This document shows, piece by piece, positions 1-64,000 of a stretch of DNA of 64,000 bases. How positions within the stretch are numbered: position 1 is the first letter of the stretch; each line of letters opens with the position of its first letter. The DNA is taken from NCBI RefSeq assembly GCF_002775205.1, contig NC_036453.1:28366213-28430212 (forward strand), in the 5' to 3' direction. A program made the translations under genes and the position numbers. The notes below the pieces were generated by a model. That model was given only the letters and a program-made list of their open reading frames with translations. It did not search any database and was not told the DNA's origin. The stretch is from Xiphophorus maculatus (lineage: Eukaryota > Chordata > Actinopteri > Cyprinodontiformes > Poeciliidae).

Positions 1-877
1 GACTCTGACTATGTTTTAGGTCAATGTCCTAGAAGGTGAATCTCCACTAAAAATCTCAAGTCTCTAACATACAGGATTCTCCTGAATGTTTCATCTACTT
101 TCACCATCTTCTGTGTTCTTTCAAGAGAAGTGCTGTTTGTTTTTCTTGTTTGCATTGAAAATGCAAACAAGGTTTGTATCTGAACTTCTCTTTACTTTCA
201 TTTTATTTCTAGAAATGCTGCCCTCTAGTGGAAAACAGATAGCACACCACGCTTGACATATAAAACGGCAAGAAACTAATGAAAAATCACAACAACAGCG
301 AAACATTCTCATTTAACATCCTCTTTAAAACTTTTTGTTTTGTTTTTCATGTTATATGATGTTCCTTAAAGGATTTTTTTATGTAAACATCTCTAAACAT
401 GAATTCAATGACTCTTAAAACATAAGAAATGAAAATATGTCTGATATAATTTTTGTTGCTGTGTCTGTCTACTTAGTGCATATAGTTATCATATTGGCTT
501 ACTCTGTAAGGTTACTCTTATACCTCACAAACATCAGAATCGTTCCAGGTTAGGCTCTGAGGTAATGGGCCCTCTCTTAGTCATTCTTATGAGTATTTTA
601 ATTTTGTTTATGTTTGTCTCATCAACATACAAAAATGGTAAAGGGGAGATAAAAAAGAACCTACGACTTGCTTGGCACACGATGTGTTCTTAAAGAATTT
701 AATCAGACACAAGTACAATTTGACAAGAATGTTTCTGATCTGAACAGGGCAAGAATTTGCTGTTATTTTCCATAATTTGCTATAAATATGGGTGGATACA
801 TTTAAATAATGTTGAATAATGTCAATTAATGTCAAATGTCTAAACTATTGAATTATTTATTTATTCTTTCCCCGTAG
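1..877. other. AT-rich non-coding stretch
   Basis: I see no convincing exon, RNA gene or intact mobile element here. Short open frames occur on the minus strand at 121-312 and 608-835, but they have low-complexity, AT-driven composition and no splice or start context. Confidence 0.5.
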
Positions 878-1109
878 TTAAGTGGTAAAAGGAAGGTCAC
901 ATCCAGCACAATTCATTCCAGACAAAGGTAAAAGATTTTGTTACATAAAAACGCATGCTAAAAATATTCAAACTTTTTGAAGCTCATGAAATTGAAACAT
1001 CATTTATGATACCTGATATACTGAGGGATTTAAAGTGAATACATAAGTGACAGAGAAAATACTCACTTCCCCCTGTAGATGGTGCAAGCAGGTTGTGTTG
1101 GGCTTTTGA
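878..1109 (+). CDS. Candidate last two coding exons of an unidentified + strand gene
   Basis: A pyrimidine tract ending in CCCCGTAG precedes 878. The segment 878-927 is open in only one frame and ends at a GTAAAA donor. A second tract, CCCCCTGTAG, ends at 1078, and joining 927 to 1079 keeps the frame open to a TGA at 1107-1109, giving a C-terminus that ends WCKQVVLGF. An AATAAA lies at 1455-1460. I do not recognise the peptide and find no upstream exon in the window. The same DNA also offers an exon-like segment on the minus strand (1067-1119), so strand and reality are both uncertain. Confidence 0.28.
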
Positions 1110-1454
1110 CAGCAATCAGCTGTAACATAAAGGGAGTATAGTGCTAATCACAGATAACTGTAAAAACCTTTGGTCAAGCGAAATGGATGGATTAACCTCT
1201 GACACCAAACTGATGATGTTGTACATACTACATACAAAAGATGGACCTGCTCTATATGATGTTTGGGTTGTTTCTTTTGTCATTTTGTTTGCACAAAATT
1301 AAAGTTGACAAAAAAAACTACATTCAAGCCAATACTAATATGATTCTATTTAATAAACACAGTTATTTAAAGACATTTTTATTCCGCCAACAAAATAAAT
1401 GTATTCAAGTTACGTATTGGATTTTGTCAAAAAGTTCTTGTGTGATGTTGCTGC

Positions 1455-1460
1455 AATAAA
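1455..1460 (+). terminator. Possible polyadenylation signal AATAAA
   Basis: This canonical hexamer lies about 350 nt after the TGA of the candidate exon pair at 878-1109. In AT-rich DNA such hexamers are frequent, so the support comes only from its position. Confidence 0.25.
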
Positions 1461-1899
1461 ATAACTTATTTGAAGGCTTTTTACACTTGTTTAAAAGGAT
1501 TTCAAACAAATGTATCTCCATCTGTCTGTCTGTTAAATAAATGATACATAAACAAAAAACAGAAAGCCTGGCCACTTCTTTGCTCCTCTACAACATAGTG
1601 TGACATGTAACACTATATTATGATAAATATTATGATTTTATAATTTTAAATATTATGATATATCTATATATATCACACTACATCTCATTCACACACAATC
1701 ACAAGTTCTCATGGGAACAATGCCAAAAAGAACCAGATAGGATTTATTTTTTAAGATGGAAAAAAAAGCTAATGTTTCAGTTTTTCGCAGGACAAATTTG
1801 TGAAATGAATGCATGTGTTTTCTAATGTACAACATGTTATGTTATACGTTACCCGGTAGCGCCTGCAGCTGTACGGCTGTCCCTTGAGATGTTCTTTTA

Positions 1900-3500
1900 A
1901 GTAAAAAAAAAAAATCTTAGATTTTTTTATTATCTAACCCTCTTTACTATGGACCTTACCAGAGGGGCCGCTGTTCATTGGCTGATGCCCATTCTACTTG
2001 GTCACGTGCGTGGCCGTCTCACAAACACACTTAGCTTCCCGTTAGCTAAGTACAGCATAATGGCAGAACTGGTACAACTTCTACACCTTGAAGCCTGTCT
2101 GCTACACAGTCTTACGTTAGCTAAACAGATCAATATGCAATGTGTCTGTATCTGACATACACTAAAGATTTTATTTGAGCAGAAAAGGCTTTGGACTAAA
2201 CTGTTACTCGTGTTAGCCACGTTAGCACCAAGTACAGCTAGTCAATCAACCGTCGCTGTGTTCAGGGAAGCGCTGATTAATAATCGAGAAATAAATATCA
2301 AGCCTGGAAACTTGATATCGTAACGGACTGAATGTTATGTTTTTAACGTAATCTTTGCTCGTCTTGCGGGGAGCAGGCGGTTGCCACGGTAACAGGTGTG
2401 CTTAAACTACAAAGAGAGAGAGAGAGTAAAAAGGTAGGAGTGGTTTTGAGTTGATCACCTGTTCGGGTTATTTTACCTTTGTTTACATTTGCTGTGGCGC
2501 ATTACAGCCGCTGTAGTTTCTAAACGTTGGACTAATTTCCTCGTTCGTTTGTGAGTTTACGTCATTCACAACAAACATCAAATAGAACAAATATATTTCA
2601 TAAAATTTTAACAAACAAATGGCTTCCACCGTGGTAATTATGTGAAATTAAATTAATTATATCCCAGCTTCAGAAGATTTGCCTTTACCTTTACAGAGCT
2701 CTTTGGTTCCTCCTATCAGTCTGTAGCTTCTCATATTGATGTCATCAAACCAAATTTCAGATCTACCATAACTGACTGACACCTGCTGGCCTCAGGTTTG
2801 CAACCAGCTTGTAACTGAGAAACCAGTAACCTCCTCCCAGATGATGACCTGAACTTGTTAGTTCCTCTGTCCATTGTAGTAGCTGATATATTGTGAAAAT
2901 CCGGTAGAAATGATGCACTAATCGAGTCATGTTTACATAGAAACAACACGCCAGCGAGGCTTCGTTTGTGAGAAAATGCGGTCATGTGGGTCGGTTGTGG
3001 GCGGAGCTTGGTAAGGTCCATTAACAAAATTGTGGAGAAAACAAAAGTATTTCGTGTCAAAACATCTTGTATCGTGTGAGTCTGTGGGGGCAGGCGCGTG
3101 CCCGTCCTAAACCTAAATGCTATTGGTCAGTTTACTTTTGTTTATTTGGCGGCTTGGCTCGTTTTTCTGTAAGCTAAAAATGAAAAAGCAGAGTTTGAAC
3201 CCTTCCGTAGTTGTAAAATGGGTCGGATGAACCCGCCTGAGCTTTTTACCATGTGCACGGTTCTGGCAGGGTCGCCAAGTTTAACAGCTTTTTTGTGTGT
3301 GTGCGTCACCCGGTTAGTCGAACATGACATATGACATCTGCGAGCTCTTCCTGAGCATCTGCTGGAGGGTTAACGGCTAATTCTAGCTGAAACTTTGCCA
3401 AAAGAGGAGAAATCAACCAAACATTGTTGCTTCACCTCCTTCTCGTCTGGAAGATCTGGAAGGGATCTCCGTCATCACATGGGTAGGCTTCCCCCCCGCC
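1900..3500. promoter_or_regulatory. Promoter-like region with more CpG than its surroundings
   Basis: Base composition shifts from AT-rich flanks to a segment with many CpGs. It holds inverted CCAAT motifs (ATTGG at about 1976 and 3122), an E-box CACGTG near 2003, an X-box at 2380-2393, and a possible non-coding first exon ending at a GTAGGC donor at 3483. An ATG at 2060 begins a short frame without a clear donor. The transcript it serves is unknown; it could belong to the spectrin gene downstream or to an unseen neighbour. Confidence 0.4.
2380..2393. promoter_or_regulatory. Perfect palindromic X-box (RFX-type site)
   Basis: The sequence GTTGCCACGGTAAC is two inverted half-sites, GTTGCC and GGTAAC, separated by two bases. 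This is the consensus layout bound by RFX factors, which often control ciliary genes. It sits inside the promoter-like stretch, which strengthens the case, but no ciliary gene is visible next to it. Confidence 0.5.
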
Positions 3501-4100
3501 CCCTGTTTTTATTATTTAGTATAATTTGTGTATTTAAAAAAAGCAGATCTAATCCGCACATTACGTATGTGGCCTGTATTTGTGTGGTTCAGGTTTGCGC
3601 TGGCTTTATGCGCATGATACACGTTGGTGATGTGATTGTGCTCTTGTGGGTCAAATGCAGTGATAGCGCAATAATATCCTGCACCTGCCCCTGTACATTA
3701 CAAGTCAGTGAACTAAAAACTAGCTTAAAAGTTTTGGAGAGGTTACAAATTTTAAACGTTCTAGGACTTGCAAAAGATTGACCTTTTTTTATTTTTTACA
3801 TAAGTTCTTTGATTGCATGTTGGTAAGACAATAAATTTGAGGTTGCTGCCCAGAAAAAGCTTAATCCAACAATATCCTTGGAACACTGCTTGTCTATGAT
3901 GTTCCCAGAATAACAATGGAGACAATGGAGAATTAGTTGATGCCTTTCAAAATGGCTGGGTTTTCCTAATAGACTCAGCAGTGCAGATCTGTATAATGAG
4001 AACAACAACCAGCAACATTTTAACAGCATTGCAGAGAATTACAAGGTCACCAATACCGGGGAAAGTTTCTGCAGCTGGCATCAACCAACTTCCATAGTTG
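3500..4100. other. Non-coding stretch, nothing recognised
   Basis: Open frames at 3395-3781 (+) and 3796-4029 (-) lack splice signals and family features. I see no repeat I can name. Confidence 0.4.
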
Positions 4101-4119
4101 GGAGCCGACCATAGAAAGA

Positions 4120-4250
4120 TCCTGGTTGGGCATTTCTAACAATGCTACGAGACTGTAGCAAGGCTGAATGTAAAGAGAGACCAGAGAAGGAAGGTGGACA
4201 TACTATGTGTGCAGGAGACCAGGTGGAAAGGTAGCAGGAATTGAATCTTA
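4120..4250 (+). mobile_element. Non-LTR retrotransposon (LINE) endonuclease fragment
   Basis: Bases 4191-4232 read KVDILCVQETRWKG in one frame. This is a hallmark stretch of the APE-type endonuclease of RTE/CR1-like LINEs, with the QET residues typical of the active-site region. Flanking sequence is frameshifted and interrupted by stops, so it is a dead fragment. The clade cannot be fixed from such a short piece. Confidence 0.6.
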
Positions 4251-5149
4251 GGAGAATAATTCAAGTTGTTCTATTCTCGTGTAGAATGAGTTATACTGAA
4301 GGTAACCTGGTAAAAAACCAACCCTTATAATACCCTTTGCTTCGCACAAAGGCTCTGAACCCTCAACTATTAAGAAATGATTGCTTGCTGGAAACAGACT
4401 CTTGATGCTCAGGAGGTCTCAGGTGATTGAACAGCTACAGCTAATGCAATGAAGGAGACAGGTAGGCGGGTACTTGATGTGCCATCACGAAGGAGGTTCA
4501 CTCATGCACACTCACACACCCTTAATAAGGTGCTGGGTGGTGTACACCAGGATGGTATAGTGTAAACTAGCTCACCCAGCAAAGGGTTTACTGTATAGAC
4601 AGGTGGTGTACTCTCAGCAGAGTCTCTTTCAATATGAGGAAGAACCGATAGAAGGTATTTATTGTGTACTTCAGTGTGTATTAGTGTACATGGAAACATA
4701 CTAAGTGTTGAGGGACCATCTAGTGTATATTTGGGAGGCATAATGTACTCAGATTTACCCAGGGAAGGTTACTTGTACACTGTGTAGTCTCTCCAGTGAC
4801 ACTCTGTCTGTGGAACGGATACCAAAGCAAGGAGTTGTGTTTGCACATCAGGATTCTTAGCAAACCTTTCAGTCTAACTTCCCAACAGAAGCACATGGAG
4901 ACTTTAAAGTAACAGTATCCATCAAGAACCTACAGAGGAATGCGTGTATCAACTTTTTATCCTATGTGGGGCCTCATCTTTCCTTGAAGATGAGCCCCTG
5001 TTGTGGCACTTGAACCTCTGTAGGCAATCAGAGTTCAATCATAGTGGGAAGATCGTAAGGGCCAAGACCACATGGTGTTTGGTCATTGCAGGGCCATGGC
5101 CTTTCCGTTGCAGCATGCTGTGTGATGGGTAGTGAGATGCTGCAGGGGG

Positions 5150-5590
5150 TGCTTGAAATGTGGGCTGTGCTGTGTGCGGAGCTCGCGCTTTCGGACGTGG
5201 CCTCATTGGCTTTTAAGGGTTAAAGCTCTCCTAGGGGTGGGAAGTTCATGACGTCTGTGCCTGGGGGCATGTGTTCAATGTTTTTGTACTGGTTGGATAT
5301 GACCAGGTGTCTGAGCTTTTGTGTGGGTGAGGGAAAGAGAGCTGTCTTCCCTTCTCCACCCCAGAAAGAAGGAAACCATCTCTTCGGACCAGGAACTGGT
5401 TGCCCCTCTGGGGGCCTGGAACTGGGAGTGTGGAGTGTGTGCCCATGGCGCCGGTCTTTCTCATGTCGTCCTCATGTCCTGGAGGGTGAGTCTGTGGGTT
5501 TCCACACCCGCTATAGAGCATTCTCATGGAGGAACCTTAGAGACACAAGCACAAGCACCTCAGCTTCTTCTACGCTGAGTAGAAATAGCT
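5150..5590. other. GC-rich segment of unknown origin, possibly repeat-derived
   Basis: Composition is clearly richer in G+C than its flanks, and overlapping frames stay open on both strands (for example 5248-5592 + and 5246-5527 -). No frame looks like a known domain. It could be part of an old retroelement or an isolated regulatory segment. Confidence 0.25.
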
Positions 5591-6544
5591 AATCAGTGTA
5601 GAAGCTTAGACTAGTTAACCAGACTGATTAGCTAGTCTGGTTTCTTTGATACTACCACTTCTCTGCCAGTAGTTTAGCTTTTTGGTTAATTTCATACATA
5701 ACAGACTCCTTATTAATCTCTTTGATCCTGCAGTATCTCCATTATTCTTGATGATTTACCCCGCTGTTACCTGCCTGCTTCAGTTTTTATAAGTTTTTCA
5801 GTTATTATTAATAAATTCTCTGCATTGTGGTTCAACTTTAAAACCGCAGTACATGACAAACTTGGAATAATCCAATAGTAATTCCATAATTATGTGCTAA
5901 ATTTAAACTGACCACATGTTTCAAGATACCTGCAGCACTTTTTATGTTTAATAGGCACTTCATTGGGGCAGTCATAATTTGTTAGGGTTTTTTGTATGTA
6001 TTGTTTGTATTCCATATAAAAAACATTGATGTTCATCTTGTTTGAAACACTGTGTTGTGAATTGCAAAGTGAGATTAGTGAGGTCGATAAATACAGAAAA
6101 TCTATTAATCTCCAAAAGAAAAGAACACAGATGGAGCCAGACTGAACAGCCAAACTTGGTGCTTCAGGATGGTGCTCCACTTTAACCTCATAAAACTTTA
6201 ATCCCTAGTTTGCTATAGTGATGTGTCGTTGTTCTATAACTGGTATTTTAAAAAAAAAAGTATATAAAAATGCTTCAAATGCTGCAACATCAGTGCAAGG
6301 CTAAAGTCACGTTTTAATTCTTATTTTTGCTGACAACATGTGAGTGTCCTATTGAGTAGAAATGATTTCAGAGGAAGCTGTATTAGCCTCAGAGCAGGGT
6401 ATAACGCATACCCCTTCTGTTCCAAGCAACATGCTGACAGCAGAAGAAACGCATGCAGGGTTTCTTAAAGCAGGCGAGTGATTAGTGATCCGAATCAGCC
6501 AGCTACATCTTGGACCACGGACGCACTTGCGCTCCTTCCCTTTC

Positions 6545-7832
6545 ATTCAGCTGTTTCAGAAGCGACACCTCCCCCTCTTTCTTTCCCAATTCTCATCCAG
6601 CTCCGAGTGCAGTCATTTCTAGTGCAGAGAAATGTCCCCAGTGACAGTAAGGGATGACGCAGGCTCTCTCTTCCTCTCTCTGTTTCACTAACCCTCACCG
6701 TCCCACCCTCCATCTCCTTGTAGCTCTTCCATGTTTTCCCTCTTCTGACTTGCTCTCCCCTTCTTTTTTCCTACTTTGGTACTACCCTTTTCTCCATTTC
6801 CTCGCCCAGTCTCCCCGTCCCCCTCTCCTCTCTCTGCCTCCCCCTCTCTCCCCTCCTTTTCACTCTGCTCCGGCACTGCAGTGCTGATTGTGATTGAACA
6901 CACACACACACACGCCCGCACGCACGCACACATAGGCTAGCATACCCAAACACACGCACACAGGAGCGTAGCTGAGTAGCAAGTACTGCAGCAGCATGCA
7001 GCATCTGCGGCTCAGCCATTCAGGGAATGAAGGAAGCAGATCGCAGGAGGGAAAATAGTTTGCTGCCTCAGACCAGCCTGCTTGTGCACCTTAGCAGAGG
7101 TGAGGATAATGCATTTCAAGAGCGGATGGCTTATGCTATCCTGTCTTTTCTGCACTGCCTCTGCATCCCGCTCACCCTGCTCCTCCTACTCCAACTCTTC
7201 CTCCTCCTCCTCTCTACAGCATCATTAAACAGGACTACAGATTGACCGGGACTGGCAAGTGGTGGATGGTCAGGGTTTTTTTTTTTTACCCCCAGCTGAA
7301 GGATTTCTTCTGTGGCTATGCTACATCTGCACCCTGGCTGCTGGCTGGATTGTAACTGACTTCCGGAGCTTGAAAATAGCACCGAAGCGTACGAGGAATC
7401 TTGGATGTGTGTGTGGCATTCTGTACCAGTGTTGTCGCTGGTGCATTTCCCTTTTTTTTTTTTCCCCTGCTGGTTGTTTTTGCCTTCTCAGAGACTGGCT
7501 AGCAGGCACTGCAGCATCAGGACCGCAAGATCCATGAAGGGGTAGGGCATGAGGACCCAGGGGCAACCCTAAGGAAGGGCTTGAGTACTTCCATTGGTAC
7601 CACTGCTGAGGTGCTCGTCTTGATTTTTCTTTTTTTTTTCTTCTTTTTTTCCAGAAAGGGGTGTCTGGTGGGGGGTTGGTGTGGGTGGTGACAGCACAGG
7701 TAGCTAGGCCCCTACAGAGCAGAGCGGGTGGCTCTTGCGTAGAGGAGCCAGGCAGGACGTCCTGTGGGAAGGGGGAAGAAGGGCTGACTGGAACGTTGGA
7801 CTCCTGATGGTGGCTATTTTTGTCTCCCCTAG
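6545..7832 (+). promoter_or_regulatory. Candidate internal promoter and first exon for a short beta-IV spectrin isoform
   Basis: This 1.3-kb tract differs from ordinary intron. It has a long CT-rich stretch (6660-6870), a CA microsatellite (6899-6960), and then balanced-composition sequence up to the acceptor at 7831-7832. It contains no spectrin exon. Mammalian SPTBN4 is known to make a short isoform (Sigma6) lacking the actin-binding domain and about the first half of the repeats. Transcription starting here would give such a product. An in-frame TGA at 7805-7807 would block read-through translation, so the first usable in-frame ATG is 7865. This is inference from composition and position. 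Confidence 0.35.
6899..6960. repeat. CA-rich microsatellite
   Basis: A run of CA dinucleotides is followed by interrupted CACGCA and CACACG units. Confidence 0.8.
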
Positions 7833-7987
7833 CTGAGCGTTTGGGACAGCAGGTGGAAGAGAAGATGCTTATGGCCCGAGACACGGCCCGGGATGAGGCT
7901 CAAAAGCTACACAGGAAGTGGCTGAAGCACCAGGCCTTTATGGCAGAGCTGGCCCGCAATAAGGAATGGCTGGCCAAGATAGAACAG
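7833..7987 (+). CDS. sptbn4: sptbn4 exon, start of about spectrin repeat 10
   Basis: The acceptor TCTCCCCTAG is followed by codons for ERLGQQVEEKMLMARDTARDE and a conserved HQAFMAELARNKEWLAKIEQ ending at a GTGAGT donor. The first base pair completes a codon begun in an exon outside the window or in an alternative first exon. ATG codons at 7865 and 7871 are in frame. Confidence 0.9.
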
Positions 7988-10900
7988 GTGAGTGGAGGTG
8001 ACCAGGGGGGGGGAGAGCAGAAAGGCGCCACACGCTAAAGGGGAACACACGAGTACGCGGTGGGTGTGGTGAAAGTTGGAAGTGAAAAGGTGAAGCTGAG
8101 TGAGGTGTCATCACTCGGCTGTTCTATCTTCACCATGCTCAGGAACGTCCTGTTACACTCTCAAGGTTACATAGAAAGAACAGTGGTGTCATTTTTGCTT
8201 TCACGTTTAGTCGGATCTTTGTGCCTCTTTTAGGCCTTTTTGCATTAATCAGACTTGGACTTGCAGGCTGGAGAGAATTGAAATGAGAAAGCTCTAACCT
8301 TACAGCAGAAACACAACGTGTGCTACAGAGTCTGGTATAAGTCGGTGTGAAGCATTTATTGCTCTCTCTTGTTTGGTTTTTGGTCCTGCATTGCCATCAT
8401 GCTTTGCTACAACCCATCTATGCAGGATACCCTCCATGCTGTCCAGCCCCAGTGAATTGAAGCCCACATGGGCCTCGAATGAGATCTGTTGTCATCATTT
8501 TAGTTTCCTTAGATTACAAGTTGAGCTTGTTGTTTAGAAATATATCAGAGTTTCTGAACATGGTATGACATCTTCAGCTCAGGACCAGCACAGATTTTAA
8601 GCAGAACAAGACATCAATCTTCCAGCTGCAGCTGAAATAAAAGCACATACTGGTCATACTGGTCATTGGAGCTATAATGGTACAAAAGTATAGACTCAAC
8701 ACCTGCTAGGTGGTTGTTTCAGTCACTTATTCAGCTGAATATTTTTTGCCGTTCTGCTCTTTGTAGAGAAACTTCAATCTTAACAAGTTGATATTTGCTG
8801 GCTATGTGGTCTCTGCTCACACCATGAATGTCTGGATTTCTTTTCATAAATATTTCAAATTTATTTTATTTGTCCATCTTGGAAGCCATCTATCAGCCAG
8901 CTTAGTGTCAGTGTGCAGCAAAATCTGTGTTGCTCTTTGCTCCCTACAGCTGGAGAAAACTTCAGTCACTCCTGCACAACCAGAGAGCAGTATGGTGGAA
9001 ACTGTTAGATTTAAATCACATCCCCTTTAAACCTTAGTAGAACTCGATGCTGGTAATCAGGGCCCATGTATTGAAGACTTATTGTAGTGAGTCAACAATA
9101 GACTTACTACAATCTTTGACTGATCTTTAAAAATGACTGCAATCTGGATAAATCAAGAAGTGGTGTTCTGCTTTCCAAAGCCCTAGCAACACACGAGTAT
9201 CCGCAAAATGTCAGACAGAAACCTTTTCTTCCTTGAAAACGCAGCAAACATTTGTAGACTTTGGCCAACATGCAATGTATTTACACCCCTTATAATATCA
9301 TAAATGTTTGTTGATATTTCTTCGTGTCTTAATTATTTATTTCCTTTGAATACATTAAAACATTTATTAGACTTTATAGATTTTTGCACACCATTGTGGT
9401 AGTAAGCTGTGTGATAAAATATTCATTAGATACCAGGGAAACTAATTATAACCACAGCCTTGAAGTCAACACTGCTATAGTTTATTATCTAATGAGGAAA
9501 AGCTTTGGTTGTCCATGTGTGTAATGTGTTCTTCTTAGTTTTGGGACAAAAAAAGACTTGAAATTGCTTTGTGTCTTCAGTTCCTCAGTAAGTTTTGGAA
9601 TACAGGCAGGCCTACTCATTTGTATGTTCAGAGTTTTGTGAGCTGAAGTTCAGAGCAGGGGATACAATCTCTCTTCAACTGTTACCAGTGTGGAGGTGTT
9701 TGAAATGTTCAGGGGAACACAGGAACAATTGGTTTTCTGTTTTGCACATATTCCTCATTTATTGGTTTGACAAAACAAATTTTTTGTCTTTCATAGGGTA
9801 AAAATCCCCATCAGGGTGACACAAACCTGAACAAAGCAAACGCAGACTATTTGTACTTTTTTTTTTGATAAAAGTTCATTTGCCGTAGCATCCGCAACTC
9901 TGGTCTCTTTTTAAATAAAGAAGGGGGAAAAAATCATCTCTTTGTGATATTTTAATGAACATTTGGGGAAAATTGAGATCTTCTGCACTTGAATCGACAT
10001 GGTAGGAGTTATACTACACTCATCTTACTTTGCCTGGAAATTGTTGATTTATCTAGGAAAACACGAACTACATTTATTTACCAGATCTTTATCTCAGCAC
10101 TGCTTTAGCCATGCCCAATAAGTCCAAATAGCTAGTTACACTGCATCATTTACACACTAAGAGATTACATATTGTTCTTACTTATCAAACGAATCTTGAA
10201 GCCGAAATGTAAAATTCATGTCTAAGAACCAGCACAGGTCTGTGCCTTAACTGGGCCATTACAAAACCCTGATACTTTTCTTATTCAGCCATTGTGTGGG
10301 TTTGTTGCTGTGTTTGGGCTCAAACCCCTGTTTGTACTCACATATTATCCTGATACCCACCACTCGACAGCTGGTTTGTAGTGTTGTTACTGCTATACAC
10401 TGTTTAGTTTTAACCGCCGTGGCTGAGTGACACTGCTGCTTTAGACTTACAATGGATATTGTGATTCAACCAGAAGCAACTTTAGCATATTCTTTTCTAG
10501 ACTGAAGCTTCTTTCTTCTTCCATCCCTTTAAATTAGTTTTAATATTTCATTTTTTCTAATTGTACCGTCATAGACCTTAACATTTTACATGTTAACTGA
10601 CTCGTGGAGTCTGAAATCATACTTTCGGTTTAATGCAATTTATTTGAGCATTACACAGTTTAACCTTGGGGTCAATCTTGCAGGACGTCAACTGCTGGGG
10701 GAAAACATTTTCATTTACAGTTGTGAAAAAAATCCTTTTCACAGTGATGGAATTCAGTATTTTGGGTGTGACCTTATTAGTGTTTCAACATTGAACTACA
10801 GCAACAACTCATTTGCTAAGACCATTGCTGACGGTGTTGTGTTAACACCCACCTGTAACCTCCAGTCAAGCAAAGTACCAAATTCTCCTGCCTCTATTGA

Positions 10901-13900
10901 GGGAGTTACACCTGCTAATGATCAAACAACCAGCTGCATTTTACTAACAGCATCTAGCTGCTACTTTAAAATTCTTTGTGGCGCATACATAGCTTTTCCA
11001 CACGTAGATTTTCCCTTTTTTGGGTTCAGCTTTATTAGTTTCATTAATAAATCATGAAACTATGGAATCTGCTGCATATTTTGCAAACTTGAGCCAGTAT
11101 TTAAATCATTTTCGAACCAAGTGAAGGCTAAATAATTAAAGGAATTGGTGTTTACAAATTGTCGATGTCCAATAATTTGTATGTCCAACAAGATGGACAT
11201 TTCTTTCAAAACAGTACATTGTGAAACTTGTGTTTTAAAAATCAAGGTTGTCATAATTTATAATAACTGTGTTTCCATTAGCCATAAAATAGCACAAAAT
11301 GAAATTATGAAAATAAATTCTCTTAATTTGAAAAAAAAAAAAAACCTCATATCTTGCGCTAGGATGAGGTGGTTTTCAGGCATATGAAAATCGATGTAAT
11401 TCGCAAAACTGCAATGGGAACACTTTATTCACATCATGCAAATCATGTGATCAGCAGCTGGATGTTACTACCGGTGAAAACGATGAAGAAGATGACAGGA
11501 AGTAGTAGGAGGATGATGGTTTGGAGGATGTTTTTCAGACAATGAGCAGCCGGCTCTCAAAGCGTCGCACAGTTCATTGAAAGTTCTGTGCCATTCAAAC
11601 ATGTTGAATCCATAAGTCTTCTGTAAAATTGTAAATTATAATTTCCCCAAAACGCAGCATACATAGCCGCTCCCAATTATAAGGGGTTGTTCCAATGCCT
11701 GGCCAAGATGCCAACGTCTCCACTGCTGGCTGATAGATGATGAATGCTAGTAATTCTGAATATGTCTCATGTAGTTGTTATACATCCATCGATGCCATGA
11801 TTTTTAACAGCTTATCTCATAAACTAGATTATTCAAGTGTGATTTTCATTTAATTTCTTATTTAACGAAACACCGCAATTGCAAAATTATGTTTTTTCGA
11901 CATTAGCTAAATATTGACAGAGATTTGTGTACATTTGTAATAGAAACGCAGCTAGTGTTATTCCACTTTTGTACTTTTTTTTTTACCTATTTGATTTCAT
12001 TTGATTATGTTACATGTCAAGTTTTTAGTCTCTACAAAACACCTTAGCTTCTGCCCAAACTTGACAAGGCTTGCTCCCATCAAAGACAACCCGGACCAAC
12101 TCTGCTCAGGTGTCATGAAAGAACAGTGATTTAAAGAAAAGAAAAGAGAAATAAAATAAAAGGATGACACTGAGAAGAGTTGGTCCGGGTTGTCTTTGAT
12201 GGGAGCAAGCCTTGTCAAGTTTGGGCAGAAGCTAAGGTGTTTTGTAGAGACTAAAAACTTGACAGTTGAAAACCACTGTGAAGATCAGATGAAAGAGAAG
12301 TCCTGAGGAAAGAGCTTTGACGAATCAACTCAAGGAGGAACATCAGGTCATTTCATCTATACAGTCCACAATGGCTGAAGAAATGTTTGGAAAGTCAGTG
12401 AAACAATTAAAGCTGGATCGCACCATGGCAAAGTCTTCCTTCACCAAGCAAGCAAACTTCCTGAGCAGAAAAGCTTCCAACATGACAGAGATGGAACTGC
12501 GAGAGGAGTTTAAAAAGCTAACTTCTGATGCCAGACATGTAAGTGACTCAAATGATGATTACAAAGCTGGACTATTGGCAGAGGTGGGAGATGAAGCTGA
12601 TGAACTTGATGAACAGCAAAAAGCTGATTTGGAAAAGACTATTATTGACTGTGAATTAAAATTAGAAGAAGTCAAACAAATCGTTCAGTCTAATTTGTGG
12701 AAAAAATATGGTCAGGATGAACTCTATACTGCAATTCAAGAGGCTGAGAAGGCATGTAATGATGCTTCTGACATAAAAGTTTTAACTGTGTACAAAAACG
12801 CATATGAAGTGCAGCTGTCCTTCGTGGAGAATGTGATCCAGGAATCTATTAAAAGTTTTTTGACCTGGGAAATGTGGATTCCAGTAGACGAAAGGGACAA
12901 TATAGAAGACAGAGTAAAACAAATGAAATTGATGAAAAATAAACTTCAAACAAGAAAATCACAGTTTGCCATAGCACAAACGATTGCAGAGGAGGAGAGG
13001 AAATCAGATGCTGCTCAATCAGACCTTACATCTTTTCCTATACTAGCTCAACCTGCACCCAGTGTAAAGATTAGACCCATTTGTCTACCAAAATTTCATG
13101 GCTGTAAAAGAAACTTTCACAGATGGAGAAAAGACTGGGAAAGCCTGCAGAAGCAGGGAGAACCAAGTGGCTCAGTGGAAGTGAAAAAGTTTCAGTTGTT
13201 GGATAGTGTGGATGAAAGAATCTGTAATGAATTACATCTGTCTGCTTATGATACTGCCGCAGATATGTTCCGAGTGATGGAAAATAGGTATGGCGACAAG
13301 TTAAGCATTGCTTTAGAAATTATTGAAGAGCTTGAGAAGACTCCACCCCTGAAAGCAAACCAGCCAAGGAAAGTGATAGATCTTATTCAAGCAATTGAAA
13401 AGGCTCTAGCTGACTTAACAGAGTTAGGTAACATTGGAGCAATGAAAAATCCTCTGGTTATTAAATCTCTAGAGAGTAAACTACCTGATGTTATAAAGAG
13501 AGACTGGCTAGTTTTTATGGTTAATCCTGCCAATGCAGTTACACCAGATAACCATTTTGATAGTCTTATTTCATCATATTTCAGTTGCAGATATAAACAA
13601 AGTGAAAAATTATGCAATTTTATTGCTTATTCATTAGCACATTTGGAGAAACGTTTTGATGCAAAATAAAAAAATAATAATAAACCAGGAACCTAAAGTG
13701 AGGCCTTACACTGAGTGCAGAAGATGGCTGCCTCATAGACTGTCTCTCCGGTGCCGACTGCCGTGAGTTTCCCTGTGTCGTGTCCAAACAGATAGCTACG
13801 GAGCCCATCATGTCACTCAGGGCCTGCTAGCCTTACCTAATTCAGCCATCCGTCTCTGTCGCTACCCGAGAGACGGCAAGAGGAGGACGTCGCTTCCTGT

Positions 13901-16900
13901 TGTGTTCAGAGAACTCATCATCCTCTCGGAGCGTTCCCGTTGCGGCCTGCGCCTCTGTTCTCTCGCAGCACTTACTCAGCACATGAAGCCAGCCTCGCAG
14001 CTCCGGGCCGACGCGTGCATGTGGAAGATCTGTGGGTGCTTCTCTGTTACAGTGAGAAGACTCACAGTTGACCTTGTGCCAAGCCTCGGCACGAGCTCCA
14101 AGCTCAGCCTTGTTTAATACGTAAACAAAGATGGAGCTTGAGCAAATTCTGTTTATTAGCTATAGATTAACTAATAAAATGTCATGTGAATAAAATATAA
14201 CTTTCACGAGGAAGTCCCATTTCTCTTTAAGTGCATCAATATTATTCATGTGCTACTGAAAACCACATTTCTGTGCCTTCTGTGTATGTACTGTAATTAT
14301 GAAATCTCACACTCACACATGAAACTTCAAAATTTGGAAACTGAGTAAATAAATACATTTACAGAAGCTTCTTTAGATACTTCAACATCTTAAAAAGGAG
14401 TTGAAGAATACAATACGTAGTCTTCTATTCCTTGATTTTATGTTCTTCTTTTAAAAAAATTCTGACCTAGTGGTCTTTATTTTTGCTCCATATAGAAAAT
14501 GGTCAAAAAGAGAACAGGAGGAAAACCAGAGTATCTGAAAAGTGTGGCATGCATTTGTATTCACCTCTCTGAGTTAGTTCTTTGTAGAACCACCTTTCAT
14601 TATGATTCATTTATCAAGTCTTAATGGATTTAAGTCTGGACTTTGACTGGGCCATTTTAATACATCATTGTTGGGGCATTCAGTTGTAACTATGACTTTA
14701 TGCTGTATGGTCTTGGTCCTGCTGGACGGTGAACTTCCATTCTAGTCTTAAATCGTTTGCAGCTTCTATCTTTTGCTGTGGAAATGATACATTCAGATTT
14801 ATGTGAGCCAGCACTACTGCCTTATGATAGCTTTAGTTTTCCATCACACACACAGCATCTTCAAAAGTCCTACAAGTGGTCATGTTCAAGTTCTGGAAGT
14901 GTAAGCACCGAGATTCACTGCAGATATGTTGCATTGCAGTCGGGCTTTAAATAAGGAATTGGTGGAAAACAAAAGAACAAAAAGGGTGAATGGAAGGATT
15001 TACATAGTAGATGTAGATGTAAAGTTTGGAATTACAAATATTTCCCCACATTGGTTTCTTTTGCCATATGTATCCAGATCCTGCAATACTTTAGTCAAAT
15101 TCGAGACTTGCTTTGGGCTTGCTGGACACCATAGAAACCCAGAGGAGGAGAAAAATGGAAAGCCTTGGTGTCATTTGATCAGAGCAGCCTCATCCACATG
15201 TTTTTCTGTGTCTCACATGGCTTGTGGCGATCATTGAACCTTTTAAGGTTTTCCTTTAAAATGGCTTTCTTCCTGCCAGTCTTTGCCATATTCTGTCCAT
15301 TTTTAGATGACCTCTTAAAGATAACTCTGTAACTTCTCCCTCCCTGAGCTGTCTGCTGTGTTCCTTAGTTTTCATGATGATTTTCATGACTTCATGATTT
15401 GTTCACTAATGTTCTCCACCAAACCTGAGGCCTAACACAGGACATATGGATTTATGCTACGGTTATGGTTATTATGTAACAAACTGTGGATTAGTTTAAG
15501 AGGTATTTAAGAGTTTTGCAATGACTTTTCTATAAAATTTCTGCCAATCCTTGGAACTATTGGTAGGTCACCTTCCGCCATAAGAGTTTTGAGTTGAACT
15601 CACTGTTGAACTGTCTCTCTGAACTACTGCAGACATCTGATTGATGCTCACAACAAAAATGACTCACCGTTTTTTCTTGGCAAAAGAGTTCGTTGTTGAC
15701 TTGTAAGACTAACTACAAATTATGAAGTATCTGATGCAGTGTCTTTAAGTCACTTGGTTAACGCCATCCTCCTAATCTTTAGCTTCTTCCACAGATTCTC
15801 TATCACAATCAAAAGTAGGAACTGTGGCTGAGCTACTTCAAAATGTTTCTTCCAGTCAGAAAAAAACAGCCTCCTTCCTTCTTTTACATGTTACTTTTAC
15901 TTATGTTCAGATTTAGAACATCCTAAGATTCATAACCAAAGTGTCTCCTGGAAGGCGTTCACGTATCATGTTAACATAAATCAGTTCAGAGCTTTCATGT
16001 CCTGCTTCAGATATAAGACACATCTGCTTACTGTCAGTGTTTGTCCCTAAATGGAGCGTAGCTTCTTCCTTGGGTGTTTAGTTTGGACCCCATTCTTCAC
16101 CCTGTGACTCCAAAAGGCTTTGGTGTTATAATTTCATTTCTTTTTAATAAACAAGATTTTTTTTCCACCTTCCTACTTATTGCTAGTTCTGTTGCATGAA
16201 CTCTTACTTACTAATCCAGGAAAGGCATAAATCCGTAGCTCAGATTCACAGATCATATTTGAACCTATTACATACACATATTTTCACATTTTGTGTTTGT
16301 GCTTCACATATTTTTTGACATTTTTTATGAGCTTTGATTTTTTTTGTTGTTTTGTTTTATTTTTCTTCTGAAAATGGTCAGCAGCAAAGACGAGATGTAA
16401 ATTACCAATAAGGCAGCAGATGAGCACAGAAGCACTACAGAAGTGCTACAAAGCAGACTGGCTCCTAACAATTTTATGGATATGTATCAGAAATAGAACG
16501 TGAACAAAATTAGTGTTTCATTTTAAATTTCTAGTGAATGTAAAAATTTAACTGTGTCTTTATTGTCATTCTCAGTCATTCAGGTGTAAAGTTTCTAAAC
16601 CCAGAATAATTTTCCAAGCTTCACAATACAACCACATAAATTTATTTTTGTATCTTAAAAAAAAGATTTAGGTGGTTACACCCTGGCTAAGAAATGTAAA
16701 TGAAACTATTGCAATCAGTGTTTAATTATTATTCTTAAGGAAAATGTTAAGTAGACCACAAATAAATAAGCCATTAGTCTGAGCTTTAATATCAGATGTT
16801 TTTGCTCAGTGAAATAATTTATTCACAAACAAGCCCCAACATTTGTTATACCTGTGTCATATTTAATTTATTTTTGATTAAACTAAGGCATGTCTTTTAG

Positions 16901-19900
16901 GAAATAGAACAGGAATCTCTATAAACATAACAAAACAATGAAAAAAGAGCAACACTTGGAAAAAAAACCCTATGTATTCTTCCTCTGATGTGAACTTGTT
17001 GTCCAATATAGTCTAGTATTAAACATGTTGATCTGGGAATATATTGCATTGGCAGGATACTCAGAGGTGTTATCCTGAAGGGATCCATCTAAATGTTGGT
17101 GGATAATCGTTTTCTTGGGCTAAACTTGGGCACCCTGGACTTTCATCCCCAGATTGTCATTTTGAACGGAAAAGAAAAAAATAGAGATGTTGATTTCACT
17201 GCCAAAGTAATTTAATCCATCCTGATGAGGGAGCAGATTGTAATGTCTTGTCCTTAATCCCAATAAGCACACAATATGCTACAGGGTTGCATCACAATCA
17301 GTCATGGCTGTTTCAGTGAAAGGACCTTATTCCTTAAAGTTTAGTCCTGTCTTATCCAGGTTTTTAGGTAGGTCAACATACATGGTAAAGTACAGGAAGC
17401 AGTGTGACGTCAACTTTACGATTTAGGGCATTTCACTTCCTACCAACTGCAAACTTTCATCTGTCACTCTCTTGCTTCGAGGTCCAGAGCATTGGAGGTA
17501 ACTCCAACCCTCCATTACATTTAACTATAATAAACACCAAGGCATGCAAAACATGTCTAGAAGTTGACTTGAAAGTGTCTTCTAAATGCTGCTTTTCACT
17601 GACAAGTACAGCACATTCTGACACATGCCTTGATTGGTTATATTGTGGAAACTTATGGGGTTATCACAGCTGATAGTCTGGTAGATTCAGTTAAATTATT
17701 GGGGAGCAAATTGACAATGTTTGTTACATTTTCAGCTGCTGGAGTTTGCTTTTACACTTCACTGTGCCAAATAAGCCTTACCTCTGAAAAACCTTTTTAC
17801 CTCCTCACCTGTGGGCATGTTGCACCAAGAACAACAGAAGGAAATGACACCAAGACCTCTTAAGAAGACACTGAGTGCAACTTCGTTCATCGCAAAATGC
17901 GAAACAAAAATGGAGTTGCATCAGATTTTAGCTGTTGTAAGATTTCGTTTTCATCTCTTGCAAACTACCACAAGCCATTTCTGCCACCAGCTCTAGACAC
18001 ACGTGATTGTTTTGGTTGTATTACCCAGAATGCTCTGCACGATAGTCCATTTCCTGCTTTTGGAGCAGTCTCTTCTCCCCTTGTATTCATACCGCTCCAG
18101 AGGTCACTTCAACCGAACCAATACCTAGGTTTGTAGGCGGAGCAGAGTTTGCATTTTATGTATTCACACCTCCCTAAATGGGCCAGGCTCTCTAGATAAA
18201 CAAATTGCGTTCGATTAACATGGGCTGCACCTCAGTCATCAAGGAAACATTTTGTATTTTGCATCAACATGGTTCACACCCAGTATTAGTTGAGGATTCA
18301 CCTCCAGTTAAGCCACAGTGTCACAGTCTCTGCTTAACTTGGGTTTAAGTAACTAAGCCAAATGTTTTTTTATTTTATTAATCTTGCTAAAACAATTTGT
18401 AGGTAATATTTTGGGGAAAATTGAAATTAAAGTCCATTGGAAACCTTCAAGATCCCAAAGTCTGAGCAGAATTGGGGTTGAATTCCTCCTAGGATGATTG
18501 CTACCCAGCTCAAAAACTAATGCAGTAAAATCAAACATTGATTAAAAAAGTGCATAGTGAAACGTATGGTAGAATATTTTGGTCAGATTTGATTTTGGAA
18601 GACATGTTTAAACACGTCGGAAGAGAGAAAATTACTAAATGAAACACTGTAGATGTGCTGATAACAGCGCAAACGGGTATATTTGGTGGGCAGTCATTGT
18701 TGTTTGTATAAAATTAGCCCTTTCATCCCACCTACTGTTCAGCTATGCTGCGTCAGCATTGCAAGAAAGCCAGCAGAATTTGGCTGCACGCTGCTGCCAT
18801 GAGACCGTGATTTATGTGTGCTGGCTTTTAAAATATCCCACTATGTTTACCATAAGGGCCTTGAAGATTCGTTTCACAAATGCCCATTGGATCACACTGT
18901 TCTCCGGGAGTGCAGCACTACAATAGCCTCATTCCTGTTCTATAAACCTTTGATTCTTTCGCCTTTTGCTCGCCTTCTTCCTCTAGTCTGCTTGCTCCCC
19001 ACACCCTCCCTCGCTCTTTCTCTCCTCTCCTCCTCCCCTCTCTGATTCCTTCTCCTTCTGCCTCACCTCGCGTGTCCGTAAAGCCGAGAGATGGAGGAGA
19101 GAGCGAAGGAGAGGAGAGGGAGCCGCTTGCTTTCTGCTGGCTCTGCATTATGGGAGGGAAAGCGAGGCCGAGGAAAGATAGGAGCAAGAGAGGGATGTTT
19201 GAGAGTGTGAGTGCTAGCAGCAGTTAACTAGAGAGCCTGTGCCAAGAGAGGGAATGCAGCACTGCATTATGAAAGCCATAGGATATACCTCAGGTTCAAC
19301 TGTGCGAGAGATTACAGAGCGAAGCGGCAGTTGGGGCGCGAATTTCATTGCATGTAACTCCCGCCATCTTTTAACGTAGAGAAAATGCGCCTTTTATTTG
19401 ACGTTGCACTGCACACTGGAGCTCACACAGGGCTTCCTTCCCTCAAAAGTCAATTCCACCAGCTTCCATCATCTCATCCAAATCACATTATTCACAGAGC
19501 CTGATGTTTCAGGGAGGAAAAGGGAGCGGAGAAGAACAATGGGAGGATATAACAGGGGTTTGTTAGAAATACCATGGATGATTTTTAGGTCAGCTCAAGG
19601 CCAAATGATGCTTTTTTTTCTACACCTGCTTGTGAGCATGTAGGGGGGCCTCACGCCTCAGGATGGAGATCTGTTATGCCCAGCTATTTTAGGCGCCCAC
19701 TCTGTTTCTGGCATCATCTGTTATTTGCTCAGGTCGTTCCTGGTAGGCAGGATCCTGTGATACTGTAACAAAGATCCACAGGTTTTTGCTTTATGTGGAG
19801 AAATATTCATACATCCACAAATTACATAAAGTCATGATTACTAAGTAAATGAACTGAACTTATGTAGCGCTTTTGCAATTATTTTGACCACTCAAAGCGG

Positions 19901-22900
19901 TTTACTAGAGTCACACCAATACACAGATCGGTGGGCAATTTGGGGTTAAGTGCCTTGCCCAGGGGCTTATCAACATGTGGCAGGAGGAAGCTGGAATCGA
20001 ACCTACAACCTTCCAATCACAAGAAGACTACGCTACCCACAGAGCCACAGAAGTGGAAGTAAATGTGTGGTTTTCAATCATTTTTGTAAGAATCAGTCAA
20101 ATGTGGTATTTGACTTCAACACCCTTCACTCTGATACCCCTAAATTAAAAGCCACCTATTATGCAAAATTCACTTTTTGTGCGTTTTTGTACTTCCAGTT
20201 AGGTTTCCCCAGTTGTCTCAATAAAATAAATTAAAGTTTGAGGTTGGAACCTGACAAAATGTGAAAAATTTCAAGGGATGTGGATACTTTTGCTCTCAGT
20301 AGGAACTCTTGCATCCTGGGAAAGTGGGCTGATTTCGTTTGGTAGCCAAAAATTGATCAATTCCAGTATTTTAAAAATTATATTTATGGTATTTATTGAA
20401 TGTGATTGTAAGTTGGATTTGACATATAAAATGGGTGACAGTGAACAAGTTGTGCTGCTCATGGATTTCTAGAGTGGTACAAATTGGGGCAACAATTACT
20501 ACAGAGCATAAGAACCTTCCCTCAAAGCAAAGCCTGACATTAAAGACTGTGAGGAGGAATCAGTGAGCCAAAGCAGGCCTTTCCCGCCGATAACGTTTTA
20601 TAAAGTCAACGCGTTACGGCTCCCAGTAAAATAATGCAACCGCTTTTGTTCAGGCTGGAATGTGTTTTAATAACTGCTTGTTCATTTTGACTTTCTCCAT
20701 CCAGGAGGGTCTGGAGCTGATCCAGGAGAAGCCAGAGCTGCGTCCGGTTGTGCAGCAGAAACTGGAGGAGATCAGAGAGTGCTGGTCGGACCTGGAGACC
20801 ACCACCAAGGCCAAGGCGCGCCAGCTCTTTGAGAACAACAAGCCCGAGCCGGCAGTGAAGAGCTACTCGGATCTCGACAGCCAGCTCTCCCACCTGGAGC
20901 AGCAGCCCCCCCAGCTGGAACAGGCACACCACCTGCCCACCTTCAATGAGCAGCTCCAGAAATTCCAGGCAAGCGCCAACGCCGTACTGGGTCGCCCCGA
21001 GGAGACATTTACAGCATCTATAATGAGCAGCAACAAAACCTTCTCCTCAGCAGCAGCTTGTCAAAAAGGCAACTGTCATCCTCCATGTATTAAGTTAAAT
21101 TCAATTAATTTTAAATTTAATTGTACTTTAAAATTAAATGCAGTCCCATTCAATAAATTGAAATGTTATCAAAAAGTCAGTTTATATTAGGAACTCTAAC
21201 CCTTACCCTAACCCTAACCCTATGTGAAACACATTATATACATGGTGGGCGATAAGTTTCCATACATAGAAAAAAAAAAACATTTTATATTGGACAACCG
21301 TTTTTATTTTTGTGTAATCGCTGCACGCCTTGGACCACTTCGTGGTTGATCTGCAACATTTCCAGTTTTCTGAAACTTGCAAATAAGTTTTGCCACAGTG
21401 TCGTGTGTGATGCTCGTTCCATGTTTTCTGTTAAAATTTCGTGCAACCATAACACTGGCTATTAAGGGTGCACCGATACATTTTCCTATGGCTTTCCACA
21501 ATCAGTTCCAATAAGTGAGAAACCGATCTTATCCATCGAGCTTATCTAACGCCGCAAAGGCCTGAAAATTAGCCACTATCTCCTTTTCCCTTTTGCTCTG
21601 CTGAGAGAGAGCTGACTGACAGACCTGCCCACCAGGTCATGTCTGCATGTGTGCGGTTAACAGTAGTCACGCCACTGTTGCCAACTAAGCAGCTTTGTCC
21701 CTATATTTCAAGTCAAAAAAATTGGTATAGGCCAAAATCGGAATAGAGAAATTAGACAAAGGCAGACTAAAAATAAAGATCGGGATGAGTAATCACAGCA
21801 ATCAATGAACCCCTGATGGACATCAGTTTGGACAAATTGTCCTCAGTGTGTAGCATGATGGTAGTGGCATGCTTTAATCAGCCGGGACAAAGAAGTTAGT
21901 CAGAGTCGGTGGCATTAAATCCAGGACATCACAGAGAAGAAGGGAGATGTAACACTGGAGTAGCGGTTCACCTGCCAGCAGGACAACGACCCTTAACATA
22001 CATCCAGCGCTACAGTGGAATGGATTGGAAGGAATCATATTGATATGGTAGAACGGCCAAGTCAGTGTTTTGATCTAAATTCAATTGAGAATCTGTGGCG
22101 AAATTTGACTAAGGTTGCTGTATTTCACGAAGAAAAGACACACCTTTCGGCCTTTAGATGTGCAACGCTGGTAGAAGCTGAAGCTGCACAAGCAGTGACA
22201 GTGGGCTCTGCAAAGTATTTATTTTTGGGCGTCTGAATAGAAACGCAGCTCACACTTGTCAGATTTTGAAACAGTATCTATTATTTTGTGCTACTTTACA
22301 TTTATGCGCTTGTTCAACAGGTATGAGTAGTTCTCAAGGCACTGTGCAGCTCCGTCTGAAACATTTCAGTTTGCTCCGTGGTGGCATGTTCCCAAACATA
22401 ATGTTCAGTGGCATTAAAAAAAATGCCTCGTGTGCTTTTTTTATTCTTCAAGTGAGGCAAACTATTACGTAACCCTGATATGTTCTGACAGGAAAAAAGC
22501 TGATGCGCTCTGTCCACTTTTCACATACAGTGGCTGCAACGTGACCTTCCTCTTCCCTTCTCTGCAGGCGATGGAGTCTCAGATCGGGGACTTCTACAAG
22601 GACATGGGGGAGCTGGGAGACCTGCAGGGCCTCGGCCTTCCCCAGCGAGGCCTGGTGGCGGGCGACAAGGAGCACGGTGAGCAGTCGGGTGAGGTGGAGA
22701 CCCGCATCGTTCGCCTTATCGAGCCTCTGAAGGAGCGGCGCCGCATCCTGCTGGCTTCCAAGGAAATGCACCAGGTTGCCCAGGATCTGGAGGACGAAAT
22801 TGTGAGTTTCCTCTTGCTTGATGAAAATCCATCACTCAGCTGCTGGTAATAAGACACACATGCGTTATGGTTTTACTCAGAAGCTACATCCACTTTTAAT

Positions 22901-25900
22901 AATGCATTTCAGCCACTATTTTTTCAGAATACAATTTTACAAAGAATAAGAAACTTCAAAAATAATTTCTTAAACAGGAAGTACGTAGGTGCACAATTTT
23001 TTATTTATTTGGAATATTTCTTTAAGAAATTGTGCAGGCATTCCTCGTAGGTAACATCGACCCCGACAACAAATCTCTGGAGAAACTTAAATAATGAGTT
23101 ATAACAACATTTAATTTCCCTTTGGGATTAGTAAAATAATTTTGAATTGAATTGAATTCAAAAAGTGGTATGGACTGCCCAATGATGATTTATGGAAGTG
23201 CTTTAAGTAAGCACTTCCATAGAAGGAAGCACTTATTTAATTTGAATAAGTATCTCAAAGTGCTACAACAGAATAGTAAAAACATTTAAAAGGTATATAA
23301 AATAAACTTATTTGAGCTTTCCATCGTGTTACAATGTTATTCCCTCATCAAAACATACCTGATTCTTTAATAGTGTTTGAGAAATCCTTTAATCTCTCAT
23401 GGCAACCGTTCAGCTGTGCCAAACACCTGGATGGAGTGAGCGCCACCGTCGAGGCGGAGCTCCTTCTCTGAGCTCCACATTCCAATCGTTTCTGTATCAA
23501 AAATTGTTTATGAATTGAAATGTGACCCTAAAAATTGGAGTTGAATTGAATCACTTGACACTGAAAGATTTGCTTCTGCAGTTTGCACCTGACTTTCAAA
23601 TGTGCTAAATATAGATGCAGAACCATTTGATAAATTGCATTGCAGGTGCTAAGTCAATACACTTGCATATCGTCATCCCAGTATTTTATACTTTCTGATG
23701 ATCAGCATATGTTCTGCATATTCATGAGAGCAAATATGCTAAATGTAAACCTTGTAATCGTTTGCTTGTATAACCTTTAAAAGCCTATAAAGGTTTTAAA
23801 ACATCCAAATAATTGGGGATGAATGTTTATATGTATTTGAGCTAGAGTGTGTATTTTTGACTGCATTAGTTGTCTCCTAACTTCTCCTCTGTAAGTCAAA
23901 AAAATCTTGCAGTAGTGAGTTGTGCTAATGTTTTACTAATTTTGTTATGTATCCAAGAGTTGAGAAAATAATATTTTTTTAAGTTAGAGCTTAAAAGAAA
24001 ATAAAAGAAGAAAAATGAAAACTATTTCCCAGGATGCTTTGCAGCAGGTTTTTTTTCCCTGTGTTGCACTGTGAGTGAAGTGTATTACTTTGATCTGCTT
24101 GAGTGTTTAAAGACAAAAAATAATTTTAAAACAACTGTTATTTTTGCAACATTTTGAGGACCATATCTTATTGTTCAAACATTGTTCAAACTAATTGTTT
24201 CTGAGCAGAATTCCTTATGACATTTAATAAAACGCATCATCAGATATTTGGTACATGCAAGTTGAACCAAGAATTTAATTTCTTCTTACTTAAAATAAGT
24301 ACTTGTTTTAACTTTATAATGTGAGTAAAAATGATAAAGAAGCTGAGAACAGTTTTCTCGCATATTGTGATATAAATATTTGGTTTAAATCACAATATTA
24401 AGTTAAAACAACTCCCAATTTAAGATTGATGAGCAATCAGAATCGAAAATAAACAATGTCCCTTAAATCAGCTTGTGAAAATTCAAATTCTGAGTTAAAA
24501 CCAAAACAATTTTCCTGTTCAACTTTCATTTTCAAATTAAAACAACCTTCAGATGTTTTATTGTGTGTGAATCAGAGAAATTCCATGATGAATTCAAACT
24601 TCAGCACTCAGTTTGTGTTTTGAACAATCATTGAAACTGTTTGTTGTATCCAAGTTTATCATCAAAAGCCCAAAATTAATGTGACATTTATTCTTATAGT
24701 GAGTATAAAAAAACATGCTACGAAAAAGGTTTAAAAAAAAAAACTGGGAACTTTCATATTGTGGCTGAAATTCTTAAATGTTCGTTCTAAAAAATTTAAA
24801 AAAAACTAAACGATGCGCTTATCTTTGTTTAAGATGTGGATCCAAGAAAGGCTTCCTTTAGCATCGTGTAAGGATTATGGGAATAACCTCCAGAGTGTGC
24901 AGCAGCATGTCAAAAAACACCAGGTACGTCTCATGGCTAACCTTTGGCTACGGCTACCTGACAGGTGGACATTCTTACCCTAAAAGCTCGTCTGTGATTG
25001 GTCCTGCAGACGCTCCAGAGAGAGCTGACAGGTCGGCGGGCTCGGATTGAGGAGGTCTTGGATCGGGCCGCCATCATCGCCTCGCTAAGAACTCCAGAGG
25101 TGGACTTCGTGCGCGAGGGAGCGGGGCACGTGCGCCAGCTGTGGGAGGTGCTGCAGCTGGAGACGGAGAGGCGCTCCGTGATGCTGGACGCCGCCCTGCA
25201 GTCTCAGCAGTACTACAGCGAGGCCGCTAAGGTGGAGTCCTGGTTGTCGGGGCAGAAGCTCCACGTCGCCAATGAAGAGAAAGGCACGGTACGTTGGAAC
25301 AAGTGTTCGCTCGCACAAGTGGGCATCACATCGAACATGCTACGTCTGTTATAGCTTGATATTACGGTGACCTTTTACAGGATGAGGCGAGCACCCTGCA
25401 GCTGCTGAAGGCTCACCTGGCTCTGGAGCAAACAGTGGAAACGTATGCGGAGACAGTAGGCATGCTCTCCCAGCAATGCCAGCATTTACTGGAACTGGGA
25501 CACCCAGAGAGGTGTGCTTAGGACTCATTCAGGCTGTGAAAAAGTATTTGAACTCCTTACAGATTTCTTTTGTGATTTTTTTTTTGACTCATTTAAATGT
25601 TTCAGATCATCATATACATTTAATATCAAAAACAAGACAAAAGAAATCCAAATCATTTTTTGATGATAGCTGAAACAAAGCTCTCCATATCAATGTGGCC
25701 CTACCTGAAAAGCTATTTACCTCACTTAAAATAGAAAAATAAACAGTTATCCATTTGTTTGTTTATTCTGTTTTGTTTTGTTGCACTTCATTTATATGTG
25801 GCACATAATTAGAAATAGCTTTGGGTTTATTTTAAATATAATGAACATAATATAGGAATAGAGGAGAGAAAGAAGCACAGAGAGAACACAAGTCTCAACT

Positions 25901-28900
25901 CCCTAGAAATCTGCCTCTAAACCTTTAGGAAACAAAACAAAAACTAGGAAATTACAGCAACAACATTTACATATAATAATAGAAATTATAACATCACTGA
26001 ATTATACACAGTGTTTTGTTTTTTCAGTTTCTCTCACCACGCCCAGGCACAACTACAAGCCAAAGTCTAGACAACTTTAAAAAAAAAAAAAAAGTCAGAT
26101 TCCAATTTAAATCTAATTGAGATTCTGTAGCATGATCTCAAAATGGCTATTCATCTATGCAAACTTTTCAATACAAGTGGGCCAAAAAATTTTAACAGGA
26201 ACTTAAAACTCTGTCGGTGATGTAAGGCTCATTGACAGTTACCTCAAACGCTTGACGGTAATTTTTGCCACATAACGTAGAATGACCAATCACTAGGTTT
26301 GGGGTCTAATTTTGTCTGAAAATGTATTTGATGATCCAAAACATTTCAGTGTTACACACAAAAAAAGAAAAAGCAAGAATTGTGTGAGGAGGAGGCAAAT
26401 GCTTCTTTATGGCACACTCGGGTCGATTATTTGTCTGTTTGTGGCTGCGTCATTGTCGTTTTCTTTCCTTTCCACAGTGAGCAGATTACTAAGCAGCAGT
26501 CCCACATCGACCGACTGTATGTGTCCCTGAAAGACATGGTGGAGCACAGAAAAACCAAACTGGAGCAGCAGTACTGGCTCTACCAGCTCAACAAGGAAGT
26601 TGAGGAGTTAGAGAAATGGATCACTGAGCGTGAGGCCGTGGCGAGTTCCACTGAGCTGGGCCACGACCTTGAGGAAGTGACGGTTAGTTCATCAGCATGG
26701 TTCCAGTGTCTGCTTTACCCCAGGAAATATATCTGAGGATAGAATATGTGCAACTATCTGAGGGCACAAAAATAGAAAAGAGGAACAAAAACAACACTGC
26801 CATTTTATTTCGACTTTGACTTGTGCTTAACCGAGTCTGTGAATATTCAGTTGAGCACTGAATAAGGTGAAATGTTTATTGTTTTCAGTATTTGTCTTAA
26901 TTTCACTCATGAGTATTCAGAAACAGCAAGGGTTAAAAACTGGAATGATTTCAGAAAAATGCCTCACTATGTCTACTGGTCAGGACTCCAGTAGGAACTC
27001 CCTCATGCTCCTCAGCCATGTCTGAGGAATATGTGCAAAGTGCGGTTTTACTTTGTCCTGTTGAAATATTTATGGAGGAGATCCGGTGTTCACAGCAGTG
27101 GCTGCTGCATGTCTCCAGCAGTCATTCTACTAGAGGTAAGACACACCCTGGACAGGTCGCCTGTCCGTCACATGACAGAGCTCATAGTCAAAGATAAATC
27201 ATCAAAACATCAGTGGAGACATGCAAAAGCTTCTCAGCAATTATAGGAAGAGTTTGAGGCTATAGGGAATCTAATATTGATTATTGAAGAAGGTATAAAT
27301 CTTTTTCAACATGGTATTTGTTGTTAAAATGGATATATAAACAGCTACATTTCAAATATGAATACTCTTTCTATTACTTTCTCTCTTGAGAGATGCCTGT
27401 AAGTTAAATTATAATTGAAATCTAAATCTACCAGCATGAATATGTCAAATGAATCATTTTGTAGTTTGAATAATTTGGGGCTTAACTATAAACCAACAAA
27501 CAGCATTTAAAATAAAACATATGTACAACAAATACATCTAAAATTTTGTGTTTGGATCATAATTATGAACAGAGTGATGCATTTTATATGTCAACTAATC
27601 AATACAACTACTCCATTTGATACATTTAATTTTGAAGAACAGACTACGCAAAACAGCAAAAATGTGTTATAAGAGGAAAACGTGTAACCACTGTTTTTGT
27701 TAGATATGCAAACAACAATATAAATTATTGTCAACTTCGGAAAATACGGACCTAAATAATTTTTTATGAAAAGAGATTTTGGCCAAAAAAAGAGTAAAAA
27801 ATACCACCTTAATTTTGCCAAAATTTAGGCAAAAAAAAATCACTTTTGGCAAAAAAGAACGACATTTTATTTTAGGAATGTGGCGTTATATGATATGAGT
27901 TATTAACCCACAATTTTCTCACTCATTTCATTCTTTTCCATCAACATTTTGTCCCAATCGGTCTCCAAGAGTTCAACGTCTCGCACTAACATCTATATCA
28001 GGTGTAACAGTGACAGCCAGCATTTTGTGCAGCTTAACGATTACATTTAGCTTTTTGCATTTTATTATGTACCAAGATGTTTTTGGTCCGTGTGGGATGT
28101 GTGTGAGGGTGTGGGGTTGTGTGTGTGTGTGCACTCACCTATCTATCCAACAGGTGTGTGTGTGTGTGTGTGCTTCAGGTGCTTCAGGAGAGGTTCACCA
28201 AGTTTGCCTCCGAAACCAACAGCGTCGGCGAGCAGCGCATGGAGCAGGTGAACAAAATGGTGAACGAGATGATCGACTGCGGCCACTCGGATGCAGCCAC
28301 CATCGCCGAGTGGAAGGACGGCCTGAACGAGTCATGGGCCGACCTCTTGGAGCTCATGGAGACGCGCAGGCAGATGCTGGCCGCATCCCAACAGCTGCAC
28401 AAGTTCTTCACCGACTGCAAAGAGGTAGAGTCAAAACAAATGACGTGTACCGTGACTCGTCCTTCTCCTGCACGTCAGGTAGACGGTCTGAGCGTGGTGC
28501 GAGGGCTCTACTTTTAAAGCGCTCGTGATGACAGCGCTTTCCCGTGCTGTAGGTCTTGGCTCAGATCACAGGGAAGATGAAGCAGCTGCCAGAGGTGAGG
28601 GCGTGCCAGGCCAACATCACCAATCCAGCCACCCTGCAGAGACTCATGCACTCCTTTGAGCATGCCCTTCAACTGCTAGTTGCACAGGCAAGTGATAAAA
28701 CTTCTCTCTGCAAATGAGTTATTGCAGGATTTTTAAAAAGCATCTTTTGATTGGACAGCGGCGCGACTTTTCACGTCTCTTCTGTATCTTCGAAAGGTGA
28801 GGCAACTCCAGGAGAACGCTGCCCAGCTCAGGACCATCTATGCTGGCGAAAAGGCAGAGGCCATCATGGTGAAAGAGCAGGAAGTAATGGATGCTTGGAA

Positions 28901-31900
28901 GGAACTGCTGAGCTCCTGCGAGGCCAGTCGCATCCAGGTGACCTCCGTAACTGACAAGGTGCAGTTCTTCTCGGTGGTGCGTGAAAACCTAATGTGGATG
29001 GAAGGCATCATGGGCCAAATAAGATGGGATGAGCCAAGGTGAGATATTGTGTCTTCGCTGCTGCTAGTTTGTGTTGAAGTTGTTGAAAGCGCATAAGCAT
29101 CGGGTTGCACCAAATAACTCTGGGTTCTCGTGTGGACGCATTGGACCAGAACGCCTTTACGTTCTGTGTGAAATTAGGCAACCTTGACCTGGTTTAGTGC
29201 TCTGTTCATTTCATCATGCCATAACACGAGGCTATGAAATTCCCGCTGTAGTCTCTTTCCCAAACCAGCTGCATTTCACATTTGCCATACAAACACACTT
29301 TATTTTAAATCTTGAAATATGCAAAGGTCTCCATCTGAGTATTATTTACACATGAAATGAAGGTTGAAGGTGGTGCAGAGCTGAGGGTTTTTCTGTGTGA
29401 AATATGTACTGAGAACGTCTGATTAGACTAATAGATATGAAAGTAAAAAAGGATGCAAAATAAAGTTATTTTTAAATAGGTTTAGAAGTTTATTACACTG
29501 GAATAAATTTTTTTATAAGACATGAACTCTGACCAGAAATGTTGTACATGTGCTGTTTCCACTGCAAATTTTACACAGAAATATAATCATCTTAAAGGAC
29601 AACGTATAGCAATCAAAAATATAATAATGTCTATGTATCAGATTTTATAAACCTACAGGCATGGAAGTGACTGGATCTGACGAATCCAAAGGTCTCGACA
29701 GGTGGCCCAATACGTTTGTCAAAATAGTATTATGAGGTTAGAGAACAACTGTGCCCTATGTTTTTGTCCCCTTAACAATGCAGTAGATTACTTTTATGAA
29801 AATATGTTTTTTACCTATTTATTAAAAGTGTCACAATATCCTGACAGCATAAAATGAGGTAGATAATCTGTCAAAAAAAAATGTAGTTCCCCTGCCTCCT
29901 CCCTGTGGTTCTGCAGCCATCTGCAGGAATACTCCCGGTCAGAAGCAACCAATCCGAGCAAGTAGGATTATCTTAGCACTGTCAGTCATGCTCATGTATG
30001 TGCTACTTGCCATTTTTTATATATCTAAATAAAACAACATTACTTAAAGTTTTTAATATTCTTAATGGTGTTAATTTGTAATTTCAAAAATATATACGTA
30101 GTTAAGATACTGTATATCTGACCAAAATGTAAATTTAAAAAAGGACAAGCTTACTGAAGATCACAGGTGCATTTCATTTGCTTTAAGAATTGTAAGTAAT
30201 GATAGAAAATTTCTGCAGTGTTCATTTTAAACAAAAGAAAATTGCTAGCTCAGTGCTGAGGTTCTGAATGTTGTTTTGGACAAGAAGCTATCAAGCCTAA
30301 GATAATGCTGCCTGGTATTTTTGCCAAGAGGTTGTTTCACAGGAACCTATCATAAATTCTTTATGAAAGTTAAATTTTTTAGGCGTCTTAAAACCCCTTT
30401 TTAACTAGTTGGAATTGCAAAATAATAGAAATCGCTGGTCGCTAGGTTTCATCATGAGCCATTTAGCACATATTTAATCCTTTACCTTCCGCAGCTTCTA
30501 TTATTATTATTATTATTATTATTAACTTCCAGTATTCAGTCAGTCTTTTCTGAACAATTTGACCTGTTTGTTTACAGGGATTTGACAGGTCTGGAAGTGA
30601 TGATGAAACATCACCAGGATCTAAAAGCCAAAGTAGACGGCCGCAGCAAGACCATCCAACAGTGTGCAGACCTCGGCAAGATTTTGATAGCTGCAGGCAA
30701 CCCAGCGTCAGAGGAGGTTGGGAAGGCAAACCACGCACCTTTACTGGCACACATAAAACTGCATTGCAAAAAGTCATGACTCTGTCTAAACTACCTAAAC
30801 ATGTCGCAACAGATACAAGAGAAGTTGGACAGTCTACTCACAAAGCAGAAGGATATGATTGAAAAATGGGACAAACACCAGGAAAGGTTACTACGCAGTA
30901 AGTGCACAGACGCATAGCTGCAATAGAAAATAGACTGAGACCACAAACAAGGAGGCACTAGTATGTATAAATCAAATGTTCAAACATTACTTTAGCTTTA
31001 GGACTATTATTTGAGCTACAATCCATATTGGAATCGCAATGCGCACACACACTCAAACATGTAAATACCAGCTTTACAGTTGAGTGGGCATTAATTATAA
31101 AACATAACATGATTATGTAAGGTAAGTGTGCTGTTTGTGTGCGGCCACTTCCAGAGCAAGAACACTTCCAGTTTGCCCAGGAGACGGTAAAGGCAGAAGC
31201 CTGGCTGAAAGCCAAGGAGCCATTGATGAGCTCCAAGCAGCAAGAGGGAGAAGAGGCCCAGGCCCAAACAGATGAGGTTGAGCAGCTCATACTTCGCCAC
31301 GAGGCCTTCCGCAAGGCCGCTGTAACCTGGAAAGAACGCTTCAGCTCCCTCCGCCAGCTTTCCGCAGTAAGCTTTACTGTAGATGAAAGTTTAATCATGT
31401 CTGCTGTAACGCTGCTAAAAAAGAAAAAAAAATGACCACAGGATGCTGTGTTTGCTTAGCAGACATTTGCACATGCCAGCAGTTGCATCATTGAACGCTT
31501 TGTGTGATGAACGCATTTCATAAACCCTCACCCGGTCGGCCTTCCATGCTACATTGATTTGTGTTTAGAACAACAAGCTAAAAACACAAACAGGTGCATC
31601 TCAGTGAACAATGAAATCACAAAACAGTTTGTTTCAGTGGTTTAATTTAAAAGTGAAAATCCATTGCATACAGAAATATTTATTTCAAAATTCATTTCTG
31701 TAAATTTACAGCTTAAAAGGGGATGAAAACCCAAGATGTGGTTAATACAACCTCATCATACAGGATCTGCTCACTCTATAGCTCTTAAAACATGCTTAAT
31801 TATTGTTTATATATTTAACTTTTGTGCGTCCTTAGCTGACAGACTAGGAAACAGTATGGTGTGTTTAGTTTTCTTAACAGTGTGCAGGCAAATCGTTTTT

Positions 31901-34900
31901 TTATTTAAACCATTTGCCCACACACAGTTAGCTACCCTGGACATTGCCTCCCTTTGCTATTCCGCTCGATTAAAATCTCTCTTCACTGAGAGTCTGGGTT
32001 TTCTCTCCTTCACTTGGATTCCCCCGGTAGAATTTCTACCGGGCCAATCAGTGAACAGAAGGAGACGTTGTGAAGGATGACCTCAATTTTCTGCGCTGCT
32101 TTAGAAGTGTGGGCTGCTTGTAGTTTTAGCAATGGCAGTGGACAAAGGGAACGAGTCTGCTGCATCTTTGCTACCAGATATCGAATTAACATTAACAGCC
32201 ATCTTGTTTGTCTCTACAGTGGAGGGTAGTTTACATCACAGGCAATTTCCAGTAAGCTTTATATTGTTGAACTGACACATTGTATAGGTCATGGACATTA
32301 CATAGCGATTGTGTAAAATTGACACCTTTAAAAGTGTCAATGCCTCCGGGAAACAATTGTTTCTCAATAACCGAGAGTTCAGACCCTCTGTACAAAAAAG
32401 GGGCTGGTTTTCACCTGGCCAGGCTCATGTTGTTTATTATATAGTGAATGGACAGGAAATGGGGAGTATGGCCAGAGACCAGGAATTTAACCCAAGACAA
32501 TCATATCGAAAACTACAGCTATGGGCAAAACACTGGACATGTTGCTATGACATCAGAAATGAGGCTGCTATTCTGCGCCATTTGCCCTTCTGACCACCAC
32601 CAGCAGGCAACCAGAAGTGTCTTGTCCAAGGACACAACAAAAGTGGCAACCCACCGGTGGCAGGGCGAACTCCTGCCTCCGTCGCCAGCATCACCTCAGC
32701 TAGTATACACCGGGTACACAATATTTTGCTTGTCAGAATAGCAAAATATTCCTCGTATTGCCTTGCTGACTTAATTCAATTAAAGGAATGGCAATCCAAG
32801 TTTGAAGACAACCAATAAACACAGAAAACAATAAAAGATCAGGAAGGAGGATAAAGGGGTTTTAGAGGGATGGACAAACATATTTGTGCTTTGAAAATTC
32901 TTGGCATTGTTGTAAAGTTTCAATTTCCTGATGGGCAAAATTTTGGGTTTTCATTAGTGTTTAGCACTAATCATTCAGAAATAGCAGTGAACGTTTACAA
33001 CATATCAGTTCAGCCTTTTGATTTGAATTACTGAATTAAATCAGATTTTAAATGATTTTCTACTTTAATGAGACGCACCTGTACGTTACGGTTGTCATAC
33101 AGACACTTGATTGGAGCATCACAACATATACGTTTGTTTCTATAGGCCGAGAAGAAAAAAGAGGAGGAAAAAAAGACAACGCCACTCTCCAGTCGAAGAA
33201 TGTTCCCATTATCATGTCTGACTCCTGGTGTCCCTTCAACCAGTGCTACCTCTTCTTACTTGAGGCAGACAATACAGGCTCAAATAGAACCCAAACCCTT
33301 CCAGACCAATTTTGACCTGGGTACCAGCTCTGCAACCCAGAGATTGTCTACAACACTCGCCAGCTATAATCCAGTTATTAACGGTTCAGGCTACCATGGA
33401 CTGGAGCAACAGTGCGTTGGAAAAGTAGGACACAACTCATACCTTGGGATGAACCAACAGGTGGCTGGAGCTGGAAGTGACTCTGGCTTATCAGCATCCC
33501 AGAGTGGAGGGGCAGAGAGCTGTACTTACCATGGAATAAACCACCAAACTCCTGGTAGTGCAGAGAGTTCTGGATACTTTGGAGTGACCACAGGGTGTTT
33601 GGGTAGTTTGCAAAATCATCTAGGTGCTGGTAAGTTAGGCAGTTCAGGAAACATAGCTCAGCAGCCAAGCAGTGGCGGTATGGTAAGCCCTAGCTTTTTG
33701 CCTCAACAAAATATGGGCAGTTCTGGATATTTGGCCCAACCACAGAATTTGGGAAGTTCAGGATATCTTGGACAGCAATCTAATATGGGAAGCTCCGGAT
33801 ATTTGGCACAGCAGCCTAATCTGGGGAGCTCTGGGTATTTGGCCCAACAGTCGAATTTGGGTAGTTCTGGGTATTTGGCACAGCAGCCTAATCTAGGGAG
33901 TTCTGGATATTTGGCACAACAGCCTAATCTGGGGAGTTCTGGATATTTGGCACAACAGCCTAATCTGGGTAGTACTGGTTATTTGGCACAACAGCCTAAT
34001 TTGGGGAGTTCAGGATACCTACCGCAGAATTACCAGGGCAGTGGTGGAATGGGAAGCTCGGGTTTTTTGGCACAAAATCATTACAGCAGCGGAAGTCTGG
34101 GAAGCTCTGGTTTCCTGGCCCAGAGTGGAGGCATCATGGACCCTAAAATGGCATACGCATGGCAGCACCTGAAAGCTGACTTTATGCAGCCCAGGATCAA
34201 CCACATCCACAAAGCTATAAATCCTCTCTTAGAGGCCAGCAGACTGCAGCGAGAACAGTTCGGAGACATCCCAATGGCAGACATGGTGGGACCAGAATCA
34301 GGACTGGAGCTTCTCCATGGCCGTCTCCAGAGGGATCCCCGCGGCAGTCGCTCGGATCCACAGATGGATCATCTGAGGCGGGAAAGGGAGTACAAGCTGG
34401 GAAGACAGACCTCTAGTGAACAGGAAATCCAGGCCAGGCTGAATGAGCTGCCGCTGATAGTGCGGCAGGAACGCTACAGGAGGCGCGTAGAGCGGCAGTC
34501 GTCCAGTGAACAAGAGGGGAGCAACAAGCAGAGGATACAGAGACAGGACTCCAGTGACATGGAGGGCTCTGTGAAGGACGGCTCTGACAAACGCTCAGGG
34601 TACGCAAACTTGTGCGACTGCAGGCCGTAAATTCCAGTACTGTTTGACTGAATCCAAAAAAATAGAGAGTCTACAATAATTGTGTTCCTACAGGGAGAAG
34701 AGATCTACGATGGCAGAAATTGTGGAACAAGTCCAGGAAAGAGAGGCGGCACATGTATGTTGGCATGCAAGCGTTTTTAAATGACAACTTGTTGGGTCAT
34801 TGCTTCTCATAATTTGGTGTATGTATTTTTCTTTTTATTGGCTCTCTCAGGCACGTGGTGAGCCTTATCGTCCTCCTAGCAGCCTCTCAGCACCTGTGAC

Positions 34901-37900
34901 TCGTTTTGACGGACGCCCCCGAGCCCGAGACCGTCCCAAGCCAAGGAGGCGGCCCCGTCCAAAAGAGCCTGAGACAACTCGTCGTTCTCGTTCGGCCCCG
35001 GCAACTGGTGCCCCAACCACACCTCAGCCTCCATCACACACTGCCCAAAATGAAGGCTTCCTCTACCGTAAAAAGGCCACCAGCACTGACCTTGAAGCTC
35101 AGCAGAGGAGCCCTAACAGGTACAACCATCTAAACTACTAGATCATCAATTTTCATTTGACAAAACAAACAAAACAAAACCCCATCATATTCCGTTAATC
35201 TTTGGACATTTGAACAAGTCAAAGCAATGCTGCTTTGCTTCTGCTAATCAACAGCACACTTCTTCTAAGCAAGCTTGCCTCCTCTTAATTACAGTGAACC
35301 CCCAGTATTCATGGGGGTTAGGGAACACAGCCAACCATGAATAGCTAAAGTTAGTAAATAGTTGAGACCCCCTCAGAAAACACGTATAGCTGCCTGTTTT
35401 AATTGTTCAAACACCAACTGTACCTTACTAGGCATTATTTGTAAAAATACTATCTATTAGTAATAATAATCTATTTGTCACAGTAGAAAGTGTCTTAGCA
35501 CTCCTGCAGAAGCTAACCTCCTTGGTCTTCCTTATAGCCTCCCTTGGGGGCACAACCAATCAGTGCCAAGGAAAATAAATGCTGCTCCTGGATTGGCTGC
35601 TTTGCAAACACCAGACACTATTGTGTCATGTAGAAATTATGCCTAGGTATTTTAACTTCCCAAACTGCATTTTCATTTTAATATTTTAGAATAAATTTTA
35701 CAAAAAAACAAATACAAATAAATGACTAGGAGAATTTTTTGCAAGTAATGTAGAGACAGGTTCCACAGAAAAATCTGCGAATACTGAACCACATATATGA
35801 GGGGCCGCACTGTAATTACAAGATTACAGCAGTTTTAGTAGTTCTCTGGACTCCCACTCATTACTGTCTCAAACTGGAGATAACTTAAGTCTCTGTCTAT
35901 CACTGATCTTTCACTGTGAACCACATTGTACAGGTGGGAAAACTCTTTGCTTCACATTCACGTATGATTCATCTATTTTACAGAAACAAAGCCTGGTAAT
36001 TTGAGAACGGTCTTTTTTTTCCAGCTAGCTCATGTTCTCCAAACACACATTGAGTTTGAACCTTTAAAAATAATTGAAGGCATTGTTCATGATTTTTGCA
36101 GCAAATCATGGGTGAACGTATACTGTGTGCTGAAGGAGGGAAAGTTGACTTTCTACAAGGATACTAAGAATCTGACTGCAACATACAACGGGGAGCCTTC
36201 TGTTGACATGAGTGACTGCAAATTTGATCCTTCAATGGGCTACAAGAAGAAGAAAAATGTCTTCATACTTCAGTAAGACCTCTTTCATAGTATCAGAAAT
36301 TATTGTCTCTATAAAACTGAAATTTAACATTTCAAACTTTATATAAAGCACAATATTATCATTAATCTGAAACGCAGCTTTAAAAATCCATAGTGAAACA
36401 TATATGAAACTGACACGAACTCTTTTTGTCTTTTCTTATCAAAGAGTAAATGATGGAACCAACTTTGTATTCCATGCTAAAGATGAGGTAAGAACCTTAA
36501 TACATTCATATTATATATTTTAGATATGTTTTAGATATACACTGACCTAGATGTTTGATGTAAAATAAGAAACACTGGATGTAATCAAATCTATCTGGAG
36601 AGTGGGTGATGATTGACTTTATTACAAATAATTTATGTTTTTCTCTTATTGAACCCCCATGATTGGCCTGGATGAATGTTTTTCTCTCTTACTGAAGAGA
36701 GAAAAACATACCACACAAATGTTTTAATTTTTGTGGGGTATCCCTATGATTTACCATGACAAACTACCTTCTGGGAAGAAATTAGATCAAAAGGTGATTC
36801 TAAGATGGCAGGTCACCTGTCTGGCTTCTCAAGCTCATTATGTTTCAGCCAATTAAACTTCTACCTTCACATTGCCTCGCCATTGGTGCCAAAGAAATCG
36901 TCTTCTCATGTAATTCAACCTGGGTGGCAGATACAGAAAGTGTCTTGGGCATACCGATTCTTGTGAATGTAAACTGGCTGTAAATACATGGAATGCCACC
37001 TTAGTGGACAACAAAAGTATAAGATGGTGTAGGAGGCTGGGTGATGGCAAGTAGTTGGCCTCAACTACACAAAAAGCTCAACTTCTGGATTCAACCTTTT
37101 GGAAGGAGGATAGACTTGTTTGGACTTGAAAGCGGAGGATGGTGGTTTTCAATTCCTGAGCTTCTCTTCAATGGCTGAGCATCTCTTTGATAGGCTGGTG
37201 AAAGCCAGCTCATGGTTCTACAGTTTGCTTTGTCCAGAGGGTCTACTGAGTAACAATTGGACACTATTGAAGTTTGACTTGATTGTATCTGATTTTACTC
37301 AATCACTAACCTATGGCCATGACATACCAGCATGATCGTGAAGGAAACTGCGCTATGAAGCTTACTGGAAATTCTCTCTCTATGGTGCTGAATACAACCA
37401 TATGCAGACTACAATTCTGAAACGATGCAAAAAAATTGACATCATCATTCACAGCTCCTCCTTCTGTTTGCTGATTGGCCTGGATGAAATTCAACTTGAG
37501 AAATCAGGCTTAATGGGCAAAATCCCACTTGAGCAGAATCGTGTAGGAAGGCAGTGATCAAGCTACCTCATTGTAGGAGTTTTTCCTGTTAACAAAATGG
37601 TCAATGCAGAATGGTCTCAAGCTGTAGGAGGAAAAGTTCTTATGCTAGGCACTGCACTACTTCATATGTGCAGATGTCTCTTAGAACATCTGCACATGAC
37701 AAATGATAAATGACCTGTACTTGTAAAGCATTTTTATCAAGTCCAGAGGACCCCAAAGCAAGTCTTGCCCAAGGACACAATGACAGAGACAGGTGGAGCA
37801 AGAAGCAAACTCCCAACAACGTCGCCGCTATTCCCATCAAATCTATAACTTTCCTCAGGGATTTCAAAACAAATGAGGCGTTGAAGAGAATTACATTTTA

Positions 37901-38459
37901 TGGTGTGGTTTGGAGTAGCCTTTATCCGGATGTAAATCTGGATAAATGGATAAAGAGTTTAGGTTTGTAGTTTGTCATGTTTACTGTTTCCTCAGTTTCT
38001 TGACCCAAGCCTCAACCACCTGCCAGTTGTTCCCAGTTACAAAATAGTCGGGTACAGAACATTTTTGAAAGAACCCTCAGTAAACCTTCCAGGTTTATAG
38101 GTACCCATCAGTCTTGCGTAATAGCCTCCCTTTCCTTTCCAGACCTCAGAAATATTTTCAATTGTCTTCTGCAGGAGGATCTGAAGGCATGGACCTCAAG
38201 TATCACCATAAGTATTGCTGAGCATGACGACCTGGCCAAGTGGGACAAACCTGGCACCTCGTCCATGGACCCCGACCGCTCGGAGAGGAAGGAGAAGTCA
38301 GAGGGGGACGCAGATGCCAGGTCAGAGAGGTCCGAGCTGGTGGAGGGGGAGGAGAGGTCCGAGAAAGGCGAGGGCTCTGAAAAGCTAGACACATCTGAAA
38401 TTGCTGACAAGCTGGAGGGTGGGGCAGGGGGCTCCAGCACATCTGGCAGGAGCAAATGA
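7833..38459 (+). CDS. sptbn4: Beta-IV spectrin, C-terminal half (repeats about 10-17, specific domain, PH domain)
   Basis: Beta-IV spectrin cross-links actin and ankyrin-G under the membrane of axon initial segments and nodes of Ranvier. Nineteen exons join in frame: 7833-7987, 20705-20968, 22568-22801, 24834-24923, 25010-25288, 25381-25511, 26478-26682, 28179-28424, 28553-28687, 28797-29038, 30578-30716, 30813-30897, 31155-31366, 33146-34599, 34694-34754, 34851-35119, 36102-36272, 36445-36487, 38175-38459. They give about 1,565 codons ending in TGA. Triple-helical spectrin repeats are evident ([33 protein letters not shown]). Beta-IV rather than beta-II is shown by the RQ-S-S/D-S acidic motifs before the PH domain, the basic RARDRPKPRRRPRP stretch and the NEGFLYRKK entry to the PH domain. 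The first exon begins in phase 1, so upstream exons with the calponin-homology domains and early repeats are missing from the window. Which teleost paralog (a or b) cannot be told. Confidence 0.93.
8040..10660. other. Intron sequence, nothing recognised
   Basis: AT-rich DNA between the first and second spectrin exons. I see no exon, RNA gene or clear element boundary in this part of the roughly 12.7-kb intron. Confidence 0.45.
10670..11050. repeat. Probable decayed interspersed repeat
   Basis: Phrases in this stretch (CCTCCAGTCAAGCAAAGTAC, GAGGGAGTTACACCTG) resemble a dispersed teleost repeat as I remember it. A 155-codon open frame at 10590-11057 overlaps it but has no recognisable domain. 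The family is not identified. Confidence 0.35.
11268..11963. mobile_element. Non-autonomous DNA transposon-like element with imperfect inverted ends
   Basis: The left end reads TGTGTTTCCATTAGCCATAA. The right end, read on the other strand, gives a similar GCTGCGTTTCTATTAC. Related end sequences recur near 22226-22250 and 50341-50360, indicating a dispersed family. No transposase frame is present. Class is uncertain. Confidence 0.4.
12015..12264. repeat. Long inverted repeat: two perfect 89-bp arms
   Basis: Bases 12015-12103 and 12176-12264 are exact reverse complements. With one mismatch and one bulge the pairing continues inward to about 12116 and 12164, leaving a loop of about 47 nt. The outer ends read TGTCAAG and CTTGACA. 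It lies about 100 bp upstream of the gag-like reading frame and may be a rearranged terminal repeat of that element. Perfect identity argues for recent origin. Confidence 0.9.
12371..13669 (+). CDS. Open gag-like frame of a BEL/Pao-type LTR retrotransposon
   Basis: This uninterrupted 432-codon frame starts at the ATG at 12371; an in-frame TTG start 54 nt upstream is less likely. The N-terminal 220 residues are charged and probably helical. At about residues 230-350 the sequence ICLPKFHG, then WRKDWESL, then MFRVMENRYGD matches the layout of the DUF1759 region of BEL/Pao gag proteins. It stops before any CCHC zinc knuckle, and no protease, reverse transcriptase or integrase follows, so the element is truncated. 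It lies inside an intron of sptbn4 in the same orientation. It may be a recent insertion or a retained open frame; flanking long terminal repeats were not found. Confidence 0.65.
   Translation: MAEEMFGKSVKQLKLDRTMAKSSFTKQANFLSRKASNMTEMELREEFKKLTSDARHVSDSNDDYKAGLLAEVGDEADELDEQQKADLEKTIIDCELKLEEVKQIVQSNLWKKYGQDELYTAIQEAEKACNDASDIKVLTVYKNAYEVQLSFVENVIQESIKSFLTWEMWIPVDERDNIEDRVKQMKLMKNKLQTRKSQFAIAQTIAEEERKSDAAQSDLTSFPILAQPAPSVKIRPICLPKFHGCKRNFHRWRKDWESLQKQGEPSGSVEVKKFQLLDSVDERICNELHLSAYDTAADMFRVMENRYGDKLSIALEIIEELEKTPPLKANQPRKVIDLIQAIEKALADLTELGNIGAMKNPLVIKSLESKLPDVIKRDWLVFMVNPANAVTPDNHFDSLISSYFSCRYKQSEKLCNFIAYSLAHLEKRFDAK
13690..14115. other. GC-rich segment behind the gag-like frame
   Basis: A segment with many CpGs follows the gag-like stop codon. 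A frame stays open at 13902-14117 (+) without recognisable domains. It may be the 3' portion of the same retroelement or an unrelated insertion. Confidence 0.3.
14530..15560 (-). mobile_element. Degenerate Tc1/mariner-like transposon
   Basis: A series of phrases in the right order match the antisense strand of the common teleost Tc1-like element: GCATTTGTATTCACC, CTGGACTTTGACTGGGCCA, CTGCTGGACGGTGAACTTCC, TCACATGGCTTGTGGCGATC, and CTGTGTTCCTTAGTTTTCATGATG-like sequence near 15357-15380. All frames carry stops, so it is an old, inactive copy. Confidence 0.6.
15600..18600. other. Intron sequence, no genes seen
   Basis: AT-rich DNA with short chance frames only. Repeat-like fragments probably occur around 17880-18140, but I cannot name them. 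Confidence 0.4.
18900..19640. promoter_or_regulatory. Promoter-like intronic segment with a YY1-type site
   Basis: A pyrimidine-rich then purine-rich stretch (18955-19200) is followed by GC-richer sequence containing CCGCCATCTT at 19361-19370, a perfect YY1-type motif commonly found just downstream of vertebrate transcription starts. It lies about 1.3 kb before the second spectrin exon of the window. It could be an internal promoter or enhancer; no TATA box is evident. Confidence 0.3.
19850..20056 (-). mobile_element. tRNA-derived SINE
   Basis: Read on the minus strand, it begins with a tRNA-like head containing TGGCTCTGTGGGTAGCG (A-box-like) and GGTTCGATTCC (B-box). It continues through CTTAACCCCAAATTGCC and ends with a tail, AGCGCTACATAAGTTCAG, of a kind widespread in teleost genomes. 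AAGTAAATG is present at both sides (19843-19851 and 20057-20065), a possible target-site duplication. Confidence 0.65.
20705..20968 (+). CDS. sptbn4: sptbn4 exon with a GC donor
   Basis: The acceptor TTCTCCATCCAG opens an 88-codon exon (EGLELIQEKPELRPVVQQKL onward) ending FNEQLQKFQ. The next base pair is GC rather than GT (CAG|GCAAGC). Splicing to 22568 restores FQAMESQIG, as in other beta-IV spectrins, so a GC-AG intron is required. Confidence 0.9.
21196..21222. repeat. Short interstitial telomere-like repeat
   Basis: About four units of CCCTAA with one variant (CCCTTA) occur in a row. The array is far too short to be a telomere. Confidence 0.6.
21235..22245. mobile_element. Mosaic of Tc1/mariner-like remnants interrupted by a hAT-like element
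   Basis: On the minus strand 21304-21465 encodes a helix-turn-helix-like peptide (VMVARNFNRKHG, KLICKFQKTGNVADQPRSG) of the kind found at the start of mariner-type transposases. From about 21466 the sequence GGGTGCACCGATAC begins a hAT-like non-autonomous insert reaching about 21790. From 21800 the + strand resumes Tc1-like sequence (CCAGCAGGACAACGACCC, AATTCAATTGAGAATCTGTG). Everything is inactive. Confidence 0.5.
22568..22801 (+). CDS. sptbn4: sptbn4 exon, spectrin repeat region 11-12
   Basis: Seventy-eight codons start AMESQIGDFYKDMGELGDL and end QDLEDEI at a GTGAGT donor. The segment is very well conserved in beta-IV spectrins, and its G+C content is far above that of the introns around it. 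Confidence 0.92.
22950..24830. other. AT-rich intron with a LINE 3' tail
   Basis: At 23105-23160 the sequence TTTCCCTTTGGGATTAGTAA, followed by GAATT repeats, matches the 3' tail type of L2/Rex-like LINEs. At 23191-23203 and 23209-23221 there is a perfect 13-bp hairpin with a 5-nt loop. The rest shows nothing I can name. Confidence 0.45.
24834..25511 (+). CDS. sptbn4: sptbn4 exon cluster leading into the ankyrin-binding region
   Basis: Three exons (24834-24923, 25010-25288, 25381-25511) with GTACGT, GTACGT and GTGTGC donors encode WIQERLPLASCKDYGNNLQ through LLELGHPES. Beta spectrins bind ankyrin through repeats 14-15, which begin about here by alignment to family order. Phases 0, 0 and 2 match the following exon. 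Confidence 0.9.
25525..26260. mobile_element. Tc1-like repeat remnant
   Basis: It starts with CTGTGAAAAAGTATTTGAAC, continues with AAATGTTTCAGATCATCA, and later has TCTAATTGAGATTCTGTAGC. These phrases belong to a dispersed teleost Tc1-like element. No transposase frame survives. Confidence 0.5.
26478..26682 (+). CDS. sptbn4: sptbn4 exon, ankyrin-binding repeat region
   Basis: The acceptor TTTCCACAG starts with the base that completes a serine codon. The exon encodes EQITKQQSHIDRLYVSLKDM and WITEREAVASSTELGHDLEE and ends at a GTTAGT donor. It shares the WI-E-E--A/V pattern of beta-spectrin repeats. Confidence 0.9.
26700..28178. other. Intron with GT microsatellite
   Basis: AT-rich DNA with no gene seen. 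A GT-rich microsatellite occupies about 28098-28171, directly against the next exon acceptor (TGCTTCAG at 28171-28178), so array length could affect splicing of that exon. Confidence 0.5.
28179..28424 (+). CDS. sptbn4: sptbn4 exon encoding a highly conserved repeat core
   Basis: It encodes VLQERFTKFASETNSVGEQR and then [20 protein letters not shown], one of the most conserved stretches of all beta spectrins. The acceptor choice is supported by frame; a second AG nine bases later would also keep frame but would remove VLQ. Confidence 0.92.
28553..28687 (+). CDS. sptbn4: sptbn4 exon with a second GC donor
   Basis: Forty-five codons run from VLAQITGKMKQLPE to HALQLLVAQ. The donor is CAG|GCAAGT. 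Joining to 28797 gives LLVAQVRQLQEN, the continuous sequence expected in the family, so this is a second GC-AG intron in the same gene. Confidence 0.9.
28797..29038 (+). CDS. sptbn4: sptbn4 exon, repeat 16 region
   Basis: It encodes VRQLQENAAQLRTIYAGEKA to GQIRWDEPR in phase 2. The YAGEKAEAI and MDAWKELL patterns are typical of beta spectrins. Confidence 0.9.
29050..30570. other. Intron, nothing but a TTA microsatellite
   Basis: AT-rich sequence without gene signals. A (TTA)n array of about nine units lies at 30497-30525. Confidence 0.5.
30578..31366 (+). CDS. sptbn4: sptbn4 exon cluster, repeat 17 region
   Basis: Exons 30578-30716, 30813-30897 and 31155-31366 encode DLTGLEVMMKHHQDLKAKVD, IQEKLDSLLTKQKDMIEKWD and EHFQFAQETVKAEAWLKAKE. 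The first intron is only 96 nt and has a weak GTTGGG donor; it contains a stop, so retention would truncate the protein. Confidence 0.88.
31400..33145. other. Intron with a LINE/SINE-type repeat fragment
   Basis: Around 32580-32720 the phrases GACCACCACCAGCAGGCAAC and TGTCCAAGGACACAAC belong to a dispersed teleost repeat also present near 37720-37820. A short inverted repeat (GGTAGAATTTCTACC) lies at 32026-32040. Nothing else is recognised. Confidence 0.45.
33146..34599 (+). CDS. sptbn4: sptbn4 giant exon: repeat-expanded beta-IV specific domain
   Basis: This 1,454-nt exon encodes 484 residues between the last spectrin repeat and the PH domain. It begins AEKKKEEEKKTTPLSS, continuing helix from the last repeat. 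A low-complexity Gly/Ser/Gln/Tyr/Leu/Asn-rich section follows, containing nine 36-nt units (33713-34036) with consensus LGSSGYLAQQPN, plus two diverged GSSGFLAQ units (about 34048 and 34096). The C-terminal part keeps the beta-IV signature: RQTSSEQE, ERQSSSEQE and RQDSSDME. The exon ends in phase 2 at GTACGC; reading through would stop 27 nt later. Mammalian SPTBN4 has the ERQES-type motifs, but I recall no YLAQQ array there. Composition resembles prion-like, self-associating low-complexity segments, which is an inference only. Confidence 0.9.
33713..34036 (+). repeat. In-frame 36-bp coding minisatellite, nine units
   Basis: Units start every 36 bases from 33713 (33713, 33749, 33785 and so on to 34001). 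They differ mainly at third positions and by M/L, S/T and P/S changes, so the peptide is more constant than the DNA. Confidence 0.93.
34694..35119 (+). CDS. sptbn4: sptbn4 exons linking the specific domain to the PH domain
   Basis: Exon 34694-34754 encodes EKRSTMAEIVEQVQEREAAH. Exon 34851-35119 encodes a basic, Pro-rich linker with RARDRPKPRRRPRP and the first PH strand NEGFLYRKK. Both match human SPTBN4 in order and character. Confidence 0.9.
35292..35812. mobile_element. Pogo/Tigger-like non-autonomous element
   Basis: The left end CAGTGAACCCCCAGTATTCA and the right end, reverse-complemented CAGTGCGGCCCCTCATATAT, are imperfect inverted repeats flanked by TA on each side (35290-35291 and 35813-35814). 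The ends resemble pogo/Tigger-type termini (CAGT...CCC...TATCC). No transposase is present. Confidence 0.55.
36102..36487 (+). CDS. sptbn4: sptbn4 PH-domain exons
   Basis: Exons 36102-36272 and 36445-36487 encode KSWVNVYCVLKEGKLTFYKD, YKKKKNVFILQ and NDGTNFVFHAKDE. The basic YKKKK loop is characteristic of beta-spectrin PH domains that bind phosphoinositides. Phases 2 and 0 join cleanly. Confidence 0.93.
36500..38170. other. Last sptbn4 intron with hairpins and repeat fragments
   Basis: A perfect 14-bp hairpin with a 4-nt loop is at 36677-36708, and a 12-bp hairpin with an 8-nt loop is at 37666-37697. A dispersed repeat fragment (CTTGCCCAAGGACACAATGA) lies at 37715-37820. The phrase GATTGGCCTGGATGAA occurs at 36661 and again near 37475, suggesting one composite element, but its ends are not defined. 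Confidence 0.45.
38175..38459 (+). CDS. sptbn4: sptbn4 final coding exon
   Basis: It encodes the last PH helix (EDLKAWTSSITISIAEHDDL) and then an acidic, Ser/Glu-rich tail with repeated RSER/SE patterns ending SGRSK and TGA. The human tail is shorter and basic, so the 60-residue acidic extension is distinctive. Confidence 0.92.
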   Translation, partial: EDLKAWTSSITISIAEHDDLAKWDKPGTSSMDPDRSERKEKSEGDADARSERSELVEGEERSEKGEGSEKLDTSEIADKLEGGAGGSSTSGRSK

Positions 38460-39905
38460 TCAATCCTTTTGTGTTATAATGTTATTGTTAAATGTCACCG
38501 ACAAAAGGCAAAGGAAGCAGGGGGTGGGAGGGAGGGATAGGTGGAGAGCATGTTTGCAGACCCTCCGTCACAGAGGCTAAAAACCCTCTGAGGCCACGGT
38601 TCCTGGACTGACTGCTGTAACTGTGACCAGACTAATCTCTCAGCCCCTCCCCTTCACCTGGGCAATACATCCGTGCTTGCATAGTGCCACCTGCTGGTTG
38701 ATAACGGAGATCAAGTCCAGACAGACAGACAGACAGTCTCCAACAAATGGTCCCAGGAATTAGTCACTGTCACTTTCCATTGCTGATTGTTTGATCTAAT
38801 GAATTCACAGCATCTTTCTGTATGTATCTCTGAAAATGTAATGCTCTGTCTAACAAGACAAATCCGAGAAGCGGCGAATGAAATGTTTCACGTCAATGTG
38901 GAGGAGAAAAAAAAAATCTTTTTTTTAAGCAATATACTTTGTTTTTATTTTTTCCTCTTTGCCAGAGAAACAAAGAGGGGATGAAACAAAAAGTAATTTA
39001 AAAAAAAAAGATGAAAGCTACAATTTGTCTCTTAAACTTTCTCCAGGCAGTTGTGCACCTTACCACTTGACACATCTGTACAGTAGACATGACATTTATC
39101 CCCATCACATGGCTAGCTTTGGATCATGTTAATATATTGGAATGCTGGTGTCACCACCTAACTTCAGTGGAGTCAGTGAAAACACATTTCTACCGTTTCA
39201 TTTTGGTTTATATTACGACAATTATTAAACTTATTTGTCCACGATGTTTTATGTGTCAAGAAAAGAGATTCCAACAAAATTTCAACCCATTAACCCGAGG
39301 TGTGTAACACTAAGCCTATGAGACACAATGCCTTTGTATACATGACAAAACTTGGAACATTGCATGAAATGGTCTGTTACTGCACCTGTTAAACTTGCCT
39401 TTATTTTTCTGATCTTGTCACAGAACAGGCGATGAGGGAGTTGCAATAATTTAACGTGAGCTCGGGTTAAGAGGGGGGCGGAGTCGAGAGGGACGTTTCA
39501 AAAGCAGGGTTCGTCTTTTGCCTACTGAGCAACAAAAAAAACAACAACAACAACAAAAAACGGGGGGGCTGTTTGGAACGCAGAAACAGCAGCTCTCCAA
39601 AGCCCAAACAGCCCCTCTGCTGTCTGTAATTTGTTAGTGCAAATTTAGTTTCCACAGAATGTACTGATATCAGCTGTGAAATGTTCAATCGCCACCAGAC
39701 GAGAGTCGGTGGTGCCCTAAATTGTAACGCCCTTAAGTCGTGCTCTTTGCCCCGTGTCCTTTCATTCAGAGTTTAAACCGATTGAAGCCTCTCCACCAAA
39801 GGCAAGTTCATTGGAAAAACTGTCATGAATTGTATATACCTAACTTTGTATGTATACCAGTAAACCCTGTGCTCTAAATAAAACAACTCTGAGCTCATAA
39901 CTGAA
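38460..39905 (+). other. sptbn4: sptbn4 3' UTR with poly(A) signal
   Basis: An AATAAA at 39877-39882 is the first good signal about 1.4 kb after the stop. Further hexamers exist downstream (for example near 40384), so longer forms are possible. Confidence 0.5.
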
Positions 39906-42900
39906 GTGGGTAAAACCTAAGCATTTATTTTAAGCCACAAAGAGGACCGTGTATTGATGTTTATCACATTTAAATGAAAAATATGCAAATTAGGACTCAC
40001 TATTAATTCTGATAGAGTGTATATATAAATACACCAGTACAGTATCTAGTTCTATTAAAAAAAAAAAAAAAAACTTTTACCAGGGAGGAGCAGCAGGACA
40101 TCCTGTCGGTATGCTTCTTGTATTTTTCTATGCCTATATTTATTCATGTCAGATTCAGGAGTTTTTGTCCCTAAGAAGATCTGGTTGATGTAGCTGATTG
40201 AGTGTGTCTGTGACAGAAGAGCCAAATGTATGTGTTACAAACCTACCCAGCCTGCTGCAGGTGGTAAAAAGTATGGTATACTGTGAATGCTGAGACGAAT
40301 AGGCATCGGTCCACTTCTCGTTTGTCATGTGAGATTTATTTATTATTTTTTTAATTTATTTATTTTTACACATGTGAGTACAAATAAACTTTCTGTAACG
40401 TCGATATAAAAATGTGGTTTGAATTGCAGTATTAAAGGAGCTCCACAGCCACTGTGCAGAAACGGGCAGCAGCAGCTCAGATCTTTTTCAGATTCTCTTG
40501 TTATGCTGTTTCCTGTGTCCCATCCTACCCATCCTGCACCTCTCCTGTGTAAAAAAAAAAAAGGCTTCTAAAATAAATGTCTTCCTTTCAAAGATGGAAC
40601 ACCAAAAGTATATGCGAGATGCAGCACCATTTGAACACGCTGACATGAGGATTGTGGTGTATCTCTACACTGCTGTAATTTTTGACAAGGATAAGAATCC
40701 ATTGCTTTTATTTGTGAGCTATTGTTTAGGGTTTTTACATAAGTGCCATGTCATGCAGTCTGCTCTAACCGTGCTTCACAAGGAGGTCGTTCTAATCCAC
40801 TGGAAACACGACCGGCAGCCATTGCGAAACATATTTTTTAACAGAATTAGGAGCATTTTCCTGTGGCTGTGATTGTCCTGGTTTTGTGGCAGATATTAAA
40901 GCCACACCAACATGTGCATTTGAAGTGTTTGCTTCCCACCACTTTTATGAAACACACAGGGGATATTTACCACTATGTTAAAACAGAGAGCCAGAATTAG
41001 GTAGGCAGCATAAACCATGACTGAAGACAGAAATATTGTGCAAACTTTGTTGACTTTATTGATGGTCTTACAAGTGTGTATGTCTTTGTTACTTTACAAT
41101 ACAAATTGCTGCTATGACATTAAATAAACCTCCAAACTTGCTGAGACAAACTTGATGTGAAATTGATGTGGATGAACCTGCAGGTCTCTCTCTTTTTCTC
41201 TCTCTCCCTCTTTCTCTCTCTCTCTCTATTTTTCTGTCTCACACACACAAGTTTGCATTTCTACCCATGTTAAACTTTGCATTGACTTCCATTCGTTTTA
41301 GTATGCATTTATGCCCAACCCAGGCAGTTTCCCTAGCCCTTACCAGTACTAGTCTATTCCTAACCCCTAAATCAAGGGATGCGACCGAGCTTTGGTTCCT
41401 ATAAGGCACATCAGTCTTCAGAAGGCTAGTAAATATATCAGAAGTGGTCCTTAATAGACAGCTAAACAAGTACACACACTAAGAGACCCACAGACTTCCA
41501 GTGCCTACCAAACCAGCACAGACAAATGAGCACACTACATTCCCCATGTGCCAGCCCACCCCACATGGTGTAAGCGTGTATCTGTGGCCAGCTCCCTCAA
41601 TTGGCCCGCATCCATCCGGCGACCATGACTAGGGCCCCCCCCAAGACATTCCCAAAGACTCTGGGAGGAGTCCACTTAGAAAATCCAGGAGCGGTCTTAT
41701 AGAACCGGGACCAACCAAGCAAAGTTAGATCACCACCAGCAGAGGATGACTCAAAGACCCATCAGACCAGCTATGACTCCAAGCAGAAGTGATTCCCTGA
41801 AGGTTCATCCGGTCTCTAAACCCGCAATGTCTGATTGGGGATAACCCAAATCCCTAAACTCCCTCTTAACCACAGACCCTATTGTAACCCAGCCCAGGGC
41901 AGAACTCAAAAGTCCAGTACCCCTACGGTCAGGACCACCTCTGTGCCAGCATCCCCACACCCCTCAAGCTCCTGATGTCAAGGCGACAAAGTTTATACCT
42001 GCTACACCACAAAGTGGTGTTTTATTTATTAACCAATTCAGACATTCTCTCCACCGAAACATTATACAAAATAAACCATATTTGTGTCTTTTTGTTTTTT
42101 GAGCTCTTGTGTCTTTTTTCTTGTTTTTATTTTATTTTTCATTTTTTGCAAACTGTTGTTTTCCAAATCCACCTTTATGAGGTTACAAAGTAACCAGAAT
42201 GAGGGGTAGCCTGTATAAAGAATGATAGGTTTTCAAAGCCATAGACAGACGAACAGTCCCAGAGAGCATGTCGATGGCAATCAGGTAAATCTCACTTCCT
42301 GGGTGTTTAACTGGGAGCTTTTCATTGAGTGTTTATCTGTTCCCAGATTTCAGACTTTTCCACAGTTATCTTTGGGGATAATGTTGGGTACTATATATTG
42401 CAGATACTTAACTCTTTGCATCTTTCTGAATATATAACCCCCTCTGTAAAATATGGTACTGGTATCATCATGCTCTAGTAAGGCAAAGCTAGTATAGGCA
42501 TAATATTTGAAGCTATAACTGCAGCCAAGGCTGGTTTTATAAACTGTTGAGTGAAATACAAATGCAAACCATATCTTTTGGGTTCTGATTTAAAAATATG
42601 TTTGTTAAAACATAAAAATAAAAATAAAAAAACAGGAATTGTAGTTGTCACATTCTGGGATTATGTTGCCTTGCTATTCTTTGTTTGCGTAAAATATTTC
42701 CTGGTTCCTCTCAAATATATTTTTGGATGCAGCATTTGAAGTTTTTCGTACAGCTGCCACCGAAAGATCACCAATTCGGAATTCATGCTGTGCCGCAGAA
42801 ACAAAATGCGAAGATTCATGTAAATAATTCATGTGAATAAAAATAAAGGTTCATGCTCTACTGACGCGCCACGAAGCAGCAGCAGGGATGCAGGGTCCTC

Positions 42901-43109
42901 CACTGAACAGAAATGTTCATCTGCAGCCCAAACGCTGAACAATCTAAGCTAAGTTTCGGGAATGTGTATTTTTAATTTTTGGTTGGATCTTTGGATTTAG
43001 ATACCATATCCAAACATTTGTGTATGGAAAGAATAAAAACATTATTCAATAATGTTTTCCTCCTTACAGCCAGTTTGCAATAAAACATTATTAAAACCAA
43101 GTAGAGGCT

Positions 43110-43560
43110 AACAGATTTGAGATGGACCAGGAGGTTCACTACAGTAGAATGGTTTAGATCAGAACATTATTGTTAAAATGACCCAGTCAAACCCCAGACC
43201 TTAATCTAATTTGGTATCTGTGAAGATGCTTTCAAGCTTGAGCTATTTCGCAAAGAAGAATGGTAAAAAAAATAATCTGAATTTACATGTGCAAAGCTGG
43301 AAGAGAGAAACGATAAAAGACTTGCAGCTGCAGCAGAAAGTGATTCTAGGAAGTATTGTCTCATTGGGAATACAAATGCAAACCCGCTTTTTGTTTATGT
43401 ATGTAAAATGTCTCCGCGTTGAATTTTCTTTCCCTTTTACAATTCTACACTACTTTGAGTTAGGGGAAGAAAATACAGCAAGGTTTGTGGTTGTGATGCG
43501 ACAAAACGTGAAAAGGTTTTAGGGGTGTGGGTAATTTTTCAAAGCACTGTCTCAGCCAAT
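43110..43560 (+). mobile_element. Tc1-like transposon 3' remnant
   Basis: The phrases AGAATGGTTTAGATCAGAAC, CAAACCCCAGACCTTAATCT and, near the end, GGGTGTGGGTAATTTTTCAA match the 3' third of a Tc1-like element in order. Frames are broken. Confidence 0.55.
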
Positions 43561-44159
43561 TCAATCTTCTTTGGTCTTCTGAACTGTAACATGTAACAGC
43601 CTTGGTGGAGAATGACAGCTGTTTTTTCACCACATCCATATCTCCGAGTCCACAGCTGATGCTGCCGGAGCAGAGTTCACAGAGATCAGTCCCTTGGACA
43701 CCATATACAGAGAAGGAGCCTGCTGTGATATATGAGACAGGGGGATGACGCACAACACACTGCAGGACAAGGTTTCATGTGTGTTGCAGCTCTGTTCCCT
43801 TCGCCATCTTTATTTTCCCAATGTAGTGCATCTTCTTCTGCTGACTCGTTTAGAAATGTAATCGTTTCCATCAAAGAAAAAACAATGTTATCAACTAAAC
43901 ATTGAATAACTACCTGTTAAAGCAAGCAGTTACAGCAGCATCTCTGGAACCCTTTGACTGACATTGACTGGAGAGAAATGCAAACCCAACAAGAGCTGGA
44001 AAAAAAAAAGAAAAAGCTGTAACATTTAGACGTTACAATACCTCTGGTAAATCTAATGTAAATACCCTTGTTCAGTACCGACAGTAACCATAAGTTCCAT
44101 ATCATTTCTAATGATATAATTGATCCTGCACACTAGTAGCAATAGCTTTTGAAAAGGTT

Positions 44160-44290
44160 TTAGAGTTGCACCGATCATAATTTTGCAGCCAATGTCCTAT
44201 CTCCAATTTTTCCAAAAAATTTAACTTGGTGTAACCAATTCTGATCAATTACCTTTACAGTTTAGAAACCATAAAAAGATATAAGTAAAA
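44160..44290. mobile_element. hAT-like element end fragment
   Basis: AGAGTTGCACCGATCATAAT resembles the terminal sequence of teleost hAT-type non-autonomous elements and is similar to the insert starting at about 21466. Confidence 0.35.
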
Positions 44291-44292
44291 TA

Positions 44293-44366
44293 TACTGCTC
44301 AAAAAAATAAAGGGAACACTGTGTTAAACACCTGTTTAAGTGTTCCCTTTATTTTTTTGAGCAGTG
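44293..44366. mobile_element. Miniature 74-bp inverted-repeat element
   Basis: Two 27-bp arms (44294-44320 and 44339-44365), containing GCTCAAAAAAATAAAGGGAA, are exact reverse complements around an 18-nt loop, with TA on each side. It is the smallest form of a MITE seen in many fish genomes. Confidence 0.75.
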
Positions 44367-45586
44367 TAGTTTTCAATGTGTGTGTTCCTGTTTTCCTGCT
44401 CTGACTCTGTGCTCTAAAACAGAGTTTGACCATTGTAAAACCAAATCAAAACGATTAGCTGTTTTTAACATTTCAGGTTAACATTTAGCATAGCTAGCCT
44501 TGCTAAAATGACAGTCTTTGTGTGTATGCCATTAAGAATAAGTAACAGCCTGTGTGAAATCATAAACGACACGAAACATTTCCAAACCAATCATGTTCCA
44601 TAAGTTAAAAGCTCACAAGGACAACAGCAGCTCTGCTGTATTTAGTTTAGCCTTCTTGTTATCTGTTGAAGCAAGTCTCACTTTGATGCAGTTTGAAAGG
44701 CCAAATGTACGGCAAAACAAAGTTAGAGTTTCTTGTTGAAAATTAATTGTAACAATACCTAAGTGCTTTGTAGACATCTATGTTAAATTTAATAGGTATT
44801 GGGGTTAGAAGTTCAAAGATGAACACAGACTGACTTGTAGGCAGGTGGTATCTTAATTTCAGGTCACCTTGGGTAATGAGCAAATTTTAAAAAATTCAAG
44901 ACTAACTATAGGTATTTTTCATGTGAAAGCTATCATGTCCTGTCCATCGTTTCACCCATGTGGAGAAGCTGGTTGCCTACAAGTTCCTTGGCAGTTCTGC
45001 TCTGCACAAACGAAACCTCGAGATTGTCTATGAACTGCGTGAGTGAACTTTCAAAATAAGGACTTCATGCAGTATGCATGACAAAATCTTGTCTGCTTTG
45101 ACAGCACATGAAGTCCCTGTCATTTTTCACACAAAAGTCATATTTGTAAAATGGTTCACAAAGCATCATAATTAAGAGAAATAAAGGCTTTCAAACATCC
45201 AACTGTGTGTAATAATTCACTGCAATGTGTTTCATTTAGTTAAACAGTTCCCAAACTGATTTTTCAATTCTGACTTTTTTTGGGACTGGACTAAGCAACT
45301 TTTGTAATGATGAATCTACATTATAACATTAGAGCTAATCACCATAAACAAGCACTGCAGCCTTATATAGTTCAAAAAGAAACCTTTCCTGAGTCATAAG
45401 CTACTTTAAGAACTATCTCTAAAAAAAACAACAACAACAAAGAACTTAACCTTCTGGTGTACATCATGCACGATGTTTGTTCTGGTGACGCCAAAGTGGG
45501 CGTTCCGTGACTCGGTCGCTAACTTACGGAGCAGCTACGGAAGCCGTCGCGTTTGCGCAACCAGGCAGCCAGTGAGCTTCCTGAAA

Positions 45587-48500
45587 ATGGCCAGCTGGGG
45601 AAAGTTCACCGCCGTCTTTAGGAATGTGGTCAGGAGTTCTCGGGTTCTAAAGACTTCTACAACATTCCGTGCAATTGGTTCCGGTGTTTTGGGCTCTGTC
45701 GTTGGAACCGGGGGTCTCTGTTATTACCTCTATCACCATGCTAACGTCAGGAATTTACCCTTCGCTGTTCTTGCAGAGGAAGAAAAGGTGAGTACATATT
45801 CCGTGGAGATTTATTTTGATAGAAAATACTTCACCGCTTTATTCGTTTTCCGGTCTGAAAGACTACCACAAACTGCAAACAAGAAGTAGGTATTACTTTT
45901 AAAGAAGACGTAAACACTAAGTTATGTTACCTAGCGCCCTCTAGTGGCGCCTAGAGGGCGTTTAGTACATAGAGTGTAAAAAACCATAAACTTGTTTTCA
46001 TTTGTAGAGTTTATGGGTAGAATATCAGTCTAAGTTTAAAGTGGAACATGCTTTGGTTAAAGTTTATCTTAAATTTACTCATAGCTAGATGTTCCTGTAT
46101 CGTTTAGGTAAAAACTGCCTGGTTGGTGCCACAGAGGAGATGTTTAGATCAGTATGACAGAAACCTTCAGATCATTTTGCCCTTTGTACAGTTGCAGGAA
46201 CCTGCAGCTCCTCAGCTGTCTGCCAGAAAGGTCCGCTTTACCCAGTTTGCCTCAGTGATGTATGATATGGAGCCCTACATGACCCCGAGGGACTTCCTGT
46301 TCTCCGTCATGCTGGAACAAGTAGATCGTAAGCTGCACACATTTACTACACACACCCACACACACCTTGTAATATCCCTGCTTCCTAGGTGCTCGCAAAC
46401 AGCATTTCAAACCACTTAACCTGAGTGACAACAATCCTACCCTATTTGAATTCTTGTCCTGTGTTTGCTTCATTAAATAACATAAAAATTACGTTCAGTT
46501 TTTTCCGCAATAAAAAAAATATTTCATCTATTTGAATCTAGATGATTCAAATAGATAATAGATTAATCCTGAAGAGATTAAGTATCTCTTTCAGGATAAT
46601 TAATCTTTCAAAATTCAGTTTGCTGTTAGCATTTGAAAAACAAACATCATTTATTGAAGAGCAGATGGGATTTCCAAGCCAACATACTTTACACAAACCA
46701 AATAAATTAGCTTCATAATCAGTGATCATAAATGTTGTATGTTACCATTGTTCAACTTGGATTCAGAAAAAATAAAATAAAATCATTCCTGCCAGCATAA
46801 TTCTTATTTTATAGAGTATTATCATGTGTTTTCCAGGGCTGCTATTAACAATTATTTTAGTTATCTACTAAAAAAATTGTTTTATAATTATTCTGCTATC
46901 AGAATATCAGAATTTTTTTTTATCCTGAATAAATTTGCCCACTTAACCCTTTTTATACAATATTAGAAATTTGCTAAAAGATGAAAAGCAAATCATAACA
47001 TTTCTTTTTTTAAATAAGAAAATAAACCTTCGGTGTATCATTTATAGCAAAAGATGCATCGGTAGCGAAAGAAACACTTCTAACATCGACACGTGAAAAG
47101 CAATTTTAAATTTTTTTCAATACTCTGTTTGGTCTTTGTTTTGTTCTTAGGAAAGCTCAAAAAGAGAATCTTAACAACTCAGGTATGTTTACAGTTTCAC
47201 TGTGTGAAAACTCTTCATCCAGAGCACAGTGCCGGGGGTTTTGTGGTGACGGTATCTGTCTCCTCGTGCGCTCTTGGCAGGACGTCGACAAGATGTTGGC
47301 GACTGCCTCTAAAGCTCGTCCCGGCAGCGATCTGTTCAGAAAGCTAGGAGACAACGGTGAGCTCTCCGGCCTTCTGCCGCACATCTGAATGTTTCTATGG
47401 TGATGTTCACTTTCTTTTTTTTCTGTCTGCTAGTTTCTGTTTAACTAAAGACTGTATTTGTGTGTGCCTTGCAGGTTTAATATCCTACACAGAGTATCTC
47501 TTCCTGCTGACCATCCTGACCAGTAAGTTGACTTTGCTGTGTTCATGATCTTGTGGTTTTATTTGAAGCAGGACAGTCTATCAGCAGCTTTGCTTCCATT
47601 GACCATATAATTGTGCATATTGGACATAGGGAGATAAATTATCTTAATGAAAATACTCCAGTTAAAAAAATTAAATTTTTTTTTTTTTGCTAAAACAATT
47701 TTTACACTTGGATGAGGTGGTTTTCTTGACTGTATCAAAATGATTTTACAGTATTTTTACAAACTTGCTAATGAAACAATTTTTTCATCAGATGAAACAT
47801 TAAAGGGTTAGTAGAGGAACGATGATGTATTGACTTCCTGATGACAGTTTTATGAAGAATAAGAGTTTTTAAAGAGACAGCGGGACAATTTCAAAGCATT
47901 AAATTACAAAGTCAAATTTCTTTAAAGTCATATTTGATATCTGTAGCAATTTTATAACTGAAGATAATCAAACAATGTCAATTTTCATTAAAAAAAAAAC
48001 TTGAAAATTGAAAAAAACTCAGGAATTTTGAGATCAATCTCAGAAATTTTCTAGAAAGAAATTTGGAAATGTCTGCATTTCAAAAATCCAAAGGTTTTTT
48101 TTTTCTAGAAAATTTATCTCAAAATTTCCAAGTTCTCTCCAGCAAATTTTTTTGACTTTTCATACTGTGAAATTTCCAGTTTTTTTTCTAGAAAATTTCT
48201 GAGTATTATTAAATTTGTATTTTTCTGGCAAATTTTTGACTTCCGGAGCTTAGAAAGGTCCTTGTTTTTTCATGAAAACGTCTGGGGGGTTTTTCTTCAG
48301 AGGAAATTTACTCCTCTCTATTTTCTATCCAGTTTTGCCAATATGCTGTCGTCGGTAATGAATTCCTGAATGAGATGATTGTCTCTCTTGCAGAGCCACG
48401 GACCGGGTTTGATATAGCTTTCCAAATGCTGGATGTGGACGGCAATGAGCAAGTGGACAAAAAAGAGTTTCTTACGGTAAGACTTTGCTTGGAAAAAAAG

Positions 48501-51500
48501 TAAGACTTCTTTTTTAGATGGCCAACTCTGTAATTACTTTAAGTAACAATATCAGTATTTCAAATGTGTGTTCACTCAAATGTGAAAATATTGCCACTTT
48601 AATGCTGCCGAGAGCTCTACTGATGTTGCCGCAGCTGTAAGTATGAACCAGGCTCCACGCGAAGGTGAGGGAGAGCTGCATTCCAGTCGCTCAACTGTTC
48701 TTCATCTGCCTTGCGCTTGTCTTTTCGGTTTTATCCGTCTGTTTGAAGCCACCTGACTTGTTTTTGGTTCCAAGCAGACTTCTCCTGTCTGCCGCTTAGC
48801 TTAGACCTCGGCTACCTTTTGTCTCATGCGAAGGCATGTTGGCCTGTGTTGCAACTTGTGTTTCATGTTCCAACGTGGCGCAGAAAGAGCAAAACATCCA
48901 GCAAGTAGCAGCAGTGCATGGATTTTGACGTTGGTCTCCTTTGACCACTACTTTTTGCTTTTGCTTTGACTTTTTTTTTTTTTTAAAGTTAAAGCAACCA
49001 CAGTGAATCTGTGTTTTGTTGATTCTGAAAGTGAAAAGAAGGACGTAGAACTCATATTAGCTCCCAGAGGAGAGGGCGAAATATAGTGCCCCACAAAAGT
49101 ATTCACATTCCATGAACTTTTTCACAATGTGTGTCCAAACGACTATAAGTTTGAACTTGTTTTAGTTTTTTGTTGTTTTTTTTGTGATAGATGGAACACA
49201 ACAGCTTGACCATGTAATTGCGCAAATTGGAATTAGAAAATAAATTTGCTCAATAGAAACACGCTCATTTAAAGAAAAAAAAAACTCAAGCTTTTCAAAA
49301 AGTGTTTTCTGAAGTGGAAGAAAAACGATGCATGGTTTTCAACATAAAGATCTGAAGGAGGGAAATTTTGTTTAGAAACTTCATAATCCATTCTAGTTCT
49401 GGTTCTGTGTGTGGTTTTTATTTGCTTTTTATTTATTGTTTTTGGCTTGTTGTTTGGATATTCCATAATTTCCAGGCCCAGTGTTAAGTGTTCCTAAATA
49501 AAGTAACTTATATTGGTATTTGAGAGAACCAACTTGTATTATTATGCCAGTATAATAATACTAGCATTATAACACATTGACATTGGGTACTGTGTGGCAA
49601 AAATGTTAAAAGTCCAAAGGGTGTGAATACTTTTGCGAGAAAAAGTCTTGCTAGAAAGATTTAGCAAATATAAAATTCTGTGTTCAGTGAATGTTGGTAA
49701 TGAGCTGTATGAAATGTGTGTGTGTGTGTGTGAGTGTGTGTGAACACATGAAGTTTCTATAGTTTCAAGTTCATGACAAAATTGAATTGAAGGAATGAAA
49801 AGACAATGTTTTCATTTTCTGCCGAAGCTCAAGAAGATCATCAGCAAGAGTAAACTGAAACCTCCCAAGGACGTGGCAGAGGTGTGTGTGCACATCTTAT
49901 TTGTTTTTCTCATGCATCGTCATCAGTTTCTATAGTAACAGGACAATTCATGGATGATTCCAGAAATCGGCAGAGGAAGGGGCGGCGGTAAACACGTCAC
50001 TTCAGGCGTACTTCTTTGGAAAGAGAGGAGACAACAAGCTGAAGTACCAGGAGTTCCGCAGGTAGGAGAAGCCGTCATGGTTCTGTTTCTGCCAGGATCT
50101 CGTCAAGTCGCCTAACATTTTGGATGGAGATAGTAATGGCACAAAGTTCCTTGCAATTATTTCTAAAGTTGCCCCACAAAGTAAGTGATCTTGATTTCAA
50201 AAACTCACAAAACAACGGCAAAGTCCCAGAGGGACAGATTCTTGAATACATAAATATCATTAGAAAATTGTTTTATGTTCTGATATGTTAAAACATCAAT
50301 CTGAAAGATTCCTGGGTTTTGGTTGTTTTGTTTTTTTTCCACTATCACCAGCTGTGTTTCCCTCACAAATGTGTGCAAAACTTTGTCGATATTCTGCTAA
50401 TGTGGAAAAAACAAAATTTTTCTAAAAATCCTTAACTTGCATAGCAGAACCCGTTGCATGTTTGGAGCTACTGTAGGATTCCCCTCCAGTTGGACCGTGG
50501 GGCCTCGGCCCGTTCCAGCTCCTGTAAACGATCTCTGTTGCTCAGATTCATGGAGGACCTGCAAGCTGAGGTCCAGGAGATGGAGTTCCTGCAGTTCTCC
50601 AGAGGCATGGACACCATGAGAAGGGAAGACTTCGCCGAGTGGCTGCTGCACTACACCAACGAAGAAGACAACGAAATCTACTGGGAGAACATGAGGAAGA
50701 AGATCCCTGCTGGTCAGGTACGGAAACTTCGTCCTCCATCAGGACGAGACTCGCGTGGATCAACAGTCAACAGGCGCGTTTCCCTTCCAGAGCATCACAT
50801 TCGAGGAGTTCAAAGCCTTCTGCCTGTTCACCAACAACCTGGAGGACTTCGCCTTCTCAATGAAGATGGTCACCGAGGCCAACCGTCCTGTGGGGATCGG
50901 TAAGGCCTCGCCGTTGGGTTGAAATGGGCAGATACGGTTCATCCAGCACATGAGAGCGTCCTCCCTGTTCTTTTGATACAGCCCAGTTTAAGCGAGCCGT
51001 GAAGATCGCCACGGGCCATGAGCTGTCAGAGAACGTTCTGGACACGGTGTTCAAACTCTTCGACTTGGACGGAGACGACTGCCTGAGTCACAAGGAGTTC
51101 ATGGGAGTAATGACGGACAGAGTGCTGCGGGGCCTGAAGGTGAGCTTCCACTTTCGTTTTCTTTTTTTTTTATACGAAGTAGCTTTTTTTTTTTTTTTTA
51201 CCCCTCCAGGGGGTCTTTTGTGGGCTCTAGTGTCCCTTATATGACAGTAGGCTGACAGGAAACGGGGAAGGAGAGGGGAGAAGACATGCGGCAAATGTCG
51301 TCGGGTCCGGGAGTCGAACCCACGACGGCCGCGTCGAGGACTGAAGGCCTCCAAATATGGGTCGCGCTAACCCCTACGCCACCACGGCACGCCCACGAAG
51401 TAGCTTTTTATTGGCAGTTCTGATTAGTGCGGTTTTCTGGCAGATCAACCAAACTTTAAAAAGCTTCACTTTTTTTGTCTGTAAAAGTCGCTAAGTTAGC

Positions 51501-52237
51501 ACCAGTGGGTTGACTATTGTTAATCGCATTTTCAAATCCTGCCAAGATTATTCCACCAGAATACAGCTACGTAACGATCAAGCGCTTCAATTTTTATCCT
51601 CTCTCTTCGTTTATAAGGAATTGATACAAACTTGTTAGTTCTCTGCCAGTGGTAGCATTTTGCATCTTGCACAGTAATATCACCACGGCTCTACTTTCTA
51701 CTGAGTCGGTTGGTTGCACTTGTTTTTATTTAGGGATATGACAGGTTACAGGACTGTAACATCCCACACTTTTCAGATCCCCCCCCCCATCACTTCACAT
51801 CTATACACTATTTTGTGTGGGTCTGTCACCCACCAAAATGAGGCATTTCATGATATTTGAGTTTACTGGTGACGTTTGATGTTTTACTATTTTTGCTTTT
51901 GGATATTTGTGAAGTTTCTTGCTGTAAGAGGAATTACAAAAAGGACTTTGACTGAAATGATCCAAATGTGAAAATGTGCCATAATCCAAATCAAATGTTT
52001 TTGTGTGTGTGCAACTTTTATGGTTTAAATGGTATTGGATTTTTATTCCAGGATATATCAGAATTACAATTAAAAATAAGTGGTTGAAAGGCGACACATT
52101 CAGCTTCACCTCCTCCCTCTGTCTCCTGACTGCAGGTGCAGCAACAGACTGGCATCTCTGGCTACTGGAAGTGTGTGAAGAGAGAGACCCTGAAAGGGGC
52201 CAAGGAGGCCCTGGGAGACATCAGCTGCCCCATCTGA
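45587..52237 (+). CDS. micu2: MICU2-type regulator of the mitochondrial calcium uniporter
   Basis: MICU proteins sit in the mitochondrial intermembrane space, form dimers and gate the MCU channel by sensing calcium. Twelve exons join in frame: 45587-45787, 46198-46327, 47151-47182, 47281-47356, 47475-47522, 48394-48476, 49828-49881, 49964-50061, 50546-50717, 50791-50899, 50982-51139, 52136-52237, giving 420 residues (human MICU2 has 434). Residues 1-60 form a basic presequence plus a hydrophobic GVLGSVVGTGGLCYYLY segment. Canonical EF-hand loops are DVDGNEQVDKKE (176-187) and DLDGDDCLSHKE (362-373). Cys400 in GYWKCVK matches the cysteine that links MICU2 to MICU1. MTPRDFLFSVM, FFGKRG and YWENMRKK favour MICU2 over MICU1 or MICU3. 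An in-frame ATG at 45473 would add 38 residues, but 45587 has the better context (AAAATGG). All splice sites are GT-AG. Confidence 0.93.
46192..46327 (+). CDS. micu2: micu2 exon 2 with two in-frame acceptor choices
   Basis: AG dinucleotides at 46190-46191 and 46196-46197 are six bases apart. Both keep frame; the upstream one adds Leu-Gln. The exon encodes ARKVRFTQFASVMYDMEPYM and ends in phase 1 at GTAAGC. Confidence 0.7.
46430..47150. other. micu2 intron 2 with palindromic AT-rich segments
   Basis: Two adjacent hairpins, 46529-46557 (TCTATTTGAATC arm) and 46560-46610 (GATTAATCCTGAA arm), form a palindromic cluster like a decayed MITE. No gene signals. Confidence 0.4.
48394..48476 (+). CDS. 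micu2: micu2 exon 6 carrying the first EF-hand
   Basis: It encodes KPRTGFDIAFQMLDVDGNEQ and VDKKEFLT. Loop positions 1, 3, 5 and 12 (D, D, N, E) are intact, so calcium binding is expected. Confidence 0.92.
48500..49827. other. micu2 intron 6 with a Tc1-like MITE
   Basis: Between 49085 and 49645 the ends ACAAAAGTATTCACA and TGTGAATACTTTTGC are inverted copies and mark a short non-autonomous Tc1-like element. A TG microsatellite occupies about 49711-49742. The rest shows no gene. Confidence 0.55.
50546..51139 (+). CDS. micu2: micu2 exons 9-11 with the second EF-hand
   Basis: Exons 50546-50717, 50791-50899 and 50982-51139 are separated by introns of only 73 and 82 nt. They encode EMEFLQFSRGMDTMRREDFA, ITFEEFKAFCLFTNNLEDFA and the loop DLDGDDCLSHKE. 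The FFGKRG segment before them and REDFAEWLL here follow MICU2 order. Confidence 0.92.
51189..51394 (-). mobile_element. tRNA-derived SINE with intact target-site duplication
   Basis: On the minus strand it starts GGGCGTGCCGTGGTGGCGTA and contains an A-box-like TAGGGGTTAGCG and a B-box GGTTCGACTCC. It ends in an A-rich tail (poly-T on the + strand). The 15-bp ACGAAGTAGCTTTTT occurs at both 51174-51188 and 51395-51409. This shows a LINE-mediated insertion into micu2 intron 11, opposite to the gene. Confidence 0.85.
51420..52135. other. micu2 intron 11, remaining part
   Basis: AT-rich sequence with no further gene or clear element. The intron ends at GACTGCAG before exon 12. Confidence 0.5.
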
Positions 52238-52960
52238 CATGTTCACACGTCCACCACGGCATATAGTTATGTTTTATATTATTAAACAAATGGTGTGAGT
52301 GAGATTCTACATCTATGCACATAAAAATATAGGATAATACCACTGCCTTATCTGAAATCTGTGGAGCTCATTTCTGTCATGAAAGAGAAAAATCAAAGCC
52401 CAAGAATAAAAGAAAATGACAGGAAGTCATAGTTTTGACTTTCAAATTCATAATTATGAGAATCAAGAGTCATAATTTTGAGATATATAAACAATTCTGA
52501 AATATAAAGTCATAATTATGAGATACTTTAGAGAAACAGCATGACTATCGATCTTATAATTTGAGCTTTGACTAATAATGAAGTTGAAAGTCAAAATTCT
52601 GACTTCACTTGACTTCCTGTTGGGCTTTTATATTTCTTTCATGGCAGGAATGAGCTTCTGTAGAAAAACGCATTCACACTCCAGCTAAAGTGTGGGGCTT
52701 TGTCATTTACAAGTATTTCACATAGGAACTAGCTGATCATTTTTGCATTCAGGATACATATATATATGTTGGTACTTAATCAGGTTTAAAGTTTCCAATC
52801 CCTTTGTTTTCCTTGTAAGTCAATGTGTTAAACTCGGCTGAAACGTCTGTATTTGAAATGAGTGCATGTTTACAGTGCCATCAGGAGCTTTTTAATGTTT
52901 GGTGTGGGGATTTTCGTGTTTCTTGTCGACATTTAAATAAAGTTTCCCCAGAAATCCATT
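52238..52960 (+). other. micu2: micu2 3' UTR with AATAAA
   Basis: The AATAAA at 52936-52941 is the best poly(A) signal. An ATTAAA at about 52280 could give a much shorter 3' UTR that excludes the MITE. Confidence 0.55.
52360..52660. mobile_element. MITE with long inverted ends inside the micu2 3' UTR
   Basis: The left end (GCTCATTTCTGTCATGAAAG, with AAAGCCCA and GACAGGAAGTCA inside) is mirrored by the right end (TGACTTCCTG, TGGGCTTTTATA, CATGGCAGGAATGAGC). Each arm is roughly 50-60 bp with some mismatches. Internal TCATAATTATGA palindromes are typical of such elements. Confidence 0.7.
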
Positions 52961-53590
52961 TGGAGTCTTAATCCTTTGAAATCAGCAGCAAAGGAGTAAA
53001 GCAGATGTGACTATTTAGTCCTTTATTGTAGAATTGACCTGTTCAGATCACATAAGTGTGGGTTAACCATTCGATGTGATGCTAATTATCTTACCATACA
53101 TAGAATTCAAAAAGTAAATAGACAAAACAAGCATACATCTGTGATAGATGGACTAATTAGTGACTGATGCCAAAGGTTATCAGTGAATACAGCATACACA
53201 GCTACAATAAAATTACACTGAGCATGAAGCCATCTTTGGTCTTCTTATCACTATAAACAAATACATAGAAATTTGTATTGTATCAAAAATAGAAATTACA
53301 TAGCCATATTGAAAGGAAGTTCACATTTGAAACATACAACAGAAGAATACCTACGAGACATAATGTGGGATTACATTTTTTATTTTTTTTTGCACTCCTT
53401 GGCTTTAAGGACCAAATGGGGTTTTGTGTTCAAAACATTCGATTTTTTTTCTTCCTTTTTTCTCTCTAAAGAAGTGCATTACTTTAGCCAAGTTATCAAT
53501 CAATAACGCTGTCCTGCATCGGTTTAATACACAATGCAATATTTAGAACAAACCAAGAAGGGAAAAAAACAAACAAAAATAAAAACAGAT
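52961..53590. other. Short intergenic or 3' UTR sequence
   Basis: No coding signal. On the minus strand an AATAAA lies at about 53022-53027 and could end a convergent minus-strand transcript. Confidence 0.35.
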
Positions 53591-53683
53591 TGTCAGACAA
53601 ACGTGTGCTTTCTGTCCTGGGCCGTTTGAGCCACTTGGAGCGAGGAAGAACGGCTGATCTGAGCCTCTGCCTCTTCCTCTTCC

Positions 53684-54194
53684 TCACTGGTGACTTTTCT
53701 TGTCTTTACTAACTGATCCTGGTTTAGTTTGTCCTCCTGGAGCTTCGGACTTACTCTGCTTATGGAGGCACGCTTGATGAAATGCAGCCGAAGTGGACCT
53801 CTGCTTGAGATAAAAAGGGAAGTGCTTTCGAAGTGTTTGATCCCCTGGAGAGAAAGGAACAACAGATGGAAAACTTAATATGGAACACAACCCAAAACAG
53901 GCTATTTAGTTTCACACAGGATGATTTCAGTAGAGGCAGGGTTATCCATGCTACTATTATACAAATACTTCATTTCACTATGAATTCCTGGCAGCCATTC
54001 TTATGATAAAACAAAGACAAATGAAAGCCGACAGAGACAACGGAAGAAGAAAGGTTATAGACAGACAAAGAATTGAAGGACAAATTAGTTTTTATGATTT
54101 TGGTTTTCAACGTGGGGCACTCTGTATTGTCCGAATGTCAAGGTGAGGCCCAACAGACTTACTTACACAAGCGGAGTATTACAACCTTTGCCAT
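53684..54194 (-). CDS. Doubtful two-exon gene for a small basic protein
   Basis: On the minus strand an ATG at 54194 starts MAKVVILRL and runs to a strong donor (GTAAGTAAG) after 54167. A good acceptor (TTTCTCTCCAG) opens at 53844, and the join reads WDQTLRKHFPFYLKQRS on to a stop at 53684, for 62 residues. The first exon has its own plausible acceptor at 54312, so an upstream 5' UTR exon is possible. A different frame of the last exon (to 53593) ends in acidic SEEEEEAEAQ and KHTFV, and would fit a larger gene whose other exons I cannot find. I recognise neither peptide. Confidence 0.25.
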
Positions 54195-54379
54195 GATCCT
54201 CCACTTGATGCATAAATATAAAACTTTGAAATGGTGGAAGTGGGAAGGTTTAGATTGGAGGAGAGAAACAAGAGTAAATAAAACAAAAGTCAACAAGTCT
54301 ACCTCTAAACCTGCAAAAAGAGAAAAATAAAAAAAACAAAACAAAAGAGAAACCACAACATCTAACTAATAATTTGGTT

Positions 54380-57180
54380 TTTATTATGTATGCACAACAT
54401 AAAAGCACGAACATCGATATCAGCCAATATTAGATATTTTTTGACATATTGGTATCAGTCAGATAAGTAAAACTGAGCTGAAATTGACAGCTGATATTTC
54501 CATATTGTTGCAGTTTGTTTCTTTAGGGTGAGTGGATAATGTGACTGACAATAATGCAGGATTGTGGGTAGCTTAACCGATCCAGTGAAGTCAGCATTGT
54601 GTTTTTCCCCACAACCCAAGTTGTCAAAAGGTTAGTGAAATATACATAAAATATTGGTAAATATCGGTTTGCGGCCATAATAGCAACATTAAATATCAAT
54701 ATTGGCCCAAATTGTTATATCGTTGCATCATTACTTTCTATCATTAAATCACTGTTTTGTTTCTGACTTTGAAGATTTGAATGCCAGATGTAGAAGTGCT
54801 TTATAAATCTAATGTACCTTTATCAATCAATAACAGACAAAGGTATTGATAGAACATTTAGATGATTGGACAAGAAACATCAGTAAATTAAAATGAACTC
54901 AATTTACATTCTGATTAATATTTTTTTTAGGGAAATTGTTTACAGACACTTCATAATTCATTTTGTTTATGGTTTTGATTGTGTACTTCTCATTTCTGTT
55001 TTATTTATTGATTTTGTGTTTTACTTTGATGTATAAAATATCTTCCAGTTCTTGTGTTACATGTTCTTTGTAGAGTTAAAAGTTATTGGTTTTGTCAGGG
55101 CAAATTTGCATTATTATCTCATCAGTATATTTCTTGCAAATTCCTCTCAAAACAATAATATCGCTAATCGCAATAATTACAGGGACAATTTACTGTTCAG
55201 CAAAATTTGCTATTGTGGCAGATTTAACCCTAAATAAATGATAAAGTAAAAACTAGTCATGAACCATCTTTATATTTGAATGGATGCATATTTCTCTAAG
55301 TATTCAAACAAATCGGTGATAGAATTAAAATTTGTGATGCTTAAAATCAAAACTAAATGCCACTGAAACCTATAAAATCAATCAATTCATTAGTTCAAGC
55401 CATTTTCTTTTCTTTTTTATTCCAGAAGTGAAAACTGGCAAAAGAGAATCCCAGATCATTAATTTATTTATATTTATTTCCAGCTAGCCGCTCTGTCTTT
55501 AAAGATGGAGTGACTGTTCAGACGCTGTACTGCATGAGGTGCTCAGAAAGCCTTTTTCCATCTGGTCTTTGAATGCACCGCAGCAAAGCTCTACAGGATG
55601 TTCTTAATATGGAAGTTTACACAAAGTCAGGAAGAGACGACGGTATTCCTAATATATGGATGTTGTTCAGAAATGAAAAAAAAAATCCAACAAAACAACC
55701 AGGAAAGATGGTGCTGAAAGAAAACTAAACAAGCTGCTCAGGTGGCGTTGTCTTCCTAGACAACGCCACCTACTGGAATGTATTTTAATTTTTAAAACTG
55801 GAAAATTTTAAAATACTTGGGAGTCTTTTTTTGACAAAATGTTTGTACCATTTATAGGTTCTGATAAATGTTGTTAAAAATTGTCGCTTATCGTTATCAC
55901 AATGGTACTACAAAATATATTAGACATAAAGAATCATTAGTACCATTTTCAACAACAAACGGAGGTCATTTGTGAAAACTGAGGATATTTTCCCGGTCTT
56001 CATTTGTTTCAACTGTGCTGAGCTCTGCTAGTTAGATTAGAGGTATTGTGTGAATTAAATCTTGTAAGGGTTATTTAAGATGTCTGAGTTTGGTATAAAT
56101 TAAGCTACTAAAATACTAAAATAATTGTACAAAGTCCGTGGACTGGTAGAGGTACCAGGATGTTTGTGTATTGTGTCTTACTGCACCTGGCTTTCTGGAT
56201 AGAGTTGAAATATTGTTGCAATGTGCAGGTGATACACTACTGAGTACTAGCATGGAGCCCGTTTCTATTCTTTGAGTTTTCTAATGAAAAAAATGATAAA
56301 AATAGATTATCAAAAAGCCTTAATTTAAGGAAGAACATAAATATTCTAATTATATAATAGAAATTTGGTCCTTTTCAAATGTACATGTTTTTGTCAAAGA
56401 GCAAACGTGAACACTTTTATAATGTTTTCTTTTACATTTAAAAGCAAAAAAAACTATATTTGCAGTTTATATTAGTGTAATTGAAGAGAAAGTGTTTTAA
56501 TGTGACAAGTTTTTTGTTGTTGTCTTGAATATGAACTGTAGAATAGAAACTGTAGAACTGTAGAGGGTCCACCAGACGCTGGAGCGGTGACTGTGCAACC
56601 AAAATATGAACAATTTACAAAGGTTAAACCTTCCTGAATGTGAAAACCTGGAAAACTGAGAATCTCTAGACATGTTTGGTTTGAGACATTAAACATTTTC
56701 TTTCAGTTCTTTGAAAATGTGCACGCAGTCTTTGATATTGGCTTTATGGGGATTTTCCCAGGGTGGCCTCAGAAAGGGGCATGGGACCAAAAAACTAGAA
56801 CATAAAATATATCTAATCTGTCAGTTGTACCCGTAACATGTTTGCTATTACTTGTATACATGTGTAGTGAAGTAAGTTTCCCTTAGTTGCTGTTGATTAC
56901 TGGGAAAATACATAAAATAATTTTTACTGTGATATAATTTCTTGTATTTTAATTGATTGGAGTGCGGCAGAAAAAGGCGGATGCCCAAGGCGCCATTCCT
57001 GCAGATACAACTGCTTGCACATTTATTTTACAAGCCTACAAAGTTAAGCAGTGATTAATTGTGATTAATCACAGCACTAGAATGTGATTAATCTGTTAGG
57101 TATGTTATATTTTATTTTTACTTTTTGTCTAAATATCTAAGCCTCCCAGCCCTAACTGGGTTCAACCTCATAACTTAGTG
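54380..57180. other. Intergenic AT-rich region with hAT-like repeat
   Basis: Around 54412-54731 the phrases CGATATCAGCCAATATTAGA and AATATTGGCCCAAATTGTTA form a roughly inverted, hAT-like non-autonomous repeat. A perfect 14-bp hairpin is at 55740-55771. No gene is supported in the rest. Confidence 0.45.
55740..55771. repeat. Perfect 14-bp hairpin, 4-nt loop
   Basis: The arm AGGTGGCGTTGTCT and its exact complement AGACAACGCCACCT are separated by TCCT. It is GC-richer than the surrounding DNA. Confidence 0.85.
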
Positions 57181-57272
57181 GTTTGAGACCAGACATTGAT
57201 GCGACACAGGGTTCCCTCTCCATCTTACCATTCACCATGATAGGTCGGAGACGTCGGGAGGTCAGCGGGGGC

Positions 57273-59042
57273 TCACTCCTCCTTCTTTACCGTCACATCT
57301 CCATCTCCAGCCAGGATGGTGGAGATTTCCCCCTGCATGAAGGCCCAAGGCACGTTGGAACCGGCCAGGGGGCAGCGCTCCCCGCTCGGGCAGTACACCT
57401 CCCCTCCCTGGCCCTGGCTGCGGATGAACGCTCGGGTGCAGGGGAAGCAGAACTTGTGGTGAGGGACGGAGGGACACTGGACAAAGTGTGTGTCCTCCAG
57501 GCGCTCTCTGCAGAGTGTGCAGCAGAGCAGGGTGCCCTGCGTGCTGCTCGTGCTCTCCCCGGTGTTGGCGTTGCCGCTCAGCCCCACCGCGCTCATGCTC
57601 TGGCCCATGGATGCCTGGGAAGCCGAGGTGGAGGCGGTGGATGGGCTGCTGCTGGTGGAGCGACCGGCTGCCAAGGAGTGGGCTGCGGACATGCCTGGGC
57701 TGTCTCTGGGCATCTGACTGGAGCTCAGGCTGTCTGTGACGCCCATCAGGGCCGAGATGGGCGACGGCTGGCTGTGGAGGCGCGGCGGCCCTTCCTGAGG
57801 GGCCGCCATGCCGGGCAGAGGCTCCGTGTAGGCGCTCCGGGGCCAGGACTCCCTGGCTGGGTGGTCAGGTCTCCCGTCACTCTCTCCGTTTTCCGAGCCG
57901 GGAGAAGCTTTCCGGCGTCTGGTCGTGCTTTTTGCCGGACCCGGGCGGCCTGTTGCCGCCAACGACAGCACTGGGTCCGGCTGGGGCAGGACCTCTGGGA
58001 TGGGCGGCTCCTTGAACATCCTCACGCCGTCGTTCAGGAGTTCGGACAGCCCACGCCAGTCCCCTGTACCCTGCCGCTTCTCGTACTCCACGTATCGCAG
58101 GCCAGAATTCACAGCTTTGCCTGCATCTTTCGCCGAATCCCGGAACATCTGTCGGACCAGGTCCGGGATCCCTGAGAAGATGATCCCGGAGCCCACAGGA
58201 TACTCGACGAAGACCTTCAGCTCAAACTCTGGAGTTGTGCTGGCATCAAAAGCCAGGACGCGGCCCTGGAGGTTGTGGTCTTTCCTGAAGCGGACATTGA
58301 AGGGGATGGAGTTGCTCAGAGCCACCAGCACGTCTCGCACCGCTTTGGGTCGGTTCGGCCAGCCTTCCACCCGGTTTCTGGCCACTTCGTTCAGTTCGGC
58401 CATCACCTCATTGTTCCTCCACACTGCTGGATCTATACCCACAAGGGCAGAAGTGCTGGCGCCCACCCCCAGAGACACCGCCTGCCTTCTGCCACCCTCA
58501 CCCATGATGGGCCCGGCTGAGACTGCGATGGGTGTGCTGGCAGTTCGGGAGCCCGATAACGGGGCTAAAAGCCCGTGAGGACCCGCCACCAACCCCTGAG
58601 CTATCAAGGCGTGAGAGATGGTGCTGTGGAGCCCGGGCACTGCACCGGTCACAACCCGGCGGGTGTTCGGGCTCTGTCGGCTTCCCTCCGATAAAGCCAC
58701 GTCCTCAGCTCGGTGCAAGCCGTTAGGGAGCCGGGAAGACACCCCATATTCCCCCCTGCCCCTGTCTACGCGCTCACTATGCTGCCGCCCCGTTTCGACG
58801 GTCCCCACCGAGCCGGGTTTGCTTTGCTGGGGTCCGGGAGACCTGCCGTCTAACACCCCGTGCGTGCTCTTCAGCTGCCGCGCAGTTTCAATCAGGAGCT
58901 CGATCCGGTCCGCGCCGTCGTAGTTGACACATCCCCGGCACACCGCTTCGCTGAATTCCCACAGCATGGCCCACGGCATCTTGGGCAGATCGCAGAGGTA
59001 GCACCACTGCCGTCTGGAGGAAGGCTGCGAGGCGGAGGACAT
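57273..59042 (-). CDS. irf2bp1: Interferon regulatory factor 2-binding protein 1-type co-repressor
   Basis: A single-exon gene of 589 codons. IRF2BP proteins are nuclear transcriptional co-repressors that bind IRF2 and other factors. The N-terminal zinc finger is intact (WCYLCDLPKMPW, then CRGC; cysteines 14, 17, 35, 38). A middle conserved block reads WPNRPKAVRDVLVAL and FELKVFVEYPVGSG, and a basic RRRKASP looks like the family nuclear-localisation segment. The C-terminal RING-type domain has CCTLCRERLEDTHFVQCPSV, KFCFPC and EVYCPSGERCPL, ending AFMQGEISTILAGD. Length and N-terminal sequence match IRF2BP1 (584 residues in human) better than IRF2BP2 or IRF2BPL, which have longer Ala/Gln/Pro-rich middles. 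Long frames on the opposite strand here are shadows of its high G+C content. Confidence 0.93.
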   Translation of the reverse strand: MSSASQPSSRRQWCYLCDLPKMPWAMLWEFSEAVCRGCVNYDGADRIELLIETARQLKSTHGVLDGRSPGPQQSKPGSVGTVETGRQHSERVDRGRGEYGVSSRLPNGLHRAEDVALSEGSRQSPNTRRVVTGAVPGLHSTISHALIAQGLVAGPHGLLAPLSGSRTASTPIAVSAGPIMGEGGRRQAVSLGVGASTSALVGIDPAVWRNNEVMAELNEVARNRVEGWPNRPKAVRDVLVALSNSIPFNVRFRKDHNLQGRVLAFDASTTPEFELKVFVEYPVGSGIIFSGIPDLVRQMFRDSAKDAGKAVNSGLRYVEYEKRQGTGDWRGLSELLNDGVRMFKEPPIPEVLPQPDPVLSLAATGRPGPAKSTTRRRKASPGSENGESDGRPDHPARESWPRSAYTEPLPGMAAPQEGPPRLHSQPSPISALMGVTDSLSSSQMPRDSPGMSAAHSLAAGRSTSSSPSTASTSASQASMGQSMSAVGLSGNANTGESTSSTQGTLLCCTLCRERLEDTHFVQCPSVPHHKFCFPCTRAFIRSQGQGGEVYCPSGERCPLAGSNVPWAFMQGEISTILAGDGDVTVKKEE

Positions 59043-59420
59043 GTTGTTTACAGGCCCGACACTAAACTTTCTTCCCTCGGAGGCCTACACGACACAGTCT
59101 GCGGTTCTCTGCTAATTCTCAGTCTTCGGACACCGACGGCCACATGCCACGTTTTATGCGACGAAAATACAACGCAAACTAAGCTTGGAAGGCGGTTTTT
59201 GGCGACAATACTTAACGTTAGCGACGTCTTCTTTTTCGGTTTGTTCGTGTCGGTCTGTGTGGAAGGAAGTAAAATGTTACTAGACACCGGAAACACCAAC
59301 GCGCCTAGAGCGCGAAGCATTTTGGGTAGTGGTGTTTTTAGAGCGAAGCCACCTCGTCGCCGAACTCGTTGGTAGAAAAATGGAGAATATTCGCAACACG
59401 AAGAGAAAAAACGAACTTTT
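59043..59420 (-). promoter_or_regulatory. irf2bp1: CpG-rich promoter of the irf2bp1-type gene
   Basis: CpG-dense sequence directly upstream of the start codon contains ACCGGAAAC (ETS-type) near 59286-59294 and GCGC clusters. There is no TATA box. G+C content drops sharply after 59420. Confidence 0.55.
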
Positions 59421-59598
59421 GTCACTTTAATTTTTACACAATAAAATAATCATTATTATCTACGGGCTCCGGTGGCCAGGACTTGCTATAATTAAGTTGT
59501 TCCCACGAAATAAGTCGTGGCCACTATATAATTACTAAAAAATAAAATGAAATAACAAATACAAAAGCAATTACTATTGACTAAACGGATGCGCAATG

Positions 59599-59600
<2 letters not shown>

Positions 59601-59646
<46 letters not shown>
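59601..59646. repeat. AT microsatellite, 23 units
   Basis: An uninterrupted (AT)23 lies between the two divergent promoters. Confidence 0.97.
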
Positions 59647-59649
<3 letters not shown>

Positions 59650-59756
59650 TGACAGTTTAAAAGCCCACTGACGCTTTCTGGAGTCAGGTTGCGCGCATCC
59701 TTGTGTTAAATAAAAAAATCCATCAGACAAGCCCGCTCTGAATATAAAACGAAACT

Positions 59757-59824
59757 GTGACATCACAATGTGGCATCACAATATAACTCCAAAGGCAGAA
59801 TTCTGACATCACCAGCTATATAAG
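59757..59824 (+). promoter_or_regulatory. TATA-type promoter with repeated CATCAC boxes
   Basis: TATATAAG at 59817-59824 is a good TATA box, placing transcription start near 59850. Upstream, TGACATCAC (59758), TGGCATCAC (59771) and TGACATCAC (59804) form a three-fold motif that differs by one base from a cAMP response element core (TGACGTCA). It would drive the long reading frame from 60036 with a 5' UTR of about 190 nt. Confidence 0.5.
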
Positions 59825-60035
59825 CTCGTCACATCGATCTACTTTCATCACAGCCGTTTAGCAGCCGTTGTTGATATATTTCTCTTGAGAATTTATCTAG
59901 CAGTACACAGTAAGATTTTCAACTTTGTTTGGTGCACATTTCTTTTGCAGATTTACATCAAACTTGACGTGAAATCTTTACTAAGTTTCTACATAAGTGA
60001 TTTTAGCTTACAACCTAAAACAAGCAAAGTTTACA

Positions 60036-63000
60036 ATGCAGTCCAACCAGCCTACAGTCGAAGAGGTTACATCCGACAACATTGTCGAGAAGGAAATAGA
60101 GCCACCCAAGACACCCAAACGCAAAAAGAAGAAGGTGTCATTTGCAGTCTGGTGGGAGCTGCACGCAACTGAGGAGCAAAAAATGTCTGCTGAAAATATC
60201 GAACAGCAGGACGCCTCACTGGCAATCGAAAATGAATCGATCGCCAAAGGACTGGAGACAGTGGATCAAAAAGGGGACAGCCAGCCACCTGAGATTGAGT
60301 ACAATGAGAAGAACCAGGTACCATTTAAAACCTGGTCGGAGGAACACGTCCCCATTGACCAAGAGATTTCTGCAGGAAATAATGAAAAGCAGAACGATTC
60401 GCTGATCAGTGAAGAAGAGTCCATTGCTGGAGTGCAGGAGACAATCAACATAGCAGAGAAGGAACAGCCCTCTAAGTCTAAGGAACAGCCAACAAAGACG
60501 AGGCGCAAAAAGGTTAAAATGATACCATTTCAAATGTGGTTAGAGAAACATGCCCCTGCTGATGTAAGGATTTCAGATGAAAATACTGGAATGGAAGATG
60601 TTTCACTGGATACCAAACAGGAATCGATTTCTGTACAGAAGGAGACACCAGAGAAGGAACAGCCCTTTAAGTCTGGTGCTGAAAATGTTAAAAAGCAGGA
60701 CACTTTTCTGCTTGAAGAAGAAGGTGATCAGGAAGATTCCTTAGAGAAGGAGATTTGCAAAGAGGAACCTGCAATTTCTACAACAGAACTGGTCACTGAA
60801 AAGAAATCCATCTCCACATCACAGGAGAACGTGGATCAAAAAGGGGACAGCCAGCCACCTGAGATTGAGTCCAATGAGAAGAACCAGGTACCATTTAAAA
60901 CCTGGTCGGAGGAACACGTCCCCATTGACCAAGAGATTTCTGCAGGAAATATTGAAAAGCAGAACGATTCACTGATCAGTGAAGAAGAGTCCATTGCTGG
61001 AGTGCAGGAGACAATCAACATAGCAGAGAAGGAACAGCCCTCTAAGTCTAAGGAACAGCCACCAAAGACGAGGCGCAAAAAGAATAAAATGATACCACTT
61101 CAAATCTGGTTAGAGAAACATGCCCCTGCTGATCTTAGGATTTCAGATGAAAGTAGTGGAATGGAAGATGTTTCACTGGATACCAAACAGGAATCAATTT
61201 CTGTACTGAAGGAGACACCAGAGAAGGAACAGCCCTTTAAGTCTGGTGCTGAAAATGTTAAAAAGCAGGACACTTTTCTGCTTGAAGAAGAAGGTGATCA
61301 GGAAGATTCCTTAGAGAAGGAGATTTGCAAAGAGGAACCTGCAATTTCTACAACAGAACTGGTCACTGAAAAGAAATCCATCTCCACATCACAGGAGAAA
61401 GTGGATCAAAAAGGGGACAGCCAGCCACCTGAGATTGAGTCCAATGAGAAGAACCAGGTACCATTTAAATCCGGGTCGGAGGAACACTTCCCCATTGAAG
61501 AAGAGATTTCTGCAGGAAATATTGAAAAGCAGAACTATTCACTGATCAGTGAAGAAGAGTCCATTGCTGGAGTGCAGGAGACAATCAACATAGCAGAGAA
61601 GGAACAGCCCTCTAAGTCTAAGGAACAGCCACCAAAGACGAGGAGCAAAAAGAATAAAATGATACCATTTCAAATCTGGTTAGAGAAACATGCCCCTGCT
61701 GATCTTAGGATTTCAGATGAAAGTAGTGGAATGGAAGATGTTTCACTGGATACCAAACAGGAATCAATTTCTGTACTGAAGGAGACACCAGAGAAGGAAC
61801 AGCCCTTTAAGTCTGGTGCTGAAAATGTTAAAAAGCAGGACACTTTTCTGCTTGAAGAAGAAGGTGATCAGGAAGATACCTTAGAGAAGGAGATTTGCAA
61901 AGAGGAACCTGCAATTTCTACAACAGAACTGGTCACTGAAAAGAAATCCATCTCCACATCACAGGAGAAAGTGGATCAAAAAGGGGACAGCCAGCCACCT
62001 GAGATTGAGTCCAATGAGAAGAACCAGGTACCATTTAAATCCGGGTCGGAGGAACACTTCCCCATTGAAGAAGAGATTTCTGCAGGAAATATTGAAAAGC
62101 AGAACTATTCACTGATCAGTGAAGAAGAGTCCATTGCTGGAGTGCAGGAGACAATCAACATAGCAGAGAAGGAACAGCCCTCTAAGTCTAAGGAACAGCC
62201 ACCAAAGACGAGGAGCAAAAAGAATAAAATGATACCATTTCAAATCTGGTTAGAGAAACATGCCCCTGCTGATCTTAGGATTTCAGATGAAATTAGTGGA
62301 ATGGAAGATGTTACTCAGGTTACCAAACAGGAATCAATTTCTGTACTGAAGGAGACACCAGAGAAGGAACAGCCCTTTAAGTCTGGTGCTGAAAATGTTA
62401 AAAAGCAGGACACTTTTCTGCTTGAAGAAGAAGGTGATCAGGAAGATTCCTTAGAGAAGGAGATTTGCAAAGAGGAACCTGCAAATTCTACAACAGAACT
62501 GGTCACTGAAAAGAAATCCATCTCCAGTTCACAGAAGAAAGTGGATCAAAAAGGGGAAAAACAAACAACAAAGACGAAGCGCATCAAGAAGACGCCGCTG
62601 TTATGGAAATCTTTCCCAGAGTCAGATGCTTGCATAGATCTTACATTTTTTTCTGAAAACAGTGACATCAATAATGGTCCTCTGCCGGAGAAACAAAATT
62701 ATCAGGCAGCTTTGCCCGTCAGCGGAAAGAAGACGATTTGGAAAATGCTCCCCAACTCAGAACCTCGCATAGATATAAGTTTTATTGCTGAGAATATTGA
62801 AACTCAAAATGTTTCAGTGCCGGAACAAGAACGTGATGAGGCAGCTTCCTTGGCAAAGGAAAGTTTTTCCAACAACAATGTGATTTCCACAACACAGCTA
62901 TCCACCAGAAAGGATGAAAAAGGGGAGAAATGTACATCTACGGGTAAGCCCAAGGACAACAAGACAGAGAACTTAACTAAGGTTCCTGATAATCACACAG

Positions 63001-64000
63001 CAGAAAATGTTGAAGAAGAGAGTTTAACTGAAATTCAGAATTTGCCCCAATCTTCTGAAAAGACAAAAAGTCAAGCAAAGTGTACGTGTCTTGCCAAGTC
63101 TAAGGAGTCTGAATTAGAATATATCGAAGTACAGAAATATTTAATGCAACAGCTTGATGAAATGTTCAATATAAATCAGAAACTAAATGCTAAACTTAAA
63201 CAGCAGAAAGATCTGATGAGGAAAGGACTCGCAGAGAAAAGACAAAGAAAGAATTCCATGGTTTCTGTGCAAATTCAGACAGATTCACAAGATAGCCCAA
63301 AGCAGAAAACAGTGAGTTATCAATCTGCTTCAATACAAACTGAGATGGATATACAGGAAACCAGCTTTCCATTAAAACCAGTCCGTCAAACGACTTCAAC
63401 GCAAACTGAGATGGATGGCCTGGAAACCAGATGTCAGTTGAAACCAGTTTATCAATCGATATCAACACAAACTGAGTTCTTTTTACTGCAAAGACAACAG
63501 CCCTCTGAAACAAAACTGAATGGGCATCAGGATCCGCAGATCAAGTTATTGAAGAGATCTATAGGGAAGAACAGGACAGAGTCGACAATGAAAGCTGCCT
63601 CTGAACTGGAGACACTCAGTAATGAAAAGGTTTCTGGAGAAAAGAGTGAACAAGACATTTCAGTACCAGAAGTATTTGGGGATCAGGCAAATGAAACAGT
63701 CATCGCTAAACCACAGCAGGAGATCGAAGAAGAAACGGTCTCCACAACACAACTAAATGGAGACCATCAAGATGAGAAAAAGCAATTGAAAACATCTAAA
63801 CGTAAAAACAAGAGAAAGGCAACAATGAGAGCTGCCTGTGAACTGGAAAACTTGAATAATGAACAAGTTTCTGGAAAATTCATTGAACAAGAACTTTCAG
63901 TACCGGAAACAGTAGGGGATCAGAAAGCCTCTGTCAAAAACGAGATTCATACAAAAGAAACAGTCATCAGTAACGTACAAAAGATCACTGAAGAAGAAAC
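60036..64000 (+). CDS. Long repetitive, disordered, coiled-coil protein of unknown family (runs off window)
   Basis: One frame is open from the ATG at 60036 to the end of the window: 1,321 codons, no stop, no intron needed. I do not recognise the protein. Residues 1-75 have a basic PKTPKRKKKK patch and VSFAVWWELHA. Residues 76-835 are four 190-residue tandem repeats. Within each repeat are two related halves carrying a PFxxWxExHxP-like motif followed by ISxEN and an acidic SL-E-ES segment. Residues 836-1030 are diverged copies of the same pattern (TPLLWKSFPES, KTIWKMLPNSEP). A helical heptad segment (about 1030-1075: EYIEVQKYLMQQLDEMFNIN and onward) is followed by four QT motifs at residues 1080, 1100, 1122 and 1144, then another pair of related blocks (EQDISVPEVFGDQ, EQELSVPETVGDQ). 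The protein is rich in Glu, Lys, Ser, Gln and Thr, so mostly disordered. Length, intactness through repeats and a TATA box argue for a real gene. Confidence 0.75.
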   Translation, partial: MQSNQPTVEEVTSDNIVEKEIEPPKTPKRKKKKVSFAVWWELHATEEQKMSAENIEQQDASLAIENESIAKGLETVDQKGDSQPPEIEYNEKNQVPFKTWSEEHVPIDQEISAGNNEKQNDSLISEEESIAGVQETINIAEKEQPSKSKEQPTKTRRKKVKMIPFQMWLEKHAPADVRISDENTGMEDVSLDTKQESISVQKETPEKEQPFKSGAENVKKQDTFLLEEEGDQEDSLEKEICKEEPAISTTELVTEKKSISTSQENVDQKGDSQPPEIESNEKNQVPFKTWSEEHVPIDQEISAGNIEKQNDSLISEEESIAGVQETINIAEKEQPSKSKEQPPKTRRKKNKMIPLQIWLEKHAPADLRISDESSGMEDVSLDTKQESISVLKETPEKEQPFKSGAENVKKQDTFLLEEEGDQEDSLEKEICKEEPAISTTELVTEKKSISTSQEKVDQKGDSQPPEIESNEKNQVPFKSGSEEHFPIEEEISAGNIEKQNYSLISEEESIAGVQETINIAEKEQPSKSKEQPPKTRSKKNKMIPFQIWLEKHAPADLRISDESSGMEDVSLDTKQESISVLKETPEKEQPFKSGAENVKKQDTFLLEEEGDQEDTLEKEICKEEPAISTTELVTEKKSISTSQEKVDQKGDSQPPEIESNEKNQVPFKSGSEEHFPIEEEISAGNIEKQNYSLISEEESIAGVQETINIAEKEQPSKSKEQPPKTRSKKNKMIPFQIWLEKHAPADLRISDEISGMEDVTQVTKQESISVLKETPEKEQPFKSGAENVKKQDTFLLEEEGDQEDSLEKEICKEEPANSTTELVTEKKSISSSQKKVDQKGEKQTTKTKRIKKTPLLWKSFPESDACIDLTFFSENSDINNGPLPEKQNYQAALPVSGKKTIWKMLPNSEPRIDISFIAENIETQNVSVPEQERDEAASLAKESFSNNNVISTTQLSTRKDEKGEKCTSTGKPKDNKTENLTKVPDNHTAENVEEESLTEIQNLPQSSEKTKSQAKCTCLAKSKESELEYIEVQKYLMQQLDEMFNINQKLNAKLKQQKDLMRKGLAEKRQRKNSMVSVQIQTDSQDSPKQKTVSYQSASIQTEMDIQETSFPLKPVRQTTSTQTEMDGLETRCQLKPVYQSISTQTEFFLLQRQQPSETKLNGHQDPQIKLLKRSIGKNRTESTMKAASELETLSNEKVSGEKSEQDISVPEVFGDQANETVIAKPQQEIEEETVSTTQLNGDHQDEKKQLKTSKRKNKRKATMRAACELENLNNEQVSGKFIEQELSVPETVGDQKASVKNEIHTKETVISNVQKITEEE
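60261..62540 (+). repeat. Four tandem 570-bp coding repeats
   Basis: GTGGATCAAAAAGGGGA begins units at 60261, 60831, 61401 and 61971, exactly 570 bp apart, and a truncated fifth start occurs at 62541. Since 570 is divisible by three, each unit adds 190 residues in the same frame. Units 3 and 4 are nearly identical and share changes (TCCGGGTCG, GAAGAAGAG) absent from units 1 and 2, so the last duplication or conversion was recent. Confidence 0.97.
63120..63480 (+). other. Coiled-coil plus QT-motif ladder (LC8-binding-like)
   Basis: After the heptad segment, QIQTDS, SIQTEMD, STQTEMD and STQTEFF place QT cores at 63273, 63333, 63399 and 63465. Spacing is 20, 22 and 22 residues. TQT-centred motifs in disordered chains, often in series and next to coiled coils, are the classic ligands of dynein light chain LC8/DYNLL. 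Binding is inferred from pattern only. Confidence 0.55.

Follow-up and report, generated by a model that had tools for sequence, protein, structure and literature searches.

A multicopy gene family with in-frame tandem repeats in Xiphophorus maculatus, and the probable spread of one branch as a composite Tc1 transposon

The open frame at the end of the window

The window (the whole stretch of 64,000 nucleotides that was analysed) ends inside a long open reading frame on the + strand, and the features of this gene copy and its surroundings are collected in Table 1. From the ATG at 60036 to 63998 there is no stop in 1,321 codons, and a six-frame count gave 35–123 stops in each of the other frames. 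With the repeats counted once, the chance of 751 stop-free codons at this base composition is about 3e-22. The frame contains four 570-bp tandem units, exact in length and occupying 60261–62540, which share a pairwise identity of 94.9–98.4%; the autocorrelation of the frame is 0.976 at lag 570 vs. 0.24–0.31 at lags 566–573. An earlier note on this DNA had reported the open strand, the in-frame repeats, a TATA-box promoter and a divergent conserved gene, all of which were confirmed, the last as a member of the IRF-2BP1/2 family of Pfam.

Table 1. Features of the window copy and its surroundings (positions in the window)
Feature	Position	Strand	Basis or remark
IRF2BP1/2-family gene, divergent neighbour, outside the system	57273–59042	-	Pfam IRF-2BP1/2 family
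(AT)23 microsatellite	59601–59646	+	in place of the GGTAACTATGGCAACC (X-box-like) of other copies
Family promoter and 5'UTR	59648–60035	+	matched at 40 loci, 30 near full length
TGACATCAC element	59758–59766	+	second exact copy at 59804–59812
TGGCATCAC, variant of the TGACATCAC element	59771–59779	+	
TATA box TATATAA	59817–59823	+	
Open reading frame of the window copy, its first 1,321 codons, running into an assembly gap	60036–64000	+	frame scan
KKKVSFAVW, conserved basic N-terminal motif	60126–60152	+	copy comparison
570-bp coding repeat, unit 1	60261–60830	+	self-comparison
570-bp coding repeat, unit 2	60831–61400	+	self-comparison
570-bp coding repeat, unit 3	61401–61970	+	self-comparison
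570-bp coding repeat, unit 4	61971–62540	+	self-comparison
Predicted coiled-coil segment, best-conserved part of the protein	63099–63257	+	placed by offset from L013
Four LC8-type motifs [TVI]Q[TV][DE], two TQT and two IQT	63273–63476	+	including a 66-bp tandem repeat, 63328–63476

Extension past 64,000, which the earlier note had proposed as a way to find the stop, did not reach one but did explain the edge, which is the start of a 5,000-N assembly gap at C11:28430213–28435212; thus, the 3' half of the window copy is unreadable. A 3,019-aa protein read from this frame was rejected as an artefact of translating the gap. When the first ~4.8 kb beyond the gap were compared with two other copies (L013 and L014), a single 202-bp match was obtained, and this match is to an upstream flank, itself a dispersed repeat.

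Family size, relatives and coding constraint

The frame represents a single copy from a fast-evolving multicopy gene family, unrecognised until now, whose coding part is free of introns. A genome search found at least 41 distinct related loci on 11 large contigs (C1, C4, C6, C9–C15 and C22), a lower bound, as only the best candidates were scored. Sequence was fetched at least partly for 31 of the 41 loci; those at 15.47 and 15.60 Mb of C15 were covered as flanks only, and the flanks of L029–L033 comprise 0.4–1.2 kb only. In a protein search, relatives appeared only in Gambusia ('protein P200-like', P0001, E = 1e-176) and Fundulus (LOC118565340, P0002, E = 3e-161). Both are true relatives, with a TQT array of 22-aa units like that of the family; they are annotated without a function. 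The host gene family, as found so far, is limited to killifish and live-bearers. A literature search found no paper concerning it, judged by title or the start of the abstract. A Pfam profile search of the protein gave no family above the cut-off (matches to HCV_capsid and DpnI_C, both below it, were taken as compositional noise), and searches against PDB sequences gave no usable relative (none in one search, one at E 0.97 in another). The earlier note had described an unrecognised single gene that is lineage-restricted and rapidly evolving. The restriction and the pace are borne out by the relatives above and by median dN/dS values of 0.43–0.62, and the frame indeed matches no Pfam family at the cut-off; however, it is far from single, and its relatives are already annotated in Gambusia and Fundulus.

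The evidence for coding rests on the comparison of paralogues; the units within the window copy show no constraint. The earlier note had suggested comparing synonymous and non-synonymous change between these units, and this comparison went the other way: dN equals or exceeds dS in six of six pairs among the four units, showing that the units themselves are without purifying selection, and they were rejected as evidence of it. Between paralogues, by contrast, with pairs of dS ≤0.03 or ≥2 dropped and L025 excluded (as it was from the motif and frame comparison), the median NG86 dN/dS is 0.43 in the N-terminal region (215/231 computed pairs; 23 copies), 0.44 in the middle region (105/120; 16 copies) and 0.62 in the C-terminal region (143/153; 18 copies), where the pairs are not independent and the automatically set region borders are too long in L016 and L028 and too short in L031. 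Silent-site divergence between paralogues is about 0.24, i.e., about a quarter, and only the locus at C11:17.05 Mb has stops in the matched stretches, with five more found there in a second search. The five loci first detected by their promoter alone have open frames too, one only as far as a gap. When four copies were evolved neutrally in silico at 0.12 changes per site, they acquired an average of 12–26 stops each. Judged from these comparisons, the family is fast-evolving and under moderate purifying selection, and the earlier reading of a probably translated gene is supported by the open frames and the paralogue ratios, though not by the repeat units. A non-coding or decaying repeat array, open by chance or through recent copying, would agree with the excess of dN between the window-copy units, but it is disfavoured and scarcely credible in view of a paralogue dN/dS of about 0.44 and the near absence of stops at this silent divergence.

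Another reading takes the frame as an unrecognised transposable-element or viral gene, e.g., one for the structural protein of a self-spreading element, and the family is indeed multicopy, dispersed and lineage-restricted, with a coding part that lacks introns. However, no transposase, polymerase, integrase or capsid profile scored above the Pfam cut-off, and none of the 318 pattern matches in viral contigs (one scan, two patterns) was confirmed. In addition, all the transposon ends detected are those of a Tc1 that encodes a transposase itself, and the upstream ends vary in other subfamilies, all of which makes this reading very unlikely. As to a match of the unique parts with a known transposable element, which the earlier note had named as a refutation of its gene, the protein has none, but the DNA around seven of the copies is Tc1-bounded.

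Transposon ends and dispersal of one branch

Three C11 copies (16.73, 16.76 and 16.95 Mb) have 2.3–2.5 kb of upstream flank in common, and eight C10 loci lie within 22.1–23.8 Mb; these clusters probably grew by tandem or segmental duplication. They also favour an explanation of the whole as a family built by ordinary tandem and segmental duplication, in which the transposon ends would be incidental. Against this, the copies on C4, C13 and C15 have the gene unit in common but none of the left flank, similarity breaking off exactly at the TA–TIR boundary, and although 93–97% alike over the compared stretches, L013, L014 and the window copy lose similarity ~400 bp upstream of the ATG, so duplication throughout appears quite unlikely. 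Constant ends for every subfamily were rejected as well, since the upstream ends differ between subfamilies; the left flank of class B is repeated throughout the genome (40 of 587 first-look candidates were scored).

The junction between a Tc1-like left end (~62 bp) and the gene flank occurs seven times in the genome (≤3 mismatches), a small part of the 41 or more loci, and not once in a reversed-pattern control. The left flanks of C4, C13, C15 and the C11 type differ from one another, lie on four chromosomes and break off exactly at TA–TIR before CACTGCCT. The C13 copy, at about 18.9896 Mb, is complete between TA–TIR and TIR–TA, its right end being formed by a full Tc1, and both it and the C14 copy have outward Tc1 ends on both sides. 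The Tc1 elements of C13 and C14 are 98% identical with open transposase frames, that of C14 matching HTH_Tnp_Tc3_2 and DDE_3 of Pfam. TA is present on both sides on C13 and also on C4 at about 16.669 Mb, where the downstream Tc1 is gone and the right edge reads TATA-CATG-TA, an excision-type footprint as after Tc1 loss. The right end on C14 is followed by AATGAC instead of TA, and ~50 bp of the left flank there match the C11 type; the right Tc1 of C15 lacks its final ~41 bp, and no right edge was seen for the copies at C11:20.79 and 17.05 Mb. In a tree built without L025, C15 and three copies in which the anchor was not found (L014, L016 and L022), the four junction copies included fall in one clade.

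These observations are probably best explained by a multicopy host gene family of which one branch moved as a composite Tc1 transposon; for the Tc1-junction branch itself, the arrangement of ends lends good support to the inferred composite spread. The transposase would act on two ends, namely the outer left one (the ~62-bp remnant on the upstream side) and the outermost right one, in the complete downstream Tc1; the whole gene with its promoter would be inserted at TA sites on new chromosomes. The downstream Tc1 may later have left some copies, with a footprint as the result. Alternatively, recombination (gene conversion or ectopic exchange) may have carried the gene into Tc1s already resident at the target sites, homology being provided by the ~62-bp piece on the left and by the downstream Tc1, without any composite transposition. 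Fish commonly carry Tc1-like elements of this sort, recombination into them would yield identical edges, and the C14 copy, which has one more Tc1 left end farther upstream and lacks TA on its right side, fits such a history. However, the left arm would be just ~62 bp long, at least three events (C4, C13 and C15) with the same junction would be needed, and C4 carries the CATG-type footprint at the same edge, leaving recombination an unlikely source of the pattern.

The window copy lacks an upstream Tc1 end, and its arrival beside the IRF2BP neighbour is not explained by the Tc1 model. No TIR (≤2 substitutions) was found in the surrounding 16 kb, 5 kb of which is N, and the single TIR site in the window lies at 11693.

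Transposon-carried host genes are already known, and in bacterial composite transposons such as Tn5 and Tn10 a passenger gene is enclosed by paired copies, or remnants, of the same transposon and moves with them as a unit. In contrast to these, the present branch is eukaryotic and Tc1-like, its left copy is cut to ~62 bp and its passenger is a host gene with its own promoter. To our knowledge, a complete host-type gene and promoter bracketed by Tc1-like ends on several vertebrate chromosomes is unusual, and if confirmed, it would be a datable and testable case of functional-gene dispersal by cut-and-paste. According to PMC4021074, texim of platyfish comprises SGNH hydrolase genes mobilised by a Helitron and expressed in late spermatids. 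It resembles the family as a multicopy host-type gene of live-bearing fish spread by a DNA transposon, but the family encodes a different protein, in which no enzyme domain was found, and has Tc1-like composite ends. Helitron carriage by analogy with texim was set aside; the ends met so far are Tc1-like.

Predicted protein and promoter

By its composition, the protein looks like a low-complexity, disordered one; it also has the look of a scaffold, with a predicted coiled coil and LC8-type TQT motifs in tandem. The basic N-terminal motif reads KKVSFAVW in 19 of 23 copies and KKVPFAVW in three, and is absent from one; we presume a resemblance to the PP1-docking RVxF motif, whose consensus has no proline at x. 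The coiled coil, whose heptad pattern reached P of about 0.02 (L033 only), lies just upstream of the array. LC8-type motifs number 3–7 in 22 of 23 fetched frames, several of these counts taking in one site outside the array. Since the array units are mutual duplicates and outside sites are counted, the excess of motifs over shuffles overstates the independent evidence. The array spacing of 20, 22 and 22 aa is also found in Fundulus P0002. The short-form copy L029, Gambusia P0004 and Fundulus P0003 are without the TQT motif, and thus not every member can depend on LC8 binding.

The motif [TVI]Q[TV][DE] is taken from PMC3078936. The family resembles the multivalent LC8/DYNLL clients (ASCIZ, GKAP and Panoramix) in setting such repeated motifs beside a coiled coil, but no sequence relation to them was found, and the candidate motifs are absent from some paralogues. 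We tentatively picture, as a possibility that may well prove wrong, a long flexible scaffold that pairs via its coiled coil, with LC8 stapling the TQT array into a two-chain ladder, under a male-germ-cell promoter. The family provides dozens of natural variants of this internally repeating, scaffold-like protein, with LC8 as the candidate ladder partner.

The X-box-like and CRE-like sites of the family promoter are putative factor sites of a kind that would fit a spermatid gene. ACTATGGCAAC is present in 17 of 19 aligned promoters and missing from the window copy. Conservation is 0.87 for the X-box-like block and 0.85 and 0.84 for the first two TGACATCAC blocks, values not above the surrounding 5'UTR. 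The context of RFX2 for the X-box-like site comes from PMC4498915.

Rather improbable as a whole is the further reading that the gene carried by the composite Tc1 is more than a passenger, acting as a scaffold of the male germline whose repeats expand and owing its spread over 11 chromosome-sized contigs to a selfish advantage. This advantage might lie in, e.g., biased transmission via sperm, and the numbers of copies and of repeats would be the trait that evolves. The family also lends itself to the question of why such genes are multiplied in some lineages. In the sequence comparison, internal repeats have been both gained and lost in frame among the copies.

The gene family and its members

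The earlier note had described a long gene with 570-bp tandem repeats, divergent to a conserved gene, and each of these features was recovered. The frame of the window copy (i.e., the family member in the window) starts at an ATG and runs through 1,321 stop-free codons, with 35–123 stops in each of the five other frames; its four units are of exact length, with pairwise identities of 94.9–98.4%; and the divergent gene belongs to the IRF2BP1/2 family. The window lies at C11:28366213–28430212, and a 5,000-N gap begins directly after its last base. Between the 570-bp units of this copy dN ≥ dS, so their array is either of recent origin or under weak constraint.

Coordinates of features (window positions unless a locus or contig is named)
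Feature	Position	Strand	Remark
Divergent conserved gene	57273–59042	-	
Long open frame	60036 to window edge	+	
570-bp unit starts	60261, 60831, 61401, 61971		
Lone CACTGCCTGGCC site	11693		
36-bp tandem repeat	33710–34017		8.6 copies (TRF)
GTGAGGC/GCCTCAC dispersed repeat	L021:1645–1860		just upstream of one copy group
GTGAGGC/GCCTCAC dispersed repeat	C11:28435289–28435510		just past assembly gap

Searching the genome that holds the window (704,300,149 bases, 101 contigs) at the protein level gave 107 matches, and using a Fundulus relative gained three further divergent loci. With the 396-bp promoter region as query, 40 loci were matched, of which 5 had not come up before. Combined, these searches yield at least 41 distinct family loci, distributed over the contigs as C11 (13), C10 (8), C1 and C15 (4 each), C12 (3), C4, C6 and C9 (2 each), and C13, C14 and C22 (1 each). 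All five promoter-found loci start with the same N terminus, four having frames of 563–707 codons and one being interrupted by a gap. Within the matched stretches, stops occur only in the C11:17.05 Mb copy. Each complete copy fetched is one open frame from ATG to stop; thus, the coding part is intron-free; the 5′UTR may hold an intron. At C15:15.47 Mb, open frames of 1,169 and 1,238 are reported.

Among ~5.8 billion proteins, where the 7,998 candidates with the most shared words were scored, four relatives were found, two in Gambusia affinis and two in Fundulus heteroclitus. Two additional protein-database searches gave no further relatives (one returned the Gambusia "protein P200-like", P0001, again and the other was empty); such searching relies on exact shared words and possibly excludes Xiphophorus maculatus records. 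For the family protein, no Pfam family reached its cut-off and the PDB held no useful sequence match, and the titles and abstract starts returned by a literature search included no publication on the family. The gene family is real, evolves fast and exists in many copies, and it seems to be as yet undescribed.

Protein anatomy, constraint and promoter

The N terminus of the family protein is basic (KKKVSFAVW), as is its C terminus, LWKRLKKALSPTSL. Between them lie units repeating the pattern xPFxxWxE, a predicted coiled-coil segment, tandem 22-aa units carrying the LC8-type motif [TVI]Q[TV][DE] (the TQT array), and basic/acidic repeats. The coiled coil falls within the best-conserved part of an alignment of six members, and in L033 the heptad pattern exceeds shuffles (P about 0.02). 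The LC8-type motif occurs 3–7 times in 22 of 23 frames and is missing from L029; P0001 has 7, Fundulus LOC118565340 (P0002) has 8, two of them outside the array, and the other Fundulus and Gambusia relatives (P0003, P0004) have none. Shuffled controls predict 0.3–1.0 motifs, a comparison that overstates the excess because the array is internally duplicated. A motif spacing of 20, 22 and 22 aa is common to the arrays of the window copy and P0002. Long-form members reach 1,480–1,959 aa. The short form, which is multicopy (L042, L045 and L029, on C10 and C15), terminates directly after the coiled coil (..KSTGWGH[VG]WVE) and lacks both the TQT array and the basic C terminus; the remaining members have 616–1,018 aa. 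Three C12 copies, L021 (3.35 Mb), L023 (4.64 Mb) and L027 (3.36 Mb), carry 48–103 in-frame QQI[TS][EK]E hexapeptides, the run being an 18-bp coding minisatellite. The scaffold role suggested earlier may be offered as a reasoned guess.

Between family copies, the median dN/dS in three regions is 0.43, 0.44 and 0.62, with a mean dS of 0.23–0.26. When four copies were evolved under a simple neutral model, at roughly half this divergence, each gathered a mean of 12–26 stops. Judged from such sequence comparisons, the gene family is under constraint; the dN ≥ dS between units of the window copy counts against this.

About 400 bp 5′ of the ATG is alignable in 19 copies, and in deep comparisons the blocks TATAACTCC to GAGAATTTATTT have mean identities of 0.82–1.0. 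Conservation is not outstanding for the X-box-like block (0.87) or for the blocks holding the first two TGACATCAC sites (0.85 and 0.84); it is outstanding for the third (1.0). Of the 19 copies, 17 carry the ACTATGGCAAC of the X-box-like site, and the window copy has (AT)23 at that position. In mouse testis, RFX2 targets have X-boxes close to the start site (PMC4498915). We infer that the X-box-like site may be bound by RFX in the family promoter; a germ-line role would be a reasoned guess.

Tc1-like ends and the dispersal of one branch

The junction of a ~62-bp Tc1-like left end with the gene's upstream flank is common to seven loci (C4, C11 three times, C13, C14 and C15), and the reversed junction pattern, used as a control, had no match in the genome. 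In the tree, which includes four of the seven, these form one clade together with the C11:16.70–16.95 Mb copies; the flank alignment covers six. The left flanks of the C4, C13, C15 and C11 types are mutually unrelated, and in each TA immediately precedes CACTGCCT. At C13, the unit extends into a full Tc1 of 1,259 bp; beyond the right end of this element come TA and then unrelated sequence. A composite transposon, i.e., the gene and its promoter carried between the Tc1-like left end and the downstream Tc1, would be the simplest account of this branch, which was likely carried by a transposon. The main rival is that the Tc1-flanked copies arose by recombination into resident Tc1 copies.

The other edges vary. 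The C14 Tc1, whose frame has transposase domains, is 98% identical to that of C13, and its right end, GGCAGTG, passes into AATGAC with no TA; the left flank of the C14 copy has ~50 bp in common with the C11 type and adjoins an additional Tc1 left end. The C15 Tc1 lacks its final ~41 bp. Tc1 excision leaves a footprint of the CATG type between TAs, and the former Tc1 edge at C4, TATACATGTACTTTCC, fits such a TA-CATG-TA remnant; the downstream flank of this copy (L028) holds exon-like sequence that we take to resemble a myotubularin-family gene. The corresponding edge at C11:17.09 Mb is TATACGTATG, and no right edge was found for the C11:20.79 Mb and C11:17.05 Mb copies. In the window, the lone CACTGCCTGGCC site is as in the Tc1 end, with no matching reverse end found there.

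Copies outside the Tc1-flanked branch

No Tc1 end of the junction kind, allowing up to 2 substitutions, was found in the fetched flanks of the window copy, its neighbours at 28.32 and 28.45 Mb or the other fetched subfamilies, and the composite-transposon reading leaves all of these unexplained. The three 28-Mb copies are alike in the gene region, and their similarity ends ~400 bp upstream. Another copy group has as its left flank a genome-wide dispersed repeat, which bears GTGAGGC/GCCTCAC motifs and for which 40 of 587 candidates were scored. As a separate observation, the unit of the 36-bp tandem repeat in the window resembles a coding NLGSSGYLAQQP repeat.
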